Assembly (NCBI RefSeq): GCF_003386195.1
Contig: NZ_QRDX01000001.1
Span: forward strand, 310,001-374,000
Length of the DNA: 64,000 nucleotides
Source: Seonamhaeicola aphaedonensis
GTDB taxonomy: Bacteria > Bacteroidota > Bacteroidia > Flavobacteriales > Flavobacteriaceae
Reading direction: 5' to 3'
Shown here piece after piece: positions 1 to 64,000 of this stretch (positions within the stretch are counted from its first letter, which is position 1; every line of letters starts with the position of its first letter). The position numbers and the translations under genes were made by a program. The notes beneath the pieces are model-generated. The model did not search any database. It had not been told where the DNA came from and saw nothing but the letters and a program-made list of their open reading frames with translations.

Positions 1-50
1 TGAATAGTTCACAAGGTGGTGGCAGTAAAGATACTTGGGTAATTAAATAA
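1..50 (+). CDS. C-terminal end of a circularly permuted ATP-grasp protein (partial)
   Basis: Reading from base 3, the frame ends NSSQGGGSKDTWVIK and a TAA at 48-50. The ending SxGGGSKDTWV is the usual C-terminus of circularly permuted ATP-grasp proteins (DUF404/DUF407), and the following gene is the alpha-E protein that normally partners them. The rest of the gene lies outside the window. Function in the family is predicted (ATP-dependent amide ligation), not proven. The call rests on 15 residues plus context. Confidence 0.75.
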   Translation, partial: NSSQGGGSKDTWVIK

Positions 51-55
51 TTAAA

Positions 56-982
56 ATGCTTAGTAGAGTAGCAAATAACTTAATTTGGATGAACCGCTAT
101 ATGGAACGCGGTTATAGCGTATTGAATTTATTAAAAGTGAATTACTCTGCCCATCAAGATTCTCCTGATCTTTTCCCATGGACTCCTATAATTAACAACT
201 ATTGTGGATCTGACAGTGGTTTTTCTTCAGAAAATTCAATTGAGTGTATTAATCACATGATTTTTAATTTAGATAATCAAAATTCTATAATTAATTTAGT
301 TACAAGATCGCGTGAAAACGCAAGAAGTGTTCAAGAGCACATTCCAAGAGAGCTATGGCTTGGTATTAATAGTTACTATCTTTATCTGACAAAGCCAGAA
401 CTACCAAACAAACTATACCAAGAAGACCCTGTAGTTTTTTTAGACAGACTATTAAACCACCAATTACTATATTACGGAAAGATTGACATTACTCAAGAAC
501 GAGGTTCTGCTTACTACTTTATGGATATTGGCAAATTTTTGGAACGCGTTATTCAAATCTCAGATCTTGCTTCCATGAAATTGAAGGAAATAGCAAAAAC
601 ATCTGATGCCTTAGAACGAAGTTTTCTTTGGAAAAATTTTTTACTATCCATTGGTGCCTACCAGCTCTATTTAAAGAAATATAAGTCTACATTTCAAGAG
701 GATTTTATAATAAAGTTAATATTTCAAGAACAATTATTCCCAAAATCCTTATATTATTGTGTTAACAAATTAAGCAGACATATCAATCAGCTTATACAAA
801 CCAATGAATTGGTCAATAACGATTTAGAATTCCTTTTAGGAAAGTTACAAAGCACCATTCAATACACAACCATAGAAAGCATTAATGAGCAAGGATTAAC
901 TAATTTTATTGCTAGTATAAAAAACGATATCACAAATATTTCCTTAAGCATCAATAATGTGTATTTTTCAAACCAAAGTTAG
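56..982 (+). CDS. Alpha-E domain protein (DUF403)
   Basis: The 308-residue protein begins MLSRVANNLIWMNRYMERG, the hallmark N-terminus of alpha-E proteins, and carries a second conserved stretch (YYFMDIGKFLERV) near residues 155-170. It is predicted to be all-helical and cytoplasmic, with no signal peptide. Its catalytic role is unknown. The family travels with circularly permuted ATP-grasp proteins and transglutaminases and is thought to help make or process a peptide or amide-linked product. The ATG lies 5 bp after the ATP-grasp stop and the transglutaminase starts 6 bp downstream, so the three are one operon. The start is an ATG at the conserved N-terminus. Confidence 0.88.
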   Translation: MLSRVANNLIWMNRYMERGYSVLNLLKVNYSAHQDSPDLFPWTPIINNYCGSDSGFSSENSIECINHMIFNLDNQNSIINLVTRSRENARSVQEHIPRELWLGINSYYLYLTKPELPNKLYQEDPVVFLDRLLNHQLLYYGKIDITQERGSAYYFMDIGKFLERVIQISDLASMKLKEIAKTSDALERSFLWKNFLLSIGAYQLYLKKYKSTFQEDFIIKLIFQEQLFPKSLYYCVNKLSRHINQLIQTNELVNNDLEFLLGKLQSTIQYTTIESINEQGLTNFIASIKNDITNISLSINNVYFSNQS

Positions 983-988
983 GTTATT

Positions 989-1957
989 ATGGCTTTGTAC
1001 TACATAAAACATATGACAAAATACACATATAGCGGTAATGTGATTGATGGAGCCAATCAAATACGTTTATACCCCTTCAATAATGAATTTCAAAAAGTAG
1101 TATCGCAAAAGATAACAATAAACGGAAACCCAAGCGTTACCACTTACCAAGATTTTTATCACAATATTGTTGGTACGTTTATGTTAATTACTCCTCACAA
1201 TTTTTTATCAATTGAGTCTGATATTGAAGTTAATACCCAACCTGTTGTCTTTCCAGAAGACAAAGCTAAACCTGAAGAGCAATGGCAGCTCTTAGAATCT
1301 TTGAAAGAGGATATCCTGTTTATGGACTATTTAAAATTTATCACTTTTGATGGCACTCCTGATATTAGAAAAATGATTGCTTCAAAAAATAAATCTCTCA
1401 TAACTCCTTATAAAGTAGCTTTAGAGTTCTGCGAGTTTATTTATAACAACTTTAAATATATTCAAGGCATTACTAATGTAGATTCTAAATTAGACCAAGT
1501 TTGGGAACTTAAAGCTGGCGTTTGTCAAGACTTTACTAACATTTTATTACAAATGGTACGCATGATGGGTATACCAGCTCGTTATGTTAGTGGTTACATT
1601 TGTCCTGGAGACTCCAAAACTAGAGGTGAAGGCGCTACACATGCGTGGATAGAAGTCTATATTCCTTTTTATGGGTGGTTAGGTTTAGATCCTACTAACA
1701 ATCTTGTAGCCTCTGAACATCATGTGAAAGTTGCTGTTGGTAGAAATTATAATGATTGTACTCCTGTTAAAGGGGTTTATAGAGGCCAAGTAAAAGATAG
1801 TTTATTTGTAAAAGTACATGTTAGCACAACAAAAAACCATAATGATATTAGCATAGATGAATCTGATTCAGAAAGATCTGATACTTCTAAAAATAGTATC
1901 CCTAAAAATAGCTACCGGCAAAATTTAGAATTTACCCAACAGCAGCAGCAACAGTAA
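989..1957 (+). CDS. Transglutaminase-like cysteine protease family protein
   Basis: The 322-residue protein has an N-terminal transglutaminase-associated beta domain (about 1-90) and a catalytic core with the triad Cys179 (AGVCQDF), His218 (ATHAWIE) and Asp234 (LGLDPTNN). This matches bacterial transglutaminase-like proteins encoded beside alpha-E and ATP-grasp genes. The substrate is unknown; a peptide cleaving or cross-linking role is inferred from the family. There is no signal peptide, so it is probably cytoplasmic. The C-terminal 40 residues are polar and low-complexity and end in six glutamines. The gene ends 7 bp from the convergent polyprenyl synthase gene, with no obvious terminator between them. 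Confidence 0.88.
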   Translation: MALYYIKHMTKYTYSGNVIDGANQIRLYPFNNEFQKVVSQKITINGNPSVTTYQDFYHNIVGTFMLITPHNFLSIESDIEVNTQPVVFPEDKAKPEEQWQLLESLKEDILFMDYLKFITFDGTPDIRKMIASKNKSLITPYKVALEFCEFIYNNFKYIQGITNVDSKLDQVWELKAGVCQDFTNILLQMVRMMGIPARYVSGYICPGDSKTRGEGATHAWIEVYIPFYGWLGLDPTNNLVASEHHVKVAVGRNYNDCTPVKGVYRGQVKDSLFVKVHVSTTKNHNDISIDESDSERSDTSKNSIPKNSYRQNLEFTQQQQQQ

Positions 1958-1964
1958 TAAAAAA

Positions 1965-2942
1965 TCACTTCTTCCTATCAATCACATAATTAACCATAAG
2001 CTCTAAAGAGCTTTTAAACTCAGATTCCGGATAATCATTAAGCATTTTTATTGCCTCTTCTTGGAAGGCTTTCATTTTAGTTACAGCATAATCCAGTCCA
2101 CCATTGTCTTTCACAAAGTTAATGACTTCTTTCACTCGCCTTTTATCTTTATTATGATTTTTCACCGAATTAATAAGCCAATTCTTATCTTTTTTACTTG
2201 AATTATTAAGAACATATATTAAAGGTAAGGTCATTTTTTGCTCCTTGATATCAATTCCAGTTGGTTTTCCAATGGCCGTGTCTCCATAATCAAATAAGTC
2301 ATCTTTTATTTGAAATGCCATACCAATAAGTTCTCCAAATTTTCGCATTTTTTCAACATGCTCGGAATCCGGTTTTACTGAAGCTGCTCCCAAGCTACAG
2401 CAGGCAGCTATTAACGTTGCTGTTTTTTGACGAATGATTTCATAATACACCTCCTCGGTGATATCTAATTTTCTAGCCTTTTCAATTTGAAGCAACTCTC
2501 CCTCACTCATTTCTCTTACTGCTACCGAGATAATTTTTAGTAAATCAAAATCATTATTATCTATAGACAACAACAAGCCCTTAGATAATAAAAAATCGCC
2601 AATCAAAACAGCTATCTTGTTTTTCCATAGGGCATTTACAGAGAAAAAACCTCGACGTCTATTACTATCGTCAACTACATCGTCATGAACCAACGTTGCA
2701 GTATGTATTAACTCTATTACCGAAGCGCCTCTATAAGTGCGTTCCCTCACCTCGCCATTAGACACCATTTTGGCTACTAAAAACACAAACATGGGGCGCA
2801 TTTGCTTTCCTTTACTATTTACTATGTAGTGGGTAATTCTATTCAACAAAGCTACTTTGCTTGACATTGACAATTGAAACTTTTGTTCGAAAAGCTCCAT
2901 TTCAAAGGCTATAGGTTGCTTTATCTGTTCAACTATTTTCAA
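1965..2942 (-). CDS. ispB: Polyprenyl diphosphate synthase
   Basis: This trans-isoprenyl diphosphate synthase extends an allylic diphosphate with IPP, probably to make the menaquinone side chain. Both aspartate-rich motifs are present: DDVVD at residues 87-91 and DDLFD at 214-218, with the usual GKQMRP near residue 45. The length of 325 aa is normal for IspB/HepT-type enzymes. The start codon is TTG: an in-frame stop lies just upstream, the first internal ATG is codon 15, and the residues before it (KIVEQIKQPIAFE) look like the ordinary family N-terminus. Product chain length cannot be read from the sequence. The symbol is by family. Confidence 0.88.
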   Translation of the reverse strand: MKIVEQIKQPIAFEMELFEQKFQLSMSSKVALLNRITHYIVNSKGKQMRPMFVFLVAKMVSNGEVRERTYRGASVIELIHTATLVHDDVVDDSNRRRGFFSVNALWKNKIAVLIGDFLLSKGLLLSIDNNDFDLLKIISVAVREMSEGELLQIEKARKLDITEEVYYEIIRQKTATLIAACCSLGAASVKPDSEHVEKMRKFGELIGMAFQIKDDLFDYGDTAIGKPTGIDIKEQKMTLPLIYVLNNSSKKDKNWLINSVKNHNKDKRRVKEVINFVKDNGGLDYAVTKMKAFQEEAIKMLNDYPESEFKSSLELMVNYVIDRKK

Positions 2943-3033
2943 TTTTAATTTTTAGAAAGTTCAAATATAATATTAATTGTTTTATTGAAATTCAGCTTTA
3001 TGAAATTACTGTTTTTTTATCAGGCAACTTTGA

Positions 3034-3405
3034 TTACCATTTGCCGGTAGGTATTATTTGGTATTTTTCTATAGCTACTTTAGATGTGTTTAAAATATAG
3101 ATAAACACTTTTTCTCCCTCAATGTCAAAATACTCTTTGTTAAAAAGGTTTTCTTTATTATTTGGTTTATAATAACCTTCAAGTTTATCTAAACTTTTCT
3201 CTATCATCTCATCAACAACTTCATAAATTTCTCCGTGAATTGCAGTATTACCATTTTTTACAACCCCGGGAAATGACTGTAAATTAACCATGCTGTATTC
3301 TGGTCTTGTTATATAGTCTCGTATTTTTTTAGAATCTCTCAATAGTTTATGGTTACAATACCCTTTTTTTAGTGTTCCATAAACAAAATAATACTGCTTA
3401 TTCAT
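3034..3405 (-). CDS. Gamma-glutamylcyclotransferase-like (AIG2/BtrG fold) protein
   Basis: A small protein of 123 aa starting with FVYGTLKKGYCNHKLL, the substrate-loop motif YGTL of the gamma-glutamylcyclotransferase/AIG2 superfamily. A family glutamate is plausibly in LDKLEGYYKP near residue 78. Members cleave gamma-glutamyl-amine or peptide bonds to release 5-oxoproline, but substrates vary and the one here is unknown. There is no signal peptide. The gene is preceded by rlmN on the same strand with a 20 bp gap, so the two may be cotranscribed. Confidence 0.8.
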   Translation of the reverse strand: MNKQYYFVYGTLKKGYCNHKLLRDSKKIRDYITRPEYSMVNLQSFPGVVKNGNTAIHGEIYEVVDEMIEKSLDKLEGYYKPNNKENLFNKEYFDIEGEKVFIYILNTSKVAIEKYQIIPTGKW

Positions 3406-3425
3406 AGTTTAAATAATACAATAGA

Positions 3426-4466
3426 CTAGTTTTTATTGGCTAATTGCCCACAGGCAGCATCAATATCTTTTCCTCTACTCCTACGGATAGTTACTATAAT
3501 ATCATTAGCTTCCAGAACTTTTTGATACATATCTATGGCTTCTAGATTTGCCTGTTGAAACTCACCATCATCGATAGGGTTATACTCAATGAGGTTTACT
3601 TTGCTTGGTGCAAACTTGCAAAAACTAACTAAAGCATCTACGTCTTTTCTCTTATCATTTATACCTCTCCAAACTACGTATTCATAAGTAATTCTGTTCT
3701 TGGTTTTTGCATACCAATATTGTAATGCTTCCCTTAAATCTTTAAGCGGAAAGGTTTTATTAAATGGCATAATGGTATCACGCACTTCATCTATAGCCGA
3801 ATGTAAAGATACCGCCAACTTGAACTTTACGCCATCATCAGCCATTTTCTTTATCATTTTTGGAACTCCGGAGGTTGAAACCACAATACGTTTTGGAGAC
3901 ATCCCTAATCCTTCTGGTGAAGTAATCTTATCAATGGCCTTTAGTACATTATTATAGTTCATGAGTGGTTCTCCCATACCCATAAACACAATATTGCTTA
4001 GCGGCCTATTATGATACAATCTACTTTCTTGGTCTATGGTAACTACTTGATCATAAATTTCATCAGGGTTTAGGTTACGCATACGCTTTAAGCGTGCTGT
4101 TGCACAAAACCTGCAATCTAAACTGCAACCCACCTGACTTGATACACAGGCCGTAGTTCTAGATTTGGTTGGAATTAAAACCGATTCTACTACTAACCCA
4201 TCATGTAATCTCACCGCATTTTTAACCGTACCATCACTACTACGCTGCATGGTATCCACCTTAATGTGGTTAATTACAAAATTATCCTCAAGCATTTGGC
4301 GCGTACTTTTTGATAGGTTGGTCATAGCATCAAAACTATGTGCAGATTTCTGCCACAACCATTCATAGACTTGATTACCACGAAATGCTTGATCACCTTC
4401 CTGTACAAAGAATTCTCTAAGTTGGTTTTTGGTTAATGCTCTGATGTCTTTTTTTGTAATTGCCAT
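3426..4466 (-). CDS. rlmN: 23S rRNA (adenine2503-C2)-methyltransferase RlmN
   Basis: A radical-SAM enzyme that methylates A2503 of 23S rRNA and A37 of some tRNAs. The [4Fe-4S] cysteines C114, C118 and C121 (CSLDCRFC) and the methyl-carrying cysteine near the C-terminus (C339 in AACGQLANKN) are present. GMGEPLMNY is the SAM-binding GGE-like motif. The length of 346 aa is normal. The ATG (MAITKKDIRALT) fits the family N-terminus. About 300 bp without a gene separate it from the queA terminator. Confidence 0.97.
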   Translation of the reverse strand: MAITKKDIRALTKNQLREFFVQEGDQAFRGNQVYEWLWQKSAHSFDAMTNLSKSTRQMLEDNFVINHIKVDTMQRSSDGTVKNAVRLHDGLVVESVLIPTKSRTTACVSSQVGCSLDCRFCATARLKRMRNLNPDEIYDQVVTIDQESRLYHNRPLSNIVFMGMGEPLMNYNNVLKAIDKITSPEGLGMSPKRIVVSTSGVPKMIKKMADDGVKFKLAVSLHSAIDEVRDTIMPFNKTFPLKDLREALQYWYAKTKNRITYEYVVWRGINDKRKDVDALVSFCKFAPSKVNLIEYNPIDDGEFQQANLEAIDMYQKVLEANDIIVTIRRSRGKDIDAACGQLANKN

Positions 4467-4725
4467 AAGTCTTGCAAAAATAACGAAAGCAAATGCGATA
4501 TACGATTTTTGATTTAGGAATTACGATTTTAATCTTGCATTAGAAATTGAGGTATTATTGGAACTCTTTTTGAGTTGTTCTACTTATGCAAAACAAAAAA
4601 GCATCGGCCTAAATATTTATATTCACGAATACAACAACCTAAAACATTAAACAATGAGTAAAGCTCAAGTCCTAAATGTCACTACTATATAGTTTAATAA
4701 GCACATAGCTATATGTAAAACAAAA
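4467..4725. other. Intergenic spacer rlmN-queA, no gene seen
   Basis: AT-rich spacer. It holds a direct near-repeat (TACGATTTTTGATTTAG and TTACGATTTTAATC around 4501-4535), a type of degenerate repeat often seen in flavobacterial spacers, and a 12-codon ORF at 4654-4692 that has no supporting feature. I see no RNA gene. Confidence 0.5.
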
Positions 4726-4746
4726 AAGCCCCAATAAAAGGGGCTT
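4726..4746 (-). terminator. Intrinsic terminator after queA
   Basis: On the minus strand AAGCCCC and GGGGCTT form a 7-bp GC-rich stem with a 7-nt loop, followed by a run of six T. It lies 23 bp downstream of the queA stop. Confidence 0.85.
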
Positions 4747-4769
4747 AATGTATGACACTTGATACTTTA

Positions 4770-5819
4770 TTATATGATTAACATAGCATCTCCGTAACTG
4801 TAAAATCTATACTTTTCCTTAACTGCTTCTTCGTAAGCCTTCATAATAAAATCATGACCAGCAAATGCTGATACCATCATTAATAATGTTGATTTTGGTG
4901 TATGAAAATTAGTTATCATACAGTTGGCAATACTAAAATCGTATGGTGGAAATATAAATTTATTAGTCCAACCTTCCATTTCATTAAGTAAACCGTTTGA
5001 AGACACAGAACTTTCAATAGTTCTCATAGCTGTAGTACCTACAGCACACACTCGTTTTTTATTTTGAATAGCCTTGTTTACAGTTTCTACTGCTAAACTA
5101 TTTATAGAAATTTCTTCACTATCCATTTTATGTTTAGAAAGATCTTCTACCTCAACAGGGTTGAAAGTACCCAAGCCAACATGTAAGGTTACTTCGGCAA
5201 AATTAACACCTTTGATCTCTAAGCGCTTTAATAAGTGCTTAGAAAAATGAAGTCCTGCTGTAGGAGCTGCAACTGCTCCTTCATTTTTTGCATAAATAGT
5301 TTGGTAACGGTCTTCATCCTCTGGTTCAACATCTCTTTTAATGTATTTAGGCAATGGTGTTTCACCTAATTCTTGTAGTTTTCTACGAAAATCAGAATAG
5401 GAACCATCATATAAAAAACGTAGTGTTCTTCCTCTTGAAGTAGTATTATCAATAACCTCTGCTACTAAAGTTTCATCATCACCAAAGTAAAGTTTATTAC
5501 CAATTCTAATTTTTCTAGCGGGGTCTACCAAAACATCCCAAAGGCGTTGTTCTTCATTAAGTTCTCTCAACAAGAACACTTCTATCCTAGCACCAGTCTT
5601 TTCTTTATTACCGTATAATCTTGCAGGAAATACTTTTGTGTTGTTTAGTATTAACACATCATCTTGATCAAAATAATTAATGATATCTTTAAACAGTTTG
5701 TGTTCAATGGTTTGTTCTTTTCTATTTAAAACCATTAAGCGTGATTCGTCTCTGTTTTCTGATGGGTATTCTGCTAAAAGTTCTTGAGGTAAATTAAAGC
5801 CAAAGTTTGATAATTTCAT
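4770..5819 (-). CDS. queA: S-adenosylmethionine:tRNA ribosyltransferase-isomerase QueA
   Basis: Transfers and isomerises the ribosyl group of SAM onto 7-deazaguanine tRNA to give epoxyqueuosine. The 349 residues show the full family signature: N-terminal [21 protein letters not shown], then [10 protein letters not shown] near residue 185, [13 protein letters not shown] near 212 and [18 protein letters not shown] near 307. The length is normal and the ATG at the conserved N-terminus is clear. It follows aroA on the same strand after 138 bp and is closed by a strong terminator. Confidence 0.98.
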
Positions 5820-5957
5820 GTACTCTTTTTTAAAATAGTTTGATGTAAAAGCTGATATCTATCCTAATAAATAATCTATATCTTTTTCTACAGATATTTT
5901 TACAAAGTTGCAAATATACAATCTGTAAATAGGGGTTGTCAAGTAATTACCTAATTA

Positions 5958-7181
5958 TTATTGAGATATTTTAAAACCAATAGATTTTAAATCGTCCCAG
6001 AAGGTTGGATATGATTTTGAAACCACCATAGCATCCTCTATCACAATGGGTGACTTTAAAGCAATAGGTGCAAATGCCATAGCCATTCTGTGGTCGTTAT
6101 AGGTTGCAATAGATACAAATTCCTTGATATTCTTTGAGGCCTTTAAGTGTAAAGATTTATCTGTAATCTCAACATCTCCTCCTAATTTTTCTATTTCGGT
6201 TTTTAAAGCCACCAATCTGTCGGTTTCCTTTATTTTTAGTGTATGAAGACCGAATAAATCACAAGGAATCCCTAAAGTAAAACATGTCACTGCAATGGTT
6301 TGCGCAATATCCGGAGCATTTTTTAAATCTAGCTCTAACGGCTGTACTTCAGAAGATATTTTCTTTAAGGTGATTGTATGGTCTTTAAAAATAGTTTCAA
6401 CTCCAAAATACTTGTAAATATCAACTAAAACAGAATCGCCTTGTAATGAGTTTTTTTTGTATGATGATAAGCAAATCTCTGTACCAACTTTACTTATGGC
6501 TACTATACTGAAATAGTATGATGCTGAAGACCAATCTGATTCTACTACTAAGGTTTTAGGCATTGGGTTTTTTGTATTGGGCTTAACAGTAATGACATTA
6601 TCTTCAAAAGATGTTTCTATCCCAATTTCATCTAATAAGCTTAAGGTCATTTTTATATATGGTACCGACGTGATTTCTCCTTCAAGCGTTAATTCTAGTC
6701 CGTTTTCTAATTTTGAAGCAATGAGTAATAACGCCGAAATATATTGACTACTTACATTAGCTGCCAATGACACTTTATGTCTGGTGAGTTTTTTACCTGT
6801 TATTTTTATGGGTGGAAACCCCTCGTTTAATTCGTATTCAATATCAGCTCCTAACGCTTTTAAGGCCTCTACTAGAATTTTTATAGGCCGTTCTTTCATA
6901 CGTTTAGAACCCGTAAGTGTAACTGTTCTTCCTTCTTGAATTGCAAAAAAAGCAGTAAGAAATCGCATGGCAGTACCAGCATGATGGATATCAACTATTT
7001 CAGAATTCGAACTCAATGCGCTTGTCATTAAGTTACTATCATCTGAGTTAGATACGTTTTTAAGTGTAAATACGGGGTATAATGCTTTTAATAGTAATAG
7101 CCTATTAGATTCACTTTTCGACCCTGTTATTTGAACTGAAGACTTTTGTGCTATCTCAGATTTATGAAGTGTAATTTGCAT
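5958..7181 (-). CDS. aroA: 3-phosphoshikimate 1-carboxyvinyltransferase (EPSP synthase)
   Basis: Catalyses the sixth shikimate step (shikimate-3-phosphate plus PEP to EPSP). The 407 residues carry the N-terminal GSKSESNRLLLLKAL substrate-binding motif, HAGTAMRFLTAFFA (the LGNAGT-like segment), KERPIKILVEAL and KETDRLVALKTEIEKLG, with DHRMAMAFAP near residue 365. The length is slightly short, as is usual in Bacteroidota. It sits downstream of the aromatic operon in the same direction but is separated from it by several genes, so direct coregulation is not evident. Confidence 0.97.
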   Translation of the reverse strand: MQITLHKSEIAQKSSVQITGSKSESNRLLLLKALYPVFTLKNVSNSDDSNLMTSALSSNSEIVDIHHAGTAMRFLTAFFAIQEGRTVTLTGSKRMKERPIKILVEALKALGADIEYELNEGFPPIKITGKKLTRHKVSLAANVSSQYISALLLIASKLENGLELTLEGEITSVPYIKMTLSLLDEIGIETSFEDNVITVKPNTKNPMPKTLVVESDWSSASYYFSIVAISKVGTEICLSSYKKNSLQGDSVLVDIYKYFGVETIFKDHTITLKKISSEVQPLELDLKNAPDIAQTIAVTCFTLGIPCDLFGLHTLKIKETDRLVALKTEIEKLGGDVEITDKSLHLKASKNIKEFVSIATYNDHRMAMAFAPIALKSPIVIEDAMVVSKSYPTFWDDLKSIGFKISQ

Positions 7182-7287
7182 AACTATGAATACCTGTTAT
7201 AAACAAGCTGCAAATTTACTGGATAATAGAGATTAATACTATGAAACTTATTGATTTTTTTTATGACCTCTTTTCTTGAATAAAATA

Positions 7288-7614
7288 TTATTTCAATTTT
7301 TCATTATTATGATGCCTATCATGGTCTCGTTTGGCTTTTTTTTCCATTCTTTTATCAAAAGCTTGCTGTAAATCGGTACCCGTTTGATTAGCCAAACACA
7401 ATAACACAAAAAGTACATCGGCTAACTCTTCGCCGAGATCTTTATCCTTATCACTTTCCTTTTCGCTTTGTTCTCCGTAGCGTCGTGCTATAATACGTGC
7501 AACTTCTCCAACCTCTTCGGTGAGTTGCGCCATATTAGTAAGCTCATTAAAATAGCGTACACCATGTTCATTTATCCATTCATCTACAACCTTTTGAGCG
7601 TTTTTTATATCCAT
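7288..7614 (-). CDS. MazG-like nucleotide pyrophosphohydrolase
   Basis: A 108-residue single-domain MazG/dUTPase-like all-alpha NTP pyrophosphatase. The Mg-binding motifs are visible as EEVGE near residue 30 and EELADVLFVLL near residue 65. Such proteins hydrolyse (d)NTPs to monophosphates, probably housecleaning; substrate specificity cannot be read. Its ATG shares a base with the stop codon of the DUF3857 gene upstream (TAATG), so the two are translationally coupled. Confidence 0.88.
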   Translation of the reverse strand: MDIKNAQKVVDEWINEHGVRYFNELTNMAQLTEEVGEVARIIARRYGEQSEKESDKDKDLGEELADVLFVLLCLANQTGTDLQQAFDKRMEKKAKRDHDRHHNNEKLK

Positions 7615-9626
7615 TATACTTTTGATAAAACTATTTGTTCTGCTTCTTTTTGTATAAATGTATTAAAATATTCCTTTAATGCCTCATAATAAATTGGAGA
7701 CAAAATAGATTGATTAATTTGTGTCTCAACAGCTACTTGAATAGTACTACCATTACCCATAACATTGTAGCTAAAAGACCCTAGGCTATCTGGCAAAGCA
7801 AGAGAAACAGACTCTGGAATACTTTCTATTATGTATCCCTCAGGAATATTAATCAATATCTTATATGAAGATACAGATGGATACCCAAAATCTACTGGAA
7901 ACTCTCTTTTTTCTAACTTAAAAGGATTCTCAACTGTTCTAAAATGGAATAGCGGTGAAAAATACATTTTATCTCCAATAATGTCAGCTTGATTTTCTTT
8001 TAAAAACTTATAAGATTCTGTAACTGGTTTTGATAAATCTGTATCGTTCTTAACCACATAATTTTCAATTTTAATACCATCATAAGTATTCTCTAGTCTT
8101 TCTAAAAAATCACTTTTATCTGCTCTTATGTATTCATTTCTAAAAGCTAGTGCCTTATGATTAGTTTTAGTACTTCTATAATTTCCATGAATTGTTCCTT
8201 CTTCATCAATCTTCAACATCATAGAAATTAAATTCTTTGATTTTGTCCTAGGATACAAATCAATTAAACCAGAACCTCCATTTTCTGCCGCTATTCTCCC
8301 CTGCCAATTCAAAACTCTTAATGGTAAAATATTTGGAATAGAATATTCTTCAGTTGCGTCCAACAAAGCTTCAGAACCATCAGGTAGTTTTACCCAGGTT
8401 ACCACATAATTATAGCCTTCTCTGGTTGGAAACAATGGTACTCCATGATTTCTAGTACTCACTAAAACAGGATTCGCATTTAAACCTGCATACCGAAGCA
8501 TAGCGGTTAACATTAAGTTTATGTCACCAGAATTACCTACATGGTCTTTGTAAGCCTTTTTTATATCCTCTGAATAAAAGCCATAATAACCATTCCACTT
8601 TACCTGTGACTTAACAAAATTAAAAATCAAAGCAGCCTTTTTTACAGGGTCTGAAACCGAAGCCAACAACGCATCTATATCATTCTTAAAATAAGCAGTT
8701 TTTTTAAGTTCGTCACCAAAACTGGCACTCTTGTAAATTCTTTCTACAACATCCTGCCAAGTAGTAGAAAAATATTCTATTGCTGAGTGAGGAAACTTAG
8801 TATAGGACAGCTCATACTTAACAGATGCCCTATAATTATTTATATTATTTACGTAAGGCTCATCATTAATAGCCGCAATATTCTCGAGATCATATGTATA
8901 GATATCTTTTTTATATTCAATCTCTCCTGTTCTGTAAAGGCTTTTTGTATCCAACTTGGTGTTTTCAGTTATGGGAACCTCAGTTTTATAGAAAAGTTTA
9001 TCTCTCTTTTCTTCCTGGATAGGCTGAAACACCAAATACCCTTTAGTTCTTGGCTTAAAACTGAAGTACTCTGGCACCTCAAAAATAGCTTCTACCCTTT
9101 TTGTTGGAATACTGTGCTGAAAAATAAACTCATCTACATTAGACCAAAACGGGGAGACTATAATATATTTATATTCTACTACACTACCAGACTTTATATT
9201 AGGCATTGTAAATTTCACTTCATTTAAGTATTTGCTCACATCTGATTTATACACCTCGTTTTTCTCTAATTTATTCTGAATAACTTTACCGTTTTCAACA
9301 TTAAAGGTGTACGCTTTAAATTCAGTCATTTTATCTTCTAATACACCATCTTTGTATAAATTCATCTCCTTTGTTGCGTAATCAAACCCATCTTGATTAT
9401 AGATTTTAATACGTGCGTGCATTTCCGTATGAAGTTTAAAACCATCTGATCTATGATAACTAAAATAGGTATGCCTTTTTTTAAACAAATAAGCGGCACT
9501 TGCAGAAGAATCAATAGAACAAACTTTTTCTTCTAATTCCTCTTTTGAAACTTTACCAAATTTATAATTCTGGCCTTCACAAATAAGCGCGAAAAGAAAT
9601 AAACAAATAAAACTTAATCCCCTCAT
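7614..9626 (-). CDS. DUF3857 protein with a transglutaminase-like domain lacking catalytic Cys and His (copy 1)
   Basis: A 670-residue exported protein: signal peptide (about 1-18), DUF3857 domain (about 50-230), transglutaminase-like domain (about 290-460) and a C-terminal beta domain. The segment aligned to the usual GDCKD reads SGDINLML, so the catalytic Cys is Ile, and the usual NHAW is replaced by YNYVVTW, so the His is Tyr; the aspartate (LLDATE) is kept. It is therefore probably non-enzymatic. It is a close tandem paralogue of the next gene upstream: the ATG begins right after that gene's TAG. Function is unknown; localisation is the periplasm by inference. Confidence 0.85.
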   Translation of the reverse strand: MRGLSFICLFLFALICEGQNYKFGKVSKEELEEKVCSIDSSASAAYLFKKRHTYFSYHRSDGFKLHTEMHARIKIYNQDGFDYATKEMNLYKDGVLEDKMTEFKAYTFNVENGKVIQNKLEKNEVYKSDVSKYLNEVKFTMPNIKSGSVVEYKYIIVSPFWSNVDEFIFQHSIPTKRVEAIFEVPEYFSFKPRTKGYLVFQPIQEEKRDKLFYKTEVPITENTKLDTKSLYRTGEIEYKKDIYTYDLENIAAINDEPYVNNINNYRASVKYELSYTKFPHSAIEYFSTTWQDVVERIYKSASFGDELKKTAYFKNDIDALLASVSDPVKKAALIFNFVKSQVKWNGYYGFYSEDIKKAYKDHVGNSGDINLMLTAMLRYAGLNANPVLVSTRNHGVPLFPTREGYNYVVTWVKLPDGSEALLDATEEYSIPNILPLRVLNWQGRIAAENGGSGLIDLYPRTKSKNLISMMLKIDEEGTIHGNYRSTKTNHKALAFRNEYIRADKSDFLERLENTYDGIKIENYVVKNDTDLSKPVTESYKFLKENQADIIGDKMYFSPLFHFRTVENPFKLEKREFPVDFGYPSVSSYKILINIPEGYIIESIPESVSLALPDSLGSFSYNVMGNGSTIQVAVETQINQSILSPIYYEALKEYFNTFIQKEAEQIVLSKV

Positions 9627-11651
9627 CTATATTTGTTTTTTGTTTAGCACCACTTGTTCTGCTTCCTTTTGAATAAATGAATTAAAGTACTCTTTTAAGA
9701 CCTCATAATATATTGGTGATATAATAGACTCATTTATTTGTGTCTCTACCATTATTTGAATGTTGCGCCCACTACCCTTCACCATGTAACTAAAAGACCC
9801 TAGATTATCTGGTAACGCTAAGGCTACAGACTCTGGTGTACTTTCTATTTTGTATCCTTCTGGAATATTTAAAATTACTCTATAGGAAGTCACTGATGGA
9901 TAGCCAAAATCTACAGGAAATTCTCTTTTTTCTAACTTAAAAGGGTTTTCTTTTGTTCTTAAATGAAATAGCGGTGAAAAATACATTTTATCTCCTATGA
10001 TATCAACTTGACTTTCCTTATTGAATTTATAGGACTCTTGTATTGGTTTAGATAAATCCGTATCATTTTTAACATTATAATCAGAAATCTCTATGCCATT
10101 ATACCTGTTTTCCAATTTTTCTAAGTAATCATCTTTATCTGCTTCGTTATAACTATTTCTAAAAGACAAAGCCCTGTGGTTTGTTTTTATACTTCTGTAA
10201 CTGCCCTCTAAAGCTCCTTCCTCATCTATTTTAGCCATCATAATAACGTTATTCTCTGATAGACTTTTAGGATATAAATCAATAACCCCATAGCCACCGT
10301 TTTCAGCTACAATTCTTCCTTGCCAATTTAAAGCTCTTAATGGTAGAATATTTGGAACCGAATATTTGTCAGTTCCGTCTAATAAGACCTCAGTACCATC
10401 AGGTAGTTTTACCCAAGACACTACATAGTTATAACCTTCCCTTGTTGGAAATAGAGGCACTCCATGCGTTCTTGTACTTACTAAAACAGGATTTGCATTT
10501 AACCCAGCATATCGCAACATAGCGGTGAGCATTAAATTAATATCACCACTACTACCTGCATGGTTCTTGTATGCTTTTTTAACATCATCGGCATAAAAGC
10601 CATAATAACCATTCCATTTAACCTGAGATTTCACATAATCAAAAATCATCATCATTTTTTCTTCTGCCCCCGATACCGAACCTACGAGTGCATCAATATC
10701 ATTCTGAAAATAACCTGTTCTTTTAAGTTCATCGCCAAAACTTGAACTTTTATAAACCCTATCTACAACATCTTCCCAAGTAGTTGAGTACGTCTTTACC
10801 GTTGAATTTGGAAACTTGGTATAAGAAAGTTCATATTTTGCCGATGCCCTGTAGTTATTAATACTATTAACAAAAGGCTCTTCTTTTAGTGCTGGAATGT
10901 CAGTAAGATTGTATTTATTGATTTGAGTATAATATGTTATTTCTGAGCTATTAAACGATGTTGTTACCGCACCATTATATCCACCTCCTGCTAGAGACCT
11001 TGCTTTATCTACAAATCTAATAACATCTGTTTTACTTTCTACTGTAGGCGCAACAGATAAAAACCCTTTTGTATTTACTTTAAAATTATAATATTCAGGA
11101 ACATCAAATTCTGCTTCTAATTTTTTAATTGGTATATCATACTGAAAAATAAACTCATCAACATTAGACCAATATGGCGATGTTATCTGGTACTTATATT
11201 CAATAACAGATCCTGGTTTTATATTAGGCATGGTAAACTTTACTTTATTAGAGTATTTACTTGCTTCAGATTTAAAAATGCCATCTTTACTTAACTTTTC
11301 AGCTAAAACTTTGTTTTTTTCTATATTGTATGTATAAGCTTTTAAATTAGAAATTTTTTCTTCTCCACTACCTCCTTGATAAAGTCGAATCTGCTTTGTT
11401 GCATAGTCAAACCCATCCTGATTATAGATTTTTATACGCTCATGTATATCTGTTTTTAATACAAATCCTTCATCCTTGATATACACGTAATAGCTTCGTC
11501 TGTATTTATATAAATAAGCGGCGTTTGCTGTTGAGTCTAGAGAACAAACCGTTTCTTTAAGCTCTTCTTTTGAAACTTTTCCAAATTTATAGTCTTGTGA
11601 AAATATCAAGTTTGTAAAACATAGAACAAATACAATTAGTAAAACTCTCAT
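9627..11651 (-). CDS. DUF3857 protein with a transglutaminase-like domain lacking catalytic Cys and His (copy 2)
   Basis: The 674-residue paralogue of the downstream neighbour, alike along its whole length. Signal peptide at 1-18 (MRVLLIVFVLCFTNLIFSQ), then DUF3857 and transglutaminase-like domains. The same substitutions occur (SGDINLML around residue 370, YNYVVSW), with the acidic residue kept in LLDGTD, so loss of the triad predates the duplication. It has a Gly/Ala-rich insertion near residue 220 (RSLAGGGYNGAVTTS) absent from copy 1. The stop is 6 bp from the ATG of copy 1 on one side and the third DUF3857 gene lies 6 bp upstream, so the three form one operon. Confidence 0.85.
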   Translation of the reverse strand: MRVLLIVFVLCFTNLIFSQDYKFGKVSKEELKETVCSLDSTANAAYLYKYRRSYYVYIKDEGFVLKTDIHERIKIYNQDGFDYATKQIRLYQGGSGEEKISNLKAYTYNIEKNKVLAEKLSKDGIFKSEASKYSNKVKFTMPNIKPGSVIEYKYQITSPYWSNVDEFIFQYDIPIKKLEAEFDVPEYYNFKVNTKGFLSVAPTVESKTDVIRFVDKARSLAGGGYNGAVTTSFNSSEITYYTQINKYNLTDIPALKEEPFVNSINNYRASAKYELSYTKFPNSTVKTYSTTWEDVVDRVYKSSSFGDELKRTGYFQNDIDALVGSVSGAEEKMMMIFDYVKSQVKWNGYYGFYADDVKKAYKNHAGSSGDINLMLTAMLRYAGLNANPVLVSTRTHGVPLFPTREGYNYVVSWVKLPDGTEVLLDGTDKYSVPNILPLRALNWQGRIVAENGGYGVIDLYPKSLSENNVIMMAKIDEEGALEGSYRSIKTNHRALSFRNSYNEADKDDYLEKLENRYNGIEISDYNVKNDTDLSKPIQESYKFNKESQVDIIGDKMYFSPLFHLRTKENPFKLEKREFPVDFGYPSVTSYRVILNIPEGYKIESTPESVALALPDNLGSFSYMVKGSGRNIQIMVETQINESIISPIYYEVLKEYFNSFIQKEAEQVVLNKKQI

Positions 11652-11657
11652 GGTATA

Positions 11658-13556
11658 TTATTTTTTAATTAATGCTATTTTGGCGTTGTCTTGTTTTGAA
11701 ACCTCTTTATAAAAGTCTCTAAAGGCTTTATAATCTTCTTTTGGAAAATATCCATCTGCGATGGTAAACTCCCTGTTGTATATTAAAGTGTTTTCATCCT
11801 TAACATTTAATTCCATTTTGTAACTACCATATTTATTTTCTATCAAAACATTTTCTGGCTGAGATTCAATTTTATAATCACTTGGTAGTTTAATCTCTAC
11901 TGTGTCAACATCTTTAAAACCCCTTTTTATGTGAAGTGGCAATTTTCTGGATCTATATCTATCTGGAATATGTCTATTTCTGTTTAAGGCATTTAGGGTT
12001 AAAAGCATCCGGTCTCCTACAATTTTGGAATAGTTTGATGCACTAAAGCTTATATCTTCAATAAACTCAATATTATTTCTGTCATTATTAATCTCAATAT
12101 TGTCAATACTAAGCCCGTTAATATAACCCCAATGTTTTTTGTAATGCGTATCTAAATCTCTACTCGTTTCAGTTTCCAATAAATATTTATCATCATATTG
12201 AATGCCTCTTGAAACCACTGTTACCTTAGCTTCTATTGAACCTTCATTTGAAATATTACATAGGCCTTTTATGGTTTGAAGACTTTCATCCACTTCGTAT
12301 TTTGTTGTATGTTCAATTTTACCACCGTCGGGGGTAATTACAAGTACATCTCTATCGTCAGTAAAATCACCAATAAAACCAAATGGTAATTTCTGGCTGG
12401 TACACTCTAGCCATATATCTTCGCCGTTTTCTTGAGGTATGTTTAGTATGGCATGATTTCCTTGCATAGAAGCAAAGTCACTCTCCATACTTCTTTGCGA
12501 ACTTCTAGCATACAAAACGGTGAAATATGAGTCTACCCCTACGGCTTTTAAAAGCGCCATGGTGTAATTGGTTAACGCTTTACAGTCTCCATAACCAAGT
12601 TCATCTACTTTCGAAACATTAAAAGGTTTCCAACCACCAATACCCACTTGCACACTAATGTAGCGCACCTTATCTTGAACATATTGATATACTATTTTTG
12701 CTTTCTCAACATCACTTTTAGCTTCAACAACCAGACTTTGTATTTCTTCTAATGTACTTTGTGGCAAATCCTGAGTATCTTTTATTAAGTCATGGTACAT
12801 CCACTTTCCAAAATCTTCCCAATTTTCTACATGGGCACTTACACCCTCTAAAGTAAAATCATTGGACGCCACTAAAATCCTTGGTAATATTGCAGAAAGT
12901 GACGGACTAAAATCTTCGGGTTTAATAGCCTCTATATCCTTTACCTTAAATGACAAGTAATTATCCAGTTCAACTTTTTCTAAGTTTATATCATTGAGGT
13001 TTAATTCTTTAGTCCTAACTTGAATATCTGAAGGATAACTTATACTATATGAGCTTTTCTCTACACTTAAATAATAATCATTAAGTGGGTAAAAAGATTC
13101 AATAAATGCCGTATTTTCATCTACATACTCACATGAAACCTCTATGGTATAAGGATAACTTATGGGTGTATATTCTAAATATTTCAATCTTGAATCTGAG
13201 TACAAAGTTCCACCATCCACAGCACTAACATCTTTAAAATCTTTCTTCTTTATCTTTTTAGTTTGCCTACCAAAAGCATCAAAAACTAAAGCTTCTAGAC
13301 TAATGATTCTCTTATTATCATCATAATATAAATAAGCATCTACATTATCATTTCCTTGTTTGTTAAGCACTGTAACTACACGTTTTTGAATGACATGCAT
13401 TTCACTTGAAGACCTTAAAGTTATATCAACACTTTGTTCTCTGACTACAGCATTGGCATTTTCCTTAAGATTATTGGGAATGGTTAAGCTGATATTTTTT
13501 TGTGAAAAAACGCTTAGTGTTACAAGCAAAACACTTGTAAATAATTTAACTCTCAT
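11658..13556 (-). CDS. DUF3857 protein with an intact transglutaminase domain
   Basis: The 632-residue third member of the tandem array and first gene of the operon. Signal peptide at about 1-18, DUF3857 domain at about 40-220, transglutaminase core at about 270-400. Unlike the two downstream paralogues it keeps the triad: Cys in GYGDCKALTN (about residue 322), His in QGNHAILNI (about 368) and an acidic residue in WLECTS. It is thus the only likely active enzyme of the three. The substrate is unknown. About 250 bp of noncoding DNA separate it from dtd. Confidence 0.87.
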   Translation of the reverse strand: MRVKLFTSVLLVTLSVFSQKNISLTIPNNLKENANAVVREQSVDITLRSSSEMHVIQKRVVTVLNKQGNDNVDAYLYYDDNKRIISLEALVFDAFGRQTKKIKKKDFKDVSAVDGGTLYSDSRLKYLEYTPISYPYTIEVSCEYVDENTAFIESFYPLNDYYLSVEKSSYSISYPSDIQVRTKELNLNDINLEKVELDNYLSFKVKDIEAIKPEDFSPSLSAILPRILVASNDFTLEGVSAHVENWEDFGKWMYHDLIKDTQDLPQSTLEEIQSLVVEAKSDVEKAKIVYQYVQDKVRYISVQVGIGGWKPFNVSKVDELGYGDCKALTNYTMALLKAVGVDSYFTVLYARSSQRSMESDFASMQGNHAILNIPQENGEDIWLECTSQKLPFGFIGDFTDDRDVLVITPDGGKIEHTTKYEVDESLQTIKGLCNISNEGSIEAKVTVVSRGIQYDDKYLLETETSRDLDTHYKKHWGYINGLSIDNIEINNDRNNIEFIEDISFSASNYSKIVGDRMLLTLNALNRNRHIPDRYRSRKLPLHIKRGFKDVDTVEIKLPSDYKIESQPENVLIENKYGSYKMELNVKDENTLIYNREFTIADGYFPKEDYKAFRDFYKEVSKQDNAKIALIKK

Positions 13557-13803
13557 AAAGTAAGTTGATAGTTTTTGTTGGTTAAATGTATTATAATAAT
13601 TCTCAAAAAATCATGAGAAAAATCAGGTTTGTTAGTTAGCATTAGATCTTTAGTGTTAAACTAAAAATCCTACACAATATATAAGAAAATAAAATGAAAA
13701 CAAAAGATCTGTTTGATTGATTGTAATAATGGTATTAGAAAAGTATAATTCAAAATAGTTAACAAATTGAAAATCTAGGAATTAATGCGGTAAGTATCTC
13801 CAT

Positions 13804-14256
13804 CTATTCTCTATCTTTAGAATCAATAATAATGGTTACTGGCCCATCATTAACCAAACCTACTTCCATCATAGCTCCAAATTGACCAGTCTGTACTTTT
13901 TTTCCCAAATCTGTTTCTAATTGCTTGATAAAGTTTTCATACAATGGTACTGCAATATCTGGTTTGGCTGCTTTAATATAGCTTGGCCTGTTTCCCTTTT
14001 TGGTAAGTGCATGTAGGGTAAATTGACTCACAACGATAATATCTCCACTCACATCTTTAACAGACCTATTCATAAGTCCATTGTTGTCACCAAAAATGCG
14101 AAGGTTTACAATTTTGTTTGTTAGCCAATTTATATCCTCTTGAGTATCATCTTCTACTATCCCCAATAAAATTAAAAGACCATGCCCAATAACAGCAGGA
14201 ATTTCTTTTCCTATGGTTACACTGGCTTTAGATACCCTTTGTAATACTACCTTCAT
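13804..14256 (-). CDS. dtd: D-aminoacyl-tRNA deacylase
   Basis: Removes D-amino acids (and glycine) mischarged on tRNA. The 150 residues begin MKVVLQRVSKASV, the family N-terminus, and contain SQFTLHALTKKGNRPSY and the cis Gly-Pro motif (VNDGPVT) near the C-terminus. I place the start at the ATG at 14256, which overlaps the rsgA stop as ATGA; the reading frame extends four codons further to a TTG but that is not needed. An unusually good GGAGGT sits in the end of rsgA just before this ATG, a rare Shine-Dalgarno in this group. Confidence 0.96.
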   Translation of the reverse strand: MKVVLQRVSKASVTIGKEIPAVIGHGLLILLGIVEDDTQEDINWLTNKIVNLRIFGDNNGLMNRSVKDVSGDIIVVSQFTLHALTKKGNRPSYIKAAKPDIAVPLYENFIKQLETDLGKKVQTGQFGAMMEVGLVNDGPVTIIIDSKDRE

Positions 14257-15203
14257 TCTACCTCCCAATTATCGGTTCTATAATTGTCATCATCTCCTTG
14301 TAGAATTTGCAAATAACTGCGGTATCTAGAAAAAGCTATTTCCTCCTTATCAAGTGCTTTTTTTACGGCACACTTGGGTTCTTGTATGTGTAAACAATTA
14401 TTAAATTTACAATCTTGTTTTAGGGCAAATATTTCAGGAAAATAGTCTCCTACTTCTTCTTTATCCATATCTACCACTCCAAAACCTTTAATACCAGGTG
14501 TGTCTATAATTTTTGCATTAGCATCAAGATCATACATTTCAGCAAATGTTGTAGTATGTTGCCCTTGCATATGCAAGGTTGAAATCTCTTTTGTCTTTAA
14601 ATTCAAATCTGGTTGAATGGCATTTACCAAAGTTGATTTACCAACTCCTGAATGACCAGAAAACATACTTACTTTGTCTTTCATTAAGGCTTTTACCTTA
14701 TCAATATTTTTTCCTGTTTTAGCTGACACACCAATACATTCATACCCTATTTTTCGGTAAACATGTGCTAAATATTTCACCTCTAAAAGGCTTTCCTCAT
14801 CATAAGTATCAATTTTATTAAACAGTAAAACGGTTTTTATGGAATAGGCTTCGGCAGTTACCAAAAACCGATCTATAAAACTGGTTAAGGTTGGCGGGTT
14901 GTTAATGGTTATCATTAAAAAAACCTGATCCAAGTTTGCCGCAATGATATGCGTTTGTTTTGACAGGTTTACAGATTTACGGACTATGTAATTTTTTCTA
15001 TCGTGAATGTTGTGTATAATTCCAGACTCAACATCATTTACTTTTTCTAATTCAAAATCTACTATATCTCCAACAGCAATGGGATTAGTACTTTTAATAC
15101 CTTTAATTCTGAATTTACCTTTAATACGGCATTGGTAAGTGTCTCCTAACTGTGTTCTTACAGTGTACCAACTTCCTGTAGATTTATAAACAAGTCCTGT
15201 CAT
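14253..15203 (-). CDS. rsgA: Ribosome small-subunit-dependent GTPase A
   Basis: A circularly permuted GTPase acting in late 30S maturation. The 316 residues show an OB fold (about 1-75), then G4 (NKID) before G1 (GHSGVGKST) and G3 (DTPG), and a C-terminal zinc knuckle CKFNNCLHIQEPKCAV. The G-motif order is the family signature. I use the ATG at 15203 (MTGLVYKSTG), not the TTG two codons upstream. It overlaps dtd by 4 bp, indicating coupled translation. Confidence 0.97.
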   Translation of the reverse strand: MTGLVYKSTGSWYTVRTQLGDTYQCRIKGKFRIKGIKSTNPIAVGDIVDFELEKVNDVESGIIHNIHDRKNYIVRKSVNLSKQTHIIAANLDQVFLMITINNPPTLTSFIDRFLVTAEAYSIKTVLLFNKIDTYDEESLLEVKYLAHVYRKIGYECIGVSAKTGKNIDKVKALMKDKVSMFSGHSGVGKSTLVNAIQPDLNLKTKEISTLHMQGQHTTTFAEMYDLDANAKIIDTPGIKGFGVVDMDKEEVGDYFPEIFALKQDCKFNNCLHIQEPKCAVKKALDKEEIAFSRYRSYLQILQGDDDNYRTDNWEVE

Positions 15204-15292
15204 ATTCAATTCAAAAATAAATTAAATTATCCGTTTTTTTTAGTAAGAATAAGTTTATATTGGTGTTTGAATTTTTTAAAAAAAACACCAAC

Positions 15293-15943
15293 ATGAAAAA
15301 ATTATTATTCTTAATTCTGTTATTTACCATTTCATTAAATGTTAAATCTCAAACCAACCTTTATGAAAACCCCGAATTTGACAAGATAGCTAAGTCACAT
15401 AAAATCATTGCTGTAATACCTTTTAAAACACAAGTAAAACTAAGACCGAAGCAAATGAAGGATATTACGGATGAAAAGCTATTTAGAATTGAAAAATCTG
15501 AAGGAGAAAGTATCCAAACAGCAATGTATTCTTGGTTTTTAAAAAGAAAGAAAAGAGGAAAACTTCAAACTTTAGAAGTTCAAGATCCAAAAGTCACAAC
15601 AGCTTTACTGAAAAGAAATGATATTAGTTATGCTAATATTACAGAGTTCACTCCTCAAGAATTAGCCACAATACTTAAAGTTGATGCCGTAATCTCGGGA
15701 GAATATGAAACTAACAAACCAATGTCAGAAGGAGCATCAGTTGCACTTGGTTTACTTGTTGGATTTTGGGGAAGTACCAATAGTGCCATTATTAACATGA
15801 GTGTACACAATGCTGAGGATGGCGTTTTATTGTGGAATTACAATAAAAAAGTTAGAGGTTCAATTGGTAGTAGTCCAGAAGATTTAATAAATATTTTAAT
15901 GAGAAAAGCTTCGAGAAGATTATCCTACACAAAAAACGATTAG
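15293..15943 (+). CDS. Exported protein of unknown function, CsgG/LpoB-like fold suspected
   Basis: 216 residues with a clear signal peptide (MKKLLFLILLFTISLNVKSQ), so it is periplasmic or surface-exposed. The mature part begins a beta-alpha pattern (HKIIAVIPFKTQV), then VDAVISGEYE, a Gly/Ala-rich hydrophobic segment (GASVALGLLVGFWG) and DGVLLWNYNKKVRG. This arrangement resembles CsgG, LpoB and GNA1162-type proteins, which is inference only. I chose the ATG at 15293 since it heads the signal peptide; the upstream ATG at 15260 would add 11 residues and spoil it. It is a single-gene unit convergent with the aromatic operon and ends at a shared terminator. Confidence 0.7.
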   Translation: MKKLLFLILLFTISLNVKSQTNLYENPEFDKIAKSHKIIAVIPFKTQVKLRPKQMKDITDEKLFRIEKSEGESIQTAMYSWFLKRKKRGKLQTLEVQDPKVTTALLKRNDISYANITEFTPQELATILKVDAVISGEYETNKPMSEGASVALGLLVGFWGSTNSAIINMSVHNAEDGVLLWNYNKKVRGSIGSSPEDLINILMRKASRRLSYTKND

Positions 15944-15950
15944 AATAACA

Positions 15951-15976
15951 AAAAGCCTCACTTAAGTGAGGCTTTT
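15951..15976. terminator. Bidirectional intrinsic terminator
   Basis: A perfect 26-bp palindrome (AAAAGCCTCACTT and its complement) between two convergent genes, with A runs on one side and T runs on the other. It can serve both the plus-strand exported protein and the minus-strand aromatic operon. Confidence 0.88.
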
Positions 15977-15999
15977 CTTTCTGTTTATATGTAAAATAA

Positions 16000-17082
16000 T
16001 TATCCGTTTATGATCTTCTCTTGATGATTGATAGATTCTTGGTGAATAGCTTTAAACATTTTCAAAACAAACTCTTCACTTAAACCATGATCTTGACCTT
16101 CCAGTACCATTCTACCTAAAATTTCGTTCCAACGTTTACTTTGTAATACCGCAACATTTTTCTCTTTTTTAAGTTTACCAATGCCATCTGAAGCTTGCAT
16201 ACGCTTACCAAGCATATCAATAATTTGATTATCAATAACATCAATTTGCGCTCTCAGATTATCTAATTTACTATTGTATTCTGCTTCAGGATCTGCTTCC
16301 TTTTTCACTTTTAAATCGCGCATCATTTGTATTAACATATTTGGAGTGACTTGTTGAGAGGCGTCACTCCATGCATTTTCAGGATCGTGATGTGTTTCAA
16401 TCATTAAACCATCAAAATTAAGATCTAAAGCAATTTGAGAGATATCAAAAACCATATCTCTTTTTCCTGTAATATGCGATGGGTCATTAATTAACGGGAT
16501 GTCTGGAAATTTATTTTGAAACTCAATAGCCATTTGCCATTCTGGATTGTTTCTGAATTTGGTTTTCTCATAGGTAGAAAAACCTCTATGGATAGCTCCA
16601 ATGTTTTTAACACCAGAACTATAAATTCTTTCAATACCTCCTAACCATAATGCTAAATCTGGGTTTACAGGGTTTTTGATTAAAACTGGTTTTTCTGTTC
16701 CTTCTAGTGCATCTGCAATTTCCTGCATTATAAATGGAGACACTGTAGAACGCGCCCCAATCCAAAGCATATCAATATCATGCTCTAAAGCTAATTTTAC
16801 ATGTGCTGCATTGGCTACCTCTGTACATACCTTCATACCCGTTTCGGCCTTTACTTTTTGTAACCACTTTAAACCTAGTGCACCAACACCTTCAAACATA
16901 CCAGGTCTTGTTCTTGGTTTCCAAATACCTGCTCTAAAATAATTTACATCAGTATCTTTAAGCTCGTGAGCTATTTTTAAAACCTGTTCTTCGGTCTCGG
17001 CACTACAAGGGCCTGCAATTACTAGTGGATGGTTTAACTTCAAATCATCTAACCATGCTCTCATTTCTTTGTTGTTTTCCAT
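16000..17082 (-). CDS. Bifunctional DAHP synthase / chorismate mutase
   Basis: Residues about 1-265 are a KDO8P-like (type I-beta) 3-deoxy-7-phosphoheptulonate synthase (VIAGPCSAE near the start, FRAGIWKPRTRPG, GAIHRGFS, NDPSHITGKR), catalysing the first step of aromatic synthesis. Residues about 270-355 are a type II chorismate mutase (LDNLRAQIDVIDNQIIDMLGKRM), converting chorismate to prephenate. In Bacteroidota the mutase domain makes the synthase sensitive to prephenate-branch feedback, which is family knowledge. It is last in the pheA-aminotransferase-tyrA operon, 90 bp after tyrA. Confidence 0.95.
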   Translation of the reverse strand: MENNKEMRAWLDDLKLNHPLVIAGPCSAETEEQVLKIAHELKDTDVNYFRAGIWKPRTRPGMFEGVGALGLKWLQKVKAETGMKVCTEVANAAHVKLALEHDIDMLWIGARSTVSPFIMQEIADALEGTEKPVLIKNPVNPDLALWLGGIERIYSSGVKNIGAIHRGFSTYEKTKFRNNPEWQMAIEFQNKFPDIPLINDPSHITGKRDMVFDISQIALDLNFDGLMIETHHDPENAWSDASQQVTPNMLIQMMRDLKVKKEADPEAEYNSKLDNLRAQIDVIDNQIIDMLGKRMQASDGIGKLKKEKNVAVLQSKRWNEILGRMVLEGQDHGLSEEFVLKMFKAIHQESINHQEKIING

Positions 17083-17107
17083 AATTTTTGATAAAATTTC
17101 AAGCTTT

Positions 17108-17148
17108 AAATTCCAAAATCCAATACCTTAAAATGCTTTTTGGAATTT
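17108..17148. repeat. Intercistronic inverted repeat, tyrA to DAHP synthase
   Basis: AAATTCCAAAA at 17108-17118 and its exact complement at 17138-17148, with a 19-nt spacer, in the 90-bp gap. This kind of TTTGGAATTT repeat is common in flavobacterial spacers. It may act as an mRNA stem between the two coding regions. Confidence 0.6.
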
Positions 17149-17172
17149 GGGATTTTATTATTGTTTTTTGTG

Positions 17173-18024
17173 TTAATTAATTCCGTTTAATATGTCTTTA
17201 ATATGATTGGTATCCTTCATCTCATTATAAATAGCTTCAAAATCATCTTTTTTCATCAACTCTTTAAAATGAGTAAGGTTATTTATATACTCGTTTAATG
17301 TTTCTATAACATTGTCTTTATTCTGTTTAAAAATGGGCGTCCACATTTCTGGCGAACTTTTAGCAAGCCTTACTGTTGAAGCAAATCCACTACCGGCCAT
17401 ATCAAAGATATCACGCTCATTTTTTTCTTTTTCAATAACTGTCTTCCCTAACATGAAAGAGCTTATATGTGATAAATGTGACACATAAGCAATATGTTTG
17501 TCATGTGCTTCAGGATTCATATATCGAATGCGCATTCCCAGAGATTTAAAAATCTCTAGTGCTTTTTCCTGAAGTTTGAACGCCGTTTTCTCTACCTCAC
17601 AAATGATGTTGGTTTTACCTTCAAATAATCCACTAATAGCAGCACTTGGGCCAGAGTGCTCAGTACCCGCAATGGGATGTGCCGCTAAAAAATTTCTTCG
17701 CTTGGGATGGTTTTCAACCACTTTACAAATAGCTTGCTTAGTGGAACCAGCATCTATTACCAATGCGTTATCAGAAATCTTATCTAAAATGGCTGGCAAT
17801 AATTTTACAGTAGCATCAACAGGAATGGATACAATAACCAAATCTGCCTTGACAATATCATCTAAAGTTGCTTTCTTATCAATCAGCCCTAAATCTAATG
17901 CCTCCTCTAATGTTGAATCCTTTCTACTAATACCATGGATAACCACATTAGGGTTTTGCTGCTTGATATCTTTAGCAAGACTACCTCCTATTAACCCTAT
18001 GCCTATAAAGTAAATATTCTTCAT
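17173..18024 (-). CDS. tyrA: Prephenate dehydrogenase
   Basis: Oxidatively decarboxylates prephenate to 4-hydroxyphenylpyruvate, the tyrosine precursor. The 283 residues begin with a Rossmann motif (IYFIGIGLIGGSLAKD), followed by VIDAGSTKQAI, AAHPIAGTEHSGPSAA and a C-terminal helical dimerisation region (HIAYVSHLSHISSFMLG). No ACT or mutase domain is fused. The start lies 1 bp after the aminotransferase stop, showing tight operon packing. Confidence 0.95.
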   Translation of the reverse strand: MKNIYFIGIGLIGGSLAKDIKQQNPNVVIHGISRKDSTLEEALDLGLIDKKATLDDIVKADLVIVSIPVDATVKLLPAILDKISDNALVIDAGSTKQAICKVVENHPKRRNFLAAHPIAGTEHSGPSAAISGLFEGKTNIICEVEKTAFKLQEKALEIFKSLGMRIRYMNPEAHDKHIAYVSHLSHISSFMLGKTVIEKEKNERDIFDMAGSGFASTVRLAKSSPEMWTPIFKQNKDNVIETLNEYINNLTHFKELMKKDDFEAIYNEMKDTNHIKDILNGIN

Positions 18025-18025
18025 G

Positions 18026-19174
18026 CTACTTAGTAATTCTTGCTATACATTCCTCAATATCTTCTAGAGACGCACAAAGCGAAAACCTAATGTAACCTTC
18101 ACCTTGACTACCAAAAATAGTGCCTGGTGTAATAAAAATATGATTGTTTTTCAACACCGTATCTATAAATTCCTCAGACTTCTGGTTTGCTGACAATTTA
18201 GCCCAAACAAACATACCCGTTGCATTTTTATCGTATGTACAATGAAGTGCATCGGCTAGTTTCCAGATTAAATCACGGCGCTTTTTATAAACACTATTCA
18301 AAGTAACATACCACATTTTAGAGCATTTCAATGCTTGAATAGCACCTTTTTGAATACCGTAAAACATACCAGAATCCATATTACTTTTAACCTTAAGCAC
18401 ATTACTTATAAGCTCACTATGTCCTAGAACCATGCCTACACGCCATCCTGCCATATTAAAAGTTTTACTCAATGAATTCAACTCCAAACAAACCTCTTTA
18501 GCACCTTCTATATTAAGGATGCTCATGGGGTTATCATTAAGCACAAAACTGTAAGGATTGTCGTTAACAATTAAGATATTATGCTGCTTTGCGAAAGCCA
18601 CTAAACTCTTAAAAGCTATTTTTGAAGGCTGTGCCCCAGTTGGCATATGTGGGTAATTAATCCACATTAGCTTTACTTTGCTCAAATCTAAACTTTGAAG
18701 CGCATCAATATCCGGCAGCCAGTTATTAGAAGCATCTAAATTATAAAATACTGTTTTAGCTCCCACCAACCTAGTAACTGATTGATATGTTGGATAACCG
18801 GGATTTGGAATTAAAACTTCATCACCTTCATTTAAGAAAGCCATAGAGATATGCATAATCCCTTCTTTACTACCCATTAATGGAAGAATCTCAGAATTAG
18901 GATTTAAGCTTACCGCAAAATGTTCTTTATAAAATGTTGCCATGGCTTCTCTTAGTTCTGGCAACCCTTGATAACTCTGGTATTTATGAGCACTAGCATC
19001 TTTCAAGCTGTTTGATATAGCTTCAATGACCTTTTGTGGCGGTTGCATATCAGGGCTTCCTATACCTAAATTAATGACCTGCTTACCACTGGCTATCATT
19101 TGGTTTACCTCCCTAAGTTTTCTTGAGAAGTAGTATTCTTCTACGGTATGCAACCTGTTTGCTACTTCAATCAT
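18026..19174 (-). CDS. PLP-dependent class I/II aminotransferase, probably aromatic
   Basis: A fold-type I aminotransferase of 382 aa. N-terminal INLGIGSPDMQPP, PGYPTYQSV, the Asn/Asp region NDNPYSFVLN and the PLP lysine in SLSKTFNMAGWRVG (about residue 235) are clear. Lying between pheA and tyrA it most likely transaminates phenylpyruvate and 4-hydroxyphenylpyruvate to Phe and Tyr; specificity is inferred from context only. Its ATG overlaps the pheA stop (ATGA), so translation is coupled. Confidence 0.93.
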   Translation of the reverse strand: MIEVANRLHTVEEYYFSRKLREVNQMIASGKQVINLGIGSPDMQPPQKVIEAISNSLKDASAHKYQSYQGLPELREAMATFYKEHFAVSLNPNSEILPLMGSKEGIMHISMAFLNEGDEVLIPNPGYPTYQSVTRLVGAKTVFYNLDASNNWLPDIDALQSLDLSKVKLMWINYPHMPTGAQPSKIAFKSLVAFAKQHNILIVNDNPYSFVLNDNPMSILNIEGAKEVCLELNSLSKTFNMAGWRVGMVLGHSELISNVLKVKSNMDSGMFYGIQKGAIQALKCSKMWYVTLNSVYKKRRDLIWKLADALHCTYDKNATGMFVWAKLSANQKSEEFIDTVLKNNHIFITPGTIFGSQGEGYIRFSLCASLEDIEECIARITK

Positions 19175-19998
19175 AACTTGGCATTTTTATATTCACCCAA
19201 CACTTTAAGGCCTTCGGCCATTATTTCTATCAATGATTTTGCCTTTTTAAAATCACCGTATTCATTAAAAGTAACGTCAACAAAAAAGGCATATTTCCAA
19301 GGTGTTTCAATAATTGGTAACGACTGTATTTTAGTTAAATTCAATTTACAATCGCTCATCACATTTAAAATAGTTGCCAAACTACCTCTTTTATGATTTG
19401 CCTCAAACTTAATAGATGCCTTATTAATTTCGTTTTCAAGTACTTCAGAATTTGTGCGCTTTACAATTACAAAGCGTGTTTCATTATGTTTAATAGTTTG
19501 AATGCTCTTTCCTAAAATATCCAGTTCAAAAATCTCAGCTGCCAAAACACTAGCAATAGCACCAATACCTTTTAATTGTCCTTCTTGAATTCTTTGAGCT
19601 ACCTCAGCAGTATCCTTATCTTCTACTAACTTAATATGTGGGTATTGTTTAAAGAATTCTTTACACTGCAACAATGCCATAGGATGAGAATACACCTCTT
19701 TAATATCTTCAATAGTTTGCCCAGACAAGGCCATTAAATTATGCTGCACATCAACATAATGTTCTCCTACTATATGCAAATTATATTTATCAATTAATGC
19801 ATAATTAGGAATAATAGACCCAGCTATGGAATTTTCTAAGGCCATAATTGCTGCATCAGATTCTTCAGAAATTAAAGAATCAACCACCTCATCAAAAGTT
19901 AAACATTCAATATTATGAACTGTTTTATCAAAAAATTGTTGTGACACAATATGATGAAATGACCCCTTTACTCCTTGTATGGCAACCGTTTTAATCAT
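19171..19998 (-). CDS. pheA: Prephenate dehydratase
   Basis: Converts prephenate to phenylpyruvate. The 275 residues carry the dehydratase domain (AIQGVKGSFHHIVSQQFF at the start, ALENSIAGSI, SHPMALLQC, and NETRFVIV near residue 167) and a C-terminal ACT domain (HKRGSLATILNVMSDCKLNLTKIQS written here only by its ends, about residues 200-270), which in the family binds phenylalanine for feedback. It is the first gene of the aromatic operon. Its ATG directly follows the U run of an intrinsic terminator preceded by a Phe/Tyr-rich leader peptide. Confidence 0.96.
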   Translation of the reverse strand: MIKTVAIQGVKGSFHHIVSQQFFDKTVHNIECLTFDEVVDSLISEESDAAIMALENSIAGSIIPNYALIDKYNLHIVGEHYVDVQHNLMALSGQTIEDIKEVYSHPMALLQCKEFFKQYPHIKLVEDKDTAEVAQRIQEGQLKGIGAIASVLAAEIFELDILGKSIQTIKHNETRFVIVKRTNSEVLENEINKASIKFEANHKRGSLATILNVMSDCKLNLTKIQSLPIIETPWKYAFFVDVTFNEYGDFKKAKSLIEIMAEGLKVLGEYKNAKL

Positions 19999-20028
19999 AA
20001 AAAAAAGTCTCGATTTTCACCGAGACTT
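19999..20028 (-). terminator. Attenuator terminator directly upstream of pheA
   Basis: In the minus-strand RNA, AAGUCUCG (20028-20021) pairs with CGAGACUU (20012-20005) around an 8-nt loop, followed by a U run (20004-19999) that touches the pheA AUG at 19998. A terminator placed before the first gene of an operon is meaningful only if it is conditional. The hairpin could also hide the pheA start from ribosomes. Confidence 0.88.
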
Positions 20029-20064
20029 ATATTTAAATTTATTGTTTTAATTTATACATATAAC

Positions 20065-20070
20065 GCCTCG
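20065..20070 (-). promoter_or_regulatory. Candidate antiterminator arm
   Basis: CGAGGC here can pair with GUCUCG of the terminator's 5' arm (six pairs including one G-U). It lies 6 nt past the leader stop codon, so a ribosome finishing the leader would cover it, while one stalled on the Phe/Tyr codons would leave it free. Inferred from base pairing by eye. Confidence 0.55.
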
Positions 20071-20075
20071 TTCCT

Positions 20076-20132
20076 TTAACTAAAAAAGAAGTAATAAAAG
20101 CCAAAATATGTATAAACTGCTGTTGTTCTCAT
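20076..20132 (-). CDS. Phe/Tyr-rich leader peptide of the aromatic operon
   Basis: A short ORF, ATG to TAA, encodes MRTTAVYTYFGFYYFFFS: 9 of 18 residues are Phe or Tyr, clustered in the last 12. It lies 77 bp upstream of the pheA terminator stem-loop end and reads toward it on the same strand. This is the layout of a ribosome-mediated attenuator: scarcity of charged tRNA-Phe or tRNA-Tyr stalls the ribosome near codons 9-17, letting an antiterminator form. There is no Shine-Dalgarno, as is usual in this phylum. A short stem (GCTGT/ACAGC) flanks the start codon. The peptide itself is unlikely to have any other function. Confidence 0.85.
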   Translation of the reverse strand: MRTTAVYTYFGFYYFFFS

Positions 20133-20254
20133 AATTACAGCGGCTAAAGTAGTTAATATTTTAAGAAATCAAAATTGTAGAATTAATTTTTTATCGTTTT
20201 TTTTGAAGTTTTAGTGATTTTATAGCAAAACTTAGGTTACATTAGATAATCATT

Positions 20255-20262
20255 TAATTTTG
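20255..20262 (+). promoter_or_regulatory. Candidate -7 box of gldA
   Basis: TAATTTTG matches the flavobacterial TAnnTTTG -7 consensus 16 bp before the gldA ATG. No clear TTG at -33 is seen, so the call is tentative. Confidence 0.4.
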
Positions 20263-20277
20263 TCTGAAATTTTTATT

Positions 20278-21174
20278 ATGTCTATTAAGGTTGAAAATAT
20301 TTCTAAATTTTACGGTAATCAAAAAGCCTTAAACAACATTTCTTTTAAGGTTGACAACCCCGAAATTGTTGGTTTTTTAGGCCCCAATGGCGCTGGTAAA
20401 TCTACCATGATGAAAATTTTAACCACTTATGTAAAACCAGACGTTGGAAACGCAAAAGTTAATGAATACGATATACATAATGAAACCGAAAACGTGCAAC
20501 TAAGTGTAGGTTACTTACCAGAACACAACCCTTTATACTTAGAAATGTATATTAAAGAGTACCTCTCGTTCAATGCTGGTATTTACAAAGTACCTAAAGA
20601 GCGTATCAATGAAGTTATAGAACTCACAGGGTTAACCCCAGAAGTTCATAAAAGAATAGGGCAACTTTCTAAAGGGTATCGCCAGCGTATAGGATTAGCA
20701 ACAGCACTTTTACATAATCCTGATGTTTTAATTTTAGATGAGCCTACCACGGGTTTAGACCCTAACCAACTGGTTGACATTAGAAACCTTATTAAAACCA
20801 TTGGACAGAAAAAAACAGTCTTTCTTTCTACACATATCATGCAAGAAGTAGAGGCCATGTGTGACCGCGTTATCATTATTAATAAAGGTAACATGGTTGC
20901 CGACAAAAAATTATCTGAATTACGTAAGCAAAAAGAACAAACTGTTATTGTGGAGTTTGACTATAGAGTAGAAGATGCCTTTTTAAAACAACTTCCAAAC
21001 GTTAAAAAAGTAATTAATACTTATGATTTTGTCTATGAAATTACATTTTCTACCTCAAAAGACATGCGCTCTCATGTTTTTGATTTTGCTCATGATAACC
21101 AGCTAAAAATTCTTCAGTTAAATCAAAAAAATGCAAGTTTAGAAAGTTTGTTTAGAGAACTAACACAGTCTTAA
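20278..21174 (+). CDS. gldA: Gliding-motility ABC transporter ATP-binding protein GldA
   Basis: ATPase subunit of the GldAFG ABC transporter needed for gliding in flavobacteria. The 298 residues contain Walker A GPNGAGKST, signature LSKGYRQRIGLA, Walker B VLILDEPTTGLDP and the H-loop STHIMQEVE, followed by a C-terminal extension of about 80 residues typical of GldA. I start at the ATG (MSIKVENISKFYG), not the TTG six codons upstream. It is alone here: gldF and gldG are not adjacent, as in other flavobacteria. It diverges from the aromatic operon. General ABC-2 type ATPases are similar, so the exact symbol is slightly less certain. Confidence 0.85.
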   Translation: MSIKVENISKFYGNQKALNNISFKVDNPEIVGFLGPNGAGKSTMMKILTTYVKPDVGNAKVNEYDIHNETENVQLSVGYLPEHNPLYLEMYIKEYLSFNAGIYKVPKERINEVIELTGLTPEVHKRIGQLSKGYRQRIGLATALLHNPDVLILDEPTTGLDPNQLVDIRNLIKTIGQKKTVFLSTHIMQEVEAMCDRVIIINKGNMVADKKLSELRKQKEQTVIVEFDYRVEDAFLKQLPNVKKVINTYDFVYEITFSTSKDMRSHVFDFAHDNQLKILQLNQKNASLESLFRELTQS

Positions 21175-21363
21175 ACAAAAAAACCTTCTTTCACACATTA
21201 GTTAGATTATTGATACTAAAGCAAATCCAAAAAATCAATCTAGTTTTTATTAAAAATCATGACAAAAATCATCTTTACAACAATATTGAGGCTTTAATTT
21301 TGTACCGTATTAAAAACAAAGTAAAACAGGGAAGGGTACTTCATTAATCAGGATTTAATAAGG

Positions 21364-21371
21364 TATCTTTG
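21364..21371 (+). promoter_or_regulatory. Candidate -7 box of pta-ackA
   Basis: TATCTTTG matches TAnnTTTG 19 bp before the pta ATG. A second match, TAATTTTG, occurs at 21295-21302. Neither has an obvious TTG at the right -33 spacing. Confidence 0.42.
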
Positions 21372-21390
21372 TAAACAACAAACAGGTATA

Positions 21391-23481
21391 ATGAGCAAAG
21401 GAATTTATGTAGCCACTATAGAGTCTAATAGTGGCAAATCGGTTGTAGTCTTAGGTCTCATGCGTATGCTCTTAGGAAAGACTGCAAAAGTAGGTTACTT
21501 CAGGCCAATTATTGAAGATGTTGAAGTTGGAGAAATGGACAATCACATCAACACTGTGATTTCTCATTTCGATATAGATATCAACTACAAAAAAACATTC
21601 GCATTTACCCGAAGTGAAGTTTTAGACCTTTACAATCAGGGTAAATCTGGAGATGTTATTGATGAGATTATTAAAAAATACAAACGATTGGAAGATCGTT
21701 TTGATTTGGTTCTGGTAGAAGGAACAGACTTCTCTCATGAAAACTCTAGTTTAGAGTTAGATATCAACATGTTAATATCTAAAAACCTCGGATTACCTGT
21801 CATTATTGTTTTACATGGTGATGGTAAAAGCATGAAAGATATTGTTGATAGTGCTCAATTAGCTCATGACACCTTTAAAGAAGAGGTAGATGTGCTATCA
21901 ATTATGGCTAATAAGATTAACAAAGAAGATATTGAAGAACTTAAGTCTAAACTAGCTGAACGCATTCATAATGGAACTGATATTAGGGTTATTCCAAAAA
22001 TTAGAAGTTTAGCTAGCCCAACCATGAAAGAAATTGTTAAAGCATTAGATGCTAAAGTTTTATTTGGAAAAGATATGCTTAACAACCAAGTAGAAAATTT
22101 TGGGGTTGGCACCATGCAGTTAAGAAATTATCTAACCAAATTAAAAGATGGTTCTCTTGTTATAACTTCAGGTGACAGGGCAGATATTATTCTAGGTGCC
22201 TTACAAGCGCACGCCTCTAAAAATTACCCAAAAATTTCAGGAATTGTATTAACAGGTGGTTTACTTCCTGAAGAATCTATACTAAAACTCATTGAAGGTC
22301 TTTCAAGTGTTGTTCCTGTTATTAGTGTTCCTGGAGGCACATTCTCTGTTGCCAACGACATTGGAAAAGTGAAGTCTAGAATTTACGCTGAGAATTCTGA
22401 AAAAATTAGAACTTCAATCTCAACATTTGAAAATCATGTTGATACAGATAAGTTGGCAGAACGTTTAATTACTTTCAAATCGGATATATTCACTCCAAGA
22501 ATGTTCCAATATAATTTATTACAAAGTGCACTCAGAGACAAAAAGCACATTGTACTTCCAGAAGGTTATGACGAACGCGTACTTAGGGCCACGGCTAGAT
22601 TAGTAAATACCCGTGTAGTTGATATTACCTTGATTGGTGAACAGGAAAAAATACAATCGCTTATTGAAGAGTATGACATCCCACTTGATTTAAACGATGT
22701 TAACGTAGTATTCCCCAATCAATCAGAACATTTTGACGATTACGTAGACACCCTTTATGAACTAAGAAAACACAAAGGCGTAAATAGACAAATGGCTCAA
22801 GATATGATGGAAGACGTATCATACTTTGGAACTATGATGATTCATAAAGGTCATGCCGATGGTATGGTCTCTGGAGCTGCACATACCACACAACACACAT
22901 TGCGCCCCGCGCTTCAATTCATTAAAACAAAACCAGGTGTTAACATTGTATCATCGGTGTTTTTTATGTGTTTAGAAGATCGTGTTTCTATATTTGGTGA
23001 CTGTGCTATCAATCCAAACCCAAACGCTGAACAATTAGCAGAAATAGCTATTTCATCTGCAAAAACTGCTTTAGATTTTGGTATTGAACCTAAGGTGGCC
23101 ATGTTGTCTTACTCCTCTGGAGCTTCTGGAAAAGGTGAAGATGTTGATAAAGTTAGAAAAGCAACAGAAATTGCCAAGTCTATTGCCCCTGAATTAAAAA
23201 TTGAAGGTCCTATTCAATATGATGCTGCGGTTGATAAGCGCATTGGAAAAAGCAAATTACCAGATTCTGAAGTGGCTGGTGAAGCCAGTGTATTGATTTT
23301 CCCAGATTTAAATACAGGAAACAATACTTATAAAGCAGTACAACGAGAAACAGGTGCGTTAGCAATTGGTCCTATGTTACAAGGTTTAAACAAACCTGTT
23401 AACGATTTAAGTAGAGGCTGTACATCAGATGATATTTATAGCACCGTAATAATAACAGCCATTCAAGCTCAAGATCTATAA
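21391..23481 (+). CDS. pta: Phosphate acetyltransferase
   Basis: Interconverts acetyl-CoA and acetyl phosphate. The 696-residue long form has an N-terminal P-loop/dethiobiotin-synthetase-like domain (VATIESNSGKSVVVLGLM), a DRTGG domain (about 215-320), and the C-terminal PTA_PTB catalytic domain (about 370-690, with VLPEGYDERVLRA, ADGMVSGAAHTT and GPMLQGLNKPVNDLSRG). The length is as in E. coli Pta. The stop is followed by ackA after 2 bp, giving the standard acetate operon. Confidence 0.98.
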   Translation: MSKGIYVATIESNSGKSVVVLGLMRMLLGKTAKVGYFRPIIEDVEVGEMDNHINTVISHFDIDINYKKTFAFTRSEVLDLYNQGKSGDVIDEIIKKYKRLEDRFDLVLVEGTDFSHENSSLELDINMLISKNLGLPVIIVLHGDGKSMKDIVDSAQLAHDTFKEEVDVLSIMANKINKEDIEELKSKLAERIHNGTDIRVIPKIRSLASPTMKEIVKALDAKVLFGKDMLNNQVENFGVGTMQLRNYLTKLKDGSLVITSGDRADIILGALQAHASKNYPKISGIVLTGGLLPEESILKLIEGLSSVVPVISVPGGTFSVANDIGKVKSRIYAENSEKIRTSISTFENHVDTDKLAERLITFKSDIFTPRMFQYNLLQSALRDKKHIVLPEGYDERVLRATARLVNTRVVDITLIGEQEKIQSLIEEYDIPLDLNDVNVVFPNQSEHFDDYVDTLYELRKHKGVNRQMAQDMMEDVSYFGTMMIHKGHADGMVSGAAHTTQHTLRPALQFIKTKPGVNIVSSVFFMCLEDRVSIFGDCAINPNPNAEQLAEIAISSAKTALDFGIEPKVAMLSYSSGASGKGEDVDKVRKATEIAKSIAPELKIEGPIQYDAAVDKRIGKSKLPDSEVAGEASVLIFPDLNTGNNTYKAVQRETGALAIGPMLQGLNKPVNDLSRGCTSDDIYSTVIITAIQAQDL

Positions 23482-23483
23482 CT

Positions 23484-24686
23484 ATGGAAGTATTAGTATT
23501 AAACTCCGGGAGTTCATCATTGAAATTTCAATTATTCTCAATGCCAGAAGAACGTATTATTTGTTCAGGACAAATAGAACGCATTGGTTTTGAAGATGCC
23601 ATTTTTAAATTTAAAACAAATAGTAACACCATAGAAAAAGTAACTCCGGTTAAAAATCATAAACAAGGATTAAAACTAGTTGCTGAACAACTTTTAGACC
23701 ATAAAACTGGCGTTATTCAATCTCCCGATGATATTACTATTGTGGGACATAGAGTGGTTCATGGTGGAAAACACTTTAGTGAAACCACAGTAATTACTAA
23801 TGAGGTTAAAGAAAAAATTAAAGCATTATCCTCTTTAGCTCCCCTACACAATCCAGCAAATTTAGAAGGTATTGAAGTAGCTGAGGAAGTCTTTAAAAAC
23901 GCTAAGCAGGTAGCAGTTTTTGATACAGCTTTTCATCAGTCTATTCCAGAAAAAGCTTATAAATACGCTATTCCAAATGAATATTTAGAAAAACATCACA
24001 TTCGCCTCTACGGATTTCATGGTACAAGCCATAAGTACGTTTCTGAAAAGGCTATTGAGTTTCTCGGAAAAAAAGATTCAAAAATCATTTCAATTCACTT
24101 AGGTAATGGTTGTAGTATGACTGCTATTAAAAATGGTAAAAGTATTGATCACTCATTAGGATTCTCACCTGTAAATGGTCTTATTATGGGAACTCGCTCT
24201 GGAGATATTGATCCCTCTGTTATCTTTCATTTAGCCGAACGTCATGGGTTTGAGTTAAAAGACATCAATAACATGCTTCAAAAACAAAGTGGCATGCTTG
24301 GTCTTACTGGTTATAGTGACTTACGTGAAATTCAAAAGGAGGCAGAAAAAGGTAATAAAAATTGCATACTAGCCTTAGAGATGAACGCCTACCGAATTAA
24401 AAAATATATTGGTAGTTATGCCGCCATTATGAACGGACTAGATGCCATTATATTTACCGCTGGCATTGGAGAAAATTCTGCTGATATGCGGGAACGTGTT
24501 TGTAAAGATTTGGATTATTTAGGCATTGAATTAGACACCAAAAAAAATCAGGTGCGTTCTGATGAAATTAGAGCTATCAATAAAGACACTGGGTTAACTA
24601 AAATACTGGTAATCCCCACCAATGAAGAGTTGGAAATTGCAAAACAATCTGTAGCCTTATTCAAAAATCAATCGGCCCTTATATAG
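23484..24686 (+). CDS. ackA: Acetate kinase
   Basis: Converts acetyl phosphate and ADP to acetate and ATP. The 400 residues show the N-terminal VLNSGSSSLKFQL, HRVVHGG, FDTAFHQSIP (catalytic Asp), HLGNGCSM, MGTRSGDIDP and FTAGIGENS. Length and order are canonical. Its last 30 bp overlap, in the opposite direction, the end of the GIN-domain lipoprotein gene; both reading frames end at natural termini, so this is a true convergent overlap. Confidence 0.98.
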   Translation: MEVLVLNSGSSSLKFQLFSMPEERIICSGQIERIGFEDAIFKFKTNSNTIEKVTPVKNHKQGLKLVAEQLLDHKTGVIQSPDDITIVGHRVVHGGKHFSETTVITNEVKEKIKALSSLAPLHNPANLEGIEVAEEVFKNAKQVAVFDTAFHQSIPEKAYKYAIPNEYLEKHHIRLYGFHGTSHKYVSEKAIEFLGKKDSKIISIHLGNGCSMTAIKNGKSIDHSLGFSPVNGLIMGTRSGDIDPSVIFHLAERHGFELKDINNMLQKQSGMLGLTGYSDLREIQKEAEKGNKNCILALEMNAYRIKKYIGSYAAIMNGLDAIIFTAGIGENSADMRERVCKDLDYLGIELDTKKNQVRSDEIRAINKDTGLTKILVIPTNEELEIAKQSVALFKNQSALI

Positions 24687-25400
24687 TTCCTCCACAATAA
24701 CTGTGTTAGGTCTGTTTTTAGAAATTACATTACCCACACTGCTAATTATTCCTTGAATACGCTGCATTGGGTTAACAATCATGTCATTAGTTCCTCTATG
24801 CCAAATCTGAATGTTTTGTGCATTTAGATTTTCACCTTCAAAACGTCCATTTCCTGATGCAAAGGTAACATGAAGATTATTAGTGTTACCAGAAACGAAA
24901 CAGTTAGATAAGTTATTAAACACTAATCTAAAGCTATTATTGTCTATTTGCAGCCTAAAATTACCGTTTGTAATAGTACCTGGAGCACCAAAATCTTCAG
25001 ACAAGATAGTTAAATCTGGATACGTTAAAACACCTTCAGAACTAATATCGTACTGCGTAGAACTTCGTATTTCACTAATATTGGGGACTGTAACATATAC
25101 TTTGGTAACACCATAATTACGAACATAATTACAAGTGTTATTGTCTGTTAATATCAATTGATTATCAACTACAACAGCTGTAATATCATTTATAAGATTT
25201 TCTCCTGTTTCTATAACAACCTTTTGAGCGCCTTCTTTAACAATTAGTTCAATATCTCTATTAACCAAAATTTTATTGAAGATACCAAGCGCTACTTCAT
25301 CTTGAATAATCTTTCCTGTTTTTTGAAAACAATCACTTGCATTCTCACTATCACAAGCAAAAATTAAAACGATTAATAATATATATGGTAACTTTTTCAC
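24657..25400 (-). CDS. GIN-domain (DUF2807) lipoprotein
   Basis: 247 residues with a lipoprotein signal (lipobox IFAC, Cys16), so it is membrane-anchored in the envelope. The body is the right-handed beta-helical GIN/DUF2807 fold (FNKILVNRDIELIVKEG, then repeated short strands NGRFEGENLNAQNIQIWHRG given here by its ends). Function is unknown; such proteins are abundant in Bacteroidota. The start codon is GTG, overlapping the stop of the PagL-like gene (GTGA), so the two are coupled. The 3' end overlaps ackA by 30 bp on the other strand. Confidence 0.83.
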   Translation of the reverse strand: MKKLPYILLIVLIFACDSENASDCFQKTGKIIQDEVALGIFNKILVNRDIELIVKEGAQKVVIETGENLINDITAVVVDNQLILTDNNTCNYVRNYGVTKVYVTVPNISEIRSSTQYDISSEGVLTYPDLTILSEDFGAPGTITNGNFRLQIDNNSFRLVFNNLSNCFVSGNTNNLHVTFASGNGRFEGENLNAQNIQIWHRGTNDMIVNPMQRIQGIISSVGNVISKNRPNTVIVEELYKGRLIFE

Positions 25401-26494
25401 AATCGTATTCCTATTCCCAATTCCACAGCTTCGGCTTTAAAACCATGAGATTTTAGTGTCAATGCCCCAAACCACTTACTGCCAAAATATCGCTTTATTC
25501 CAACCCTAACATAGGTCTGCCCTTCAAAATCAAACGGATAATACACATAGTATCCCAGTTGGGTAATTAAACTTAATTTATTTACAAATAATTCATGACC
25601 TGCAAAAATACCAATACGTTTATAATCTTCGTCACCAGACAAATTATCATTTGGAAAAGCAACACTCCTATACTTAATATATTCCTTTAGGAAATTGGAA
25701 AAGAACACATCGGCACCAAATTGCAAAGCACTTTTAATATTAATTCGTTTATCTGCATAAGCAGAAAAAACATAAAATGGAAACTGCCCACTCCCTACAA
25801 TATCGCTTTCATTGACCCCGCTACGGAAAACCAAATTGTATTTTAGAGGTTCTGCAAATTTATTATCATTCTCTTGTAAAGAACTCTGATATTCAGGATC
25901 CTCATTATCTAAACTATAGGTTATTCCCAAATTCAAAGTCATCGAATTTATACTCGTGTTTGGAGCCTTTACATTAGCATTAGAATAATGTATAAGAGAC
26001 AATCCTCCCTGCAAACCAAATCTATCAAAAAGGTGTTCCTTCTTATAATTCAACATGACATAGGTGCTACTCATAAGCCTAGTTCCAAAAGCAATATTTC
26101 TAAAATTAGTTTCTCTATTATAGGGATTTGTAGTGTAGGCTAACCCCTGACCAACACGCATCATCAAGTTTCTTTTAAAAAAATAAAAATTATAATGTGC
26201 ATAAATTGAGTAGTTATTTCCTAGCACACTGTTCTTTAAATTTTGGTATGCAAAAGAAAGACCATAATCTGGATAGTTATAACGTTGCTCCCACGCCTGA
26301 TAACCAAAGGTTTTTTTATTCCAACTTAAAATAACACCTTCGGGATGCCCTTGAATTAAGTGTAGAATATCGTTGTTATGAAGTGCTATATTACCCTTAA
26401 AGTAATTAACATCAAAATAAGAGGAATATTTATTTTCCTGTGCAAAAGAAACAGAAGAACAAACAATAAAAGAGCAGGTTAAAAAAAGCCTCAT
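25397..26494 (-). CDS. Acyloxyacyl hydrolase / PagL-like lipid A deacylase
   Basis: A 365-residue outer-membrane protein: signal peptide (MRLFLTCSFIVCSSVSFA) and predicted beta-strands throughout. The segment GLSLIHYSNANVKAPN holds the His-Ser pair and Asn pattern of the PagL active site, which removes the 3-O acyl chain of lipid A. It is longer than classic PagL (about 150-180 aa), as is usual for the Bacteroidota family members, with a C-terminal extension of unknown role. I start at the ATG heading the signal peptide; the upstream TTG is not needed. It forms a two-gene unit with the GIN lipoprotein. Confidence 0.72.
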   Translation of the reverse strand: MRLFLTCSFIVCSSVSFAQENKYSSYFDVNYFKGNIALHNNDILHLIQGHPEGVILSWNKKTFGYQAWEQRYNYPDYGLSFAYQNLKNSVLGNNYSIYAHYNFYFFKRNLMMRVGQGLAYTTNPYNRETNFRNIAFGTRLMSSTYVMLNYKKEHLFDRFGLQGGLSLIHYSNANVKAPNTSINSMTLNLGITYSLDNEDPEYQSSLQENDNKFAEPLKYNLVFRSGVNESDIVGSGQFPFYVFSAYADKRINIKSALQFGADVFFSNFLKEYIKYRSVAFPNDNLSGDEDYKRIGIFAGHELFVNKLSLITQLGYYVYYPFDFEGQTYVRVGIKRYFGSKWFGALTLKSHGFKAEAVELGIGIRL

Positions 26495-26530
26495 TAATGG
26501 GTTGCTTATAGCGCAAATGTAACACAATAT

Positions 26531-27487
26531 TTAAAACAATGCGGAAGCTATTGCCTTTATATTATCGCTTTTACCCATGGAGTAATAGTGTAATACCGGT
26601 ACGCCAGCCTCTTTTAACTCTTTAGATTGTTGAATAGCAAATTCAATACCTACTTGCCTTACCGCTTGATTATCTTTACAAGCCTCTACAGAATCGATTA
26701 GGTCCTGAGGTAAATCTATTTTAAATACCTGTGGTAGTAATTGTAAATGACGCTTAACCGCAATTGGTTTAATACCTGGAATAATTGGGATTGTTATTCC
26801 CATGTTCCGTGCTTTCTCAACAAACTCAAAATATTTCTGATTATCGAAGAACATCTGTGTTACCACATAATCTGCTCCTGCATCAACCTTTTGCTTCAAG
26901 CGTTTCAAGTCGGTTTGTAATGATGGTGCTTCCATATGTTTTTCCGGATACCCCGCCACACCTATACAAAAATCAGAATAATGCTCTACTTCAACATCAT
27001 CATGAAGGTACTTACCTCTATTTAAGTTAGCTATTTGCTCCACCAAGTCACAAGCATAAGCATGACCTCCCTTTACAGGTTTAAAATACGGTTCATCTTT
27101 CATAGAATCTCCTCGTAAAGCCATCACATTGTCTAGACCTAAATAATGACAATCTACCAGTACATATTCGGTTTCCTCTTTAGTAAAACCACCGCAAAGC
27201 AAATGCGGGATAGCATCTACTTGATACTTGTGCATAATAGAGGCACAAATACCCACCGTACCAGGACGCATACGCGTAATACGTTTATCTAAAAGTCCGT
27301 TGCCTTTATCAATATAAACATACTCCTCTCTAGAAGTGGTTACATCTATAAACGGTGGATTAAACTCCATTAATGGGTCTATATTATTGTATAAATCCTG
27401 AATATTTTTCCCCTTCTTAGGTGGAATTACCTCAAACGAAAACAATGTTTTTCCCTTTGCTTCTTTTATATGGTCTGTTACTTTCAT
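26531..27487 (-). CDS. metF: Methylenetetrahydrofolate reductase
   Basis: Reduces 5,10-methylene-THF to 5-methyl-THF, the methyl donor for MetH. The 318 residues form the FAD-binding TIM barrel (FSFEVIPPKKG near the start, DVTTSREE, NVMALRGD near residue 122, ADYVVTQMFFDN near 211, IPIIPGIKPI near 233). Length is normal. It is the last gene of the SAM-riboswitch-controlled metH operon, 120 bp after metH part 2; that spacer carries two palindromic repeats. Confidence 0.97.
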   Translation of the reverse strand: MKVTDHIKEAKGKTLFSFEVIPPKKGKNIQDLYNNIDPLMEFNPPFIDVTTSREEYVYIDKGNGLLDKRITRMRPGTVGICASIMHKYQVDAIPHLLCGGFTKEETEYVLVDCHYLGLDNVMALRGDSMKDEPYFKPVKGGHAYACDLVEQIANLNRGKYLHDDVEVEHYSDFCIGVAGYPEKHMEAPSLQTDLKRLKQKVDAGADYVVTQMFFDNQKYFEFVEKARNMGITIPIIPGIKPIAVKRHLQLLPQVFKIDLPQDLIDSVEACKDNQAVRQVGIEFAIQQSKELKEAGVPVLHYYSMGKSDNIKAIASALF

Positions 27488-27498
27488 AACTGGCTTTT

Positions 27499-27523
27499 GT
27501 CATTCCCGCAAAAGCAGGAATCT
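27499..27523. repeat. Short palindromic repeat (GTCATTCCCGC type)
   Basis: GTCATTCCCGCAAAAGCAGG and the following AATCT form an imperfect hairpin (ATTCCCGC / GCAGGAAT) of the REP-like kind scattered through many bacterial genomes. A related fragment (CGTGGGAATGAC) lies at 45809-45820 in another spacer. Confidence 0.7.
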
Positions 27524-27540
27524 TTTTTATTATTTTTTAT

Positions 27541-27606
27541 TTGGGCGTTCCCCTGTGGGTCGCGCTTTTCGCACTACGCGGTAGTTTGCTCCAATCGCTA
27601 ACGCAG
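27541..27606. repeat. GC-richer interspersed repeat between metF and metH
   Basis: A segment beginning TTGGGCGTTCCCCTGTGGGT and ending CCAATCGCTAACGCAG is markedly richer in G+C than its surroundings and matches, from memory, an interspersed repeat family frequent in Flavobacteriaceae. It is noncoding and lies right after the metH stop codon. Confidence 0.6.
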
Positions 27607-27607
27607 G

Positions 27608-30280
27608 TTATTCTACCAAATTAGGGTGTAACCACTTTCTTGCTTTATCTTTTGTTATGCCTTTTCTTTGGGCATAATCGGTTACTTGGTCATCGGTAAT
27701 TTTACCTAAACCAAAATATTTAGCTTCTGGATTAGCAAAGTAATATCCTGAAACCGCTGCTGCTGGCCACATGGCTAAACTCTCGGTTAGCGTTACACCA
27801 ATAATTTTTTCAACTTCAAGCAATTCCCAAATAGTTTCTTTCTCTAAATGATCTGGACATGCTGGATAACCAGGCGCCGGACGGATACCTTTATAAGTTT
27901 CCTTTATTAATTCATCATTAGTTAAATCTTCACCCTCGGCATAACCCCAATGTTTGGTTCTTACCTGTTTATGTAAATATTCTGCAAAGGCTTCTGCAAA
28001 CCTATCTGCAATAGCTTGTGCCATAATAGCACTGTAATCATCATCTTTATTTTTATAGTCTTCCGCTAATTCTTGAGCGCCAAAAATGGCTACACAAAAT
28101 ACTCCAATATAATCCTTTTTTCCTTCACTTTCAGGTGCAATAAAATCTGCCAAGGCAAGGTTAGGTAGTCCCTCGCGCTTTTTTAATTGTTGACGTAAAG
28201 TTCTAAATACGGCTATTTCTTCACCCTTTTTCTTTACAGAAATATCGTCGTCATTTATACTGTTAGCTTCAAACAATCCAAAAACAGCTTTTGGTTTTAA
28301 TAATTGTTTCGCAATGATATCATGAATCATTGTTTGAGCATCATTAAATAATTGTTTAGCCTGTTCACCAACGACCTCATCATCTAAAATATCAGGATAC
28401 CTTCCATGTAAATCCCAACTTCTAAAAAACGGACTCCAATCTATGTACGGCAACAGTTCTTTCAAGCTTAATTGCTTGAGCATTTGAACCCCCATTTCCT
28501 TGGGCTTCACAATGTCGGCATTGCCCCAATCAATTTTAAACTTTCGCTCTCTGGCTTCTTCAATAGAAATATATGATTTCTCTTTGCCCCTTTTCAAAAA
28601 CTTGGTTCTAAATTCATCATAATCTTTCTTTAGCCTCGCTACATATTCATTAGCAGTTTGCTTATTTAACAAATCTCCTACAACAGTTACAGCACGTGAT
28701 GCATCATTTACATGCACTACCGCATTTTTATACTGCGTATCAATCTTAACAGCTGTATGGGCTTTTGATGTTGTAGCCCCACCAATTAGTAATGGAATAT
28801 GCATGTTTTCGCGTTCCATTTCCTTAGCCAAATACACCATTTCATCTAATGATGGTGTAATTAAACCAGATAAACCAATAGCATCAACATTCTCTTTTTT
28901 GGCAGTCTCAATAATTTTTTCCGGTGGCACCATCACCCCTAAATCAACAATTTCGTAGTTGTTACAGCCTAAAACAACACTCACAATATTTTTACCAATA
29001 TCGTGTACATCACCTTTTACTGTTGCCATTAATATTTTACCTAAAGCCTTTTGCTCTTCAGATTTTCCAGCTTCTATAAAGGGATTTAAATAAGCTACCG
29101 CCTTTTTCATTACACGAGCCGATTTTACTACTTGTGGTAAAAACATTTTTCCTTCACCAAACAAATCACCTACTACATTCATCCCTATCATTAAGTGCCC
29201 TTCAATAACATTTAAAGGTCTATTAGCTGCTTGTCTTGCTTCCTCAACATCTTCAATTATAAATGCATCTATTCCCTTTACTAAAGCATGTGTAATTCTA
29301 TCCTGTAATGAATTTTCTCTCCAAGATAAATCTGCTGCCTTTTCTACTTTAGTACCTTTTACGGTTTCGGCAAATTCTAATAAGCGTTCGGTAGCATCAT
29401 CACGTCTGTCTAAAATAACATCCTCAACATGCTCTAATAAATCCTTGGGAATATCATCATAAACCTCCAACATGGTCGGATTTACAATACCCATATTCAT
29501 ACCTGCTTGAATAGCATGATATAAAAATACAGAGTGCATAGCTTCTCTTACAATATTGTTTCCTCTAAAAGAAAAGGACACATTACTAACACCACCGCTT
29601 ACACTAGCATTTTCTAAATTTTGACGTACCCAACGGGTAGCTTCAATAAAATCAATTGCATTTTTTCGATGTTCTTCCATTCCTGTAGCCACAGGAAACA
29701 CATTTAAATCGAAAATAATATCTTCTGAAGGAAAGCCAACTTCATCAACTAATATGCTATATGAACGTTCTGCAATTTCAATTCTACGCTCATAGTTATC
29801 AGCCTGCCCTACCTCATCAAATGCCATCACAATGACTGCTGCTCCATAGCGTTTTATTTGGGTAGCTTCCCAAATAAATTTATCTTTTCCTTCTTTAAGC
29901 GAAATAGAATTCACAACCCCTTTGCCTTGAATAACCTGAAGTCCTGCCTCAATAATTTCCCACTTAGAACTATCAATCATAATTGGGACTCTACAAATGT
30001 CAGGTTCAGCAGCTATGAGGTTTAAAAACTTAACCATAGCTTCTTTTCCATCAATAAGTCCGTCGTCCATATTAATATCGATAATCTGTGCACCACCATC
30101 TACTTGGTGACGTGCAATATCTAGGGCTTCATCAAATTTTTCTTCTTTAATCAATCGAAGAAATTTACGAGAACCAGCTACATTAGTACGCTCGCCAATG
30201 TTTATAAAATTGCTATTCTCGTTTAAAACCAAAGGTTCTAAACCAGACAACTTCATATATTTGCTTTGGTTTACTTTCAT
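27608..30280 (-). CDS. metH: Methionine synthase, folate-, B12- and activation-domain part
   Basis: 890 residues forming the C-terminal three quarters of cobalamin-dependent methionine synthase: pterin-binding domain (about 15-280, [14 protein letters not shown]), helical cap and B12-binding domain (about 310-560, with [10 protein letters not shown] near residue 427 giving the cobalt-ligating His) and the SAM-dependent activation domain (about 600-880, with [15 protein letters not shown]). The homocysteine-methyltransferase domain is a separate gene immediately upstream, 21 bp away. This split is common in Bacteroidota. The transcript starts at a SAM-I riboswitch. Confidence 0.96.
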
Positions 30281-30296
30281 AAATAAATCTTAATGT

Positions 30297-30321
30297 GATG
30301 CTCAAATAAGTTCAGCATGAC
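30297..30321. repeat. Palindromic repeat overlapping the 3' end of metH part 1
   Basis: GATGCTCAAATAAGTTCAGC followed by ATGAC is an imperfect palindrome of the well-known GTCATGCTGAACT...AGCATC interspersed type. It spans the stop codon of the metH homocysteine-methyltransferase gene and codes for its last residues (HAELI). Confidence 0.65.
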
Positions 30322-31303
30322 GACGCGGTTTATATTTAGCAGCGATATCAGCAATCACTTTGATATGTGCTGGGGTTGTACCACAACAACCGCCAATTAT
30401 ATTGATTAAATTCTTTTTTAAATATTCTTCTATCTGCGCACCCATTTCTTCTGGTGTTTCATCGTATTCTCCAAAAGCATTTGGCAAACCTGCATTTGGG
30501 TGTGCCGATACCGCAAAATCTGTTTTTCCAGCAATAGCCTCTAAATGTGGTTGTAATAAATTAGCTCCTAAAGCACAATTAAACCCAACCGATAATAATG
30601 GAATATGTGATACTGAAATTAAAAATGCCTCTGCCGTTTGACCTGAAAGTGTGCGCCCGCTGGCATCAGTAATGGTACCACTTAACATTACTGGTATTTC
30701 AATATGTCTTTCCTCTTTAACCTCTTCAATAGCAAATAATGCTGCCTTGGCATTTAAAGTATCAAACACTGTTTCTACCAATAATAAATCTGCTCCTCCA
30801 TCAATTAGCGCCTCGGCTTGTAGTTTATAGGCTATTCGTAATTCATCAAAAGTTACTGCTCTGTATCCTGGATCATTCACATCAGGAGACATGCTTGCCG
30901 TACGGTTCGTGGGTCCCATGGAGCCAGCTACAAACCGTGGTTTATTCGGCTCTTTTTTAGTAAACGCTTCTGCAACCTCTTTAGCTATTTTAGCAGACAC
31001 ATAATTAAGTTCATAAACCAAATCTTCCATTTGGTAATCAGCCATGGCTATAGTTGTACCAGAAAATGTATTGGTTTCCACAATATCTGCTCCAGCTTCA
31101 AAATATTTCGAGTGAATTGTTTTAATAGCTTCAGGCTGTGTTATAGATAACAAGTCGTTATTCCCTTGAAGTGGAATTGGATAGTCCTTAAAGCGTTCAC
31201 CTCTAAAATCTTCTTCCGTAAATTTATAGGCTTGCAACATGGTACCCATGGCACCATCCAACACTAAAATACGGTCTTTTAAAGCTTGTTTTATCTTTGA
31301 CAT
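30302..31303 (-). CDS. metH: Methionine synthase, homocysteine S-methyltransferase part
   Basis: 333 residues forming the N-terminal zinc-dependent module of Met[11 protein letters not shown] at the start, [15 protein letters not shown] (first zinc Cys) and [11 protein letters not shown] (other two zinc Cys, near residue 310). It binds and activates homocysteine for methylation by the B12 module encoded just downstream. I use the ATG at 31303 (MSKIKQAL), not the GTG six codons earlier. Its final residues RRHAELI are encoded by an interspersed palindromic repeat, so the tail after the domain was likely remodelled by repeat insertion. Confidence 0.95.
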
Positions 31304-31386
31304 TTTCTCTTTATTAATCACCTACAAGATTCTCAGAAATCTTACAGGATATACAAATGTCATCAAGAAAAGTAAAAATACTATTC

Positions 31387-31532
31387 GTTATCTGTCCGCT
31401 TAGTTTCTAAATTATTCTGAAAACAATCAGCTTTATAAATTCAGAAGAGGCGGTAGAACGTAGCACCTTCTTTACAAGTTAAAGGGTTGCCAAGGTTTCA
31501 TTGGGTCTAATCCCTCTACCTTTCTTGATAAC
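31387..31532 (-). promoter_or_regulatory. SAM-I (S-box) riboswitch upstream of metH-metF
   Basis: On the minus strand the conserved S-box core is plain: GTTATCAAGAAAGGTAGAGG, then GACCCAATGAAACC, GGCAACC and AAGGTGCTAC. GTTATC at 31532-31527 pairs with GATAAC at 31392-31387 to close P1. The P4 arm (CCGC/GCGG) is extended by an inner stem (TTCTGAA/TTCAGAA). The downstream 80 nt hold no obvious U-tract terminator, so control may be at translation or by a structure I cannot resolve. It binds S-adenosylmethionine to shut off methionine synthesis genes. Confidence 0.95.
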
Positions 31533-31567
31533 ACTATTACGTTTATGAACTTATAGCTTTTGGCGCA

Positions 31568-31575
31568 CAAAAATA
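31568..31575 (-). promoter_or_regulatory. Candidate -7 box for the metH transcript
   Basis: TATTTTTG on the minus strand matches TAnnTTTG 36 bp before the riboswitch P1 stem. No TTG at -33 is evident. Confidence 0.45.
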
Positions 31576-31622
31576 ATGACTATATTTTTGTTTTACACTA
31601 TCATTTTTAAAAATTCCCGTGG

Positions 31623-32513
31623 TTACTCAAACAATGTTGATGATAAGTATCGATCACCTCTATCACAAATTATAGCGACGATAACTCCTGCATCAATAGA
31701 TTCAGCTAGTTTTAGCGCACAAAATACCGATCCACCACTACTCATTCCTGCAAAAACACCTGCCTCTTTGGCCAAACGTTGGGTGGTTGCTTTGGCATCT
31801 GCTTCGGTTACTTCAATTACTTGATCTACTTTACTTCTATCAAAGAATTTTGGAATATATTCCTCTGGCCATTTTCTAATACCAGGTATCCTTGAGTTAT
31901 CATCGGGTTGAGCACCAACTATTGTAACATCTCCATTTTTTTCCTTTAAATAAGTTGAAACCCCCATAATGGTGCCTGTTGTTCCCATGGCAGATACAAA
32001 ATGGGTTATCCTTCCGGTGGTATCTTTCCAAATTTCAGGCCCAGTGGTTTTATAATGGGCTTTCCAATTATCATCATTCCCAAATTGATTTAACAACACA
32101 TATCCCTTTTCATCTCGTAATTTAAAAGCTAAATCTCTTGACCCTTCAATACCAATATCAGCAGGTGTTAAAATCACTTCAGCACCATAAGCACGCATCG
32201 TTTTAACCCGTTCTTCTGTTGAGTTTTCAGGCATAATTAACACCATATTCACACCTAAAAGATTCGCTATTAAGGCTAAAGCAATACCTGTATTACCACT
32301 TGTTGCTTCTACTAAAGTGCCTCCTTTTTTAACATCACCCCGCTTAAGCGCTTCATTAATCATGTTAAAAGCAGGTCTATCTTTTACGCTACCACCAGGG
32401 TTATTACCTTCAAGTTTTAAAAATAGCTTAACACCTTTTTTGTTCACTAAATGACTCGCATCAACCAAAGGTGTGTTACCTATGTAATCTAAAACTGTTT
32501 TATCGTATGCCAT
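31623..32513 (-). CDS. cysM: Cysteine synthase (CysM-type O-acetylserine sulfhydrylase)
   Basis: Makes cysteine from O-acetylserine and sulfide (or thiosulfate). The 296 residues are a fold-type II PLP enzyme: IGNTPLVDASHL, PLP lysine in GGSVKDRPAFNM (about residue 43), EATSGNTGIALA and the glycine-rich MGTTGTIMGVS. The KDRPAF form and length favour CysM over CysK. Its start overlaps the upstream serine acetyltransferase by 14 bp, so acetylserine producer and consumer are coupled. Confidence 0.93.
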   Translation of the reverse strand: MAYDKTVLDYIGNTPLVDASHLVNKKGVKLFLKLEGNNPGGSVKDRPAFNMINEALKRGDVKKGGTLVEATSGNTGIALALIANLLGVNMVLIMPENSTEERVKTMRAYGAEVILTPADIGIEGSRDLAFKLRDEKGYVLLNQFGNDDNWKAHYKTTGPEIWKDTTGRITHFVSAMGTTGTIMGVSTYLKEKNGDVTIVGAQPDDNSRIPGIRKWPEEYIPKFFDRSKVDQVIEVTEADAKATTQRLAKEAGVFAGMSSGGSVFCALKLAESIDAGVIVAIICDRGDRYLSSTLFE

Positions 32514-33240
32514 TTTTTTTGGGTCTAATTTTTATTTCGGTTTGATAGGTCACTAATGAATTTTCGGGTACTGACTGGGTTATCCAAACATTAGCACCAA
32601 TAATACTATTTTTACCGATGACTATATCACCTCCTAAAATAGTGGCATTGGCATAAATACACACTCCGTCTTCAATTGTTGGGTGACGTTTTACTTTGGC
32701 CAAGTTTTTTGACACCGAAATACCTCCTAAAGTAACTCCTTGATATATTTTAACTTCTTTACCAATGATAGATGTCTCTCCAATTACAATTCCTGTACCA
32801 TGGTCTATATAAAATGAATCGCCTATTGTAGCTCCTGGATGAATGTCAATACCTGTAATACCATGAATATATTCACTCATCATCCTTGGTAAAATATATA
32901 CACCTCTCTTATACAATGCATTACTTAATCGATAAATTGAAATAGCATGAAATCCCGGATATGCCAAATAAATTTCTTCTAAACAATGTGATGCAGGGTC
33001 ATTTTTCTCGAAGGCAACAGCATCCAAATCTAGTTTTGCTCTAATTTCTGGTAACTCGGCTTTAAAGCTTTTCCAAATATTTTCAGCATCATCAATTTTT
33101 AAAACCGACAAAATTTTAATGAAAGTCTGTTCTAAAAACATGCTGTGCTCTTCTTCTTGCTCGCAATCAAACAAAGAATAAAACAATTTTTTGGTAAAGA
33201 TTTTGACTGTATCTTTTAAACAAACATTATAGCTTTTCAT
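32500..33240 (-). CDS. cysE: Serine O-acetyltransferase
   Basis: Acetylates serine for cysteine synthesis. The 246 residues have an N-terminal helical region (about 1-125) and a left-handed beta-helix with hexapeptide repeats (ITGIDIHPGATIG, DHGTGIVIGE, IYQGVTLGG, RHPTIEDGVCIYANATILGG by its ends). The catalytic His/Asp context HP-G and DHGTG is present. It overlaps cysM by 14 bp. It is sometimes called EpsC-type; the symbol is by function. Confidence 0.92.
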   Translation of the reverse strand: MKSYNVCLKDTVKIFTKKLFYSLFDCEQEEEHSMFLEQTFIKILSVLKIDDAENIWKSFKAELPEIRAKLDLDAVAFEKNDPASHCLEEIYLAYPGFHAISIYRLSNALYKRGVYILPRMMSEYIHGITGIDIHPGATIGDSFYIDHGTGIVIGETSIIGKEVKIYQGVTLGGISVSKNLAKVKRHPTIEDGVCIYANATILGGDIVIGKNSIIGANVWITQSVPENSLVTYQTEIKIRPKKNGIR

Positions 33241-33313
33241 AAGTTGCCTCTTTAGTCTTTTACTCGATAAAAATAAAATTAAAACCCGAATAATCTAACT
33301 ATATTAAACATTA

Positions 33314-33347
33314 AATCCCGCGTGTTTAAAAGAAACTTCGCGGGATT
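33314..33347 (-). terminator. Terminator of the sulfate-assimilation operon
   Basis: AATCCCGCG and its exact complement form a 9-bp stem with a 16-nt loop, 22 bp after the stop of the reductase gene. The following bases on the minus strand are T/A-rich but not a pure U run. Confidence 0.72.
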
Positions 33348-33369
33348 GTTCTATAGTAATTGCAATAAA

Positions 33370-34425
33370 TTAATTTATAGCCTGTACAACCGCTTTTGGA
33401 GCTTCTTTTCTTGTACCATCAAATCCATCAATCCCACTTACTGTTGTATATTTCAAAACAAATTTCTTACCAGGATTAATGATTTTATATGCCGCTTGAC
33501 ACATTATGGTTGCTTCATGGAACCCACAAAGAATTAGCTTTAATTTACCTGGATAGTAATTACCATCACCAATGGCGAATATACCGGGAATGTTGGTTTG
33601 ATAATCTAATGCATTATTTACTTTAATAGCATTTTTCTCAATTTCTAGACCCCAATTAGCTATAGGGCCTAATTTGGGTGATAAACCAAATAATGGTATA
33701 AAATGATCTGTCTCAACAATAGCTGGTGCTTCTCCGCTTTTTGTAATTTCAATGGCTTCAACTTTTCCATTACCAAAGATATTAGTTACTTCTGCTGGAG
33801 TAATAAGATTAATTTTACCCTCATTCTTTAATTCTTGAACTTTTTCAACAGAATCTAAATGTCCCCTAAACTCATTACGCCTGTGCACAAGTGTTACACT
33901 TTTAGCAACATCTGATAAATAAATAGACCAATCTAAGGCCGAGTCTCCACCACCAGCAATTACAACGTTTTTATTGCGGTACATTTCTGGTTCTTTAATC
34001 ATATACTCAACGCCTTTATCTTCATAATCAAGTAGGTTTTCTATTTGAGGTTTTCTAGGTTCAAAACTTCCTAAACCACTTGCTATGGCAACAACAGGCG
34101 CTTGATGCTTTGTTCCTTTATTGGTAGTTACAATAAACGATCCATCCTCTTGTTTTTCTATAGTTTCTGCACGTTCGCCTAGGGTAAAACCTGGTTCAAA
34201 CTGCTTCCCTTGTTCTAGTAAATTTTTAGTTAAATCTCCTGCTAAAATTTCAGGAAATCCAGGAATATCGTAAATAGGCTTTTTGGGGTACAATTCAGAG
34301 CACTGACCTCCTGGTTGAGGTAAAGCATCAATTAAATGACACTTTAGTTTTAACAATCCTGCTTCAAAAACCGTAAATAAACCAGTGGGGCCTGCACCAA
34401 TAATAATTATATCAGTCTTAATCAT
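33370..34425 (-). CDS. TrxR-like ferredoxin--NADP+ reductase
   Basis: 351 residues with FAD motif IIIIGAGPTGLFTVFEA, NADPH motif VIAGGGDSALDWS (about residue 160) and C-terminal FAIGDGNYYPGKLKL. The CxxC redox pair of thioredoxin reductase is missing, as in YumC-type ferredoxin-NADP reductases. As last gene of the sulfate operon, overlapping the siroheme gene by 4 bp, it probably reduces ferredoxin for the sulfite reductase encoded upstream; this role is inferred from context. Confidence 0.87.
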   Translation of the reverse strand: MIKTDIIIIGAGPTGLFTVFEAGLLKLKCHLIDALPQPGGQCSELYPKKPIYDIPGFPEILAGDLTKNLLEQGKQFEPGFTLGERAETIEKQEDGSFIVTTNKGTKHQAPVVAIASGLGSFEPRKPQIENLLDYEDKGVEYMIKEPEMYRNKNVVIAGGGDSALDWSIYLSDVAKSVTLVHRRNEFRGHLDSVEKVQELKNEGKINLITPAEVTNIFGNGKVEAIEITKSGEAPAIVETDHFIPLFGLSPKLGPIANWGLEIEKNAIKVNNALDYQTNIPGIFAIGDGNYYPGKLKLILCGFHEATIMCQAAYKIINPGKKFVLKYTTVSGIDGFDGTRKEAPKAVVQAIN

Positions 34426-35009
34426 TTCGTTTTTCTTTTTTCTATTAATTTTTTTGTGACTTCGTTAAGCGTTTCCACCTTTTCCTCAAAATCACCCTTT
34501 AGAGTTTTCCTATATTCGTTTAAATTTTTAACTAAATCATCAACATTTTCGGGAATGACTTCCTCAAAAAACTGTCTTAATCGTTTGGCTGTTGTTGGTG
34601 ATTTTCCGTTGGTACTGATTGCAACTTTCACATTGCCTTTGGTAACGATACCTCCCATATAAAAATCGCATAAAGGTGGATTATCAGCAACGTTTACTAA
34701 GATACTTCTGTTTCTACAATGCTTATAAATCCTTTCATTCACCTCAGGTCTATCAGTTGTAGCTATAACTATGTGCCTTCTCCTTAGAAATCGTTTTTTA
34801 TACTTTGATTTCACTAGGGTTACATCTCCTTTTTTAGCTAAGGCAATCGTACCCTCTCTAAACATTGGCGCTACCATGGTTACCCGAGCATCTGGACTGG
34901 ATTTTAGTAAAAACGTGAGTTTTTCCTCAGCAACAAAACCTCCTCCAATTATTAGGATATTCAGTTGTTTTACCTTAAGAAAAATGGGGTAAAGATTATT
35001 ACGTTCCAT
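34422..35009 (-). CDS. Precorrin-2 dehydrogenase / sirohydrochlorin ferrochelatase
   Basis: 195 residues matching the N-terminal half of CysG (Met8p/SirC-like): YPIFLKVKQLNILIIGGGFVAEEKL by its ends is the NAD-binding fold, VNVADNPPLCDFYMGGIV holds the catalytic aspartate region (about residue 105) and ISTNGKSPTTAKRLRQ follows. It oxidises precorrin-2 and inserts iron to make siroheme, the sulfite reductase cofactor. The uroporphyrinogen methyltransferase is a separate gene 8 bp upstream. Confidence 0.92.
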   Translation of the reverse strand: MERNNLYPIFLKVKQLNILIIGGGFVAEEKLTFLLKSSPDARVTMVAPMFREGTIALAKKGDVTLVKSKYKKRFLRRRHIVIATTDRPEVNERIYKHCRNRSILVNVADNPPLCDFYMGGIVTKGNVKVAISTNGKSPTTAKRLRQFFEEVIPENVDDLVKNLNEYRKTLKGDFEEKVETLNEVTKKLIEKRKTK

Positions 35010-35017
35010 ATCAGCAA

Positions 35018-35782
35018 TTATGTTTGCTCCTCAATACTTTTTATAACAGATGATAGTTGCACACGCTTTTCTACAACCTCGCCAATAACAATAATAGCAG
35101 GAGAAGATAACTGATTTTTGAAAACCACTCTTTCAATAGTAGCAATAGTTCCAATCCCTATTTTTTCATTATCTCGAGTCCCGTTTTGAATGATAGCTAC
35201 GGGTGTATCTTGTTTGTTTTCGTTAGAAAAAGCTTCTACAATCTCACCAAGTTTATGCATTCCCATCAAAACAACTACGGTAGCTGTCGATTTTGCTGCC
35301 AACAATACATCGTTTGATAACTGATGATTTTTTGTGGTTCCTGTAATTACCCAAAAACTTTCTGATGCCCCTCGCCTTGTTAAAGGAATACCTTGATAGG
35401 CAGGTACACCAATTACTGATGAAATTCCTGGTACAACGGCTACCTCTAATCCAAATCCTTTGACGTAATCTATCTCTTCGGCACCTCTTCCAAAAACAAA
35501 CGGATCTCCCCCCTTCAATCTAACAACATGTCCTTTCTCATGAGCTTTAGTAACAATTAATTCATTTATTTGCTCTTGCTGAAAAGCATAACACCCTTTG
35601 CGTTTTCCAACAAAGATAAATTCTGTATCAGTTGCCGCATAATTGAGTAAACTTTCATTTATAAGGGCATCATAAAGGATAACGTTAGCAGATTTAATAG
35701 CCTTAATAGCTTTGAGAGTAATTAAATCTTCGTCTCCAGGACCTGCTCCTACTACTGTTAATTTTGGGGATGTGTTGCTCAT
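35018..35782 (-). CDS. cobA: Uroporphyrinogen-III C-methyltransferase
   Basis: Methylates uroporphyrinogen III twice to precorrin-2, first siroheme step. The 254 residues show VGAGPGDEDLITLKA near the N-terminus, RLKGGDPFVFGRGAEE (about residue 83), PGISSVIGVPAYQGIPLTRRG and VLMGMHKL, as in SUMT/CobA. It lies between sulfite reductase and the SirC-like gene, so siroheme is made from the same transcript that makes the enzyme needing it. Confidence 0.95.
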   Translation of the reverse strand: MSNTSPKLTVVGAGPGDEDLITLKAIKAIKSANVILYDALINESLLNYAATDTEFIFVGKRKGCYAFQQEQINELIVTKAHEKGHVVRLKGGDPFVFGRGAEEIDYVKGFGLEVAVVPGISSVIGVPAYQGIPLTRRGASESFWVITGTTKNHQLSNDVLLAAKSTATVVVLMGMHKLGEIVEAFSNENKQDTPVAIIQNGTRDNEKIGIGTIATIERVVFKNQLSSPAIIVIGEVVEKRVQLSSVIKSIEEQT

Positions 35783-35793
35783 TGTTTTTATCT

Positions 35794-37902
35794 TTAAACA
35801 GCTTGTTTTTGAACTGCTCCTAATTCCGCTTCTCTATAAGCTCTTACTTTTGAAAGAAAATCTTCAGCACTTTCTATGTACTTTGAAGCAAACTCTTGTG
35901 AAGGTGCAAATTTATTGATTTGATAAACTACTTCAGCAAAAGAACCATCTAAACTTATTTTTTTGCTTTCAATAAACAATTCATCAAACTGTTTGATAAT
36001 ACCAGCGTGGGTATTGGTCTTTTTATTTTCAGATGTTAATAAAGCTTTCGCAGTATTCACCATTGAGCTGTAAGCATGATAAATAGCCCCAGAATACACA
36101 CCGTTACCGGCAGATTCTTTAGCATTCTCTATTTTTTCTTCACTCTCCAAAAACAAAGTAGCCACCAAATCAATCACTACACCTGCACACTCACCAACTC
36201 CAATTTCTTTTACGTACTTTTCTTCATTACCCCAATCAATAAAATCAGCTTCAGTTAAATTGCTAACATCTTGTAAATCTTGGAGTAGTTCATAAAAGTA
36301 TCTTTCGCCATGCTCTCTATAGTAATCCACAAAAGGTTTGCCTTTAGCATTAGTCTCATAATCATTTAATATTCTTCTCAAAGCTTCAGGACCTCTTTTA
36401 CTTGGTACCTTTACTACTTTATCTGCAAATACACCTTTGCCATCACCTAAATTACCTCCTCCCAATAATACTTGTAAAGCTGGAGCAACTAATTTATCTG
36501 GAGTACGAACAGACATTCCTTGAAAACCAATGTTCGCCATATTATGTTGTCCACAGGCATTCATACAGCCGCTGATTTTAATAACCAAATCGTTGTTATT
36601 TAAGTACTGCGGGTATTCTGCTTTGATGGTGCGTTCTAATTCAGCTGCAATCCCCGTACTACTTGCAATACCTAGGTTACAAGTATCCGTACCTGGACAC
36701 GCTGTAATATCAACCGCTTTGTTATAACCAGCTTCCGTAAATCCTAACTTCTTCAATTCAGTATAGAAAAATGGCACTAATGCTTCTTTTACAAAAGGAA
36801 TTAAAATATTTTGTCGCAGTGACAGACGTATTTCTCCAGCGGCATAGTTCTCTACCAAATCAGCTAACAATCTAGCTTTATCGGTATAAAAATCACCTAG
36901 TAATACTTTAATACCTATAGCTACATAACCATCTTGCTTTTGAGGAACTAGGTTTGTTGCTTTCCAAGTTTCAAAAGCTTCTTGATCTTTGATGTCAACC
37001 TCTGGGATTTCAGAAACTTCAACAGGAACGGATGCTTTATAAGCATCAGCATCAATGGGCACAGACTTTAGTTCTATAGCTAGCTGTTCGGTATCAACCA
37101 ATGCTTTAAAAGCTTCTAAGCCTATGTCTTTTATTAAGAATTTCATTCGAGCCTTAGCGCGACTTTTACGTTCACCATGTCGATCAAAAATTCTTAAAAC
37201 GCCTTCCATAATTGGAATAATCTTATCGGTTTCAACAAAATCATAAAGCACATCTGCTTCACGTGGTTGAGACCCTAATCCACCACCAATCATCACTTTA
37301 AAACCGCGTACACCATTGTTAACTTTTGCAATAAAACCTAAATCATGCATGTAGGACAACCCAGTATCTTCATCGGAAGATGAGAACGATACTTTAAATT
37401 TACGTCCCATTTCTTGACAGATTGGGTTACGTAAAAAGAATTTATATAAAGCATCTGCATAAGGTGACACATCAAATGGCTCCTTTGGGTCAATTCCAGC
37501 CGTTTCACTGGCGGTTACATTTCTAACAGTATTTCCACAAGCCTCTCTTAAAGTTACATCATCCTTTTCTAACTCTGCCCAAAGCTCTGGAGTTCTATTT
37601 AAATCTACATAGTGAATTTGAATATCTTGACGCGTAGTAATGTGTAGGCGTCCTCTTGAGTATTCATCTGACACCTCTGAAATTCTGCGCAGTTGATTAC
37701 TCATTACTTTACCATAAGGTAATTTAATACGGATCATTTGAACACCTTCTTGACGCTGCCCATACACACCACGTGCTAAACGAAGACTTCTAAATTTTTC
37801 TTCATCAATTTTACCGTTATGAAAAAGCTCAATTTTATTGGCCAATTCAATAATATCCTTTTCAACAATAGGATTTTCTATTTCTGATCTAAAACTTTGC
37901 AT
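35794..37902 (-). CDS. Sulfite reductase (siroheme/4Fe-4S) with C-terminal HEPN-like domain
   Basis: 702 residues. Residues about 30-580 are a nitrite/sulfite reductase with two ferredoxin-like half-domains; the cluster/siroheme cysteines are in ACPGTDTCNLG (about residue 400) and SGCMNACGQH (about 440). Residues about 590-690 form an extra helical domain resembling HEPN (GAIYHAYSSMVNTAKALL). Given the neighbours it acts as assimilatory sulfite reductase (six-electron reduction to sulfide). The HEPN addition is a Bacteroidota trait; its role is unknown. The 94-bp leader to cysN is purine-rich on the coding strand and contains small hairpins. Confidence 0.9.
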   Translation of the reverse strand: MQSFRSEIENPIVEKDIIELANKIELFHNGKIDEEKFRSLRLARGVYGQRQEGVQMIRIKLPYGKVMSNQLRRISEVSDEYSRGRLHITTRQDIQIHYVDLNRTPELWAELEKDDVTLREACGNTVRNVTASETAGIDPKEPFDVSPYADALYKFFLRNPICQEMGRKFKVSFSSSDEDTGLSYMHDLGFIAKVNNGVRGFKVMIGGGLGSQPREADVLYDFVETDKIIPIMEGVLRIFDRHGERKSRAKARMKFLIKDIGLEAFKALVDTEQLAIELKSVPIDADAYKASVPVEVSEIPEVDIKDQEAFETWKATNLVPQKQDGYVAIGIKVLLGDFYTDKARLLADLVENYAAGEIRLSLRQNILIPFVKEALVPFFYTELKKLGFTEAGYNKAVDITACPGTDTCNLGIASSTGIAAELERTIKAEYPQYLNNNDLVIKISGCMNACGQHNMANIGFQGMSVRTPDKLVAPALQVLLGGGNLGDGKGVFADKVVKVPSKRGPEALRRILNDYETNAKGKPFVDYYREHGERYFYELLQDLQDVSNLTEADFIDWGNEEKYVKEIGVGECAGVVIDLVATLFLESEEKIENAKESAGNGVYSGAIYHAYSSMVNTAKALLTSENKKTNTHAGIIKQFDELFIESKKISLDGSFAEVVYQINKFAPSQEFASKYIESAEDFLSKVRAYREAELGAVQKQAV

Positions 37903-37996
37903 GACTCCCTTTTCTTCCCTTGCGGAAAGTCTTTTTAGTGTTTCCCGTTTTTCTTTTCTCTCCGTTTCTTTTAGGTCTTTACGGCAGACCTATATT

Positions 37997-39244
37997 TTAC
38001 TGAATAAATCCAGCTCCAACCGTATTGTTTGATTGTGTATCGATAATTATAAACGACCCATTGGTACGGTGATTTTTAAACTTATCATAATAAATAGGTT
38101 TATTAAGCTTAAAGCTTACCTGAGCAATATCATTCATACCTAACCCACTCACTTCTTCTTCAATTCCAGAATAATCAGGGTGAATTTTATGATGAATATT
38201 ATCTACTTTGGCTAAAACCTTATTAATACCGTGTTGCACAATATATTTTGCGCCTGGTGTTAATTGCTTAGAATCCATCCAACATACATTCGCAGTAAAC
38301 TGTTTTTCTATGGTTGGTAGATCATCAGCTTTTACTATCATATCACCTCTACTAACATTAACATCATCTTCTAAAGTAATAGTAACTGAAGAGCGTCTTG
38401 AAGCCGTTTCATATTTCTGATCATAAAAATAAATCTCCTTTATCTTTGATTTTGTTAGAGATGGTAACACCACAACCTCATCTCCAACACTCAAATTACC
38501 TCCGTACACTTTTCCAGCGTATCCTCTAAAATCATGGTATTCTTCTGTTTTAGGACGAATAACATACTGCACAGGAAAACGTGGTGTACCAACATTAAAA
38601 ATATCGGCTTTATCAAGTTTTTCTAGGTGATCTAACAACGTTTCTCCTTTATACCAAGGCATATTTTTTGAAGCATTAACAACATTGTCGCCTTTTAAAG
38701 CACTTACTGGGATAAATGAAATAGATTGGTCTTGATAATCTCTTTTACTCATTAACTCCTCAAAATCGGCTTTAATTTTATTGTAAACATCTTCAGAATA
38801 ATCAACCAAGTCCATTTTATTAATAGCCACTACAACATCTTTAATTCTCAATAAATTATTGATAAAGAAATGGCGGTTAGTTTGCTCTATTACACCTTTT
38901 CTAGCATCAATTAAAATGATGGACGCCTGCGATGTTGAAGCCCCTGTCACCATGTTTCTTGTGTACTCTACATGACCCGGTGTATCCGCAATGATGTAAC
39001 TCTTTTTGGGTGTTGAAAAATATATGTGTGCGACATCAATAGTAATACCTTGTTCTCTTTCGGCTACCAAACCATCTGTGGCCAACGAAAAATCTAAATA
39101 ATCGTATCCGCGTTGTTTACTAGTTTTTTCAATCGCTTCCAATTTATCGGTAGTTAGTGATTTTGTATCGTAAAGGATTCTACCGATTAACGTACTCTTT
39201 CCATCATCTACACTTCCTGCTGTTGCAATCTTTAATACTTCCAT
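37997..39244 (-). CDS. cysN: Sulfate adenylyltransferase subunit 1 (GTPase)
   Basis: GTPase subunit that drives ATP sulfurylase (sulfate to APS). The 415 residues are EF-Tu-like: P-loop GSVDDGKSTL, G2/G3 region with DTPGHVEYTRNM, NKMD, then two beta-barrel domains. There is no APS kinase (CysC) domain, which when fused would add about 200 residues. The start ATG (MEVLKIATAGSVDDGKS) is clear. A 113-bp spacer rich in AGCTTTAA repeats separates it from cysD. Confidence 0.96.
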   Translation of the reverse strand: MEVLKIATAGSVDDGKSTLIGRILYDTKSLTTDKLEAIEKTSKQRGYDYLDFSLATDGLVAEREQGITIDVAHIYFSTPKKSYIIADTPGHVEYTRNMVTGASTSQASIILIDARKGVIEQTNRHFFINNLLRIKDVVVAINKMDLVDYSEDVYNKIKADFEELMSKRDYQDQSISFIPVSALKGDNVVNASKNMPWYKGETLLDHLEKLDKADIFNVGTPRFPVQYVIRPKTEEYHDFRGYAGKVYGGNLSVGDEVVVLPSLTKSKIKEIYFYDQKYETASRRSSVTITLEDDVNVSRGDMIVKADDLPTIEKQFTANVCWMDSKQLTPGAKYIVQHGINKVLAKVDNIHHKIHPDYSGIEEEVSGLGMNDIAQVSFKLNKPIYYDKFKNHRTNGSFIIIDTQSNNTVGAGFIQ

Positions 39245-39310
39245 ATTTTTTAAGCTGTTAGCTCAAAGCTCTAAGCTTTAAGCTTTATTTTTTTGATTAA
39301 TTTCATTTTA

Positions 39311-39360
39311 TAGCTTTAAACTTTGTGCTTAAAGCTAAAAATTTGTTTCACAAATTTTTA
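39311..39360. repeat. Two consecutive inverted repeats in the cysD-cysN spacer
   Basis: TAGCTTTAA / TTAAAGCTA (39311-39319 with 39329-39337) and TAAAAATTTG / CAAATTTTTA (39336-39345 with 39351-39360) are both perfect. The second reaches into the cysD stop codon. Further AGCTTTAAGC units lie at 39255-39285. They may form mRNA stems that set the cysD:cysN ratio, or be a degenerate interspersed repeat. Confidence 0.6.
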
Positions 39361-40263
39361 GAAATACCCTTGTTGTTTACGTTTTTCCATAGCTGCTTCA
39401 GAGCGTTTATCATCAATCCTTGCTCCTCTTTCTGAGATTGAAGAATCTCTAATTTCTTCAACTACCTTTGTTATTGTAGAAGCTTCTGATAATACAGCGG
39501 CAGTACAACTCATATCTCCAACAGTTCTGAAACGCACCATTTCTTCAATTACTTCCTCTTCTTCATCTCTATAAACCACACCATCTTCTGCGGACCAAAT
39601 CAGTCCGTCTCTTAAAAACACCTTACGTTTATGAGCAAAGTAGATAGATGGAATTTCTATATTCTCCTTTTCTATATAAGACCAAACATCTAACTCCGTC
39701 CAGTTTGATATTGGAAATACACGAACGTTTTGTCCTAAATCTATTTCTCCATTCAGCATATCAAACAATTCTGGTCTCTGGTTTTTCTCATCCCACTGAC
39801 CAAAGTCATCACGCACCGAAAAAATACGTTCTTTAGCTCTTGCTTTTTCTTCGTCACGTCTGGCACCACCTATACAAGCATCAAACTTAAACTCTTCAAT
39901 AGCATCTAAAAGTGTCGTTGTTTGCAACATATTTCTACTTGCATAACGTCCAGACTCTTCTTTTACTTTACCTTGATCTATAGAATCTTGAACATTACGC
40001 ACAATCAATTCTAAACCAAGTTCTTCAACCAATCTATCTCTAAATTCTATAGTTTCTGGAAAATTATGTCCCGTATCTATATGCATTAAAGGAAATGGAA
40101 TTTTAGCTGGGTAAAACGCTTTTTGAGCTAACCTAACTAAGGTAATGGAGTCTTTCCCTCCAGAAAATAATAGTACTGGCTTTTCAAACTGTGCTGCTAC
40201 CTCTCTAATAATATAGATAGCTTCATTTTCTAACGCATTAATGTATGACGTATCTTTCTTCAT
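39358..40263 (-). CDS. cysD: Sulfate adenylyltransferase subunit 2
   Basis: Catalytic ATP pyrophosphatase subunit of ATP sulfurylase. The 301 residues include the PP-loop LLFSGGKDSITL, MHIDTGHNFPE, GARRDEEKARAKERIFS and the C-terminal RGARIDDKRSEAAMEKRKQQGYF by its ends. Length and layout equal E. coli CysD. It follows cysH by 12 bp. Confidence 0.98.
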   Translation of the reverse strand: MKKDTSYINALENEAIYIIREVAAQFEKPVLLFSGGKDSITLVRLAQKAFYPAKIPFPLMHIDTGHNFPETIEFRDRLVEELGLELIVRNVQDSIDQGKVKEESGRYASRNMLQTTTLLDAIEEFKFDACIGGARRDEEKARAKERIFSVRDDFGQWDEKNQRPELFDMLNGEIDLGQNVRVFPISNWTELDVWSYIEKENIEIPSIYFAHKRKVFLRDGLIWSAEDGVVYRDEEEEVIEEMVRFRTVGDMSCTAAVLSEASTITKVVEEIRDSSISERGARIDDKRSEAAMEKRKQQGYF

Positions 40264-40275
40264 AATCTAATTTAT

Positions 40276-40896
40276 TTAAGCGTGTAGACCACATTCTCTA
40301 TTGGCCAATGCTTTTGTTGGATCGAAATATTTAAATTCGTTTGGTAAATTATTCTCTTGTAAATAGGTGTCTAGCTTTTCGTCAGACCAGTAATAAAAAG
40401 GGCTCACTTTTAAGACACCATCAGCACTTAAACTGAAAATATCAATGCTATTTCTAAAGGCTGTTTGTCCCTTGCGCAAGTTAGTAAACCATACTTTTGG
40501 TTTATGTGCCTCCATAGCTCTTCTAAAAGGCTCTAATTTAACCTGCTCTGTAAAGAGTTCATGATTTGGATCATCAACACTAGGAATACCCATTAAAACA
40601 TCTCTATGAGCAGATGTTTGCTTTGGAACATATAAAAATACATTTAAGTTTAAGTCTTTAATTACTTGTTCTGCATGTCTGTAGGTATTAGGGGTATTAT
40701 AACCCGTATCACACCAAACCACAGGAATATCTGAAACTTCAGCGCTTACAGCATGCAAAATAGCAGCTTCATAAGGCCTGAAGTTAGTTGTAACTACCGC
40801 TTTATTACTTAGCTCGAATGCCTTTTTTATGATTTCGGCAGGTGTAGCATTTTTTAATACCTTATTTAGTTGTTGAATTTGATCTTCAGTAAACAT
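40276..40896 (-). CDS. cysH: Phosphoadenylyl-sulfate reductase family protein
   Basis: 206 residues of the PAPS/APS reductase family: WCDTGYNTPNTYRHAEQ, KLEPFRRAMEAHK, WFTNLRKGQTAFR and the catalytic cysteine in the C-terminal ECGLHA. Only two cysteines occur in the whole protein (about residues 62 and 203), so the CC...CxxC cluster ligands of iron-sulfur APS reductases are absent and PAPS is the expected substrate. No APS kinase gene is seen in the window. It is 11 bp downstream of the DUF2061 gene. Confidence 0.93.
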   Translation of the reverse strand: MFTEDQIQQLNKVLKNATPAEIIKKAFELSNKAVVTTNFRPYEAAILHAVSAEVSDIPVVWCDTGYNTPNTYRHAEQVIKDLNLNVFLYVPKQTSAHRDVLMGIPSVDDPNHELFTEQVKLEPFRRAMEAHKPKVWFTNLRKGQTAFRNSIDIFSLSADGVLKVSPFYYWSDEKLDTYLQENNLPNEFKYFDPTKALANRECGLHA

Positions 40897-40907
40897 AAAA
40901 TCTTAAT

Positions 40908-41165
40908 TTATTTTCCCCATTTAATAACATTCCACAAGCGCTCGTGAAAAAAGTATAAAATTAGTTTTGTTACAAAATCTACAGAAGCTATAGAGGCTGC
41001 TAGCGAAATTCTTCCGGTTAAAATGTAAGAAACCAGCAAGGTATCTAGTGTACCTACAACTCTCCAACTTAATGCTTTAGCAACACTTCTAATAGGTTTT
41101 TCTCCAACATTATCTTCTTTGTAAGTAGATTTCTCTTTACTTTTTAATAACATTTGCGCTATCAT
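40908..41165 (-). CDS. DUF2061 small membrane protein
   Basis: 85 residues with two predicted transmembrane helices (about 38-52 and 56-72) and the DUF2061 signature RSVAKALSWRVVGTLDTLLVSY by its ends, plus FFHERLWNVIKWG. Function is unknown. It is the first gene of the sulfate-reduction transcript, just after the promoter-operator. DUF2061 genes are known to recur beside cysteine-pathway genes, suggesting a role in sulfate or sulfite handling at the membrane; this is inference. Confidence 0.85.
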   Translation of the reverse strand: MIAQMLLKSKEKSTYKEDNVGEKPIRSVAKALSWRVVGTLDTLLVSYILTGRISLAASIASVDFVTKLILYFFHERLWNVIKWGK

Positions 41166-41183
41166 TTGTCTTTATATTACATT

Positions 41184-41206
41184 ATTCCTATCAATTTAAT
41201 AGGAAT
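41184..41206 (-). promoter_or_regulatory. Dyad operator at the start of the sulfate operon
   Basis: ATTCCTAT, 7-nt spacer, ATAGGAAT: a perfect 8-bp dyad beginning 2 bp downstream of the -7 box, so it covers the expected transcription start. The adjacent Rrf2 gene encodes the obvious candidate repressor; related regulators in Firmicutes (CymR) bind sites with a GGAAT core. Confidence 0.75.
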
Positions 41207-41208
41207 TA

Positions 41209-41237
41209 CAAAAGTAATACTTTTTATTACATAACAA
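41209..41237 (-). promoter_or_regulatory. Promoter of the sulfate-assimilation operon
   Basis: On the minus strand TTTG (TTG at 41237-41235), 18 bp, then TACTTTTG (41216-41209), an exact match to the flavobacterial TTG-N17..23-TAnnTTTG promoter, 44 bp before the DUF2061 ATG. Confidence 0.78.
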
Positions 41238-41314
41238 ATAGTATTAACAACTTTTTAGAATAATGGAATGTTTTAAGGACAAAAGACTTAAAAAAGTAGT
41301 TAATTGATATATTT

Positions 41315-41734
41315 TTAGGAATCTTTCAAGGCTAAATCTTCTAGAGTAGTATTTCTAAAAACATTTAAAGTGCTATCTCTTACCTCTATCATTAGCTTAT
41401 GAACGCTACATTGGTGTTCGTCAGGGCAATCGTCACATTTTTCATAATAGTTTAAACTCACACAAGGCACCATGGCTATAGGACCTTCTAACACGCGCAT
41501 GACATCGGTCATTTTAACTTCAGAAGGATGGCTACGTAAATAATACCCACCATGTTTACCTTTTTTAGACCCAAGAATACCTGCCTTTCTTAGGGTAAGT
41601 AAAATAGTTTCTAAAAATTTCTGTGGAATGTTTTCGCTACTTGCAATTTCCCCAACCCGAACTGGCATGTCACTTTCATTCCTTGAAATAAAGGTTAGTG
41701 CTTTTAGTCCGTACTTGGTTTTTTTAGATAGCAT
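41315..41734 (-). CDS. Rrf2-family transcriptional regulator
   Basis: 139 residues: winged helix with KTKYGLKALTFIS at the start, IPQKFLETILLTLRKAGIL recognition helix and KKGKHGGYYL wing. The C-terminal part has four cysteines, C91, C100, C103 and C109, whose spacing differs from IscR (92/98/104) but could bind a metal or iron-sulfur cluster. Position directly upstream of the sulfate operon and its dyad suggests it controls cysteine synthesis, in the manner of CymR. This is inferred; an Isc-type role is the alternative. Confidence 0.88.
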   Translation of the reverse strand: MLSKKTKYGLKALTFISRNESDMPVRVGEIASSENIPQKFLETILLTLRKAGILGSKKGKHGGYYLRSHPSEVKMTDVMRVLEGPIAMVPCVSLNYYEKCDDCPDEHQCSVHKLMIEVRDSTLNVFRNTTLEDLALKDS

Positions 41735-41751
41735 GCTGCTAATATAAATAA

Positions 41752-41775
41752 TTTAGTTTTTGCACTAAAACTAAA
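41752..41775. repeat. Dyad between the Omp85-like gene and the Rrf2 gene
   Basis: TTTAGTTTT, 6-nt loop, AAAACTAAA is a perfect 9-bp inverted repeat 18 bp upstream of the Rrf2 ATG and 8 bp after the stop of the upstream gene. It could be an Rrf2-gene operator or a weak terminator; it does not resemble the sulfate-operon dyad. Confidence 0.5.
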
Positions 41776-41782
41776 AACATAT

Positions 41783-43078
41783 TTAAAAATACTGACCTAT
41801 TCCAAATACAAAACCATTAGTACCATTACCAGTTACATTAATACCATAATCAAAGCGCAATACTGCATTAAAAATGTATTTATGAATAAAACGAACACCC
41901 AAACCTGAATATATACGGGTTGTGTTTTGAGAAAATACATCTTCTAAATCAGCATCAGGACGTTGAACACCACTCACATCTAAAAAGCCATTTCCTTGCA
42001 ATACAAACCAACCTTTTTCTAATAGCGTATACCGATACTCACTGTTTAAGGCTACAATGGCAGAACCTCTATCTGTAATATTTCCAACTCCTCTTGTATT
42101 TAATTGGTTATCGATAACTAATGGTGCAAAGGCACTATTTTCAATCGGATTACTAAATTGTAATTGTAGCTGACTTGCAAAATTACCTTTACTGCCAATT
42201 CGTTTAAAATACTGTGTCGTGTTATTTATAATGAAATCTGTTTGCAAAAGCGTATTACTGTTACTAAACACTGTAGTTTCAAAAAGATTTCTGAACCCTG
42301 AAACATTTTGATATTTAATATCAATATTGACATATTCATGAGAGCCCCTAAATGCTGTTTTCTTTATACTTGGCTCTACTTTATTTATTGGCTCTATATC
42401 ATCCTCGGGTATCAGCACATAGCTTTCTTCTGAAGTTCTTAAACCAAACTCAAACCTATTATTAAAGTTTAATTCATAAAACAAAATAGTTTCAAAACCT
42501 TTATTCGTAAATACATAATCGGTATCATTGTCAATGGTATTAGGATCAAAAAAAATAGGCTGTTGTGTACTATCGTCCATGTAATTTACTCCTAAACCTA
42601 ACTTGTTTGTAAACAAATACGGATGCTCTAAAAATACACCAAAAGCATTAAAAACTTCCTTCTTAAAAAAGCTTCCGAAAATGATGTTACGACCTAATCC
42701 GTTAAATTCAAACACTGAAAACCGATATGAAAAACTATCATCGGCAGCCTGCCCTATACGTATACCAGGTATAATACTAAAATTCTCTTTAATGATATAA
42801 GTTATTTTGTAACCAGCATCCCCCTTATGTTCTACTTTATAATCGGCAAAAGCAATACCATCCAATCGCTTTAAGCGTTCAATATCGGTAATTACGATAA
42901 TACTATCAGTCTCTTTTCCCGCTTTTACCTTCGCTATTCTTGTTAAAAAACTGGCCTTTGTTTTTTTTAGCCCATCAAAGTTTAGACTTTCAACCTTAAA
43001 CTTGGCTTGAGAAATCCCCTGGAAGTTGAACAAAATCAATAGGGCAATTATTGGCATACTTTTATAACTCGATATCAT
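41783..43078 (-). CDS. Omp85-family outer-membrane beta-barrel protein with one POTRA-like domain
   Basis: 431 residues: signal peptide (about 1-23), one POTRA-like domain (about 25-95, KVESLNFDGLKKTKASFLTRI by its ends) and a barrel (about 105-431) ending in the aromatic GIGQYF expected of BAM substrates. Layout fits a short BamA/TamA/FhaC-like protein. Cargo or role is unknown; it sits alone between the heat-shock genes and the Rrf2 gene. Confidence 0.8.
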   Translation of the reverse strand: MISSYKSMPIIALLILFNFQGISQAKFKVESLNFDGLKKTKASFLTRIAKVKAGKETDSIIVITDIERLKRLDGIAFADYKVEHKGDAGYKITYIIKENFSIIPGIRIGQAADDSFSYRFSVFEFNGLGRNIIFGSFFKKEVFNAFGVFLEHPYLFTNKLGLGVNYMDDSTQQPIFFDPNTIDNDTDYVFTNKGFETILFYELNFNNRFEFGLRTSEESYVLIPEDDIEPINKVEPSIKKTAFRGSHEYVNIDIKYQNVSGFRNLFETTVFSNSNTLLQTDFIINNTTQYFKRIGSKGNFASQLQLQFSNPIENSAFAPLVIDNQLNTRGVGNITDRGSAIVALNSEYRYTLLEKGWFVLQGNGFLDVSGVQRPDADLEDVFSQNTTRIYSGLGVRFIHKYIFNAVLRFDYGINVTGNGTNGFVFGIGQYF

Positions 43079-43247
43079 AGTCTCTTTTTTTTAACCATCA
43101 GTCGGTATAATCAAAAGCAAATTACCATATCTGTAAACCAAAGTTTCAATTTTGCTTTTATGAAGAGACTTAATGTCAAAAATTAGTTTCTCATAAACAC
43201 CTCATGAATTTGTATTCAACTAGATTTCAATATAAAATACAGCATTA

Positions 43248-43275
43248 AAAAAGCCTCTTTAAAAGAGGCCTTTTT
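43248..43275 (-). terminator. Intrinsic terminator after the Hsp20 operon
   Basis: GCCTCTTT and AAAGAGGC pair with flanking A and T runs (AAAAAGCCTCTTT / AAAGAGGCCTTTTT), 14 bp after the hsp20 stop on the minus strand. Confidence 0.87.
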
Positions 43276-43288
43276 AATCACTTATTAC

Positions 43289-43765
43289 TTAAGAAATCGT
43301 TATAGTTCTTGGAGGTTTTTGTTTAGCCTCTTCTTTTTTAGGAAGATGAACGCTTAAAATACCATCTTTATAAGTTGCCTTAATTTTAGATTCCTCTATA
43401 TATTCGGGTAATGAAAATGTTCTTTTAAATGAAGCGTATCCAAATTCTTGACGAATGTGGTTGTCTTCTACATGTTCATTCTCAGTATTTTTTTCTGAAG
43501 AAATTGACAATACTTCGTTATCCAAATCTATAGTAAAATCTTCTTTTTTCATACCGGGAACTGCCATATCCACATAAAAAGCATCAGCTGTTTCTCTGAT
43601 ATTTACCTTGGGCAGGGTCATTCCCGTATTGTAATTAGACATCATGATAGAAGGTAAATCTGCATTAAACATTCTATCTATCCAATTAGACCATGATGGG
43701 AAGTCTGCATATCTATCTGATTTTGCTAAACTTCCATTTTTTTGAGTTGTTACAAGATTGCTCAT
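43289..43765 (-). CDS. Small heat-shock protein (Hsp20/alpha-crystallin)
   Basis: 158 residues: variable N-terminal arm with Trp/Phe residues (about 20-40), alpha-crystallin domain (about 48-140, PKVNIRETADAFYVDMAVPG, EFGYASFKRTFSLPEYIE, YKDGILSVHLPK) and a C-terminal tail ending TITIS, which supplies the IxI motif for oligomer assembly. It is an ATP-independent holdase. It is encoded 38 bp after a diverged alpha-crystallin-like protein, so the two probably act together. Confidence 0.96.
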   Translation of the reverse strand: MSNLVTTQKNGSLAKSDRYADFPSWSNWIDRMFNADLPSIMMSNYNTGMTLPKVNIRETADAFYVDMAVPGMKKEDFTIDLDNEVLSISSEKNTENEHVEDNHIRQEFGYASFKRTFSLPEYIEESKIKATYKDGILSVHLPKKEEAKQKPPRTITIS

Positions 43766-43803
43766 AATAAAAATTTTAGTTAAACAAATAATCTATTTAA
43801 AAA

Positions 43804-44187
43804 CTACGCCACTCCTGTTAATAATTCATCGGATAAAAGTGACGTTGTATTTTTTTCTGCTACTGAAATATATAAACCCCCATCAACATATTGTGTGTTT
43901 ATTAGGGTATTAAAGTTGCTGTTAGGTAAAACTAAAAAGCTTTCTACAAAAACAGGTTTCTTTTTAAAGACGCCGTAACTGGTTTCAATTTTAGCCAACA
44001 TGACTTTTAATGTTAATACACCATTGGTAATATCAATGGCATAATTGTTCGCTTTTAATAATGGTGCTTTTATACGGATAGTTAAAATACCGTCTTTAAC
44101 ATCCATTTTTAATTCAGTAAGTTTAAAAGATACATTTTTAGAGGTCTTAAAAACGCTTTCATTCTTGTTAATCTTATTTAATTCCAT
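43804..44187 (-). CDS. Degenerate alpha-crystallin-domain protein
   Basis: 127 residues, not a clear database-type Hsp20, but the core reads like one: MDVKDGILTIRIKAP, IDITNGVLTLKV, VESFLVLPNSNFNTL and YVDGGLYISVAEK correspond to strands and the FxLP and GxLxI motifs of alpha-crystallin. It lacks the IxI tail. I start at the ATG at 44187; a TTG three codons upstream is unnecessary. As first gene of the pair with hsp20 it may be a hetero-oligomer partner. Function is inferred from motif and neighbour. Confidence 0.68.
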   Translation of the reverse strand: MELNKINKNESVFKTSKNVSFKLTELKMDVKDGILTIRIKAPLLKANNYAIDITNGVLTLKVMLAKIETSYGVFKKKPVFVESFLVLPNSNFNTLINTQYVDGGLYISVAEKNTTSLLSDELLTGVA

Positions 44188-44583
44188 GATAAACAATTAA
44201 TAATTAAACAAAAACTCTAATAAAACTCAGGTAATATTTTCTGAAATTCTGGAAGTATACTTAAAAAAGTAAACCAACATAGAATAATCAGATTCACCTT
44301 AAAAGCATTATACTATAGACAAAAAAAATACCAAACTATTTTAGACGATAATTAACAAAAAAACAACTAATAAAAATGAAAAAATGACAGAAATTAGTAC
44401 GTCAATAAATAAAAAAATGACAATTTTTCATAACATTAGTTGAGGATATAGTCCCTTTATTTGATAGATTCTCTCTAAATTACACTAATTAAGTATCTAA
44501 AAACTGTTTTCAAATATGTTTATCCTCTCAAATTAAACAAATTTGGATTTGTTTCTACGAACGAATGTGAAATGATAAGAGCA
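44188..44583. other. Intergenic region upstream of the small heat-shock genes
   Basis: 396 bp, very AT-rich. It must carry the promoter of the two minus-strand heat-shock genes, but I find no good TAnnTTTG box and no CIRCE-like dyad. Apart from the inverted repeat at 44535-44554 I see nothing else. Confidence 0.5.
44535..44554 (-). terminator. Possible weak terminator after metZ
   Basis: AAACAAAT, 4-nt loop, ATTTGTTT: a perfect 8-bp AT-rich stem 30 bp after the metZ stop, followed by T-rich bases on the minus strand. Stability is low. Confidence 0.4.
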
Positions 44584-45759
44584 CTAACTATTTAAAGCCT
44601 GCTCAATATCGGCTATAATATCATCAATATGCTCTAACCCAAGTGAACAACGCACCATACCATTTGTAATACCCGCAGCAGCTTTCACTTCAGGCTCTAC
44701 CTTTGCATGTGTTGTACTGGCAGGATGTGTGACTATGGTTCTAGAATCACCCAAATTAGCAGATAAAGAACACATCTTAATATTATCAAAGAAACTTCGA
44801 CCTCCTTCTAGTCCTCCTTCAACTTCAAAAGCCACAATATTACCCCCTAACCGCATCTGCTTTTTGGCTACTGCATATTTTGAATGCGACTTTAAAAATG
44901 GATATTTAACCCATTTCACCTTAGGGTGCTTTTCTAGATATTCAGCTAGCTTTAAGGCATTCTCACAATGTTTCTCAACCCGAATGGCTAAAGTCTCTAA
45001 CGATTTTGATAATACCCATGCGTTAAACGGACTCATAGCAGGCCCTGTTAATCTTGAAAATAAATAAATTTCTCTAATCAACGCTTTGTTACCTACCGTT
45101 ATACCACCCAAAACACGCCCTTGTCCATCCATTAACTTGGTAGCTGAATGAATTACCAAATCTGCGCCAAATTTAATAGGATTCTGTAAATACGGTGTTG
45201 CAAAACAATTATCTATCACTAATAACAAATTGTGTTTTTTACAAATCCCACTCAAATATTCTAAGTCTAAAACATCAACACCTGGGTTCGTTGGTGTTTC
45301 AGCGTAAATAAACTTGGTATTGGGTTTAATTAAACTTTCAACCGTTTCTACTTCATTAATGTTAAAATAAGAACATTCAATATTCCATTTAGGGAAGTAC
45401 TTAGTAAACAAGCCATGTGTTGCACCAAATACTGAACTACAAGACACTACGTGATCGCCAGCATTTAACAAGGTTGCAAATGTTGAAAAAACTGCCGCCA
45501 TACCACTTGCAAAGGCAAAACCAGCTTCAGCCCCTTCCATTTTACAAACTTTTTCAACAAACTCGTTTACGTTGGGGTTGCTATACCTACTGTATAAATC
45601 GCGTTGCTTTTCTTCGGCAAAAGACGCTCTCATTTCTTCAGCATCATCAAACACAAATCCTGAGGTTAAATATAAAGGCACCGAATGTTCAGAAAACTGT
45701 GTGGTTTCAGATTGTGTGCGTACCGCTTCCGTTTCAAAATGTTTTTTCTCTTTGCTCAT
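44584..45759 (-). CDS. metZ: MetZ-type O-acyl-homoserine sulfhydrylase / cystathionine synthase family
   Basis: 391-residue Cys/Met-metabolism PLP enzyme: SRYSNPNVNEFVEKV, FASGMAAVFS, PLP lysine in HSATKLMDGQGRVLGG (about residue 208), TGPAMSPFNAWVLSKSLETL and THPASTTH. The GQGRVLGG and PFNAW features are those of MetZ (O-succinylhomoserine sulfhydrylase). Because its operon makes O-acetylhomoserine, the true acyl substrate may be the acetyl ester; cystathionine synthesis is also possible. Third gene of the riboswitch-controlled operon, with a 69-bp leader containing a repeat-like fragment. Confidence 0.85.
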   Translation of the reverse strand: MSKEKKHFETEAVRTQSETTQFSEHSVPLYLTSGFVFDDAEEMRASFAEEKQRDLYSRYSNPNVNEFVEKVCKMEGAEAGFAFASGMAAVFSTFATLLNAGDHVVSCSSVFGATHGLFTKYFPKWNIECSYFNINEVETVESLIKPNTKFIYAETPTNPGVDVLDLEYLSGICKKHNLLLVIDNCFATPYLQNPIKFGADLVIHSATKLMDGQGRVLGGITVGNKALIREIYLFSRLTGPAMSPFNAWVLSKSLETLAIRVEKHCENALKLAEYLEKHPKVKWVKYPFLKSHSKYAVAKKQMRLGGNIVAFEVEGGLEGGRSFFDNIKMCSLSANLGDSRTIVTHPASTTHAKVEPEVKAAAGITNGMVRCSLGLEHIDDIIADIEQALNS

Positions 45760-45828
45760 TTTTCATGTTTGTAGGTTTCAATGACACTTAGACTCTGCTT
45801 AATGACTACGTGGGAATGACAAAACTAA

Positions 45829-48800
45829 TTAACTGATATGTTTAGACAACCTTAATATATCCCCAAAAACTCCACGTGCCGTAACTTCTGCGCCTGCACC
45901 TGCACCTTGAATAACTATAGGTTGTTCTCCGTAACTTTCTGTAAATATTTCGAAAATAGCATCAGAACCTTTTACATGCCCCAAAGTACTATCTTCTGGA
46001 ATTGATACTAATTTCACTTCTAAATTGCCTTTATCTTGAGATAAATCTCCAGATAAATCACCCACATAACGAAGCACATGACCTGATGCTTGCTCCTCTT
46101 TTATTTTCTGATACTTATCATCTAAAACCTCTAGTTGATTTAAAAAGTCAGCGACCGAAATATTACGATAGGCTTCTGGAATTAAATTCAGTACTTCAAC
46201 ATCCTCAAACTCATTTTGTAAATCCAGTTCTCTTGCCAAAATCAATAACTTTCTAGCCACATCATTTCCTGAAAAATCCTCACGCGGATCAGGTTCGGTA
46301 AACCCTTTATCAATGGTCTCTCTAACAATTGCACTAAATGGCTTATTCTGTACCGAAAAGTTGTTGAATAAATAACTTAAAGTACCTGAAAACACCCCTC
46401 TAATACGTGTGATGTTTTCACCTGACTCATGAAGTAATTTAATTGTATCAATTAAAGGTAAACCAGCACCAACAGTAGTTTCATAAAGATACTGTTTATT
46501 ATGCTCTTTTAATTGCTCACGTAATTCTCTGTAAAAATCATGCGAAATGGTATTGGCTATTTTGTTACTGGATACTAAATCAAAACCAGCTTCAATTAAA
46601 GGTACATAGTTTTTATAGAACACATCACTTGCCGTATTATCTACTGCAATTAAGTTTTCTAAATGATGGTTCTTAGCAAACGTTATAATGTGTTCAATAG
46701 AACTATCTAATGAACTTGAAGCCACAGCCTCTTTCCATTGATTATCAACCCCATTTTTATCTAAAATGAGTTTGGTTGAATTGGCTATAGCAAACACATT
46801 TAAATTAATCCCTTTTCGTTTTTCAATATCGTTTTTTGACTTAAGAATTTGATTAATTAAAGCCCCTCCAACACCTCCATGTCCAAAAACAGCAATATTA
46901 ATCTTTTTAGAAATTCCGAAGACTTCCCCATGAATAACGTTTAATGCCTTATGAAGCTCTGTTTTATTAACCACCAAACTCACATTTTTCCCAGTAACTG
47001 TATTATTAAAAAGCAACGGAGTAATTTGGTTTTTAATTAGCGCATTGAAGGGTTTGTGGAACGAACTTAATTCAATGCCTACTATTGAGATAACTGCCAC
47101 ATTATCATTAACGGTAATAGCATTTACATCTTGAGAATGAAAATCATTTTTAAATTCTCGTTGTAACGTTGCTACGGCTTGTGCTGACTGATCTGCATCA
47201 ATAATTAATCCGATACCTCTCTCCGAAGAACCTTGTGATACGATACTCACACTAATACCCGCATTTCCCAAGGCTCCAAATATTCTGGCATCAACACCTA
47301 TTTTACCCAATAAACCTCGTCCTTCTAAATTCAATAATGCCACCTTATCTAACACAGAAAGCGAGGTAACTTCTTTAACACTTGGTTTTGCGGTAATTAA
47401 AGTACCTTGGTCATTAGGATTGAAAGTATTTAAAATACGAAGATTAATATTCTTCTCCACCAACGGAATGATGGTTTTTGCATGTAACACCGAAGCACCA
47501 AAATTTGCCAACTCATTGGCCTCACTAAACGACAATTCTCTAATTTGTTTGGCATCTGGAACTAAATTAGGATCTGCCGTATAAATACCACTAACATGGG
47601 TATAATTTTGTAACTCTTCGGCTTCTAAAAAATTTGCTAATAGCGCAGCTGTATAGTTACTTCCATTTCTACCTAAAGTGGTAGTTTCATTCTTTAAGTT
47701 TGAAGCTATGAAACCTGTTATTACATTAACTACACCATTATTTCGTTTAAAATAATTCTCAACATTTTCTTTAGATAGTTTATGGAGCGGTTGCGCATTG
47801 CCAAAAGATTCATCGGTTTTTATTAACTCTCGAGAATCTACAGCTCTGGCTTCAATACCATGCTCATTCAATAAATTGGCAATAAGTTTAACAGACAGTA
47901 ATTCGCCCTGTGCTAAAATATTGTCCTTAGTTTTTTTACTGAAATCACGCAACAAACTAACGCCTTCTAAAAGTTTATCAAGAACTTCAAATTCTATTGA
48001 AAAATCTATGTAAGTTGAAGGCTGCCCCTGATAAGCCTTAAAAGCTTCTAAATCTTCTTTATAAGGCTTTCCTTCTAAAGCTTTATTCAGGATGGCTTCT
48101 AAGTCATCGGTTGCCGACCCTCTTGCTGAAACCACCACTGTTATACGCTCACCGGCATGTACCTTGTTTTTTATAATAGATAATACCGTTTCTAGACCTT
48201 CTCCGTTAGCCAGCGATTTACCTCCAAACTTTAGAACTTTAATCGGTTTTCTTTTTGAATCTGGCACAAATATGCCTTCAACTATTTTCTCAAGTTGGTC
48301 ATATTCCATTAAAAATGCATCATGCCCATGTACCGAATGTATCTCACTATACGTTACGTTTGGGTTCGATAAGGCCAACTGTTTATGCGTTTCTCTGTTT
48401 TCTTCAGCTGTAAAAAACAAATCAGAATCTACACCAACAATGTGTATTTTAGCTTGAATATTCTCTAAAACATTAAAGTTAGACGCCCTATCTTTAGTAA
48501 CATCAATAGTCTTTAAGAGTTGATTCATCAATTTGTAGGCCGACAGTTGGAACCGTTCTTGCAATTTCTTACCATGATGTAGTAGCCAACTTTCTACATT
48601 GAAAATTTCTAAATCTTCATTTTTGGTGCGTTGAAAACGCGCTTTAAAAGACTCAGGTGTTCTGTAACACAACATAGCATGCATTCTGGCATCATGAACC
48701 GGGTTTTTAGAATTCAATAAGAACTGCTCCTGAATTTGGCAATTGGCAATTAACCAATCTGTAGACTTCCAGTCAGTTGCTACCACAATTAAATGCTCCG

Positions 48801-49227
48801 TAAAATTAGGCTGCAAAACAGCCATTTCCCAAGCAATACCACCTCCTAGAGAACCTCCAATGGTAGCATAAACTTTGTCTAAACTTAATCTTTTTAAGCC
48901 TTCTAAAAAGATTTGAGCTACATCACGAGCCACAAAATCTTTATAGTTTTCTATAAGAAAACCATCAAATCCGTTCCCTGGAATATTAAAGGCTAAAACG
49001 GAATAAATCTTGGTATCAATTACCTTATCTTCTCCAATTAAATCTTTCCACCAACCCGTTTCCCCTGCCACATTACTATTACCTGTAAGGGCATGATTTA
49101 CCAAAACAACCGGAGCCGTTCCTAATGCTTGCCCAAATACCTGATAACTTAATTTAAGCTCAGGATTAAGCACACCACTTATAGTTGTGTAATTCTTTAT
49201 TATGATATGTTGCAATGTGTCTTTCAA
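45829..49227 (-). CDS. Triple fusion: homoserine O-acetyltransferase, aspartokinase, homoserine dehydrogenase
   Basis: 1132 residues. Residues about 1-320 are a MetX-like alpha/beta hydrolase with nucleophile Ser126 (IGGSLGGG), an Asp near 269 (GVDSDLFF) and His302 (HGHDAFL). Residues about 330-765 are aspartokinase (KFGGKSLANGEGL at 333) with ACT domains; about 775-1132 are homoserine dehydrogenase (IAVFGHGGVGG). One polypeptide thus performs the first and third steps of the aspartate pathway and then acetylates homoserine toward methionine. The start codon is TTG: a stop lies just upstream and no ATG occurs in the first 133 codons. It begins 9 bp after metY. Confidence 0.92.
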   Translation of the reverse strand: MKDTLQHIIIKNYTTISGVLNPELKLSYQVFGQALGTAPVVLVNHALTGNSNVAGETGWWKDLIGEDKVIDTKIYSVLAFNIPGNGFDGFLIENYKDFVARDVAQIFLEGLKRLSLDKVYATIGGSLGGGIAWEMAVLQPNFTEHLIVVATDWKSTDWLIANCQIQEQFLLNSKNPVHDARMHAMLCYRTPESFKARFQRTKNEDLEIFNVESWLLHHGKKLQERFQLSAYKLMNQLLKTIDVTKDRASNFNVLENIQAKIHIVGVDSDLFFTAEENRETHKQLALSNPNVTYSEIHSVHGHDAFLMEYDQLEKIVEGIFVPDSKRKPIKVLKFGGKSLANGEGLETVLSIIKNKVHAGERITVVVSARGSATDDLEAILNKALEGKPYKEDLEAFKAYQGQPSTYIDFSIEFEVLDKLLEGVSLLRDFSKKTKDNILAQGELLSVKLIANLLNEHGIEARAVDSRELIKTDESFGNAQPLHKLSKENVENYFKRNNGVVNVITGFIASNLKNETTTLGRNGSNYTAALLANFLEAEELQNYTHVSGIYTADPNLVPDAKQIRELSFSEANELANFGASVLHAKTIIPLVEKNINLRILNTFNPNDQGTLITAKPSVKEVTSLSVLDKVALLNLEGRGLLGKIGVDARIFGALGNAGISVSIVSQGSSERGIGLIIDADQSAQAVATLQREFKNDFHSQDVNAITVNDNVAVISIVGIELSSFHKPFNALIKNQITPLLFNNTVTGKNVSLVVNKTELHKALNVIHGEVFGISKKINIAVFGHGGVGGALINQILKSKNDIEKRKGINLNVFAIANSTKLILDKNGVDNQWKEAVASSSLDSSIEHIITFAKNHHLENLIAVDNTASDVFYKNYVPLIEAGFDLVSSNKIANTISHDFYRELREQLKEHNKQYLYETTVGAGLPLIDTIKLLHESGENITRIRGVFSGTLSYLFNNFSVQNKPFSAIVRETIDKGFTEPDPREDFSGNDVARKLLILARELDLQNEFEDVEVLNLIPEAYRNISVADFLNQLEVLDDKYQKIKEEQASGHVLRYVGDLSGDLSQDKGNLEVKLVSIPEDSTLGHVKGSDAIFEIFTESYGEQPIVIQGAGAGAEVTARGVFGDILRLSKHIS

Positions 49228-49236
49228 CTCTAGTGT

Positions 49237-50514
49237 TTATTTTATTTCCGAAAAAGCAGCTTTTAAATCTGCTTTCAAATCTTCAATATCCTCAATACCC
49301 ACGGACAATCTAATTAAATCTGGTGAGACACCAGCTGAAGCCTGTTCTTCTTCATTTAGTTGTTGATGCGTGGTACTAGAAGGATGAATTATCAATGATT
49401 TTGTGTCTCCAATATTAGCAAGTAATGAGAAAAGTTTTGTTTTGTCTGCAATGGTTTTAGCAGCTTCAAAACCGCCTTTGGCACCAAAAGTAACAATGCC
49501 ACTTTGGCCACTAGGCAAATATTTATCTGCTAACGCTTTGTATTTACTACTTGCTAACCCTGGATAATTTACCCAAGCCACTTCGGGTTGAGCTTCTAAC
49601 CATTTTGCTAGTTCTAGAGCATTTTCACTGTGTTGTTTGATTCTTACAGGTAAAGTTTCTAAACCTTGTAGAATATTAAAAGCATTGGTTGGACTTAAAG
49701 CACCTCCAAAATCTCGTAACCCTTCTAATATGAGTTTAAAGGTATATGACGCTGCGCCTAGTGTTTCGTAATACTTTAGTCCGTGATATCCCGCTGATGG
49801 CTCTGTAAATTCAGGAAACTTTCCGTTAGACCAATCAAAAGTTCCTGCATCAATAATGGCTCCACCCAAGGATGTTCCTTGACCACCTATGTATTTAGTT
49901 AATGAATGAATAACAATATTTGCACCATGTTTAATTGGATTTAATAAAGCTGGAGTAGCCACCGTATTGTCTACAATAAAAGGAACTCCTGCTGCTTTTG
50001 AATGTTCGGCAATGGCTTCTAAATCAAGAACATCTAATTTTGGATTTCCTAATGACTCTACAAAAAAGGCTCTTGTGTTATCTTGAACTGCCTTAGCAAA
50101 ATTATTTGGGTTTGATGCATCTACAAATGTTGTTGTAATACCTAATCTGGGTAATGTAACACTTAACAAATTGTATGTACCTCCATACAAGCTACTTGAA
50201 GCTACTATATGATCCCCAGATTTTAAAAGCGTTAAAAGCCCTGTTGAAATAGCGGCTGTACCAGAAGCAAATACAACAGCTCCAATACCTCCTTCAACTG
50301 AAGCTAGACGCTCTTGTAACACTTGGTTTGTTGGATTGTTTAATCTGGTGTAGATAAAGCCTAATTCTTGTAGTGAAAACAGGTTTGCTGCATGTTCTGA
50401 ATCATTAAACACATAGGAAGTAGTTTGATAAATAGGCACCGCTCTTGTTCCTCCTGTGGCTTTAACATCATGACCTGCATGTAATGCGTTTGTTGCTAAT
50501 TTTTGATCGCTCAT
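49237..50514 (-). CDS. metY: O-acetylhomoserine sulfhydrylase
   Basis: Forms homocysteine from O-acetylhomoserine and sulfide. 425 residues, the length of MetY rather than of cystathionine synthases (about 390). N-terminal TNALHAGHDVKATGGTRAVP by its ends, RLNNPTNQVLQERLA, FASGTAAISTG and PLP lysine in HSLTKYIGGQGTSLGG (about residue 208). First gene after a SAM-I riboswitch, followed after 9 bp by the MetX-containing fusion that makes its substrate. Confidence 0.95.
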   Translation of the reverse strand: MSDQKLATNALHAGHDVKATGGTRAVPIYQTTSYVFNDSEHAANLFSLQELGFIYTRLNNPTNQVLQERLASVEGGIGAVVFASGTAAISTGLLTLLKSGDHIVASSSLYGGTYNLLSVTLPRLGITTTFVDASNPNNFAKAVQDNTRAFFVESLGNPKLDVLDLEAIAEHSKAAGVPFIVDNTVATPALLNPIKHGANIVIHSLTKYIGGQGTSLGGAIIDAGTFDWSNGKFPEFTEPSAGYHGLKYYETLGAASYTFKLILEGLRDFGGALSPTNAFNILQGLETLPVRIKQHSENALELAKWLEAQPEVAWVNYPGLASSKYKALADKYLPSGQSGIVTFGAKGGFEAAKTIADKTKLFSLLANIGDTKSLIIHPSSTTHQQLNEEEQASAGVSPDLIRLSVGIEDIEDLKADLKAAFSEIK

Positions 50515-50637
50515 TTTTCTAATTTCTTTTTTCGGTTAATAAAAAATAATCCAATAGTTAAAATACGCTAAAAATAACGTACTAAGTATAGAAAAATGTT
50601 ATAAGAATTTTAAAATTACAGAAAGTAATTTCGTTTA

Positions 50638-50760
50638 GTTATCTATCCAAACTCCCGATAAATGAATCGGTCATTTAAGTAGAATTTAGCACCTTCTTTA
50701 ATAAGTTTAAAGGGTTGCTAAGGCTTCTGTGGGTCTAATCCCTCCACCTTTCTTGATAAC
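50638..50760 (-). promoter_or_regulatory. SAM-I (S-box) riboswitch upstream of metY
   Basis: Minus strand: GTTATCAAGAAAGGTGGAGG, GATTAGACCCACAGAAGCC, TTAGCAACCC and AAGGTGCTAAATTC, the same S-box core as at 31387-31532. P1 is GTTATC (50760-50755) with GATAAC (50643-50638); P4 is TAAATGA/TCATTTA. Between aptamer and metY there is only an AT-rich hairpin (AAATTAC/GTAATTT), so the off-switch structure is unclear. It controls metY, the MetX-AK-HSD fusion and metZ. Confidence 0.95.
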
Positions 50761-50791
50761 ATTTCAATACGTTTGTTGAACTTTTGTTTTG

Positions 50792-50822
50792 CAAATATTC
50801 GTTCAGAAAAGTTATTTTCCAA
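50792..50822 (-). promoter_or_regulatory. Candidate promoter of the metY transcript
   Basis: Minus strand TTG (50822-50820), 20 bp, AATATTTG (50799-50792), seven of eight positions of TAnnTTTG counted with its fixed bases, 31 bp before the riboswitch. Confidence 0.5.
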
Positions 50823-50840
50823 ATTTTTTAAGGGTTAATT

Positions 50841-52391
50841 TTAGTTTTCAATCAAATTCTGTTCAAATTTCTCACGAATAACACTTGCAATGGGTTTGTT
50901 TTCTATCTTAGATTCTAACCATGAAATTATATCTAAATATAAGAAGGCACGACTTTGATAGGAATCATCTTCAAACTCTTTTAATTTCTTATGAAGTTTG
51001 ATAAACTCGTTCTTCACTTCGTGAGGATAAATATCTCCCAAGCCTCTTAAAAACTTAATAAATTCCTTCTGTACCTCATACAAATCTTCCATTTTTATTA
51101 AAAACTTATAAGTACTTTTAATTAGTACATCTAAGTTGTAATCTAACCCGGCCTCATAATGTGCTACCAAATTCAAAATTCTTGAAAAGCATAGCAAATC
51201 TTCACGCATTTGTAATGATTTGTTACTAATTATTTTATCTAAAAACTGAATACATTCTCTGTTGTTTCCTGCTCCAAAATACATGCTAGCAATTTTGTAG
51301 TAGAATACCATGATATGATGTTCATCAATTCTATCCTTATAAGTTTTTAATTGTTCTAAAACCTCATCAATTAATGGCACCCCCTGTTCAAAAGAACCTT
51401 CTATAAAATGCAAATTGAGTTTATTGGTGTAGATATACAGAAACGCTAAGCCATCAACATTATCATCAATTGGAAACCACTTTTCTTTTGTTACACTTTC
51501 CAACTTTTCAAGATATTCTTTAAACTTTTCATGTTTGCGTAAATAAAACAAAGCTTCAAGCAAGTAATGATTTCCTCGTAAAAAGAAAACAGGATTTAGC
51601 TTAATCATATCTTGATAATCATAAAAAAGCGTTACCCACTTTAAAGCGTATTTATAACACGATAAAAAATCCTGAATTAAAAAGCTATACCACAAATGCG
51701 CTTTGTATAACCACAACTTTTCCCGAAAGCCTAAGTCATTGATATCATATTTAGGTAAACGTGCATTAAAATAATCTGTAATTCGTTTATGTTCTGCGTC
51801 ATTTTTCACATAACCTGTTTTTAAAAACAAACCATAAAGCTGTAATGATAAATTAGATAACTTGCTGGCCACCACATTCTGAACACTCAATTCTTTAGCT
51901 TGCACTGTCAACTCATCTGCCCTATTACTCAAACTACGTGTTATATACTGCGACTCAATAATTTTTTCCAGCTCTACAATCTCATAGGCAATGTTCTTTT
52001 CCTCATGAGCTATTGCCATATTTTTGGCTTTATCCAAAATCTTTAAGCTCTGTTTATAAAGTCCTTTATGATATAAAATGGTAGCAAAATCTAATTGTTC
52101 ACGAATCTGGATTCGGACATCTTGATGAGAAGGATTCAACCTTAAACTTATTAATATCTGTTTATATAAATGTGCTTTTAAATTAGAAAGTTGTTGTTTT
52201 TTTACAATACCTTTTTTTAAAATAGTGGCTTCGTCATATTTAGGTAACTTATCCAAAATATTAAAGAGCAATAAAAACTTGGAGTCTTCATTTACGCCTA
52301 ATCTCCCTACATACAATTTGAATTGTCTTTTTTCGGACTTTGATAAAGACTTCACCAACACAAACAAATTATCTTTTTGCTCTTTTGTCAT
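50841..52391 (-). CDS. Helical-repeat (TPR-like) protein of unknown function
   Basis: 516 residues, no signal peptide. The sequence is almost entirely amphipathic helices of TPR spacing (for instance ATILYHKGLYKQSLKILDKA near residue 105, YKIASMYFGAGNNRECIQFL near 365), preceded by a conserved N-terminus KDNLFVLVKSLSKSEKRQFK. I recognise it as a Bacteroidota family with no known function. It is divergent from leuA and shares a 148-bp intergenic region with it. A scaffolding role is only a guess. Confidence 0.72.
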   Translation of the reverse strand: MTKEQKDNLFVLVKSLSKSEKRQFKLYVGRLGVNEDSKFLLLFNILDKLPKYDEATILKKGIVKKQQLSNLKAHLYKQILISLRLNPSHQDVRIQIREQLDFATILYHKGLYKQSLKILDKAKNMAIAHEEKNIAYEIVELEKIIESQYITRSLSNRADELTVQAKELSVQNVVASKLSNLSLQLYGLFLKTGYVKNDAEHKRITDYFNARLPKYDINDLGFREKLWLYKAHLWYSFLIQDFLSCYKYALKWVTLFYDYQDMIKLNPVFFLRGNHYLLEALFYLRKHEKFKEYLEKLESVTKEKWFPIDDNVDGLAFLYIYTNKLNLHFIEGSFEQGVPLIDEVLEQLKTYKDRIDEHHIMVFYYKIASMYFGAGNNRECIQFLDKIISNKSLQMREDLLCFSRILNLVAHYEAGLDYNLDVLIKSTYKFLIKMEDLYEVQKEFIKFLRGLGDIYPHEVKNEFIKLHKKLKEFEDDSYQSRAFLYLDIISWLESKIENKPIASVIREKFEQNLIEN

Positions 52392-52478
52392 AGTTACAAA
52401 ATTACCTTTAAAGCATTGTAATACAATTTTTTAACTTAACTTAGCAGTAGTTAAACATCGTAAAAAAAGTAATTAAAG

Positions 52479-52510
52479 TTGTAGTTTTACGAAACCAAAA
52501 TATACATTCG
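52479..52510 (+). promoter_or_regulatory. Candidate promoter of leuA-leuB
   Basis: TTG at 52479-52481, 21 bp, TACATTCG at 52503-52510, one base off TAnnTTTG, 29 bp before the leuA ATG. Confidence 0.55.
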
Positions 52511-52515
52511 TAAAA
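52485..52515 (+). promoter_or_regulatory. Dyad overlapping the leuA promoter
   Basis: TTTTACGAA and its exact complement TTCGTAAAA are separated by 13 bp. The right half includes the last bases of the -7 box and the left half lies between the two promoter elements. A third half-site (TCGTAAAA) lies at 52458-52465. This is the geometry of a repressor operator. Confidence 0.6.
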
Positions 52516-52539
52516 GAATAAGAAAATATATTTTAATAA

Positions 52540-53715
52540 ATGTCTGATAATAAGGTACAAATTTTTGATACTACGCTGCGTGATGGTGAGCAAGTTCCTG
52601 GATGTAAATTAAATACTGAACAAAAATTAGTCATTGCTGAACAGCTTGATCTATTGGGTGTAGATATTATTGAAGCGGGGTTTCCCGTCTCCAGTCCTGG
52701 GGATTTTAAATCGGTTGAAGCCATTTCAAAAATTGTAAAACATGCCACCGTTTGTGGTTTAACACGATCTGTAGAGAATGACATAAAAGTTGCTGCTGAA
52801 GCTTTAAAATACGCTAAAACACCAAGAATCCATACAGGTATTGGTACTTCAGATTCTCATATTAAATTCAAGTTTAAATCTACTCAAGAAGCTATTATAG
52901 AACGTGCCGTTAAAGCGGTTAGTTATGCTAAATCTTTTGTAGAGGATGTAGAATTTTATGCTGAAGACGCTGGTAGAACTGATAATGAATATTTAGCAAG
53001 AGTTTGTGAAGCTGTAATTAAAGCGGGGGCCACAGTGCTGAATATTCCAGACACTACTGGATACTGTTTACCACATGAGTATGGGGCTAAAATCAAATAC
53101 CTAAAAGAAAACGTAAAAGGTATTGACAAAGCTATTTTATCTTGTCACTGCCACAACGATTTAGGTTTAGCTACAGCTAATTCCATTGAAGGTGTTATTA
53201 ATGGTGCGCGTCAAATTGAGTGTACTATTAATGGCATAGGAGAACGTGCAGGCAACACAGCACTAGAAGAAGTAGTAATGATATTAAGACAACATCCTTA
53301 CTTAAACTTAGACACTAGAATTAACTCTGAAATGCTATTTGGCATCAGTCAATTGGTATCAGACAGTATGGGTATTTACACACAACCAAATAAAGCTATT
53401 GTTGGTGCTAATGCATTTGCTCATAGTTCTGGTATTCACCAAGATGGCGTAATTAAAAATCGTGAGACCTACGAAATTATAGATCCTAAAGACGTTGGTG
53501 TCACAGAATCTGCTATTGTTTTAACAGCCAGAAGCGGTAGAGCTGCTTTAGCTTACAGAGCTAAAAATGTAGGTTATGAATTAACCAAACTCCAGCTAGA
53601 TGAAGTTTACAACAAATTTTTAGAATTTGCAGATAATAAAAAAGAAATAGATGACAATGATATTCATCAAATCATAGAGTCTAGTTCGGTTTACAACGAG
53701 ATTTCTTCTAATTAA
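52540..53715 (+). CDS. leuA: 2-isopropylmalate synthase, short form
   Basis: Condenses acetyl-CoA and 2-ketoisovalerate, first step of leucine synthesis. 391 residues: [41 protein letters not shown] (metal-binding His), [13 protein letters not shown] and [10 protein letters not shown]. The C-terminal regulatory LeuA allosteric domain (about 120 residues) is missing, as in the Bacteroidota LeuA2 type, so leucine feedback by that domain is not expected. A homocitrate or citramalate role is possible but the adjacent leuB favours leucine. Confidence 0.92.
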
Positions 53716-53730
53716 TTTTTTTTAAAGGGG

Positions 53731-54843
53731 ATGAAATTAAACATAGCCGTTTTACCGGGCGATGGTATTGGACCAGAAGTGACTGCTCAGGCCATTAAAG
53801 TTCTAAAAGCTATTGCCATGGAATTTAATCACGTCTTTACTTTCGAAAAGGCTTTGGTTGGTGCTTGTGCTATGGATAAGACAGGAGTTCCTTTACCAGA
53901 AGAAACTATTAGCATTTGCGACAAAGCAGATGCTATTTTATTTGGCGCCATTGGTGATCCCAAGTATGATAATGATCCTTTAGCCACTATAAGACCAGAA
54001 CAAGGCTTATTAGGTTTGAGAAAAACATTCGATTTATACACCAATATAAGACCGGTAATTGCTTATGATGATTTACTAAATAAGTCCTCATTAAAAGTAA
54101 AGCAAATTAAGGGTACCAATATTTTAATTTACAGAGAACTGGCTAGCGGCATTTACTTTGGTGACAAGCATTTTAGTAACGATGAAGCTTCTGATGTTTG
54201 TAAATACAAACGCTCTGAAATAGAACGCATTACACATTTAGCTTTTAAAGCTGCGCAAGGAAGGAAACACAAATTAACGCTGGTTGACAAAGCCAATGTT
54301 TTAGCAAGCTCTAGACTTTGGCGCGCTATTGTGACCGAAATAGCTAAAGATTATCCTGATGTTACTTTAGATTGTATGTTTGTTGATAATGCTGCTATGG
54401 AGCTCATTATTAATCCTCGTCAGTTTGATGTTATTTTAACCGAAAATATGTTTGGAGACATCCTTTCAGAAGAGGCTAGCGTCATTGTTGGGTCTATTGG
54501 TTTATTAGCATCTGCTTCTATTGGCGACAAACATGCTATGTTTGAACCTATTCATGGTGCTTACACTAAAGCTAAAAACAAAGGAATAGCCAACCCCATT
54601 GCTTCTATTTTAAGTGCTGCTATGTTGTTAGACCACTTTGCTTTGTATGATGAAGCTGCTTTAATTAGAGAAGGTGTTGATAAAGCTTTAAATCTTCATA
54701 TCACGACACCTGATTTAAATACGAAGTACGATAATATTAGTACAACCAAGGTTGGTGATTTTATTGAAGATTTTATAAATAATCCAGACGAAACTAATTT
54801 GAATTTCACCAACATACATTTAGGACAGTCAACTATCATTTAA
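53731..54843 (+). CDS. leuB: 3-isopropylmalate dehydrogenase
   Basis: Oxidative decarboxylation of 3-isopropylmalate. 370 residues: VLPGDGIGPEVTAQA, LFGAIGDPKYD, RPEQGLLGLRKTFDLYTNIRP by its ends, ELASGIYFG, DKANVLASSRLWR and FEPIHGAYTKAKNKGIANP by its ends. Length is normal. An AAAGGGG Shine-Dalgarno-like stretch lies just before the ATG, 15 bp after leuA. leuC, leuD and the ilv genes are not in the window, unlike the single ilv-leu cluster in many relatives. Confidence 0.96.
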   Translation: MKLNIAVLPGDGIGPEVTAQAIKVLKAIAMEFNHVFTFEKALVGACAMDKTGVPLPEETISICDKADAILFGAIGDPKYDNDPLATIRPEQGLLGLRKTFDLYTNIRPVIAYDDLLNKSSLKVKQIKGTNILIYRELASGIYFGDKHFSNDEASDVCKYKRSEIERITHLAFKAAQGRKHKLTLVDKANVLASSRLWRAIVTEIAKDYPDVTLDCMFVDNAAMELIINPRQFDVILTENMFGDILSEEASVIVGSIGLLASASIGDKHAMFEPIHGAYTKAKNKGIANPIASILSAAMLLDHFALYDEAALIREGVDKALNLHITTPDLNTKYDNISTTKVGDFIEDFINNPDETNLNFTNIHLGQSTII

Positions 54844-54891
54844 TTATTTGAGTTAGTCACCAAAACAATTAAACTACAGGACGTCCGAATT

Positions 54892-54921
54892 AAAAAGAGC
54901 ACCACTATGAGTGCTCTTTTT
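54892..54921 (+). terminator. Intrinsic terminator after leuB
   Basis: AAAAAGAGCAC and GTGCTCTTTTT form a perfect 11-bp stem with an 8-nt loop, followed by T, 49 bp after the leuB stop. Confidence 0.88.
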
Positions 54922-54958
54922 TAATATGTAACAAACAATTATATAGTATATTTGGTTA

Positions 54959-56437
54959 ATGCAACGCAACCTAGGTTTATTAAAGCTTTATAAAACACCA
55001 CTACTCATCACTTTAGTAAGTTTTGCTCTTTATACTGTTTTTGCTTATAATTTAGAACGCACACAATATGTTAAGCTTGTTACCTTATACACTTCTCTTT
55101 TTGGGTTGTTTTATTGGTTACAAAAAAAATATAAAAATAACACCAAACTCTTAACAACACTTGCATTTTTATTTAGATCTGCTTTTATTTTAGCTACCCC
55201 TAATCTATCCCAAGATTTTTATAGATTTATCTGGGATGGACGCATGATTTTAGAAGGCTTTAATCCCTATTTATACACTGTTGAAAGCTTTATGAGCGTA
55301 GGAAATTTTCCAATTGCTCAAGCCAAAGAATTATATCATGGCATGGGTACCTTGAACGCTAGCCATTTCACCAATTACCCACCTGTAAACCAACTATGCT
55401 TTATAATTGCAGGTTTATTTGCCAGTAAAAGTATTTTAGGCTCTGTGGTTGTTTTACGACTTATTATTATTTCTGCAGATTACGGAACCCTTTACTTTGG
55501 CAAAAAACTGCTTAAAAAATTAAAGTTACCCGTTCATAATATCTTTTGGTATGTTCTAAATCCGTTCATCATCATCGAGCTAACAGGAAACCTACATTTT
55601 GAAGGGGTCATGATTTTCTTTTTAGTTTGGAGTCTGTATTTGCTTGAGAAAGGCAAATGGCCATGGAGCGCTGCTGTGTTTGCTCTTTCTATTTCTACCA
55701 AGTTAATGCCGCTTATGTTTTTGCCTTTGGTGTTTAAGTGGTTTACAAAGAAGCATGTCATTGCAAACGGAGGAGCAAAGCAATCTGTATCAAATGATGA
55801 GATTACCAGGTCACAAGTTCCTCGCAGTGACGAGAGAGATGCTTCTCTATCACTAAGAATGATAAAACTTATTTCGTTTTATGCTATTGTTGGTACCGTT
55901 ACATTATTCCTTTTTTTACCCTTTTTCTCAAAACAATTCGTGTTAAATTATACTGAAACTGTTGCACTTTGGTTTCAAAAATTTGAATTTAACGCCAGTA
56001 TCTATTATGTGTTTCGTGAAGTTGGCTATTATATGAGAGGATATAATGAAATAGCTATTCTAGGCATTGTGCTTTCTTTAATGATATTTTTATTCACACT
56101 TTACAGAACTTTTTATAAAGCAAATTATCCCATGGAAAATTTGCTTAAATCTATGTTATTAGTCTTTACCTGCTACTTATTTTTAAGTACTACAGTGCAC
56201 CCATGGTATCTAGTAACACTTTTATTTTTATCTGTATTTACAAAATATAAATTTCCGTTAATATGGAGTTTTGTAATTATACTAAGTTATTTGGCTTATA
56301 TACAAATAGGAAATGCCAATAAATCAGAAAATCTCCTTATCATTTTCTTAGAATACCTGATAGTTTATAGTGTTTTTGTGCGGGATGTTTTTAAAGATAA
56401 CCCTAAAGCAATACAAGAGAATCTATCCTGTAAATAA
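54959..56437 (+). CDS. Polytopic membrane glycosyltransferase (GT-C / GT87-like)
   Basis: 492 residues with about ten transmembrane helices. The loop SQDFYRFIWDGRMILEGFNP (about residues 82-102) holds the acidic pair typical of GT-C mannosyltransferase-like enzymes that use lipid-phosphate sugars; the sugar and acceptor are unknown. Residues about 267-303 (from VIANGGAKQ to SLRMIK) are hydrophilic and are encoded by an interspersed palindromic repeat; they lie in a loop between two helices. The 3' end overlaps by 35 bp the convergent 75-residue gene. Confidence 0.83.
   Translation: MQRNLGLLKLYKTPLLITLVSFALYTVFAYNLERTQYVKLVTLYTSLFGLFYWLQKKYKNNTKLLTTLAFLFRSAFILATPNLSQDFYRFIWDGRMILEGFNPYLYTVESFMSVGNFPIAQAKELYHGMGTLNASHFTNYPPVNQLCFIIAGLFASKSILGSVVVLRLIIISADYGTLYFGKKLLKKLKLPVHNIFWYVLNPFIIIELTGNLHFEGVMIFFLVWSLYLLEKGKWPWSAAVFALSISTKLMPLMFLPLVFKWFTKKHVIANGGAKQSVSNDEITRSQVPRSDERDASLSLRMIKLISFYAIVGTVTLFLFLPFFSKQFVLNYTETVALWFQKFEFNASIYYVFREVGYYMRGYNEIAILGIVLSLMIFLFTLYRTFYKANYPMENLLKSMLLVFTCYLFLSTTVHPWYLVTLLFLSVFTKYKFPLIWSFVIILSYLAYIQIGNANKSENLLIIFLEYLIVYSVFVRDVFKDNPKAIQENLSCK
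55757..55867. repeat. Interspersed palindromic repeat inserted in frame in a coding region
   Basis: The segment opens GTCATTGCAAACGGAGGAGC and contains the near-complement GCAGTGAC at 55824-55831, with inner arms CAATCT and GAGATT, the structure of the common GTCATTGC...GCAATGAC element. A second unit (GAGAGATGCTTC...AGAATGATAAA) follows to about 55867. The whole is open in the glycosyltransferase frame. Confidence 0.72.
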
Positions 56438-56630
56438 CACTATCATCTAAATCATTAAAAACTTCAGAATAGGAAAGTTTAAAAGATTTATCAATGAAAG
56501 ATTTGTCTGTCTTTAAATTATATTTATAAAGCGCTTTTGGGTGTACTTCTTCAAAAGCTAATTCATCACCATTATCAAACCAAAATGTATATAAACCATC
56601 TTGGTAGGATTTAAAAACTGCTGTTTTCAT
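56403..56630 (-). CDS. Small conserved protein of unknown function
   Basis: 75 residues, acidic, without signal or membrane segment. It begins MKTAVFKSYQDGLYTFWFDN, which I recognise as a recurrent small flavobacterial protein, with FEEVHPKALYKYNL following. A clean ATG, a typical composition and full-length open frame support it. It overlaps the convergent glycosyltransferase gene by 35 bp. No function can be proposed. Confidence 0.65.
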   Translation of the reverse strand: MKTAVFKSYQDGLYTFWFDNGDELAFEEVHPKALYKYNLKTDKSFIDKSFKLSYSEVFNDLDDSVIYRIDSLVLL

Positions 56631-57056
56631 TTAACAATATAGAACGAATATTAATTTTATTATTAAAATCTACTTCAAGAACAGGTAAATCAACTCTTTA
56701 ACAGTCATCACCATTATTATAACTGTTTGAAAACCTATCTACAAGAAGACACAAAATTTCTGGGTTTAATTCTTGGTAATCTACAATCTAACGTATCATT
56801 TTTATTTTGAGGTTGGTTAGACTAAGATAAATACCAAAAATACAATGTGAATTTAAAAATAATTTCTGAATAAATTGAAAAATTATCAAGGGCTATCTTA
56901 ACCTTAAACAGAGACCAATAAAACACCCCTGCAAGTGTAATACAAAAAATGGAATCATGATTTTATATAATTTTTAACTTTATTTAGACGTTACTTAGAC
57001 TTATAGAGAAGAACATGTTATTTTCCATTTTATACGTGTAAATTCAAACTAACTAA
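56631..57056. other. Intergenic region without a recognisable gene
   Basis: About 430 bp, AT-rich. The only notable element is a direct repeat TTTAGAC-GTTAC-TTAGAC at about 56984-57001, loosely similar to the motif upstream of the secreted-protein genes but in another orientation and with no gene in front of it. Confidence 0.5.
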
Positions 57057-57095
57057 AATAACCCAAGATCAATTATGTATTGTTCTTGGGTTATT
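57057..57095 (-). terminator. Intrinsic terminator after the T9SS protein gene
   Basis: AATAACCCAAGA and its exact complement form a 12-bp stem with a 15-nt loop, 40 bp after the stop on the minus strand, followed by TTTAG. Confidence 0.78.
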
Positions 57096-57135
57096 GCTTT
57101 TTAAAATTGATTATTTATAAACCAGCTATAAGAAA

Positions 57136-57972
57136 TTATTGTTTTAATAACCTTTTTGTAGTGACTGCTCCTTTATCATCTGAAATTTTAACCAAATACA
57201 TTCCAGACGCTAAACTACTGATATCATATTTATTTCCTACTAAAACTGGGTTAACAGCAACTTTAGCACCTAGGGTATTGTAAATTGAGATTTTTGAAAT
57301 CTCAACACCATTTTTAGTTTGAATTGAAAAATGAGATTGAACTGGATTTGGATAAAGTGAGATTTTTTTAGACAATTCAAAATCTGAAGTACTTAATGGG
57401 TTTGAGTCCAAAACTTGGATTTCATCAATATATATTTTACCGCCACCTTCTAGAGGACTTGTGTTGGCGTTAATAAAATCCTTAATATCTGCATGGAACA
57501 CGAGAGTATATAAGGTTCCTAAACTAAAAGTACCTGCATCTCTAGGAAATTCAATTGGAATTATTATTTGTTCCCAAGCATCTGCACCAGAGTGATCATT
57601 GATTGCTCTGATAACTCCAGGGTTTGAACCATTACCTGAATCACTATCCGCATCAAATCTACATGCCATGTCAGTATCTAAATTATATACTAGTACGCTT
57701 AGATATTTGGACTCAGCAGGCCCAATAGATAAATCTGGATTTACATTAATTCTTGTCAGTGCATACCAATTAGCATTAGTGTGAGTAATTTCAAGACAAT
57801 TAGCAGTTGTATTAAGTCCAGATGAATTTGGATTAGCAACAATAGTTGATGCTGCACCAAAAGCTACTTCTACTCCACCATTGCCAGATTCAAAATCATC
57901 TACCATGGTTTGTCCAAAACCAGTAAAAGCGCATAGGGCAAATAATAAATTTAATAAAGTAATTTTTTTCAT
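57136..57972 (-). CDS. Secreted T9SS protein with a carbohydrate-binding-like beta-sandwich
   Basis: 278 residues: signal peptide (about 1-20, ends in GFGQ), a beta-sandwich domain (about 22-190, MVDDFESGNGG ... GGKIYIDEIQVLD) with a pattern common in carbohydrate-binding modules, and a type A T9SS sorting domain (about 200-278: SLYPNPVQ, ISIYNTLGAKV, LASGMYLVKI, KRLLKQ). It is probably attached to or released from the cell surface. Glycan binding is inferred from fold impression and the GH16 neighbour. It has its own promoter region bearing the GTTTAG direct repeat. Confidence 0.82.
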   Translation of the reverse strand: MKKITLLNLLFALCAFTGFGQTMVDDFESGNGGVEVAFGAASTIVANPNSSGLNTTANCLEITHTNANWYALTRINVNPDLSIGPAESKYLSVLVYNLDTDMACRFDADSDSGNGSNPGVIRAINDHSGADAWEQIIIPIEFPRDAGTFSLGTLYTLVFHADIKDFINANTSPLEGGGKIYIDEIQVLDSNPLSTSDFELSKKISLYPNPVQSHFSIQTKNGVEISKISIYNTLGAKVAVNPVLVGNKYDISSLASGMYLVKISDDKGAVTTKRLLKQ

Positions 57973-58036
57973 AATGTCTATAATTTTAGTTATTTGTTGG
58001 TTGTATAAAGTTACTAGATTTACACAGTTCTAAAAT

Positions 58037-58062
58037 GGACTAAACTTACCTAAACATGTACA
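58037..58062 (-). promoter_or_regulatory. GTTTAG direct-repeat motif upstream of the T9SS protein gene
   Basis: Minus strand: GTTTAGGTAAGTTTAG, two direct copies of GTTTAG with exact 10-bp phasing, embedded in a longer block shared with 62983-63008 and 65 bp before the ATG. A -7-like box (TAACTTTA) lies 20-odd bp downstream. Confidence 0.6.
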
Positions 58063-58156
58063 ATTATACTTTTATTTACCACAAACCATTAAAAACAAAA
58101 CACTAAAAAACAGTACTGTACAAAAACAAAAAGATTTAACCTTAAAATACATATAG

Positions 58157-58183
58157 AAAACCACCTATTAATAAGGCGGTTTT
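58157..58183 (-). terminator. Terminator after the GH16 gene
   Basis: AAAACCaCCT and AGGcGGTTTT (one mismatch) form a stem with a 7-nt loop and T/A flanks, 36 bp after the GH16 stop. Confidence 0.7.
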
Positions 58184-58218
58184 TAAAAAACCAAAACTAT
58201 ATTAAAGTTTCTATTAAT

Positions 58219-59091
58219 CTAATTCATTCGCCAAACTCTTACATAATCTACTTTTGCCTCTGTAAAGTCGCCAATATTTCTTGAAGTAAAGTTTGCAGTC
58301 CCTCCAAAACTGGCACCTGTAGATAACCATAAAAACTCCTCTACCTGTGGCACCCAAATCCCTTGATAACGTGTTTTAAATTGCCCATCATAATACACCT
58401 CAAGCATATCTTTATTCCATAACAAACCATAAATATGGTATCCAGAGTGAATACCTGGGGTATCATATTTTCTGGTATTTGCCTTGTGTGATGTACCATA
58501 ACCATCTATATGCACCACACTTTTGGTATAATCTTGCACCCATGCGGACTCAAAAACATCTATTTCTGCACCATCATTTCCTGTACCATCTACATTACCC
58601 ATATTATCACCTTGCAACCATAGAGCTGTGTGTGTTCCAAACATGGTTTCTGCAATATCTATCTTAGCCTCAATGTACCCGTATTTAAATTCAAATAAAT
58701 TATTAGAAAAAACACCACCACAGTGCAACACATCGTTTGCAACTTTCTCACTTCTAAGAACCAAATTACCATTTCTATAAGATACATTCTCTGGTTTCCA
58801 AAACCATTGATTAATCCCAATACCAGGCCTTGCTGCCCTACTTTTTGTAGAATTATTTTTAGTCCATTTTGTAGGTTCAAAACTATCAAAGTTATCTTCA
58901 AACATTAAGGTCCACCCACTGGTGTTTATTGAATTTAAAACAGGTTTTGCTATTGTTACTGGATTATCACCATCATCAAATTGGTCATCATCAGGTGAGG
59001 TTTTTTCATCTCCTGAGCAAGACACAAACAAAAGTGCTGTAAGCCCTATAAAGCTAAAATATAAACGCTTTAATTTCGTACTAGTTATCAT
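58219..59091 (-). CDS. Glycoside hydrolase family 16 lipoprotein
   Basis: 290 residues. Lipoprotein signal (LLFVSCSGDE, Cys about 25), acidic linker (SPDDDQFDDGDNP) and a GH16 jelly roll from about residue 55 (WTLMFEDNFDSFEPTKWTKN by its ends). The catalytic motif is EIDVFE (about residues 180-185), nucleophile and acid/base glutamates in the EXDXXE form of GH16 enzymes with the beta-bulge. The fold cleaves beta-1,3/1,4-glucans or algal galactans; the substrate cannot be assigned here. The acidic stretch after the Cys resembles a surface-export signal of Bacteroidota lipoproteins. Last gene of the Asp-box operon. Confidence 0.93.
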   Translation of the reverse strand: MITSTKLKRLYFSFIGLTALLFVSCSGDEKTSPDDDQFDDGDNPVTIAKPVLNSINTSGWTLMFEDNFDSFEPTKWTKNNSTKSRAARPGIGINQWFWKPENVSYRNGNLVLRSEKVANDVLHCGGVFSNNLFEFKYGYIEAKIDIAETMFGTHTALWLQGDNMGNVDGTGNDGAEIDVFESAWVQDYTKSVVHIDGYGTSHKANTRKYDTPGIHSGYHIYGLLWNKDMLEVYYDGQFKTRYQGIWVPQVEEFLWLSTGASFGGTANFTSRNIGDFTEAKVDYVRVWRMN

Positions 59092-59117
59092 ATTATATTT
59101 ATTTAGTTAAGTTTTAT

Positions 59118-59825
59118 TTATAAATTAAAATACCAAATTGGCCCTGTGACCAAAGCTCCTTTATCATCTTGTACAACTACTTTCCAATAATAAGTAGTAT
59201 CAACAGCATCTAAGTTGACTTGGATAGTATTTGCAGAAATATCTTCTGAAACTAAGGTTAAGGCATCTTTATCCTTGCCAAAATAAACATCAAAAGTTAC
59301 AGGATCTCCATCAACATCAGAGGCTGTCCATTCTAGGTTAGCCATGGTGGTACCTGCTTCTAAATACTGTCCTAAAAAGGGAGACTTTAGTGCAGGCGCA
59401 AAGGGTAAATGGTTACTATTAGGCACTTCTTCTGTATAAAACTGTGCCGTAGGTGAATAATCACTTTCTATGTTTTTGGTACTTCTAGCCTTTACCCTCC
59501 AGTAATAAGCAAAACCCTTTTCTAGGGTTACTATTTTTGAAAGGGATGTTAAAACTTCATCTACAACTTTGTTATTAAATTGATTATCCTTTGCTATTTC
59601 TAAAATATAGATAACTGAACTACCATCTGAATTGGTAGAGGCCTGCCATTCAAAATTCAAAACATTTGTGATACACAATTGGTTTTGAGATGGAAACACT
59701 AACGTAGGCGAAGAGGGTTTACTATCGGAAGTATCACCTCCACCACCTGTATCATCACCTCCACCAGAGGAACAGGATGTATTTATAAAGGCAACTAGAA
59801 CATATATATATAGGAGTTTTTTCAT
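59118..59825 (-). CDS. Lipoprotein with two Ig/fibronectin-III-like domains
   Basis: 235 residues: lipobox FINTSCSSGG (Cys about 18), a Gly/Asp-rich linker (GGGDDTGGGGDTSDSKPSSP), then two beta-sandwich repeats (about 40-132 and 138-235) sharing the pattern W-[QT]-A-S...YYW[RK]V. No enzymatic motif is seen. Such proteins often bind or present glycans at the surface in polysaccharide loci. It is in the middle of a three-gene operon between the Asp-box protein and GH16 (11 and 26 bp gaps). Confidence 0.8.
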   Translation of the reverse strand: MKKLLYIYVLVAFINTSCSSGGGDDTGGGGDTSDSKPSSPTLVFPSQNQLCITNVLNFEWQASTNSDGSSVIYILEIAKDNQFNNKVVDEVLTSLSKIVTLEKGFAYYWRVKARSTKNIESDYSPTAQFYTEEVPNSNHLPFAPALKSPFLGQYLEAGTTMANLEWTASDVDGDPVTFDVYFGKDKDALTLVSEDISANTIQVNLDAVDTTYYWKVVVQDDKGALVTGPIWYFNL

Positions 59826-59836
59826 AACAATTTGTT

Positions 59837-62800
59837 TTATTTCTTTACAATTTTTAGAGTTTTAGGTTTTTCTGAATCTAACCTTACAAAATAAATCCCT
59901 GATGGGTATTTTTGCATATCTACAGTAATCTTTCCTCCGGCAACATTATACTGTTGTTTAGCTATTAATCCTGATGTTAAGGAATATAACTCTACAGATA
60001 CCGTAGCTTTTGATATTTCTGGAATACTTAATTCAAACTGGTCTGTCACTGGATTTGGAAATGCTTTCAATAAACCTGAAGTCTCCATAACCTTGGTTAA
60101 CTTACCCTCGCAAGTAGCTTTAGCTTCAATGTTAATAATATCACCATCTTTTGCCTCAACTTCAAAAGACGTTTCGTAAGTTTCTAATACTTGCTTATTA
60201 TTTATAAAAACTTTATAAGGCGCAGAACCCGATTTAATATCTACCGCGATTTTTCCAGACTTAGAAGTAGTTAACTTCCCTGTTAATAATTCTGAGGCAT
60301 TAACCTCCAGATTAACGCAATATTGATAAGAAGTGTCTTTAATTTCTATACAGACATCATAAACTCCTGGCTCTAGATTAGGAATATTAAGAACCTCGTT
60401 AAAACTATATTCGGTTCCTCCAATCGTAACTTTATAACTATGCTTATATTTTGTGTTAATTTTTATTTGCCCATTTTTACCTTGGCAAGTTTCGTCAATA
60501 GTTTCAATGGTAAAATTATCTGATGCCACAAAGATCTCTGAAAAATCTTGATCCAAAATAAAGTCTACAATTCCACTTCCGTACGTAGCAAACCTTACTG
60601 CATTTTCAGATTCTATAAATTGCACGTCTGTATACCCTACAGCATCAGGCACATCTAGTCCATCCATTTTAAACCATTGGTCTTGTTGTACCGAAAATAC
60701 CCAAGCACCATCAAACTCACAGGCAGCAAAAATATACTGACCATTGGGTGAAGTCTCCATCTCTGAAATACGCTCTACACTTAATCCTGCATTATGATTA
60801 GTAAATGTTTGCCCACCATCAACTGAAATCAAGAAATTATTACCCTTCCCTGCAAAATAAACTGTAGCTTCGTCTATAGGACTAGTAGCAATTACCTGTC
60901 TTCGTTTTCTATGCGAATCCTCTTGCTGAGGCCATGTTCCATTGTAACTTGATGATGTAAAAGAATTTCCTCCATCTGTAGAATACAACAATTGCCCAGA
61001 TTTTAAACTAACATACCATCGGTTTTTATTTACTTTAGAATAGCCAAAACTAGATATTGGACCACTAAACTGAAACGGATGTATTTCTCTAACTACAGCA
61101 CTACCGTTATAAATAATTTTTTGCAACCCTCCTTCACCCCAAGGAATATAAACAGCATCTTCATTATCGTTTGGAGAAGGCACTAAACTTGTAGCCGCCC
61201 AATTTCCATAAAAATCGGTACCAGTAACTGTTTTATAATTACCCCCATTGGTTGCAGAACTTCTTCCTATAGTACCATAATAATACCAATACCAAGCTGA
61301 TTCACCTCCATTGGCCACAGTAACTCGTAACACATCTGTATTAGCTTCTCTTAAAGCAGGTATTGGAACACTTTTATCATAATTATTACTACCAGAAAAA
61401 CTTTGGGATCCTCTATCTTGATTAGCAGTGTACACTAGATTATATTTTTCATTGGTCTCAGCATCATAACACATGATAGTTGGGTTACCTTTACTTACAC
61501 TTACCCAAGAATTCCAATCCTCTGGAGTGGTTGAATAATAGGTTCCAAAATCATATCCAGAAATAGTAAAAAACCCGCCATCTTCTTTATCAAAAGTCTT
61601 AAAGTGCTGTAAATCCCAAACATAAATGTCGTTATTACTCAAGACATGCTGATTTCTAGTCCAATTCACTCCATAATCTGTAGATATCCAAAGCTCAACA
61701 AAACCTTTAAATACAATATTGGGTTGTGTTGGATGTACTTCTACAATGTTTCTACCTGTATCACTAGAGGTAACACTCTGTGTCCAAGTTGCCCCTTCAT
61801 CACCCGAATAGAAAATAGTAGTATTATCATAACTTATGTAAAAATGCGTAATGCCTCCAACTGTGGTTCCTTGCACAGAATCTAATTTAGCCACCGTTGT
61901 TGTAGGCTCGTATATGAGTGAAAAGTCATCATCTCCTTCAGCCATTTTATAAACATACAATTTTGAATCACTTGCCCTTCTAGCAAAAAGATACACATCT
62001 CTACTACCGTGAGGTTTCAAAATTTCAACATCAAAAGCATTACTTAAAAAACTTAATGCCGAAGTCGTATAATTTAAACCATAATCTGTTGATATATATA
62101 TAAAATCATACCAAGCGTTACCACGCGATGCATCTCTTCTTGCCCCGTGTGCTACAATACGCTTTTGACTATTCCTTTTGGTAACAACCGTCGTGTAGTT
62201 GGCGCCACCTTCAAAAAAAGCACCATTAGCATCCATCCAGGTTCTACCCTCATCGTCAGAGAATTCCATAGACCCATTACTTTTCTGATTTAAAAGTCTA
62301 AAAGAACCATCTGGAAGATTCACCCCATTAAACTTATCACCCTCAAAACTTTTGGTGTGATTCCTCAATGACCATTTCACTGGAGCACCCTCATCAATTT
62401 TATAAATATGACCTGCAAAAGACACAATATACATGTCCTCATTTATTGGGTCATATAGAGAACCGTCAGTTCTAAAACCCCCTTCGCTATAGCCAGGAGC
62501 GGTTGTAGATGTCATGTGTAAATATTTCTGATCCCATGTTCCTGAAAGCGTACGATTGGCATAAAAATATTTTTCTGGTGGTGGCATTGTCATGCTCTGT
62601 TGAGCCGATTTAAAATAAGCTTCAAAATCTTCTGAAGCACTAAATTTAAAACCTGTTTTTTCTTTGTTTAGGTACCAAACATTATAATCTGCCAAAGCCT
62701 CTCCAGTTAAATTCTGAAAATTAAACGGTTTAGGCAATGCCAATTCATCCATAGCCATTTCATAGGCTATTTCCTCTGGAGTTTCTTCTTCATGGTGCTC

Positions 62801-62926
62801 ATAATCGCCACCATAATCAGACTCCAAATATTCAGATTCTTGATTAAAAGAAGATTTGAAAATTAACGTAAATGCAACTAAAAATAGACCGATAAAAACC
62901 AGCCTTAGCGTATTTTTTTTGTTCAT
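59837..62926 (-). CDS. Large T9SS-secreted Asp-box (BNR) beta-propeller protein
   Basis: 1029 residues: N-terminal signal anchor/peptide (about 8-26), an acidic segment (about 30-55), then a long propeller region (about 130-790) with several Asp-boxes of form SxDxGxxW/F (SDDEGRTW, STDYGLNY, SGDEGATW, STDYGVNW, STDGGNSF, SVDGGQTF). Two small beta domains (about 800-950) and a T9SS sorting domain (AFPNPVTDQF to TLKIVKK, about 958-1029) follow. The fold resembles sialidase, sortilin and GH74-like propellers, but I see no catalytic signature for any, so the activity is unknown. First gene of the operon with the Ig-like and GH16 lipoproteins. Confidence 0.85.
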   Translation of the reverse strand: MNKKNTLRLVFIGLFLVAFTLIFKSSFNQESEYLESDYGGDYEHHEEETPEEIAYEMAMDELALPKPFNFQNLTGEALADYNVWYLNKEKTGFKFSASEDFEAYFKSAQQSMTMPPPEKYFYANRTLSGTWDQKYLHMTSTTAPGYSEGGFRTDGSLYDPINEDMYIVSFAGHIYKIDEGAPVKWSLRNHTKSFEGDKFNGVNLPDGSFRLLNQKSNGSMEFSDDEGRTWMDANGAFFEGGANYTTVVTKRNSQKRIVAHGARRDASRGNAWYDFIYISTDYGLNYTTSALSFLSNAFDVEILKPHGSRDVYLFARRASDSKLYVYKMAEGDDDFSLIYEPTTTVAKLDSVQGTTVGGITHFYISYDNTTIFYSGDEGATWTQSVTSSDTGRNIVEVHPTQPNIVFKGFVELWISTDYGVNWTRNQHVLSNNDIYVWDLQHFKTFDKEDGGFFTISGYDFGTYYSTTPEDWNSWVSVSKGNPTIMCYDAETNEKYNLVYTANQDRGSQSFSGSNNYDKSVPIPALREANTDVLRVTVANGGESAWYWYYYGTIGRSSATNGGNYKTVTGTDFYGNWAATSLVPSPNDNEDAVYIPWGEGGLQKIIYNGSAVVREIHPFQFSGPISSFGYSKVNKNRWYVSLKSGQLLYSTDGGNSFTSSSYNGTWPQQEDSHRKRRQVIATSPIDEATVYFAGKGNNFLISVDGGQTFTNHNAGLSVERISEMETSPNGQYIFAACEFDGAWVFSVQQDQWFKMDGLDVPDAVGYTDVQFIESENAVRFATYGSGIVDFILDQDFSEIFVASDNFTIETIDETCQGKNGQIKINTKYKHSYKVTIGGTEYSFNEVLNIPNLEPGVYDVCIEIKDTSYQYCVNLEVNASELLTGKLTTSKSGKIAVDIKSGSAPYKVFINNKQVLETYETSFEVEAKDGDIINIEAKATCEGKLTKVMETSGLLKAFPNPVTDQFELSIPEISKATVSVELYSLTSGLIAKQQYNVAGGKITVDMQKYPSGIYFVRLDSEKPKTLKIVKK

Positions 62927-62982
62927 AATGCCTCTGTTAGTATGGAATTGATAAAATTAAACTAACTAAAGCCTAAAAACAT

Positions 62983-63008
62983 TAACCAAACTACCCTAAA
63001 CATAGACA
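62983..63008 (-). promoter_or_regulatory. GTTTAG direct-repeat motif upstream of the Asp-box operon
   Basis: Minus strand: GTTTAGGGTAGTTTGG, the same two half-sites at 10-bp phasing as at 58037-58062 (second half with one change), 57 bp before the ATG. The flanking TGTnnAT block is also shared. Confidence 0.6.
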
Positions 63009-63204
63009 AAAACACTTTTTAAATAATCAAAGCATAATATCTACAATGGGAATTGTTAAGTACTCGCTGTAAACCAATAGCCACCTATTTAGTTTAATAT
63101 TCAATAAGTAAACATCAATTACAAAAAATAAAACGTATAAGAATCGCATTTAGAACGCAGAGTAAACGCACTTTAAAAACCAACCACACATACACAAAAA
63201 CACT

Positions 63205-64000
63205 CTAAAATATTCTATCTGGATTAAAGGCTTGTATATCTAATTCTGTTTTTATCTCTGAAATAATATCTGAAACTAATTTTCCTGTTGCAGGCCCTAA
63301 ACTCCAGCCCATCATGGCGTGTCCTGTTGCAATAGTTAAATTTTTATACTTTGAGGTTTTTCCAATGTAGGGTAAGCCATCTGGGGTACATGGGCGCAAG
63401 CCACATTTGGCTTGTGCCTTTTCTTCTGAAGTAATATAGAGTTGATTGTAATACGATGAACTTGCTTCTGCAATAGCATTTACACGCACGGGATTTACAG
63501 TATGATTAATCCCTGAAAATTCCATGGTGCCAGCAAAACGGGTAAAACCATTCATAGGTGTAACCGCAACTTTGGCCTCACATAAAATGGCAGGAATGGT
63601 AATATTGGTATCTCGATTCAAATTGATGCTGTAGCCTTTCCCAGCTTGTATGAGCAATTTTAAACCTAATTTTTTACTGATTTTAGGACTCCAACTACCA
63701 GCTGCCAACACAACCTCATCACATAATAATTGTCGGGTTTCTGTGATTACTTTTAAAATTTTTTGATTGTTTATGTCAACATCAACCACTTCTTCATTTT
63801 TTAAAATTGAAACTCCGTTTTTTTTCAAGTGAACAATCATTTCTTGCATGAAGTTATTTGGTGTCATGTGTGCATCAGAGTGGTAGTAAACCGCACCTTT
63901 AACATTTAAATTGGCTTTAGGCTCTAATTTCGAAACCTCAGTTTGAGACAAATGCTCAACCTTTAAACCCTCTTCTATACCCCGTTTACCTACTTCCCAT
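63205..64000 (-). CDS. FAD-dependent amine oxidase (D-amino-acid dehydrogenase / glycine oxidase type), 5' truncated by the window
   Basis: The frame is open to the window edge (first visible residues WEVGKRGIEEG), so the N-terminus with the FAD Rossmann motif lies outside. The 264 visible residues are the C-terminal part of a DAO-family flavoprotein: VVLAAGSWSPKISKKLG, GKGYSINL, GLRPCTPDGLPYIGKT and ATGHAMMGWSLGPATGKLVSDI by its ends. This pattern fits DadA-like dehydrogenases or hydroxyproline/sarcosine-type oxidases; the substrate is undetermined. It is followed by about 280 bp before the Asp-box gene start. Confidence 0.88.
   Translation of the reverse strand, partial: WEVGKRGIEEGLKVEHLSQTEVSKLEPKANLNVKGAVYYHSDAHMTPNNFMQEMIVHLKKNGVSILKNEEVVDVDINNQKILKVITETRQLLCDEVVLAAGSWSPKISKKLGLKLLIQAGKGYSINLNRDTNITIPAILCEAKVAVTPMNGFTRFAGTMEFSGINHTVNPVRVNAIAEASSSYYNQLYITSEEKAQAKCGLRPCTPDGLPYIGKTSKYKNLTIATGHAMMGWSLGPATGKLVSDIISEIKTELDIQAFNPDRIF

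Follow-up and report, generated by a model that had tools for sequence, protein, structure and literature searches.

Genes and features at the locus

The window (the whole stretch of Seonamhaeicola aphaedonensis DNA that was analysed, 64,000 nucleotides in length) carries on its minus strand pheA, a class I/II aminotransferase gene, tyrA, and a gene for DAHP synthase fused to chorismate mutase, together a phenylalanine and tyrosine pathway. A previous inspection of the bare DNA, here called the sequence-only reading, proposed that a leader peptide controls pheA-tyrA-aroF by attenuation; all three genes were present, with the aminotransferase between pheA and tyrA. None of the matches listed for the aminotransferase (25 of 72 families) reached an NCBIfam cut-off. 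The divergent neighbour of the operon was gldA. The genes and the elements upstream of them were located as follows.

16000..17082, minus strand: aroF-type DAHP synthase fused to chorismate mutase (PF00793 and PF01817, above cut-offs)
17173..18024, minus strand: tyrA, prephenate dehydrogenase (NF006307, 390.7 bits against a cut-off of 295)
18026..19174, minus strand: class I/II aminotransferase (PF00155, E = 2.8e-63)
19171..19998, minus strand: pheA, prephenate dehydratase (PF00800, E = 8.9e-55)
19999..20006, minus strand: terminator U-run, 8 T, the first two within the stem (from the sequence)
20005..20028, minus strand: intrinsic terminator hairpin, 10 bp, loop GAAA (terminator scan, folding and relatives)
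20021..20032, minus strand: arm 3, ATATAA GTCTCG, common to antiterminator and terminator (pairing)
20052..20061, minus strand: 3' strand of helix 1:2, ATATGTATAA, overlapping the arm 2 extension (folding and relatives)
20058..20070, minus strand: arm 2, 5' strand of the antiterminator, with the core CGAGGC at 20070-20065 and the extension GTTATAT (duplex with arm 3)
20106..20115, minus strand: arm 1, TTATACATAT, within the codons V-Y-T-Y, partner 20061-20052 (pairing and shuffles)
20076..20132, minus strand: leader ORF MRTTAVYTYFGFYYFFFS, 18 codons, nine of them Phe/Tyr (ORF reading, relatives and gap pattern)
20144..20174, minus strand: promoter-like element, TTTTG (20174-20170), 18 nt, TACTTTAG (20151-20144) (motif in relatives)

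The leader ORF described by the sequence-only reading was found on the minus strand, with its ATG at 20132 and its TAA stop at 20078-20076. Nine of its 18 residues are Phe or Tyr; the short ORF is thus rich in codons for the products of the operon, and the genes downstream produce the amino acids that it would sense. Behind it on the minus strand follow AGGAA, CGAGGC, GTTATATGTATAA, a spacer, and the terminator. CGAGGC had been placed 6 nt after the stop: it does start at the sixth nucleotide, but only 5 nt lie between. The terminator, AAGTCTCGGT-GAAA-ATCGAGACTT (20028-20005), stands between the leader and the first gene of the operon, and a scan of 19500-20500 yielded one terminator-like site, compared with 0.2 in shuffles. 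Its stem is 10 bp long, one G-U pair included, and not 8 bp as first described; the U-run does touch the pheA start, with the last T at 19999 and the ATG at 19998.

Pairing of CGAGGC with GUCUCG as an antiterminator was supported, but the helix is longer than had been proposed, adding TTATAT:ATATAA. The duplex of arms 2 and 3 in the window had an energy of -13.0 kcal/mol (z = -3.6, p = 0.010). The two-way choice of the earlier scheme is extended by a third helix, in which arm 1 (20115-20106) pairs with 20061-20052 and competes with the antiterminator (window p = 0.03). The leader as a whole (20140-19996) folded with z = -4.36, and none of 200 shuffles was as stable. In a scan of both strands of the 64 kb for ATG ORFs of 9-45 codons with at least six aromatics per 15 residues, followed by a terminator no more than 90 nt away, two sites were returned: the pheA leader (nine aromatics) and a 38-residue ORF at 58330-58214 (six aromatics). 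All the elements described by the sequence-only reading were thus confirmed to be present at 19999-20132.

Conservation among close relatives

Close relatives were obtained by scanning bacterial genomes with the pheA protein; the best 80 of 572 loci encoding a relative (77-94% protein identity) and the window make up the 81 close loci described here. An aromatic leader and a GTCTCG..CG.GA.TTTTT terminator lay upstream of pheA in 80/80 of these best relatives; the terminator pattern was composed after inspection of the 80 loci, all of which were kept. The alignment held 78 distinct sequences, since three of the 81 rows were identical over 122 nt and were left out. Gaps in the span of leader and arm 2 (columns 10-76) were all 3 or 6 nt long (34 and 6 occurrences), and those in the spacer behind arm 2 were 1, 2 or 3 nt (149, 61 and 11). 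At most aromatic codon columns Phe and Tyr, and TTT and TTC, interchanged while the aromatic class was retained. Aromatic codons and hairpin are therefore both conserved in relatives, as the sequence-only reading needs. Trp occurred in the leader core of 44 of the 81 loci.

A promoter-like motif was also conserved. TTG stood exactly 18 nt from TAnnTTAGC upstream of the leader in 72/81 close loci, and TTT without TTG in the remaining nine; the gap from the motif to the next ATG was 10 nt in 46/81 loci and 11 nt in the window. The TTTTG-18 nt-TACTTTAG element would correspond to a Bacteroidota -33/-7 promoter. Transcription in Bacteroidota starts a few bases behind the -7 box; if so here, the leader would be nearly leaderless. 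No Shine-Dalgarno-like stretch was seen by eye before the leader ATG. The motif points to a transcription start upstream of the leader ATG, and not downstream of 20076, where a start would have told against the sequence-only reading.

Loci L038, L047, L068 and L069 carried about 100 extra nucleotides between this motif and the leader ATG, and L049 a shorter, possible remnant. The insert has a hairpin-like core (AACATCC/GGATGTT in two) followed by TTGCATGT. It had no Rfam match, and of 259 loci, two contained its 13-base core.

Pairing was well maintained across the 78 sequences. Helix 1:2 was paired in 97.1% of 780 cells, with two-sided changes in six cells, all U-A to C-G at a single pair; none of 500 shuffles reached six cells, but the number of pairs with a two-sided change (one) was not above shuffles in this close set (388/500). 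The duplex of arms 2 and 3 was paired in 90.1% of 624 cells; in the close set its covariation did not exceed that of shuffles, and no pair showed a two-sided change. The terminator was paired in all of 780 cells (100%), with one-sided changes only. Since relatives this close gave no usable covariation signal for arm 2, arm 3 or the terminator, such a signal was sought in more distant genomes.

The leader ends in two ways. In 74 of the 81 close loci it reads through arm 2 (typically as SKRNEALYV) and ends 10-22 nt past the start of that arm; in seven, the window included, it ends 2-5 nt before arm 2. The long form is found in Seonamhaeicola algicola, the short one in the window and in S. sediminis, which is the closest among the best 80 of 572 relatives, and the early stop of the window is therefore probably of recent origin. 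By the model, this minority form masks arm 2 less well. For the window, with its early stop, the earlier claim that a ribosome finishing the leader covers CGAGGC is only partly true.

The distance from terminator to pheA bears on a different explanation, in which the main role of the hairpin at 20028-20005 is to conceal the start of pheA until translation of the leader opens it. The sequence-only reading had raised blocking of the start codon as an additional effect. It holds for the window, where the U-run adjoins the ATG, and 40 of the 81 close loci likewise have the terminator end at most 9 nt from the start. In the other 41 the distance is 27-100 nt, yet hairpin form and U-run are kept in 81/81, and a U-run would have no role in translational control. 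Start-codon blocking was thus rejected as a general mechanism, and control of pheA mainly through translation seems quite unlikely.

Distribution in the order, class and phylum

A covariance model of the element (R1) was run against 296 genomes from the order, with strict filters and a threshold of E <= 0.001. It gave 36 matches in 35 of the genomes, a lower bound because of those filters, and 34 of the 36 lay upstream of a pheA start. The other two (in G048 and G091) were terminators behind other genes. In the genome of the window's own strain, the pheA site alone was a strong match; seven weaker ones (E from 0.02 to 6.3) had no aromatic leader and mostly resembled gene ends with a terminator.

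As a search with the leader model itself would presuppose the answer, a second sample of genomes was chosen by the PDT domain alone, with no reference to the leader. A genome was counted as positive if an ATG ORF with at least six aromatics in 15 residues stood upstream of pheA with an intrinsic terminator within 90 nt; 2 of 2600 dinucleotide shuffles passed this test. In total 130 genomes were tested. For 27 of these the stretch had been cut around a model match; 13 of the 27 belong to the PDT sample, and a retest anchored on pheA left their results unchanged (11 positive, two negative). The sample covered 63 of the 69 genomes of the order with pheA (the other six all belong to family f16), 28 of the 31 from other orders of the class, and 25 of the 77 from other classes. 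Counts by family label were tallied by hand.

Leader and terminator preceded pheA in all 21 sampled genomes of the same family, in 28 of the 63 examined from the same order (69 with PDT), in 18 of 28 from other orders of the class (31 with PDT), and in 1 of 25 from other classes of the phylum (77 with PDT). The negatives within the order were concentrated: no leader was found at pheA in the 19 genomes examined of family f5 or in the 13 examined of family f16, which have 0.6-Mb genomes, and without these two families the count for the order is 28/31. In 8 of the 19 f5 genomes a long reading frame on the same strand ends within 30 nt of pheA. The pattern looks as if attenuation had been lost in reduced genomes. 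These absences, together with those in 10/28 genomes of other orders and 24/25 of other classes, where pheA stands without a leader, were counted against the attenuation reading. Two class genomes (c69) with leaders of 12 and 10 aromatics per 15 residues had no terminator by the pattern and were scored negative.

One locus (L261, G025:C25:18787-19034) carries tandem aromatic leaders, MNNLVSTFRFFGFFFFRKEGAMS and MNQNTQQNFSFFGFFFFKWKSEAVD, with two terminators before one pheA.

Pairing of the arms across species

The densest 15 residues of 60 positive leaders contained in total 297 Phe, 189 Tyr and 23 Trp. Of these, 41 leaders, distinct in family and terminator arm, were retained, and in each the region from the last aromatic codon to the terminator was paired against the 5' arm of the terminator. 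The resulting antiterminator was better than in the leader's own shuffles at p <= 0.05 in 37/41 and at p <= 0.01 in 26/41; the competing helix 1:2 reached p <= 0.05 in 28/41. Joint changes of the arms are visible by eye: CGAGGC/GTCTCG in the window is replaced elsewhere by AGGATTGT/ACAATCCT, CGGGAC/GTCCCG or AGCGGGA/TCCCGCT.

As a control, arm 3 was exchanged between species. The summed energy of the leaders' own pairs was -615 kcal/mol, compared with -393 (sd 18) for permutations; the best of 20000 permutations reached -465, so that none attained the value of the own pairs. The own region ranked among the first three of 41 for 21 of the 41 arms, with three expected, and when one leader per family was used (18 families), again 0/20000 permutations reached the own value. 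Comparison across species thus shows that arms 2 and 3 coevolve, a signal that comes from the wider set only. The sequence-only reading had called for an alignment with conserved aromatic leaders and covarying stems: the former appear throughout the relatives, the latter in the wider set but not among close relatives.

In the 41 leaders, the median distance from the last aromatic codon to the beginning of arm 2 is 8 nt (range 0-13). The leading edge of a ribosome stalled at that codon would end at about this point.

These results also bear on whether the ORF could encode a small functional protein rich in aromatic residues, with the hairpin a separate, constitutive terminator. The ORF is indeed conserved and constrained in frame, as such a protein would be, but outside the aromatic run the peptide varies across the class, and what is kept are the aromatic codons, their distance to arm 2 and the pairing of arms 2 and 3. 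The 34 of 36 model matches that precede pheA in the order also speak against it, and we consider a functional small protein very improbable.

Predicted folding with a ribosome in place

Folding of the window leader was computed for the transcript as far as the 3' arm of the terminator, that arm excluded, with an assumed start at 20138 and a ribosome footprint from A-15 to A+11 held unpaired. For an A site on any of codons 3-17 the antiterminator had a probability of 0.93-0.99, and once the A site reached Ser18 or the stop the value was 0.00, so that the flip falls exactly behind the last Phe codon; the probability was 0.17 on codon 2 and, without a ribosome, 0.25 (0.39 in the calculation over 41 leaders described next). 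The antiterminator, which excludes the terminator, is thus exposed on stalling in the computed structures. For the full-length RNA at equilibrium the terminator had a probability of 0.96-1.00 at every ribosome position; the choice must therefore be made co-transcriptionally, and the model needs kinetic folding.

Across the 41 leaders and six footprint settings, the antiterminator had a mean probability of 0.94-0.98 for a ribosome on aromatic codons and 0.17-0.26 for one at the stop; with the 3' edge at A+11 and the upstream RNA blocked it was 0.98 and 0.19, respectively. Depending on the setting, 33 to 41 of the 41 leaders had a probability on aromatic codons that was more than 0.3 above that at the stop.

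Two values count against a tight switch. With no ribosome present, the antiterminator had an average probability of 0.76 across the 41 leaders, which implies that an untranslated leader would tend to read through and not to terminate in many species, and that helix 1:2 by itself is not sufficient for the off-state in many of the 41. In the window, with the upstream RNA blocked, the antiterminator kept a probability of 0.66 at the stop, the third highest of the 41; the off-state must then lean on helix 1:2 after the ribosome has moved on. By this model, a tight switch in the window would require that helix 1:2 can form around the ribosome that finishes the leader, or after it.

Proposed mechanism

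The comparative tests (relatives, arm pairing, swaps and folding) support the reading first put forward from the sequence, that the element is a ribosome-mediated transcription attenuator of the pheA operon, and we hold this to be very probably correct. The leader, the three mutually exclusive helices, their conservation and the coevolution of arms 2 and 3 follow directly from the compared sequences; the start, translation, stalling and termination in vivo are inferred from them. The proposed order of events is as follows: transcription would start a short way before the leader ATG. With an ample supply of charged Phe- and Tyr-tRNA, the ribosome would clear the aromatic codons and mask arm 2 (partly, in the window); arm 1 would then pair with the 3' part of arm 2, leaving arm 3 free to form the terminator, and the operon would be off. 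When charged tRNA of either kind is scarce, the ribosome would stall on one of the nine aromatic codons and occupy arm 1. With arm 2 free, pairing of arms 2 and 3 would precede synthesis of the 3' strand of the terminator, and pheA-aminotransferase-tyrA-aroF would be transcribed.

Could the RNA instead sense an amino acid or tRNA directly, as a riboswitch or T-box-like element, with the ORF incidental? The strong, conserved fold would suit such an element. No Rfam family, T-boxes and known riboswitches included, reached its gathering score within 15000-27000 of the window, nor, Flavo-1 excepted, in 20 diverse loci, and among Rfam families at gathering and relaxed thresholds none explains the pheA leader site. 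Helix 1 lies within codons, moreover, and the distance from last aromatic codon to arm 2 is narrow (0-13 nt); we consider direct sensing hardly credible. Flavo-1 RNA (RF01705) exceeded its gathering score at L110 2785-2862 and L118 2884-2961, the exception among the 20 diverse loci, more than 1 kb from the pheA leader in both. That the upstream ORF merely boosts pheA translation by reinitiation, as PMC4833913 proposes for leader genes in general, is suggested by the presence of a leader ORF near pheA and is extremely improbable, as 77 nt separate 20076 from 19998 with the terminator between, whereas according to that paper the distance from leader stop to gene start in Bacteroidetes peaks at 11-14 bp.

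Relation to known leaders

Ribosome-mediated attenuation is a textbook mechanism in enteric bacteria. The enterobacterial Phe leader (pheL-pheA, pheM-pheST; RF01859) likewise has a Phe-rich peptide and a terminator before pheA, and works by the same logic. The window is not a member of that family (21.0 bits, E = 0.36, gathering score 55); its leader mixes Phe and Tyr, 44 of the 81 close loci also having Trp in the core, and its operon adds tyrA and DAHP synthase. A Phe-coding upstream ORF likewise precedes a terminator at an aromatic gene in the uORFC-13-1 motif, which PMC8632094 reports upstream of aroF, and only from Acholeplasma and environmental sequences. On the evidence of sequence comparison, the pheA leader is a very well supported further case of a known type of attenuator.

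Within the phylum, a section of PMC9723704 describes for Flavobacterium psychrophilum a structured 5' element upstream of pheA, also in other Flavobacteriaceae genera and without Rfam hits, and strong clues from the transcriptome for leader-peptide attenuation upstream of amino-acid biosynthesis operons. Very likely this is the same element as that of the window; the section on it gives no leader sequence, arms or class-wide distribution (PMC9723704). For Bacteroides thetaiotaomicron, of the same phylum, a passage of PMC7366714 reports leader-like sORFs in long 5' UTRs, but the gene it names is the hypothetical BT_4401 and not pheA. In the literature consulted, including sections or passages of PMC4833913, PMC9723704, PMC7366714, PMC2864571, PMC8305728 and PMC8632094, we found no account of the leader, its arms or its class-wide spread; one may exist in subscription papers, such as a 2010 survey of attenuation to which PMC4833913 refers.

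Bacteroid-trp RNA (RF01692) is listed for Bacteroidetes in a table of PMC2864571. It belongs to the same phylum but has Trp codons and another site: it had no match at gathering score in 15000-27000, and the window's own genome carries it elsewhere (64.8 bits, cut-off 49). This further feature, a covariance match with leader and terminator recognised by eye, is placed as follows.

L082 1501-1625 (G000:C4:152008-152132): Bacteroid-trp leader MNNILNHTWWWCFRN

The start of this leader resembles Psychroserpens pheA leaders (MNTLNHTYYNWFYFFF, L071), hinting, at the level of sequence, at a common origin of the phe and trp leaders.

The same genome likely also has a his attenuator (L259; G000:C2, upstream of hisG 307276-307740), with MTFIQTHHHFHICSQAK followed by a terminator; by eye, a pairing is possible between CTCAAGCG at the end of the leader and CGTTTGAG in the terminator arm. 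A search of the genome for a His-codon pattern gave 52 matches, too many to be of use, and the leader was found upstream of hisG instead.

Implications

Leader-peptide attenuation has been little described in Bacteroidota, for which the pheA leader offers a class-wide, worked-out case. It is a candidate Rfam family and a possible reporter for Phe/Tyr starvation. AUG initiation seemingly near the 5' end, without a Shine-Dalgarno sequence, becomes directly testable in the phylum. Since attenuation needs a ribosome close behind RNA polymerase and a quick start on the leader, the same holds for coupling of transcription and translation.

Tentatively, and at somewhat less than even probability, the element may be an ancient aromatic attenuator of the Bacteroidia, lost in some families and in the 0.6-Mb genomes, whose leader lies near the 5' end without a Shine-Dalgarno sequence, which integrates Phe and Tyr in one peptide, joined by Trp in roughly half of the close loci, and whose arms 2, 3 and 4 were rewritten together across families. 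If this is true, kinetic coupling of RNA polymerase and ribosome in this phylum would follow from it, given that the genome also has trp and his leaders.
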